Source of the DNA: Candidatus Altarchaeum sp.
Lineage (GTDB): Archaea; Altiarchaeota; Altiarchaeia; Altiarchaeales; Altiarchaeaceae
Direction of reading: 5' to 3'
DNA: 15,078 bases
Assembly: GCA_018260755.1 (NCBI GenBank)
Contig: JAGTWP010000036.1
Coordinates: 1 to 15,078 of the forward strand
Position 1 is the first letter of the stretch; each line of letters opens with the position of its first letter. Positions 1-15,078 of the stretch are shown here, one piece after another. The notes beneath the pieces are model-generated. The model had not been told where the DNA came from. It saw only the letters and a list, made by a program, of their open reading frames with translations, and ran no database searches. The translations under genes and the position numbers were made by a program.

Positions 1-62
1 GTTTATTAATTGTTTATGGTAAATTAAATTTAAATTTATGTTTTCTGTGAATAAAATGGAAC

Positions 63-152
63 TTACTTTTTAGTTAAAATTTCCAACACCTTTATGTATT
101 TTTCATCACTGAGCAGGTAATAAATGCTTGGTAATATTAAAATAATACAACA
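63..152 (-). pseudogene. possible C-terminal remnant of a small winged-helix-like regulator
   Basis: An open minus-strand frame ends at a TAA at 63-65 and reads ...PSIYYLLSDEKYIKVLEILTKK. This looks like the wing and last helix of an ArsR-type winged-helix protein. The frame continues upstream only into the 147-bp repeat element at 153-299, so no body of the gene remains. The location fits a gene truncated by the element. The match is short and judged by eye, so the family call is weak; a chance open frame is possible. Confidence 0.3.
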
Positions 153-299
153 GGTTGTAAGGAAACTAAAATTTTTGGACATCCCATATACTATAACAAT
201 ATATACGCATAAATTCTAACTTTAAAAATTGTCTAAAGTTTGCCTTTTTATATATTGTCACAATAGCAAGGGTTCATTTTTGGTAATTCTCTTACAGCC
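153..299 (+). mobile_element. MITE-like inverted-repeat element, copy 1
   Basis: This 147-bp segment recurs at 13400-13545 in the same orientation, with about 85% identity by eye. Its ends are imperfect inverted repeats: the left end is GGTTGTAAGGAAACTA and the reverse complement of the right end is GGCTGTAAGAGAATTA. Internally, ACAATATATA on the left is complementary to TATATATTGT on the right, so the whole unit could fold into one long hairpin. It has no coding capacity of note. These are properties of a miniature inverted-repeat transposable element or a repeated structured RNA. No clear target duplication flanks this copy. Confidence 0.7.
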
Positions 300-411
300 G
301 GTCAAGAGATGTTATAGAAACGATAGGAACACCTATTACCTAAAACATGCTGAGTTAGGGTTTTAGCTCTCCACCCTATTTTACTATTTCTTACTTGATA
401 AATGCCTTATT
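300..411. other. non-coding stretch with one short dyad
   Basis: No convincing gene is visible between the repeat element and the small ORF at 412-486. A short dyad, TAGGG with CCCTA around 355-379, could form a weak hairpin. It may be the eroded body of whatever followed the CcdA-like remnant. Confidence 0.4.
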
Positions 412-486
412 CTATTCATAAGTTACCAGCATTCCTAAAAGCAGGACAATTATTATGATTCCTGCTTTTGTTCTGTTTAGTTTCAT
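412..486 (-). CDS. 24-codon hydrophobic peptide, possible truncated membrane-anchored protein
   Basis: A 24-residue minus-strand ORF starts MKLNRTKAGIIIIVLLLGML and stops at TAG (412-414). It has two or three basic residues followed by a hydrophobic stretch of 13-14 residues, the pattern of a signal anchor. It begins 5 bp after the stop codon of the CcdA-like remnant upstream, an operon-like arrangement. CcdA-type genes are often followed by a secreted thioredoxin-like protein, so this could be the surviving signal anchor of such a gene whose remainder was lost. That link is inference; it could also be a genuine small membrane protein. Confidence 0.35.
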   Translation of the reverse strand: MKLNRTKAGIIIIVLLLGMLVTYE

Positions 487-491
487 CTTCA

Positions 492-662
492 TTAAAAGAT
501 GAGCATGTAGATTCCGATTGCAATGAATATTACGCAGATAAATTTTCTCAATATTTTTTCAAGTTTGGAAACATTCTGTATATGTTTGTTGATTTGTTTT
601 GAACCGAAATAAAACAAGCCTGCAAAAACAAGAACAGAAATTCCGGTTCCAAGGCCATAAAA
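492..662 (-). pseudogene. C-terminal remnant of a CcdA/DsbD-like membrane transporter
   Basis: The minus-strand frame ending at 492 finishes with a recognisable CcdA-family C-terminus. It starts near YGLGTGISVLVFAGLFYFGS, continues with a basic loop (KQINKHIQNVSKLEKILRK) and ends with a last membrane helix (FICVIFIAIGIYMLIF). The open frame extends upstream to 779, but the added residues are low-complexity Phe/Ile/Tyr/Leu from AT-rich DNA and overlap the end of the 767-2557 gene. The usual N-terminal half with its membrane cysteine is missing, so I call it a truncated gene. It is a different CcdA lineage from its full-length neighbour, whose last helices are not of this type. Confidence 0.5.
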
Positions 663-766
663 TAAATGCAAAAAAATAAATAAAAAATAAATAGAAAAAG
701 ACAAATAGAAAATAAAAATATAGTCAAAAATATAGTCAAAATGCAAAATTAAAGAATATACCAAAT

Positions 767-2557
767 TTAATCGCAGCAATGGTCAAGCATTTCCCTTAAA
801 CTTTTTTTCTCTTCTTTTTTCCCTGTTTCTTCTTCCTTTACCGTTTCTTCTTTTTTTATTTCATCCTTCTTTATCTCTTTCTTAAATTTTTCCTTTTTCT
901 TTGAAATTTCCTTAATTTCAAAATTTTTCAATACGATTATTCCGTCCATTACAAACAAAAGCAAAATCAGAAGCAGGAACTCAAATTTATAGTCAATAAG
1001 CAGCGCATAAATTAATGTTATTCCAAAAACCGTTATGAATATTGTGAATAGTCCGAAATACTTAAAGTTAAATTTTTTGAATTCTTCCCATATCCCGGTA
1101 AGCGACATTCCGACTAATGCGGCAATTAAAATTTTCGGAACATCAGCCCCGAGCATATAAAAGAATGTAAGGAAAATCCATGCCAAAGCGCAGGCATAAC
1201 AATATGCACAATACCATATATTAATTCGTTTTTTAACGATTGGCCGCAAAATTGAAAATGTGATAAACAGGGCAATTATTGAAATGATGGCAAGGATGAA
1301 AAATTCGGCATAAGAAAAGGTAATTGGCAGCACAATGTTGAAATTTAAAAATTTAAAAATTTCGTTAATTAAAATTACCGCTAAAATTAACATAAGCCAT
1401 CCTGATAAATATCTCATGAGCCAGGACTCTTCGGTTTTCGTTTTAAAAATTTTGGATAAATTTCTTCCGAATAAAGGAAAAGCTAAAATTATAATCAAGG
1501 GAAGGACAAATATTAAATTATATATTGCCAAAAGTAAAATTCCGTAGTTAAAGTCCATAGTGTTCAAAACCGTCAAAATTCCCAGATACACCTGTCCCGT
1601 GCATGGAAGTTCAACCATCGCCACAAGGATTCCCAGAATAATTACCGCCGGCAACGTTCCTTTTTTCATATATTTTTCAAGCATTCCTTTCGTTGACTTC
1701 GGAATTGAAAGAAATAAGTTTTCCTTACTCTTTTTTAATGATACATAAGTATCTCTAAAAGCGAGCAAAACGCCGATTAACAGAATTATAATAATCAAGG
1801 CGTCAACAAAAATTATAAAGCCGAGATTGTTGATAAAATTTATAAATTTTAATATTCCGATTCCTGCGATGAAATATGTAAGATAAACCGAGATAATATA
1901 AATTAATCCGTAAATTGCAACTCGCCGCCTTGAAAAATTTGCCGAAGAAATCATAAATGTAATAAAAATGATTAAAACACCCATCGCACAGGGATTAATT
2001 GAATCAACAATTGCAGCGCCAATTACAGTTAAAATTGTGAGCGGTGGAGGTGGTGACGAAGCAGTGCTGCAATTTCTTTTATATGTCTCTGCATGTATAT
2101 CGTTTTCTTTTGCAAATTTAATAGCGTCCTTTAAATTTTTACCGATTGATTCATCTCCGATTAATGCCAAGTCACCGACAAAAATCACAGGTACGCCGGA
2201 TTCATTTGCAGGAATACAATATCTTTTTTCAAAGTCCCTTAAAAGAATCTGGTTACTTGCATTATGAAATACCTCATAACTTTTAAATGAAATATCACAT
2301 TGTGTACATATTGCCTTTACCATCGGTTCTATTGCCGCACAATGAAGGCATCCTTCCCCGTAAAAAAAGTAGATTGATATATTTTTGCATGTGGGATTTG
2401 AATTGCCTGAATTGTTTAGCTCGCTTAAATTTACATCACTGAAATTACTTGAAATATCCGAAGCTGAAACACTTAAATTTGAAATCAACAAAATTAACAG
2501 CAGTGCAAGTGCCGATGCAAAAGGCAGTACATCTATCTTTTTTTGTCTTTTAGTCAT
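767..2557 (-). CDS. thioredoxin-CcdA fusion membrane protein with an extra cysteine-rich membrane domain
   Basis: A 596-residue minus-strand protein built from three parts. An N-terminal membrane or signal segment (about 11-32) is followed by a thioredoxin-like domain (about 57-160) with the redox motif CLHC (C70, C73) and a GVP cis-proline motif (121-123). A CcdA domain (about 172-405) carries the family's paired membrane cysteines in DSINPC (C190) and ELPCTG (C319). A further region of about five membrane helices (415-545) includes a CxxCxxC cluster (C450, C453, C456), then a Lys/Glu-rich tail ending in CCD. CcdA/DsbD proteins pass electrons from cytoplasmic thioredoxin across the membrane to an extracytoplasmic thioredoxin; here the acceptor appears fused. 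Residues and order are seen, electron transfer is family knowledge, and the role of the extra domain is unknown. The start lies 21 bp downstream of tRNA-Gly, so the two may share a transcript. Confidence 0.85.
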   Translation of the reverse strand: MTKRQKKIDVLPFASALALLLILLISNLSVSASDISSNFSDVNLSELNNSGNSNPTCKNISIYFFYGEGCLHCAAIEPMVKAICTQCDISFKSYEVFHNASNQILLRDFEKRYCIPANESGVPVIFVGDLALIGDESIGKNLKDAIKFAKENDIHAETYKRNCSTASSPPPPLTILTVIGAAIVDSINPCAMGVLIIFITFMISSANFSRRRVAIYGLIYIISVYLTYFIAGIGILKFINFINNLGFIIFVDALIIIILLIGVLLAFRDTYVSLKKSKENLFLSIPKSTKGMLEKYMKKGTLPAVIILGILVAMVELPCTGQVYLGILTVLNTMDFNYGILLLAIYNLIFVLPLIIILAFPLFGRNLSKIFKTKTEESWLMRYLSGWLMLILAVILINEIFKFLNFNIVLPITFSYAEFFILAIISIIALFITFSILRPIVKKRINIWYCAYCYACALAWIFLTFFYMLGADVPKILIAALVGMSLTGIWEEFKKFNFKYFGLFTIFITVFGITLIYALLIDYKFEFLLLILLLFVMDGIIVLKNFEIKEISKKKEKFKKEIKKDEIKKEETVKEEETGKKEEKKSLREMLDHCCD

Positions 2558-2578
2558 TTGGTTTATCTTTTAATTTAA

Positions 2579-2649
2579 TGCGCTCGCCGGGATTCGGACC
2601 CGAGTTTTCGACTTGGGAAGCCGAAGTCCTACCACTAGACTACAAGCGC
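2579..2649 (-). tRNA. tRNA-Gly(CCC)
   Basis: A 71-nt minus-strand cloverleaf. The acceptor stem pairs GCGCTTG with CGAGCGC, the D stem GTCT with GGAC, the anticodon stem TCGGC with GTCGA around the loop TTCCCAA, and the T stem TCGGG with CCCGG around the loop TCCGAAT. The anticodon is CCC and the discriminator base is A. No CCA is encoded and no intron is present. It lies between the nitrilase gene (stop 24 bp upstream) and the Trx-CcdA gene. Confidence 0.93.
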
Positions 2650-2669
2650 GTTTATCGTATTTATTAAAG

Positions 2670-2681
2670 CATATTATAAAA
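2670..2681 (-). promoter_or_regulatory. TATA-like box for tRNA-Gly
   Basis: On the minus strand this reads TTTTATAATATG, centred about 26 nt upstream of the first base of tRNA-Gly, the standard archaeal TATA-to-start distance. It overlaps the stop codon of the nitrilase gene (2674-2676). Confidence 0.5.
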
Positions 2682-3441
2682 TTACAACATCATCTAAAAA
2701 TTTATACTTATCTCTGAGCTTTCTTACCTTTTTAATATTGAGCTCGAACTCAAAAATTTTCCCCTCCTTAAAGTCCTTTGTTTTTCTCTTAACTAAATTT
2801 CCCCACGGGTCATAGCAGGAGGTATTTCCAAATTTCCCGTCAATATAATTATTGTGAATTTCATTTGCATTCACTCCTGCGACATAGCATAAATTTTCTA
2901 TTGCACGCGCCTTCAAAAGTGCCTTCCAGTGTTCTTTTCTTTCATCTGGAAAATTTGCTGGAACAATGATTATTTCCGCACCCTGCTTCATAATTTCTCT
3001 TGCAGTTTCGGGAAATCTTAAATCATAGCAAATCATAAATCCTATTTTGGTTTTAAATTTAGTCCTTTTAAATTCACAGGCAAAAATTTGATCACCTGCC
3101 GAATAGTAAAGGTGTTCATCGCCGTATTTAAAAAGATGGATCTTCCTGTATTCTCCGATTAATTTTCCGCTGTCATAAACAATGACAGTATCAAACGGTT
3201 TATTTCTGCAGCCATTATTTTTCTCTGTGATCCCGCCGATGATCAAAATTTTTCTTTTCTTTGAAATTTCTTTAAGGGTCTGGAAACTCATTCCGCTATA
3301 TTTATTTTCTGCAAAATATAAAGAATGCCTGCTAAACCCTGTTGTGAATAATTCCGGCAGGACAATAATATCTCCTTCACATTTTCCGGCCAGTTCCGCA
3401 GCATTTTCTAAATTTCCCACCACATCTTCATAGATATTCAT
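2674..3441 (-). CDS. omega-amidase-like carbon-nitrogen hydrolase, 5' end rearranged
   Basis: A nitrilase-superfamily amidohydrolase with the catalytic triad visible: E30 (VLPELFTTGF), K100 (EYRKIHLF) and C138 (ICYDLRFPE), plus E109 in DEHLYYSAG. The motifs DEHLYYSAG and HWKALLKARAIENLCYVAG resemble bacterial YafV-type omega-amidases, which hydrolyse 2-oxoglutaramate or 2-oxosuccinamate, part of glutamine transamination and methylthio-oxoacid recycling. The substrate here is inferred. The ATG at 3441 gives 255 residues and lacks the usual first beta strand. That strand (MAQNLKISAIQ) is encoded at 3604-3572, directly before a second copy of MNIYEDV. A 130-bp insertion made of inverted and direct duplications separates the two. 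The ancestral gene therefore probably started at 3604; whether this shortened form is active is doubtful. Confidence 0.82.
   Translation of the reverse strand: MNIYEDVVGNLENAAELAGKCEGDIIVLPELFTTGFSRHSLYFAENKYSGMSFQTLKEISKKRKILIIGGITEKNNGCRNKPFDTVIVYDSGKLIGEYRKIHLFKYGDEHLYYSAGDQIFACEFKRTKFKTKIGFMICYDLRFPETAREIMKQGAEIIIVPANFPDERKEHWKALLKARAIENLCYVAGVNANEIHNNYIDGKFGNTSCYDPWGNLVKRKTKDFKEGKIFEFELNIKKVRKLRDKYKFLDDVVIL
3257..3353 (+). repeat. left arm of a perfect 97-bp inverted duplication
   Basis: This segment of the nitrilase gene is the exact reverse complement of 3454-3550. I compared the two arms base by base and found no mismatch. It is the presumed source, since it lies inside conserved coding sequence. 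Confidence 0.95.
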
Positions 3442-3457
3442 CTGAATTGCCGAAATT
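3421..3457 (+). repeat. 37-bp direct repeat, copy 1
   Basis: Identical to 3551-3587. It encodes, on the minus strand, the junction around AIQMNIYEDV of the nitrilase. It ends where the inverted arm begins, sharing the bases AATT with it. Confidence 0.95.
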
Positions 3458-3550
3458 ATTCACAACAGGGTTTAGCAGGCATTCTTTATATTTTGCAGAA
3501 AATAAATATAGCGGAATGAGTTTCCAGACCCTTAAAGAAATTTCAAAGAA
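3454..3550 (+). repeat. right arm of the 97-bp inverted duplication
   Basis: Exact reverse complement of 3257-3353, inserted between the two copies of the 37-bp direct repeat. In the minus direction, reading from the ATG at 3604 runs into this arm, adds non-native residues and meets a stop, so the long start cannot produce the full enzyme. Confidence 0.95.
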
Positions 3551-3604
3551 CACATCTTCATAGATATTCATCTGAATTGCCGAAATTTTTAAATTTTGAG
3601 CCAT
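3551..3604 (-). pseudogene. displaced N-terminus of the nitrilase gene
   Basis: The minus strand encodes MAQNLKISAIQMNIYEDV from an ATG at 3604. The first eleven residues form the missing beta-1 strand of the nitrilase fold and the rest repeats the start of the ORF at 3441. It then reads into the inverted duplication. Positions 3551-3587 are the second copy of the 37-bp direct repeat. Confidence 0.8.
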
Positions 3605-3732
3605 ATTAAATCTTTGATTTCAATCTTAATTTTAGCCAAAAGTAATTATTAAAAGTAAATTTAAAAGTAATAAAAATAATAAATTTAAAAGTAATAAAAA
3701 AATTATTAAACCAATAAACAAATAAATTTAAT
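3605..3732. other. AT-rich intergenic spacer with a 20-bp direct repeat
   Basis: The sequence AAATTTAAAAGTAATAAAAA occurs at 3657-3676 and again at 3681-3700. The spacer must hold the divergent promoters of the nitrilase gene and tRNA-Met; AATTATTAAA around 3701-3710 lies at the right distance from the tRNA to be its TATA box. Confidence 0.5.
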
Positions 3733-3829
3733 GCCGAGGTAGCTCAGTTGGTTGGAGCGCCAGACTCATAAGTATAACTAATGGCGCTGAGATATCTGGA
3801 GGTCGTGTGTTCAAGTCACGCCCTCGGCA
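3733..3829 (+). tRNA. elongator tRNA-Met(CAT) with a 23-nt intron
   Basis: The mature 74-nt cloverleaf has acceptor GCCGAGG/CCTCGGC, D stem GCTC/GAGC, anticodon stem CCAGA/TCTGG and T stem GTGTG/CACGC, with discriminator A and no encoded CCA. The anticodon CAT is at 3767-3769. The overall sequence matches archaeal elongator tRNA-Met rather than the initiator, which starts with A, or tRNA-Ile2. The intron (3771-3793) sits after A37. CTCA at 3765-3768 pairs with TGAG at 3788-3791, giving a 4-bp helix flanked by the 3-nt bulges TAA and ATA; cutting after the second base of each bulge gives exactly the 37/38 junction. The inner helix is weak, so this is a relaxed bulge-helix-bulge. The last 14 bases overlap the convergent trm5-like gene. 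Confidence 0.9.
3771..3793 (+). other. tRNA-Met intron (relaxed BHB)
   Basis: A 23-nt intron between tRNA positions 37 and 38, the canonical archaeal site, to be removed by the splicing endonuclease. The boundaries are fixed by the bulge-helix-bulge geometry. Confidence 0.85.
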
Positions 3830-4658
3830 AATTTTTTATCTTCAAATCAACACACACACGATCAACTCCCGGACCATAAGCACCACAGGCAACAACATCT
3901 AAAATTTCTGTCTCATAACCCAAATTTTCACACTGTTTTTTAACTTCTTCCGCAAAAATTTCCTTATTATCCGAAAAGCCATAGTAATGAATAATTCCTC
4001 CTTCATTTATTGTATTTAGTGCTGTATCCAAAAAATTTCCTGCATCCTTTGGCAAAGGCATAATTATTCTGTCAAATTTCATTCCGAGTTTTGGTGTTTC
4101 GGTTTTGACATCTCCTAATATGCACCTAACATTTACTTTGTTAATTCGCACATTCTCAACCATATATTTGTAGCCTGCAGGATTTAATTCAATTGCATAA
4201 ATTTCAACATTTTTCTTTTCTGTTTTTTTCGTCCTCGCAATTAAAACCGGATAAGGTCCGGCACCTGCAAACATAACCAAAATTTTTTCTCCTTCTTTCG
4301 CCTGCTGTGCTATTCTGAGCCTTTCGTTTCCGAGACGCTCTGAAAAATATACATCTTCAACATTTAGCAGATATCTGCACCCGAATTCCGTATGTATTGT
4401 TTCCTTTCTGTTCTCTCCTGCAATTATTTCAAGTTTTCTTGTTCTGTATTCTCCTTCAAAAATTCCTGCTTTGGCAGCAACAACCTTAATGTGTTTAAAA
4501 TTTAGCACTGCTTTTCCTATTTCTTTTTTCTTTGCTTCAAGTTCCAGAGGAATTTCAATTATGGCAATATCCCCTATGACATCAAATGCTCTGTTCATTA
4601 ATTTAATTTCATCGTCGGTTAAAATTTCCCCCAAAAATATTTTTAAGGATTGTTTCAT
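3816..4658 (-). CDS. trm5: Trm5-type tRNA (guanine37-N1)-methyltransferase, short form
   Basis: A 280-residue class I SAM-dependent methyltransferase. The N-terminal part has the Trm5 D2-domain signature FDVIGDIAIIEIP (25-37) and YFSERLGNERLRIA (104-117). The catalytic domain has the SAM-binding loop FAGAGPYP (130-137), the acidic ELNP (157-160) and DRIIMPLPKDA (196-206). Trm5 enzymes methylate N1 of G37 next to the anticodon, which prevents +1 frameshifting and is the first step to wyosine-type bases in tRNA-Phe. The protein is shorter than the roughly 336-residue Methanocaldococcus enzyme, consistent with loss of the N-terminal D1 tRNA-recognition domain. The position of the usual Asn-Leu-Pro motif reads Pro-Leu-Pro. 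Its last codons (Pro-Arg-Ala-stop) lie antisense within tRNA-Met. It could be a Taw22-like or other Trm5 subtype. Confidence 0.85.
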   Translation of the reverse strand: MKQSLKIFLGEILTDDEIKLMNRAFDVIGDIAIIEIPLELEAKKKEIGKAVLNFKHIKVVAAKAGIFEGEYRTRKLEIIAGENRKETIHTEFGCRYLLNVEDVYFSERLGNERLRIAQQAKEGEKILVMFAGAGPYPVLIARTKKTEKKNVEIYAIELNPAGYKYMVENVRINKVNVRCILGDVKTETPKLGMKFDRIIMPLPKDAGNFLDTALNTINEGGIIHYYGFSDNKEIFAEEVKKQCENLGYETEILDVVACGAYGPGVDRVCVDLKIKNLPRA

Positions 4659-4780
4659 TGTTGTTTGTACATATCAATAAAATTAGGTGTAAAACAAATA
4701 AAATTGCATACAAAGAATTTAAATTATTTATTATCTAAGTCTAATTTATATTGCTGAATAAAAATTAAAATTTAATAAAT

Positions 4781-4900
4781 CAAAATTTTTAAAAATTTAA
4801 TACAAAATTTAAAAATAATTAAATTAAAATCAAAATTTTTAAAAATTTAATACAAAATTTAAAAATAATTAAATTAAAATCAAAATTTAAAAATTTAATT
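4781..4900 (+). repeat. 50-bp tandem repeat, 2.4 copies
   Basis: The unit starting CAAAATTTTTAAAAATTTAA is identical at 4781-4830 and 4831-4880, followed by a partial, slightly diverged third copy from 4881. It is built from AAATTT blocks and is probably a recent tandem duplication in the spacer; it could bend DNA. Confidence 0.9.
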
Positions 4901-4901
4901 A

Positions 4902-4942
4902 AAAATTTAAAATAATTTCGCTACGCTCAAATATTTATAAAA
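4902..4942 (+). promoter_or_regulatory. promoter region of atpD with shared upstream element
   Basis: A TATA-like box ATATTTATAAAA (4931-4942) is centred about 26 nt before the ATG at 4962, predicting a leaderless transcript. Directly upstream lies ATTTCGCTACGCTCAAAT, within a block closely matching 7406-7443 in front of the S27e gene. Confidence 0.55.
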
Positions 4943-4961
4943 ATACATAAATTTTTTAAAA

Positions 4962-5612
4962 ATGGCAAAACAAGTAAGTTCGACACGGATGGAACTGCTC
5001 AGGATAAAGCAAAAAACAAAATTAGCACAAAAGGGACACAGTTTGCTTAAAAAGAAAAGAGATGCTTTAATGATGGAACTTTTTAAAATTGCAAAGAATA
5101 TGGCAGATGTCAGGCCGAAAATTTATGAAAATATAAAAAGCGGGCGGCAGTCAATAATAACCGCACAGGCGATGGGGGGCCCCCTGGAAGTGAAAACAAT
5201 CGGTGACTCTGCCGGCGAGATGCCTGAATTAAATATAATTTATGAATCAGTCGGGGGTGTTAAACTTCCGAAGATAAATTTTGACAGAGCGAAGATGGGG
5301 AAAATTGAATATGGTGTTGTAATGACATCTTCATCAATAGATAATTGTGTGGATAAATTTGAAAGAATAAAAGAAGATATGTTATTACTTATTCAGACAG
5401 AGGAAACTATAAAACGATTGGCACAAGAGGTTATAAAAACAAAGAGAAGAGTAAATTCCCTTGAACACATATTAATTCCGGACCTGCAAAAAACACAAAA
5501 AGTCATAAAGGCAAAACTTGAAGAGGCGGAAAGGGAAAATTTCTTTAGATTGAAGATGGTTAAGAAAAAGTCGGAAAGAAAAGCAAAAGTCGGAAAGAAA
5601 AGCAAAAGATAA
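4962..5612 (+). CDS. atpD: V/A-type ATP synthase subunit D
   Basis: A 216-residue protein of the usual length for archaeal ATPase subunit D, the central-stalk shaft that rotates inside the A3B3 catalytic head and couples proton or sodium flow to ATP synthesis. The N-terminus (STRMELLRIKQKTKLAQKGH, then SLLKKKRDALMMELF) and C-terminal helix (RRVNSLEHILIPDLQKT) are the conserved coiled-coil halves. No other ATPase subunit lies in the window, so subunit D is separated from the rest of the complex. It probably shares a transcript with the GXGXG protein 19 bp downstream. The last codons contain a 19-bp tandem duplication (about 5567-5604). This shifts the reading frame of the repeat and produces a very basic tail (KKKSERKAKVGKKSKR), so the tail may be recent. 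Confidence 0.95.
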   Translation: MAKQVSSTRMELLRIKQKTKLAQKGHSLLKKKRDALMMELFKIAKNMADVRPKIYENIKSGRQSIITAQAMGGPLEVKTIGDSAGEMPELNIIYESVGGVKLPKINFDRAKMGKIEYGVVMTSSSIDNCVDKFERIKEDMLLLIQTEETIKRLAQEVIKTKRRVNSLEHILIPDLQKTQKVIKAKLEEAERENFFRLKMVKKKSERKAKVGKKSKR

Positions 5613-5631
5613 TAAGAGCAGATAAGAACAG

Positions 5632-7347
5632 ATGGATATAGAAGAAAGACAGTATTTTGAGAAATTTTCGAATGAAATCAGCGGTGCAGGAACTTTAACA
5701 AAGGAAAATGTCCGAAAGACCTTTCTTGAATTAAAAGATTCTGTTAATGAATTGTCGGATGACGACTTGTTTAGCAAAATATTACTGTTTCTTGAAAAAA
5801 AGATTGATGAAGACGAATCGCTTTCTATGGCTCAAAAAGATACAAAATCAATTTCTCTGAAAATAAAAATTTTTAAGAAAAATCCGAATACAGAAAAATA
5901 CAAACTTGTTTATGGTTATCTAACAACTATTGCTGCTGAGACACTTGGAAATTTTTCTGTCCGGTCGGATAAATCGCCTGATTATATAGGTATTGACCTT
6001 GAAAAAGGAAATTTAACCGCAAAAAAAGGCGGAAATTTTGTCGGGACAAATATGTCTGGCGGAAGCATTCACATTCTTGAAAATACAGGAATGTTTGCAG
6101 GTCAAAGAATGTCCGGTGGAAATATTAAAATAGATGGAACTGCGGGAGTTTGTCTTGGAGACGGAATAAAAGGTGGGAAAATCGAGGCAAAAATGGCTGA
6201 TAAAACCGCAAACATGAGCGAAAAGGTCAGTGTTGAAAAATATACTGAAAATACTCCTTTGCAAAAAATAGATAAAACATCGCTAATAAGTAATTATGAT
6301 ATTGAAAGATATGCGAAAGAAGCACTTAAAAACATCAACGAATTTGAAAAAAGAAATGCAATGACTAAAAAAGAGAGTGCAGGCACATTAAACAACATTG
6401 ATGCCGGTAAGGAAGTAAGCGAAGAAGTTAGTAAAGAAATCAACTCGCTTAAATTTGAAAAAGTAAAGCAAGAAACAGGTAATTTAACACATAATTTTAA
6501 TGAAAAAAGCGAGGAACAAAACAATAAAATTTTGTTGAGCAATATTATACAGGAAATTTATGGTGATGTAAATATAGAAAAAATACAAGGGATTGACTAT
6601 GTCCGTGAGAGTGAAAGAAATACAAATCGGAACGAATCTTTTGGTAAAATTTTTGTTACCGGACAGAAAGAAGAAGAGAAAGACAGATACAGGGATGAAA
6701 ATTTTGAACGTTTGAAATTGCTTTTTGAGTATAAAGAAGCAAACAAAGATGAAATTTTAACGATAAATTTAGGTATTAATGACATTGAAAAAATTCTGAA
6801 TAATGTAACTCCTTTAACTCTTTTAGAGAAGATAATTATAGGATATTTGACATCGGTTGCAGCGGAAAAATTGGCAATAAGAGGAGAGGCATTGGTTATT
6901 GAAAAAAATTTTGACTATATCGGAATAGAAATGAAAGACGGAAAAATTTTAGTTAAAAATGCAGGGGATTATATAGGTAAAAATATGTATGACGGAGAGA
7001 TAAAGGTTGAAGAGGATACATTGGGAAATGTCGGTGAAGGTATGGTCGGGGGAAAAATTGAAATCGCAGGAGATGTTTATGGTGATTATGTCGGGTGGAG
7101 GATGGAAGGAGGGGAAATTTTAATCAAAGGTAGATGCAGAAATTTTATCGGACTGAGAATGATCGACGGAAAAATCACAGTTGAAAAATCCGCAGGAAAC
7201 GGAATTGGCGAGAGTATGGAAGGAGGGGAAATTTTAATCAGAGGAAGATGCGGAGTTGTTGGAAAGTGGATGAAAAAAGGAATAATACGGATTAAGGAAG
7301 GTATAATAAGTAAGGAAAGAGAAGGAGGGGAAATTTATACATTATAA
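5632..7347 (+). CDS. two-module GXGXG (FwdC/GltB-C-like) beta-helix protein
   Basis: A 571-residue cytoplasmic protein with two copies of a GXGXG right-handed beta-helix module, the fold of the glutamate synthase C-terminal domain and formylmethanofuran dehydrogenase subunit C. Module 1 (about 93-185) starts with YGYLTTIAAETLGNFSV and has coils such as NFVGTNMSGGSIHI, MFAGQRMSGGNIKI and CLGDGIKGGKIEA. Module 2 (about 403-560) starts with the similar IGYLTSVAAEKLAIRGEA and has six or more coils of the form x-x-x-G-x-x-M-x-G-G-x-I-x-I. A charged, probably flexible linker (about 190-390) joins them. Known GXGXG domains are structural parts of larger enzymes; none of those partners is nearby. It follows atpD by 19 bp, suggesting co-transcription. 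Function unknown. Confidence 0.8.
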   Translation: MDIEERQYFEKFSNEISGAGTLTKENVRKTFLELKDSVNELSDDDLFSKILLFLEKKIDEDESLSMAQKDTKSISLKIKIFKKNPNTEKYKLVYGYLTTIAAETLGNFSVRSDKSPDYIGIDLEKGNLTAKKGGNFVGTNMSGGSIHILENTGMFAGQRMSGGNIKIDGTAGVCLGDGIKGGKIEAKMADKTANMSEKVSVEKYTENTPLQKIDKTSLISNYDIERYAKEALKNINEFEKRNAMTKKESAGTLNNIDAGKEVSEEVSKEINSLKFEKVKQETGNLTHNFNEKSEEQNNKILLSNIIQEIYGDVNIEKIQGIDYVRESERNTNRNESFGKIFVTGQKEEEKDRYRDENFERLKLLFEYKEANKDEILTINLGINDIEKILNNVTPLTLLEKIIIGYLTSVAAEKLAIRGEALVIEKNFDYIGIEMKDGKILVKNAGDYIGKNMYDGEIKVEEDTLGNVGEGMVGGKIEIAGDVYGDYVGWRMEGGEILIKGRCRNFIGLRMIDGKITVEKSAGNGIGESMEGGEILIRGRCGVVGKWMKKGIIRIKEGIISKEREGGEIYTL

Positions 7348-7405
7348 AAATTTATGCTTTATAAAATTTAATATTACAGTTGTAATTTATTCGGTTAATA
7401 TATTT

Positions 7406-7443
7406 AAAATTTAAAATAATTTCACTTCGTTCAAATATTTTTA
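7406..7443 (+). promoter_or_regulatory. promoter region of S27e with shared upstream element
   Basis: The block AAAATTTAAAATAATTTC followed by ACTTCGTTCAAATATTT matches the atpD upstream block at 4902-4936. Here CAAATATTT ends 15 nt before the ATG, against 26 nt for atpD, a shift of about one DNA turn. A further TATA-like stretch (AATATATTTAAA, near 7398-7409) may be the actual TBP site, which would leave a leader of about 25 nt. Confidence 0.45.
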
Positions 7444-7454
7444 ATAAATTAAAA

Positions 7455-7676
7455 ATGGTTAAGAGCAGAAAGGTAAGAAGCAGATTTTTGTATGTGCAAT
7501 GTAATCATTGCAACAACAAACAGGTAGTATTCGGATGTACAAAAACAAAGGTAAATTGTCTGGCATGTAACACTCCTTTATTGGTTCCGACAGGAGGAAA
7601 AGCGTTGCTTGCAAAAAATCCAGCTACAAAACTACCGAATGCACATATTTTAGAGATACTTGATAGAAATTTATAA
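7455..7676 (+). CDS. rps27e: small ribosomal subunit protein eS27 (S27e)
   Basis: A 73-residue zinc-ribbon ribosomal protein found in archaea and eukaryotes but not bacteria. The zinc ligands are C16 and C19 (CNHC) and C35 and C38 (CLAC); an additional C28 is present. The motifs SRFLYVQCNHC, VNCLACNTPLLVPTGGKA and the length are typical. It binds 16S rRNA in the small-subunit body. In many archaea the next gene encodes translation factor aIF2-alpha; here two tRNA-Pro genes follow instead. Confidence 0.97.
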   Translation: MVKSRKVRSRFLYVQCNHCNNKQVVFGCTKTKVNCLACNTPLLVPTGGKALLAKNPATKLPNAHILEILDRNL

Positions 7677-7716
7677 ATTTCGAATTAAATTTCAGGCATT
7701 ATTTTTTTATTTTTTA

Positions 7717-7790
7717 GGGGTTGTAGGGTAGCTTGGTTATCCTTTTAGCTTTGGGAGCTAGAGACCTGAGTTCAAATCTCGGCGACCCCA
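7717..7790 (+). tRNA. tRNA-Pro(TGG)
   Basis: A 74-nt gene with acceptor GGGGTTG/CGACCCC, anticodon stem TTAGC/GCTAG, loop TTTGGGA and T stem CTGAG/CTCGG around TTCAAAT. The anticodon TGG is at 7752-7754, followed by G37. Discriminator A, no encoded CCA, no intron. It lies 40 bp after the S27e gene and is about 85% identical to the next tRNA. Confidence 0.93.
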
Positions 7791-7876
7791 ATGAAAATTT
7801 TTAGAGAAGTAGAAGGATAAAAAAGTCCTTTTGGAAAATAAAATTTTGTTGAAGTAATTTTTATTTTTTTGTATGT

Positions 7877-7890
7877 AATTATAATTTTAT
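7877..7890 (+). promoter_or_regulatory. TATA-like box for tRNA-Pro(CGG)
   Basis: AATTATAATTTTAT is centred about 26 nt upstream of the second tRNA-Pro, indicating that this tRNA can be transcribed on its own. Confidence 0.4.
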
Positions 7891-7909
7891 GAATGTATGT
7901 TTATTATAT

Positions 7910-7982
7910 GGGGTCGTAGGGTAGCTTGGTATCCTTGTAGCTTCGGGAGCTATAGACCTGAGTTCAAATCTCAGCGACCCCA
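7910..7982 (+). tRNA. tRNA-Pro(CGG)
   Basis: A 73-nt gene with acceptor GGGGTCG/CGACCCC, anticodon loop TTCGGGA and T stem CTGAG/CTCAG around TTCAAAT. The anticodon CGG is at 7944-7946, followed by G37. It ends in A then a T run (TTTTTT) that can serve as terminator. Strong similarity to tRNA-Pro(TGG) 119 bp upstream indicates a tandem duplication followed by anticodon change. Confidence 0.93.
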
Positions 7983-8017
7983 TTTTTTGAATTTTGGTTG
8001 TATAAAATATTCCAAAT

Positions 8018-9019
8018 TTAAACCTCGCCAACAATTTCTTCAAACATATCTTCCATTTTTACAATTCCTTTAACTTTTTTATTTTCGTCAATAACCATAG
8101 CAAATTTTAGTCGCTTCTCTTTCATTTCCTTAAATACAGATCCTACCTTTTTCTCCTTCCCTACAAAATAAGGTGCAATTAAAATTTCTTTCAAGGATGC
8201 CTTTAGTGACTTTTGTGAGTCCGGCGAGTCCATGCTCTTAATCAGGCATTTCAGCCCTTCTTTTACATTTAAAATTCCCGTAATACTGCTGTTGTCATAA
8301 ATAATAATAAAGTCGCTTTTTGCATTTGCCAAAATTTCAGATATTTTATTTTCATCAGAATTTATATTCAATGTTTCGGCATGCACTATGGGAATCATCG
8401 GTTCCGCAACAGTAACATCATTAAAAGCCAAAGCCCTTTCTATCATTTTCTTTTCCTCCGGCAATATATCTAATTTCATCTGACTTTGTTTTAACATTGA
8501 TTCCAGTTCTCCTTCTTCAATTTCCCTTTCTTTCTCCTTTTTTATATTTAAAATTTTAAAAAATAAAGTTGTTTCTTTATCAAAAAACAAAATTACCAGA
8601 TACATAATTTTTGAAATTTTTTTAAGTGTGGGAGCAAAAGATAAAGCAAATTTTTCATTTTCAAGCCCGTATTTCTTTGGAAGTATCTGTATAAATATTA
8701 ATGCGAAGATTGTCATTCCAATATCAATAACTGCTATTCCTAACCCGCCACCACTAAATTCCTTTGCGATAGCTGTCAGTAAAGTGGTTGCAATAATTAC
8801 GCTGATAAGCTGTCCGCTTAAAACGAGAATTAATGTCTTATGATAATTATCCCTGAAATATTCAAGAATTTCAGCATTCTTTGCCTTTAGTCGTAATAAA
8901 TGAGAGACCCTTTGCGAAGGAATAGAAACAAATGAAATTTCAGATACAGAAAGGAAAAATGCGAAAATCAGCATAACAATACTTATTCCTATATATAAAG
9001 ATATTTGAATCGGTTCCAT
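8018..9019 (-). CDS. CNNM/CorC-type membrane protein lacking the CorC domain
   Basis: A 333-residue protein with a DUF21 (CNNM) transmembrane domain (about four membrane segments, 5-28, 62-84, 94-111, 136-150) followed by a CBS pair (about 200-330) ending FAMVIDENKKVKGIVKMEDM and EEIVGE. Family members move or sense Mg2+/Co2+ as dimers, with the CBS pair binding nucleotide. The C-terminal CorC_HlyC domain is absent. The first membrane segment has the conserved-type glutamate (SVSEISF, E27), while the third has QILPKK, with Gln where the family's EIxPK motif has Glu. It starts 10 bp after the stop of its longer paralogue, so the two are co-transcribed. Confidence 0.88.
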   Translation of the reverse strand: MEPIQISLYIGISIVMLIFAFFLSVSEISFVSIPSQRVSHLLRLKAKNAEILEYFRDNYHKTLILVLSGQLISVIIATTLLTAIAKEFSGGGLGIAVIDIGMTIFALIFIQILPKKYGLENEKFALSFAPTLKKISKIMYLVILFFDKETTLFFKILNIKKEKEREIEEGELESMLKQSQMKLDILPEEKKMIERALAFNDVTVAEPMIPIVHAETLNINSDENKISEILANAKSDFIIIYDNSSITGILNVKEGLKCLIKSMDSPDSQKSLKASLKEILIAPYFVGKEKKVGSVFKEMKEKRLKFAMVIDENKKVKGIVKMEDMFEEIVGEV

Positions 9020-9029
9020 TTTTATATTT

Positions 9030-10310
9030 TTATGTTTGTTCTTCTCGTTCCTGTTTTTTATGAATGACCTTAACGGCCTTAATTTTATTTCTTTCTAATT
9101 TATCTACTATAAATCTAAAATTTTTGAAGTCAATACCTTCTCCTTTTTTTGGCAATCTTCCAAGTTTTGTTATTATGCATCCGGCAAGTGTTCTGTAATC
9201 ACCGTCCGGTTCTATCTCTTCATTGAAGAAGTCCCCTACATCTTCTATTTCTGTCACCCCTAAAAATAATACAATATTCTTGTCTTTATCCAATACAATG
9301 GTTGTGTTTTTCTCCCAGCTTTCCGGCATCTCTCCGACAATTTCTTCGACTAAATCATCTACTGTTACAATTCCTACTGTTCCTCCGTATTCATCAATAA
9401 CTATTGCCATTCTAATACCATTACTTTGTAAATCCTTGAACGCATCACTTATATTTTTTGTTTTCGGAATAACATAAGCATCCTGAATTTTTTCTTTTAT
9501 TATTTCCTTCAATTGCCTTCCTTTGTTTTTTATCATCTCGGCAAGCACATTTTGTGTATTTATAATCCCTTTAATGTTATCTATATTATCCTCATAAACG
9601 GGTATCCGTGAATAATGTATTTCCATTAAAAAAATTTTTATTTCATCATCACTATTATTAATATCAATACCTTTTACCATTGTCCTGTGTCTCATAACCT
9701 CTTCAACACTTATATCTTTAAATTCAAAAATATTTTCTATAAAGTCCTTTTCATCAGATAGAACAACACCCTCTTCTTCTCCGATAGTTGCCATACTAAT
9801 TATTTCTTCTTCACCGATTTTCTTATTTTCCTGTTTTTCAATCTTAAAAAATTTCAGTATTGAATTTCCAATAGTATCAAACAAGACCCCGAAGGGATAT
9901 AAAATTTTTATAACATATTTTGTAAATTTTGAAATTTTTAATGCCCACTTTTCATTTCCGATGGCATAACTTTCTCCTATAATTTCAGAAAATGTTACAA
10001 ATAGCAAAGACATAACAACTATTGAAATTAGAGAACCGATATTACCGAAAATTTCTATCGCAGTATCTGCTGCCAATGTTGTGCCAAAAATAATACTTAT
10101 TTCTGTTCCAATCAGAGTTATAACAAGCAGGTATTTATGTTCCCTTACTTCTTTTAAAATTTCGCTGTTCTTTACTTTGGAATTAACCAAATGATTTATT
10201 CTTGTTCTTGAAGTTGAAAAAATAGAGACCTGGGAGCTTGTAAAAAGGAATGCGGATACAACCGACAGAATAACCAAAATTATTACGGTAAAAATATGAA
10301 ATATCTCCAT
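9030..10310 (-). CDS. CNNM/CorC-type membrane protein, full domain set
   Basis: A 426-residue protein with a DUF21 membrane domain (about four segments, 5-27, 60-80, 92-111, 132-153), a CBS pair (about 205-328, with HYSRIPVYEDNIDNIKGI and MAIVIDEYGGTVGIVTVDDL) and a C-terminal CorC_HlyC domain (about 335-418, with PDGDYRTLAGCIITKLGRLP). This is the classical haemolysin-C or CNNM architecture for divalent-cation transport or homeostasis. The first segment reads TSSQVSIF with Q27 where the family usually has Glu, and the third reads FSEIIGES, keeping the Glu (E109) but lacking the Pro-Lys. It is first in a two-gene operon with the shorter paralogue; a long non-coding region lies upstream. Confidence 0.92.
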   Translation of the reverse strand: MEIFHIFTVIILVILSVVSAFLFTSSQVSIFSTSRTRINHLVNSKVKNSEILKEVREHKYLLVITLIGTEISIIFGTTLAADTAIEIFGNIGSLISIVVMSLLFVTFSEIIGESYAIGNEKWALKISKFTKYVIKILYPFGVLFDTIGNSILKFFKIEKQENKKIGEEEIISMATIGEEEGVVLSDEKDFIENIFEFKDISVEEVMRHRTMVKGIDINNSDDEIKIFLMEIHYSRIPVYEDNIDNIKGIINTQNVLAEMIKNKGRQLKEIIKEKIQDAYVIPKTKNISDAFKDLQSNGIRMAIVIDEYGGTVGIVTVDDLVEEIVGEMPESWEKNTTIVLDKDKNIVLFLGVTEIEDVGDFFNEEIEPDGDYRTLAGCIITKLGRLPKKGEGIDFKNFRFIVDKLERNKIKAVKVIHKKQEREEQT

Positions 10311-10356
10311 TTTAATATAGAATTGCTTTTAAATTGCTTTTACTTGTGTCTGTTCA

Positions 10357-10458
10357 TTAAAAACATTTCAAATTTCTAAAGGTACCATCAAATCCCATCT
10401 CTCCAAATCCCTTCATACAAGTTTCTTCAAATTTATTTTTCAAAGAGTGTAATTTCAT
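10357..10458 (-). CDS. possible small protein, 33 residues
   Basis: A minus-strand ATG ORF encodes MKLHSLKNKFEETCMKGF, then GEMGFDGTFRNLKCF and a stop. It is less AT-biased in amino-acid content than random frames here (several Gly, two Cys) and stands alone in a long gap upstream of the CNNM operon. No family is recognised and no promoter or ribosome binding site decides it. It may be a gene remnant. Confidence 0.25.
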   Translation of the reverse strand: MKLHSLKNKFEETCMKGFGEMGFDGTFRNLKCF

Positions 10459-10773
10459 TTTCTTATGCTTTTAAATTTTATGCCTTTAAGTTAAAGATTA
10501 CTTAAATAATTTTGTTTTGTTTGCTAAATTTAACTATTTTTCCGGCAAGATATATTTATTTATTTATTTCCAACATTCCGCACATCATCATTAATGTACT
10601 AACTTTGCAGATTATGTATAAAATTTAGAGTAAATTTGCCCTAAAAAAATTTAAAAATATGGTGGTGCTAAACAAGTAATGATAAAATTTAATATTTAAA
10701 CCAAAATTCAATAAGGGGAAAGGTTAAAATACATAAAATTGTTACAAAATATCATTACATCTTTATCACTACC

Positions 10774-10821
10774 GAAAATTTTATATAGCAAAAATTTTAT
10801 ATAGCAAAAATTTTATATAGC
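10774..10821 (+). repeat. three tandem 16-bp repeats containing TATA-box-like sequence
   Basis: The unit AAAAATTTTATATAGC occurs at 10774-10789 (first base G), 10790-10805 and 10806-10821. Each carries TTTTATATA, matching the archaeal TATA consensus in plus orientation. It lies just beyond the scpA stop codon. It could be a slippage product, a cluster of TBP sites driving an antisense transcript, or protein-binding iterons. Confidence 0.9.
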
Positions 10822-10844
10822 AAATTTATTATCTAACAATTTCG

Positions 10845-11582
10845 TTATGTGTTTTTTCCCAGCAGGATAAAAATCTCTCCGTATAATTCATCCTGTTTCA
10901 GCAAAATTTTTCCTTCATCTGATAAAAACAGCAGGGAGATAAAATTTCGGACAAATTTTTCCTTATCTGATATTTGCGAAAATTTCACAAATTTTTCATT
11001 ATTATTTTCCCCATTTTTATTGATATTTTCATTATTATTTAAGAAATTTATTATTTCCTTGTAAATTTCATCTATGCTTTTTTTTATATCCGCAGAAGGG
11101 GTTATTTCAATAGTCGGTCTTTCAATCGTCTTTTTTTTATTTTTTCTTTCATTTACTTCTGATTTCTCTGTTTTCAACACCTCGTTTATTGCGTTCATTA
11201 ATTCGTCTGCCGAAATTTTTCTCTTTAAAACACGCTTCGAAATAAGAGAAAGGTCACCTAAATTTAGTTTATCTCTTGATTCGTGTTCGCTGTCATAATA
11301 TGCATCCTCGTCCATGTTCATGTCTGCATAATCTTCTTCTTTGTTTTCTTCATTCATTAATACATCTGCCTTCATCCTTAAAAGAACAGCACAAACAATC
11401 AGGGCATTAGCAGGAATTTTAAAATTTAAGTCCTTCAGATCTTCTATTTTTGCAGAATACTCCTTTGCTAATTTGACAATATCCACATTCCAGGGATCCA
11501 TTGTGCTTAATATTTCATAAAGAGTATCCTTCCAAAACTCTCCTTCTTTTATGTCTGCATACCTGCTTTCTAATTCCTGCAT
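10845..11582 (-). CDS. scpA: segregation and condensation protein ScpA (kleisin)
   Basis: A 245-residue kleisin. The N-terminal helical domain contains DTLYEILSTMDPWNVDIVKL (19-38) and NALIVCAVLLRMKADVLM (59-76), both diagnostic of archaeal ScpA. A charged, variable middle (about 78-200) follows, and a C-terminal winged-helix domain (FVRNFISLLFLSDEGKILL, then DELYGEIFILL). ScpA bridges the heads of an SMC dimer to close the chromosome-organising ring. No smc or scpB lies in the window. It diverges from the PDCD5-family gene with a 123-bp spacer between the starts. Confidence 0.92.
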   Translation of the reverse strand: MQELESRYADIKEGEFWKDTLYEILSTMDPWNVDIVKLAKEYSAKIEDLKDLNFKIPANALIVCAVLLRMKADVLMNEENKEEDYADMNMDEDAYYDSEHESRDKLNLGDLSLISKRVLKRKISADELMNAINEVLKTEKSEVNERKNKKKTIERPTIEITPSADIKKSIDEIYKEIINFLNNNENINKNGENNNEKFVKFSQISDKEKFVRNFISLLFLSDEGKILLKQDELYGEIFILLGKNT

Positions 11583-11705
11583 TTTTAATTATTTTTGGTT
11601 GCTTTGTAATTATTAGTTGTTATTTATTTTCTAATTAAAAATTAAAAATTAAAAACAAATTTAACATTCACCTAATTTAACATACATAATTATATTTAAT
11701 TTAAA
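11583..11705. promoter_or_regulatory. divergent promoter region between scpA and the PDCD5 gene
   Basis: A 123-bp AT-rich spacer. A TATA-like AATTATATTTAA (about 11686-11697) precedes the PDCD5-family ATG at 11706 by a distance giving a very short or absent leader. ATTAAAAATTAAAAATTAAAAA near 11635-11656 is a 7-bp slippage repeat. Confidence 0.4.
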
Positions 11706-12050
11706 ATGGCTAATGATAACCTTGAAGAAATAAGGAAGCGAAAAATGCAGCAGATGTATCAGGAAAAGATGCAGGAACAATACGAAGGAGAACAACAGGA
11801 GAAACAGGCCTCACAGCAATTAAAAGCACTTACCGATAAAATTTTAACATCCGAAGCAAGCGAACGGCTAAATAACATCCGCTTTGGAATGCCGGACTTT
11901 GCCCGCCAGATTGAAATTTTACTCGTTCAGTTGTATCAGGCGGGAAAAATAAGGGGACAGATTGATGATGAACAATTCAAGAAAATACTTATTCAGCTTA
12001 AATCAGATAAATCGGAGGAATCAGGAGGTATAACAAGAATTTCCAAATAA
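11706..12050 (+). CDS. PDCD5-family DNA-binding protein
   Basis: A 114-residue protein of the archaeal and eukaryotic PDCD5 (programmed cell death 5) family, of normal length. It has the acidic and glutamine-rich N-terminal helix (LEEIRKRKMQQMYQEKMQEQ), the core helix bundle with LTSEASERLNNIRFGMPDFA and the segment LLVQLYQAGKIRGQIDDEQFK that defines the family. Archaeal members bind DNA in vitro, and their cellular role is unsettled. The start is supported by the family's short N-terminus and the TATA-like box upstream. Confidence 0.95.
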   Translation: MANDNLEEIRKRKMQQMYQEKMQEQYEGEQQEKQASQQLKALTDKILTSEASERLNNIRFGMPDFARQIEILLVQLYQAGKIRGQIDDEQFKKILIQLKSDKSEESGGITRISK

Positions 12051-12118
12051 ATTTATGTGAATAAACTTAAATTAACAGAATAATTAAAATAAAGTATTTG
12101 TTTAGATTTGGATTTTAC

Positions 12119-12253
12119 TGAAAACTATACTAAAACCTATGAGTTTTCAATCTTTAAAAATCTGTAAGATTTTTAAATTACCTCGTCATATTTGATTTTG
12201 CAGTTATTTTTAAAACCCCGAGTTTTGAAAATCTCCGAGCAACAGCGAGGTGA
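12119..12253 (+). ncRNA. candidate structured RNA or terminator cluster
   Basis: Three nested or consecutive stems lie between the PDCD5 and CBS genes. TGAAAACT (12119-12126) pairs with AGTTTTCA (12142-12149). TTTAAAAATCT (12153-12163) pairs perfectly with AGATTTTTAAA (12167-12177) over a 3-nt loop. TTACCTCG (12178-12185) pairs with CGAGGTGA (12246-12253), enclosing a further 10-bp hairpin TTTTTAAAAC/GTTTTGAAAA (12207-12216 and 12222-12231) with loop CCCGA. The outer stem is followed by TTTTTT. The GC-containing closing stem is unusual in this AT-rich spacer. It may be an independent small RNA, a 3' UTR structure of the PDCD5 mRNA, or a leader of the CBS gene. No known family is recognised. 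Confidence 0.45.
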
Positions 12254-12345
12254 TTTTTTCACAATTTTCACACTTAATTTTTTAAGCAGCTAAACAAATA
12301 CAAAATAAATTTAACCAAATAAATCTTAAATAAATTTAATTAAAA

Positions 12346-13143
12346 ATGTCAAAATTTGAAAATTTAGTCGTTATAGATAAGGGAAAAACATGCAGTTACG
12401 CATTGAAATTAATGGATAAAAATAAAATTTCAAGGTTGCTTGCGGTTGAGAAAGATAAGGTTATTGGAATAGTAACTTATCTTGACATAATAAATGCCCT
12501 GAACAATCCAAGAAAGAGAAAAAATTTAAACAATGCGAGAATCAGGGTTTCATCTGCAATGACAAAGGAACTTACTGCTGCAAAACCATCTTCATCAACA
12601 AGGGAAATAGCGGCTCTTATGATTAAAAATAAAATTTCTTCCGTAATAATTGAAGACCCTAAAAATAATTCCGTAAATTTAATAACAAAGACGGATTTGG
12701 TTAAGCAGGCATTGAACTCCGAGGTTCCTGCTTCTATGATATATACAAAAAATGCAATTTCTGTTTTCCAGACAGATACTGTCGTATTTGCGAGAAAAAT
12801 AATGGAAAAAAACGGAACACACAGATTGTTGGTTATTGATAAAGAAGATGGCGATTTGTTAGGCATTATAACGGAAAAAGATATTGCACACGCCTTAAAA
12901 TTATTCAGGGATCTAACTGCGGATTACTCGCATCCGGATATAAAATTATTGAAGGTCTCTGATTTTATGAAAAAGAACTTAAGGACATTAAATAATGATG
13001 CAAAGATAAAAGATGCTGCAAAAATTATGCTTGAAAATAACATTTCGGGAATACCTGTTAGCGGGGAAGACGGAAATTTTGGAATGATTACAAAGACAGA
13101 TATTGTAAGGGGAATATCAGACGGACTTATATTTACAAAGTAA
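12346..13143 (+). CDS. four-CBS-domain protein
   Basis: A 265-residue soluble protein made only of four CBS motifs, hence two Bateman modules: about 8-53, 70-127, 135-195 and 205-262. Each ends in the typical G-I-[IV]-T-x-x-D-[IL] strand-helix, for example VIGIVTYLDI, LLGIITEKDI and FGMITKTDIV; the second is degenerate (VNLITKTDLV). Stand-alone archaeal CBS proteins bind adenine nucleotides or S-adenosyl ligands and act as energy or metabolite sensors; the ligand and partner here are unknown. It is a single gene with its own AT-rich upstream region, following the structured intergenic element. Confidence 0.93.
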   Translation: MSKFENLVVIDKGKTCSYALKLMDKNKISRLLAVEKDKVIGIVTYLDIINALNNPRKRKNLNNARIRVSSAMTKELTAAKPSSSTREIAALMIKNKISSVIIEDPKNNSVNLITKTDLVKQALNSEVPASMIYTKNAISVFQTDTVVFARKIMEKNGTHRLLVIDKEDGDLLGIITEKDIAHALKLFRDLTADYSHPDIKLLKVSDFMKKNLRTLNNDAKIKDAAKIMLENNISGIPVSGEDGNFGMITKTDIVRGISDGLIFTK

Positions 13144-13164
13144 ATTTAGACCCTAACTTTGCCT

Positions 13165-13380
13165 TTTTAAATAATATGCCAAAATTATCGATTGGTGCTG
13201 CGGTATCAAACGAAAGGGATGGCTTAAAATTGGTGGCAACAATTGGGTGCTTTCAGAAATTCCCTTAAAATTGATCAAGTTACAGATTAAAAATCGGCGA
13301 TTATGTTTTGGTGCATGCCGGCTTTGCAAAATTTTAAGCGCGAAGGATGCAAAACAATATCCTTGATGTTAAATTTAAAA
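13165..13380 (+). pseudogene. hypC: hypC pseudogene (hydrogenase maturation chaperone)
   Basis: Plus-strand fragments of HypC appear in different frames. AKIID lies near 13178-13193, LSEIPLKLIK near 13250-13280, and the highly characteristic KIGDYVLVHAGFA at 13290-13328. A frameshifted tail resembling the family's DA..ILDV ending lies near 13345-13372. In-frame stops and at least two frameshifts break the reading frame. HypC is a small chaperone (about 75-90 residues) that carries iron to NiFe-hydrogenase large subunits. The remnant indicates that an ancestor had a NiFe-hydrogenase maturation system. It is bounded on the right by the second repeat element. Confidence 0.75.
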
Positions 13381-13391
13381 AAATAATTTTG

Positions 13392-13399
13392 TGCGACAA
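13392..13399 (+). repeat. possible target-site duplication, left copy
   Basis: TGCGACAA directly abuts the left end of the repeat element; TGCCGACAA (13546-13554) directly abuts its right end. The pair differs by one inserted C. Confidence 0.45.
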
Positions 13400-13545
13400 G
13401 TTGTAAGAAAACTAAAATTTTTAGACCTCTTATATATTGTAACAATATATACGCGTAAATTTCACCTTTAAAAACTACCTAAATCTTGCCTTTTTATATA
13501 TTGCCACAATAGCAAAGGGTTCATTTTGGTAATTCTCTTACAGCC
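13400..13545 (+). mobile_element. MITE-like inverted-repeat element, copy 2
   Basis: A 146-bp second copy of the element at 153-299, in the same orientation. It begins GTTGTAAGAAAACTAAAA and ends TTTTGGTAATTCTCTTACAG plus CC, the same imperfect terminal inverted repeats. The internal palindrome TATATTGTAACAATATA and the block GCCTTTTTATATATTG are shared. Near-identical flanking sequences (TGCGACAA and TGCCGACAA) support insertion with target duplication. It lies between the hypC pseudogene and the stop codon of the HEAT-repeat gene. Confidence 0.7.
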
Positions 13546-13590
13546 TGCCGACAATGAAAATTCAAAATATCACCTCAAATAAACCATGTA

Positions 13591-15000
13591 CTATTCAGTA
13601 TTTTTACATTCTAAAAAAGATTTTGCTGTTTTTCTAACATATGAATCTGAATCATTTGCTAATTTTTCTAAAATATCTTTTGCGTTTGGAATTCTATCAA
13701 AATTTGCTATCAAAGCTTTAACAACCCTTCTTCTGACATACTTATCTTTATCATTTGCTAATTTTTCTAAAATATCTTTTGCATTTGGAATTCCATCAAA
13801 GTCAGAGAGCAATATATTTGCTATATACCATCGTACATAATTATTTCCATCATTTATCATTTCTTCTATAATTTTTGCAACATTTGGAATTTTATTGATA
13901 TGCGTTGTTAAAACCTTAACAGCAGCTTCTATAACACCATTATCCTTATCATTTAATAATTTTTCTACAATTTTCTCTGAATTTGGAAATCTGTCAAAAT
14001 TTTCTGAAAGAAGCATGCATAAAGCAAGTTTATTTTCACTTCTATATTCTGATAAAATCCTTTCTATAACCCCAGAAATTCGTTTTGCCTTTGGTTCATC
14101 TATTTCTCCTGAAATTAAATCTCTTAACATTTGTATTTCCATACTCTCGCTTTTACTTGAAATTTCATTAATGAAATCTTTTGAAAATTTATCCTTCTGT
14201 CCAATCTTAGGATATTCTTTAATTAGCCTTATTATTTCATTTCTAACTTCTGCATCTTCATCTTGAGCGAGTTTTTCTAATATTTTACTCGCATTTGGAA
14301 TTTTATCAAAATTATACCATATTGTAGAAATAACATTATATCTAACATCCCTATCTTTATCGTTTGCCAATCTTTCTATAATTTTTGCAACATTTGGAAT
14401 CTTATCAAAATGGTCTCTTAAAACTTCAACAACATTATATCTAACATCTTTACTTTCATCATTTGCCAATCTTTCTATAATTTTTGCTGCATTTGGAATC
14501 TTATCAAAATGGTCTCTTAAAACTTCAACAACATTAACTCTAACACCCCAATCTTTATCATTTGCCAATCTTTCTATAATTTTTGCTGCATTTGGAATCT
14601 TATCAAAGTTTACTTTTATAGCCTCACAAATAATTCCTCTTACAGGAGAATCTGCATCTCGTGAATATTTTTCAATAAGTTTTGCAGCATTTGGAATCTT
14701 ATCAAATGCATAAACAATAGGGGTTGTTGGAGAATCTGGCCAGAACCTAAAACCTTCGCCATATACAATAGATCTTTTTTTTGCATCTTCATTCAATTTA
14801 TAAATTACCAAAAATGCAAATGTAGTTCCGATATAAAGAACAACTGCATCAGCCAAAGAAATCTTAAGTATTAATATTGTTATAGTATCAATAAAAAGTA
14901 AAATAAAAAAGAAGAATATAATTTCAGGCGCTGATTTTAATGATTTTTTTATACCTTTAATACTCAATTTAAAGATTTGCATTCTTATTTTCTGAGCCAT
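13591..15000 (-). CDS. membrane-anchored HEAT-repeat protein
   Basis: A 469-residue protein. Two membrane segments (about 26-47 and 51-68) anchor a large cytoplasmic array of 33-residue HEAT-like repeats. Five start at residues 99, 132, 165, 198 and 231, and four more at 335, 368, 401 and 434, each of the form FDKIPNAAKIIERLANDKD then VR. The intervening 264-334 is a roughly two- to three-repeat stretch that has diverged. HEAT arrays serve as protein-binding scaffolds; the partner is unknown. Units 2-4 are very similar at DNA level. The start codon lies inside the end of the upstream gene (32-bp overlap), implying translational coupling. The stop is 46 bp from the second repeat element. Phycocyanobilin-lyase-type HEAT proteins are an alternative label, but no such pathway is present. 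Confidence 0.8.
   Translation of the reverse strand: MAQKIRMQIFKLSIKGIKKSLKSAPEIIFFFFILLFIDTITILILKISLADAVVLYIGTTFAFLVIYKLNEDAKKRSIVYGEGFRFWPDSPTTPIVYAFDKIPNAAKLIEKYSRDADSPVRGIICEAIKVNFDKIPNAAKIIERLANDKDWGVRVNVVEVLRDHFDKIPNAAKIIERLANDESKDVRYNVVEVLRDHFDKIPNVAKIIERLANDKDRDVRYNVISTIWYNFDKIPNASKILEKLAQDEDAEVRNEIIRLIKEYPKIGQKDKFSKDFINEISSKSESMEIQMLRDLISGEIDEPKAKRISGVIERILSEYRSENKLALCMLLSENFDRFPNSEKIVEKLLNDKDNGVIEAAVKVLTTHINKIPNVAKIIEEMINDGNNYVRWYIANILLSDFDGIPNAKDILEKLANDKDKYVRRRVVKALIANFDRIPNAKDILEKLANDSDSYVRKTAKSFLECKNTE
14311..14607 (-). repeat. three near-identical 99-bp coding repeats
   Basis: Units 2-4 of the HEAT array. The stretch from TTTGCCAATCTTTCTATAAT through the following Phe-Asp-Lys-Ile-Pro-Asn codons is almost unchanged between units, including synonymous positions, so expansion is recent or maintained by recombination. 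Confidence 0.85.
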
Positions 15001-15078
15001 TAATTTCTATTTTTGCAGGAACATAAACTCCTTCAAGTGTTTCGATTGTTTCATTTGTTATATTTGCAGTTTCATTTA
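14969..15078 (-). CDS. 3' end of an upstream gene, probably extracytoplasmic
   Basis: A minus-strand frame enters at the window edge and stops at 14969-14971. It encodes NETANITNETIETLEGVYVP followed by AKIEINGSENKNANL. The Asn/Thr/Glu-rich content suggests the end of a secreted or surface protein. It overlaps the HEAT-repeat gene by 32 bp in another frame, as in a tightly coupled operon. Only 36 codons are visible, so the family cannot be named. Confidence 0.5.
   Translation of the reverse strand, partial: NETANITNETIETLEGVYVPAKIEINGSENKNANL

Follow-up and report, generated by a model that had tools for sequence, protein, structure and literature searches.

A perfect inverted duplication within a nitrilase-family gene of a Candidatus Altarchaeum draft genome has the form of a recent short-range template switch

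A nitrilase-family gene in a draft genome of Candidatus Altarchaeum is interrupted near its 5' end by a 130-bp insert built from copies of the gene itself. We consider it somewhat probable that it arose very recently, as a mutation of the archaeal chromosome by short-range template switching, and we see an even chance that it is a genuine, very young mutation at the level of the population, with an unusually long copied tract and a return to the template behind the point of departure. The window analyzed here is a whole contig of 15,078 bases from an archaeal assembly of 1.32 Mb in 78 contigs (85% complete), and it carries the archaeal markers V/A-type ATP synthase subunit D, a TYW2/Trm5-like methyltransferase and ribosomal protein S27e.

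The preliminary description of this locus reported a perfect 97-bp inverted duplication combined with a perfect 37-bp direct repeat, and both were recovered base for base (Table 1). The arms at 3257-3353 and 3454-3550 are exact reverse complements of each other (97/97) with a 100-nt spacer. They are maximal, as any extension brings a mismatch; tolerating one mismatch lengthens them to 103 nt (3257-3359 and 3448-3550). The direct repeat (3421-3457 and 3551-3587) is likewise perfect and maximal. From the base composition, ∼1e-44 inverted repeats of 97 bp are expected per genome, which excludes chance as the origin of the arms. As 130 is no multiple of three, the insert causes a frameshift in the gene.

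Table 1. Features of the interrupted gene, in window coordinates.
Feature	Position	Strand	Basis
Surviving CN_hydrolase body, 255 aa from the ATG at 3439-3441	2674-3441	-	PF00795
Donor arm (original copy) of the 97-bp inverted repeat, within the coding region of the nitrilase	3257-3353	+	Points 3 to 2, four-point model
Homologous site used in the first switch, with AATTCCGGCA (complementary to TGCCGGAATT) set against TGCCGAAATT at 3448-3457	3350-3359	+	
First copy of the 37-bp direct repeat, from re-entry point 4 to departure point 1	3421-3457	+	Exact match
Frame from the original start codon, now 58 aa (MAQNLKISAIQMNIYEDVFFEISL...DEYL), ending in TGA	3428-3604	-	
New inverted arm (reverse complement of 3257-3353)	3454-3550	+	Exact match
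130-bp insert, absent from all congeners, made up of 3257-3349 copied as its reverse complement and of 3421-3457 copied a second time	3458-3587	+	
Second copy of the 37-bp direct repeat	3551-3587	+	Exact match with 3421-3457

A comparison with related genomes had been proposed, and in all three other genomes of the genus (G001, G002 and G003) the gene is uninterrupted. Each of them reads straight through ...ATATTCATCTGAATTGCCGAAATTTTTAAATTTTG... with a protein start of MxQNLKISAIQMN. The uninterrupted flanks ...GCCGAAATT|TTTAAATTTTG... are present in all three, and the insert junction was found in none of them. The surviving body shares 83% protein identity with G003 and 64–65% with G002 and G001. 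At the DNA level the gene is 88% identical to that of G003, and the donor arm (3257-3353) is 88.7% identical to the equivalent position in the G003 gene. As the congeners have the uninterrupted gene, the event must be an insertion in the lineage or the assembly of the window and not a loss elsewhere. The insert is specific to one assembly, and one genome represents the species. The congeners also differ at the C-terminal end of the nitrilase (window 2674-2740; L017, L018), where G001 and G002 have in-frame stops or change frame close to the end.

The layout of perfect 97-bp arms on either side of a 100-bp spacer, with the start codon of the body frame inside the spacer, would also suit an invertible phase-variation switch, in which recombination between the arms inverts the spacer and so toggles the gene between on and off. 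However, when we simulated inversion of the spacer, neither orientation gave a full-length frame, which largely refutes this reading. A switch would also leave the direct repeat unexplained, the congeners are without the insert, and our searches of window proteins did not identify a recombinase. We therefore regard a switch as very improbable. We give just as little credence to the insertion of a small, MITE-like mobile element with target-site duplication. The inserted segment is indeed bracketed by the 37-bp direct repeat, but it repeats the adjacent gene in reverse complement and is no separate element. The mobile-element reading was rejected because copies of the insert were found neither elsewhere in this genome nor in the related genomes; the remaining matches of the 701-base query were short, nearly all of them to an AT-rich stretch downstream of the gene. 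An exact search of viral contigs found neither insert junction.

The product of the interrupted gene matches PF00795 (CN_hydrolase) with 149 bits against a curated cut-off of 23.2, which places it in the nitrilase superfamily, and no NCBIfam model reached its cut-off. The translation contains PELF, YRKIHLF and CYDLRFPE, which are candidate motifs for the Glu-Lys-Cys catalytic residues of the family. Protein relatives in the named genome collection are distant only. One CN_hydrolase gene was found in the window genome and exactly one in each of the three congeners, and no uninterrupted second copy was found in the same assembly.

Without the 130 bp at 3458-3587 the gene forms a single 266-aa frame with the start MAQNLKISAIQMNIYEDVVGN. 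With the insert, the 58-aa frame that begins at the original start codon overlaps the 255-aa body frame by 14 nt. It had been proposed that MAQNLKISAIQ is split from the enzyme body. The start is separated from the body, but only MAQNLK is strictly severed, and owing to the direct repeat the ISAIQMNIYEDV codons flank the insert on either side. Since a stop codon precedes IISAIQ in the body frame, the start of the body must be M12 (3439-3441). It is conceivable that the body is translated by re-initiation at this overlapping ATG, which would yield an enzyme without its first strand, and we expect that the insert impairs the enzyme. The transcript is predicted to form a perfect stem of 97 bp (minimum free energy -202 kcal/mol, z = -20); this stem follows from the repeat and does not in itself point to a function.

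Several other features of the contig were observed. An apparent tRNA-Met gene with a CAT anticodon and a short intron lies at 3733-3828; the intron of the congeners is longer and variable, and ARAGORN in bacterial mode made no call for the gene. The AT-rich intergenic sequence at 4777-4888 holds two perfect tandem copies of a 50-bp unit, with a perfect overlap of 62 bp; this is another very recent local duplication on the contig. A GXGXG-type repeat protein at 5632-7347 resembles formylmethanofuran dehydrogenase subunit C, at scores below the curated cut-offs. Finally, a repeat protein at 13591-15000 consists of 99-bp (33-aa) units, some of them near-identical, which suggests recent duplication of units.

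The structure of the insert can be derived from the ancestral sequence by the two template switches proposed in the preliminary description (departure from 3457, entry at 3353, copying back as far as 3257, return at 3421), and the fit to the sequence is exact. In the four-point model of Loytynoja and Goldman, a return point before the departure point yields one inverted and one direct repeat (PMC7954356). Here points 1, 2, 3 and 4 lie at 3457, 3353, 3257 and 3421, giving the event order 3-2-4-1. The fragments L-1, 2-3 and 4-R of the ancestral sequence account for every base, and the reverse-complement source (97/97) lies 100 nt from its copy, inside the range of tens to hundreds of bases that the model asks for.

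According to this model, DNA synthesis of the + strand would reach 3457, where the 3' end (TGCCGAAATT) would pair with its own nascent strand or with the sister strand at AATTCCGGCA (3350-3359). From there 97 bases would be copied backward, ending at 3257. The 3' end would then return to the normal template at 3421, 36 bases upstream of its departure, and synthesis would continue. The predicted outcome is one perfect inverted repeat, one perfect direct repeat and a frameshifting insert of 130 bp.

The AATT described earlier at the first switch does match, and it is the 3' end of a longer homology between TGCCGAAATT and TGCCGGAATT (9/10). One of the 10 bases is mismatched, and the final four are exact. 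At the return junction (switch 2) no homology was found. Both homology sites are also present in G003, and thus the quasi-inverted match is older than the event. The chance of such a match is ∼5e-5 for an arbitrary pair of sites, uncorrected for the choice of sites. This figure supports an entry at the first switch guided by homology. Synthesis in the + direction seems likelier, as the other strand would put the homology-free junction first. We infer the direction of synthesis, the template strand and that the event took place in a cell and not in a tube.

The two kinds of copy together comprise 134 duplicated bases without a single difference, which bounds any later divergence at about 2.2%, compared with about 11–12% between the window species and G003. 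The event is therefore either young or artificial, and the earlier view that the perfect copies are very recent or an artefact is upheld.

In the artefact reading the organism never had the insert, which would have arisen from a switch of strands in the course of whole-genome amplification or low-input library preparation, or from a join made in assembly. Perfect copies are also what an artefact would show, a single assembly carries the insert, and the broken gene is a conserved single-copy gene. Runs of N in the assembly (scaffold gaps or masking) count against a mutation in the cell, as does the length of the copied tract: in great apes, short-range template switches have a median 2-to-3 tract of 12 nt and a longest one of 128 nt (PMC7954356). 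Junction 1 is an inverted join at complementary bases, and chimeras formed during multiple displacement amplification (MDA) are primed at complementarities of 2–21 nt (Lasken and Stockwell; PMC1855051). The window event shares with these chimeras a local inverted join and a few complementary priming bases. However, MDA chimeras are described as two-segment joins, of which 85% are inversions with an intervening deletion (PMC1855051), whereas the window event has two junctions with a clean return to the template, and a duplication in place of any loss.

An MDA-amplified assembly should also show more inverted joins. We scanned 535 kb of the assembly (41%), N excluded, for perfect inverted repeats with arms of at least 22 bp and spacers below 500 bp, and found no other, which weakens the MDA reading. 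The other inverted repeats in this genome are mostly AT-rich and located on a single contig (L041), with spacers above 800 bp. In the relatives the same scan covered 328 kb in G003, where one close perfect inverted repeat of 24 bp was seen, and 79 kb in G002. Among the 57 of 78 contigs read, none is smaller than 5.3 kb, which suggests a typical binned metagenome and not a single-cell assembly. In addition, a rare artefactual molecule should be outcompeted by normal reads during assembly unless coverage is very low. The earlier suggestion of single-cell amplification thus finds no support in the lone repeat, the metagenome-like contigs or the two junctions without loss. The repeat scan, the contig sizes and the two-junction form all lower the probability of an artefact, while an isolated library or assembly error is possible; overall we rate an artefact as a serious but less probable explanation. 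Weighing both sides, we lean modestly towards a mutation in the cell over an artefact of the laboratory.

The event belongs to a known kind, the short-range template switch, and needs no new biology either way. Should it prove real, it would be a clean case in which both junctions and the state before the event are known, and a useful data point for template switching during archaeal replication, on which a limited literature search found no dedicated paper; replication errors are hardly studied in the host group. If it is an artefact, it is a warning that copying errors can pass for 'split genes' in draft genomes.

The insert resembles quasipalindrome-associated template switching in Escherichia coli, in which the 3' end, at a short imperfect inverted repeat, takes the nascent strand as its template and then returns (PMC7202029). 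The classic E. coli events turn an existing quasipalindrome into a perfect one through small changes, whereas here the pre-existing match spans just 10 nt and 130 bp were gained. The likeness to the four-point events extends to the nearby reverse-complement copy, the entry at a short homology, the return to the original template and the single large insertion (PMC7954356). Unlike the great-ape events, the copy in the window is 97 nt, near the long end of their range, and lies in an archaeal coding gene.
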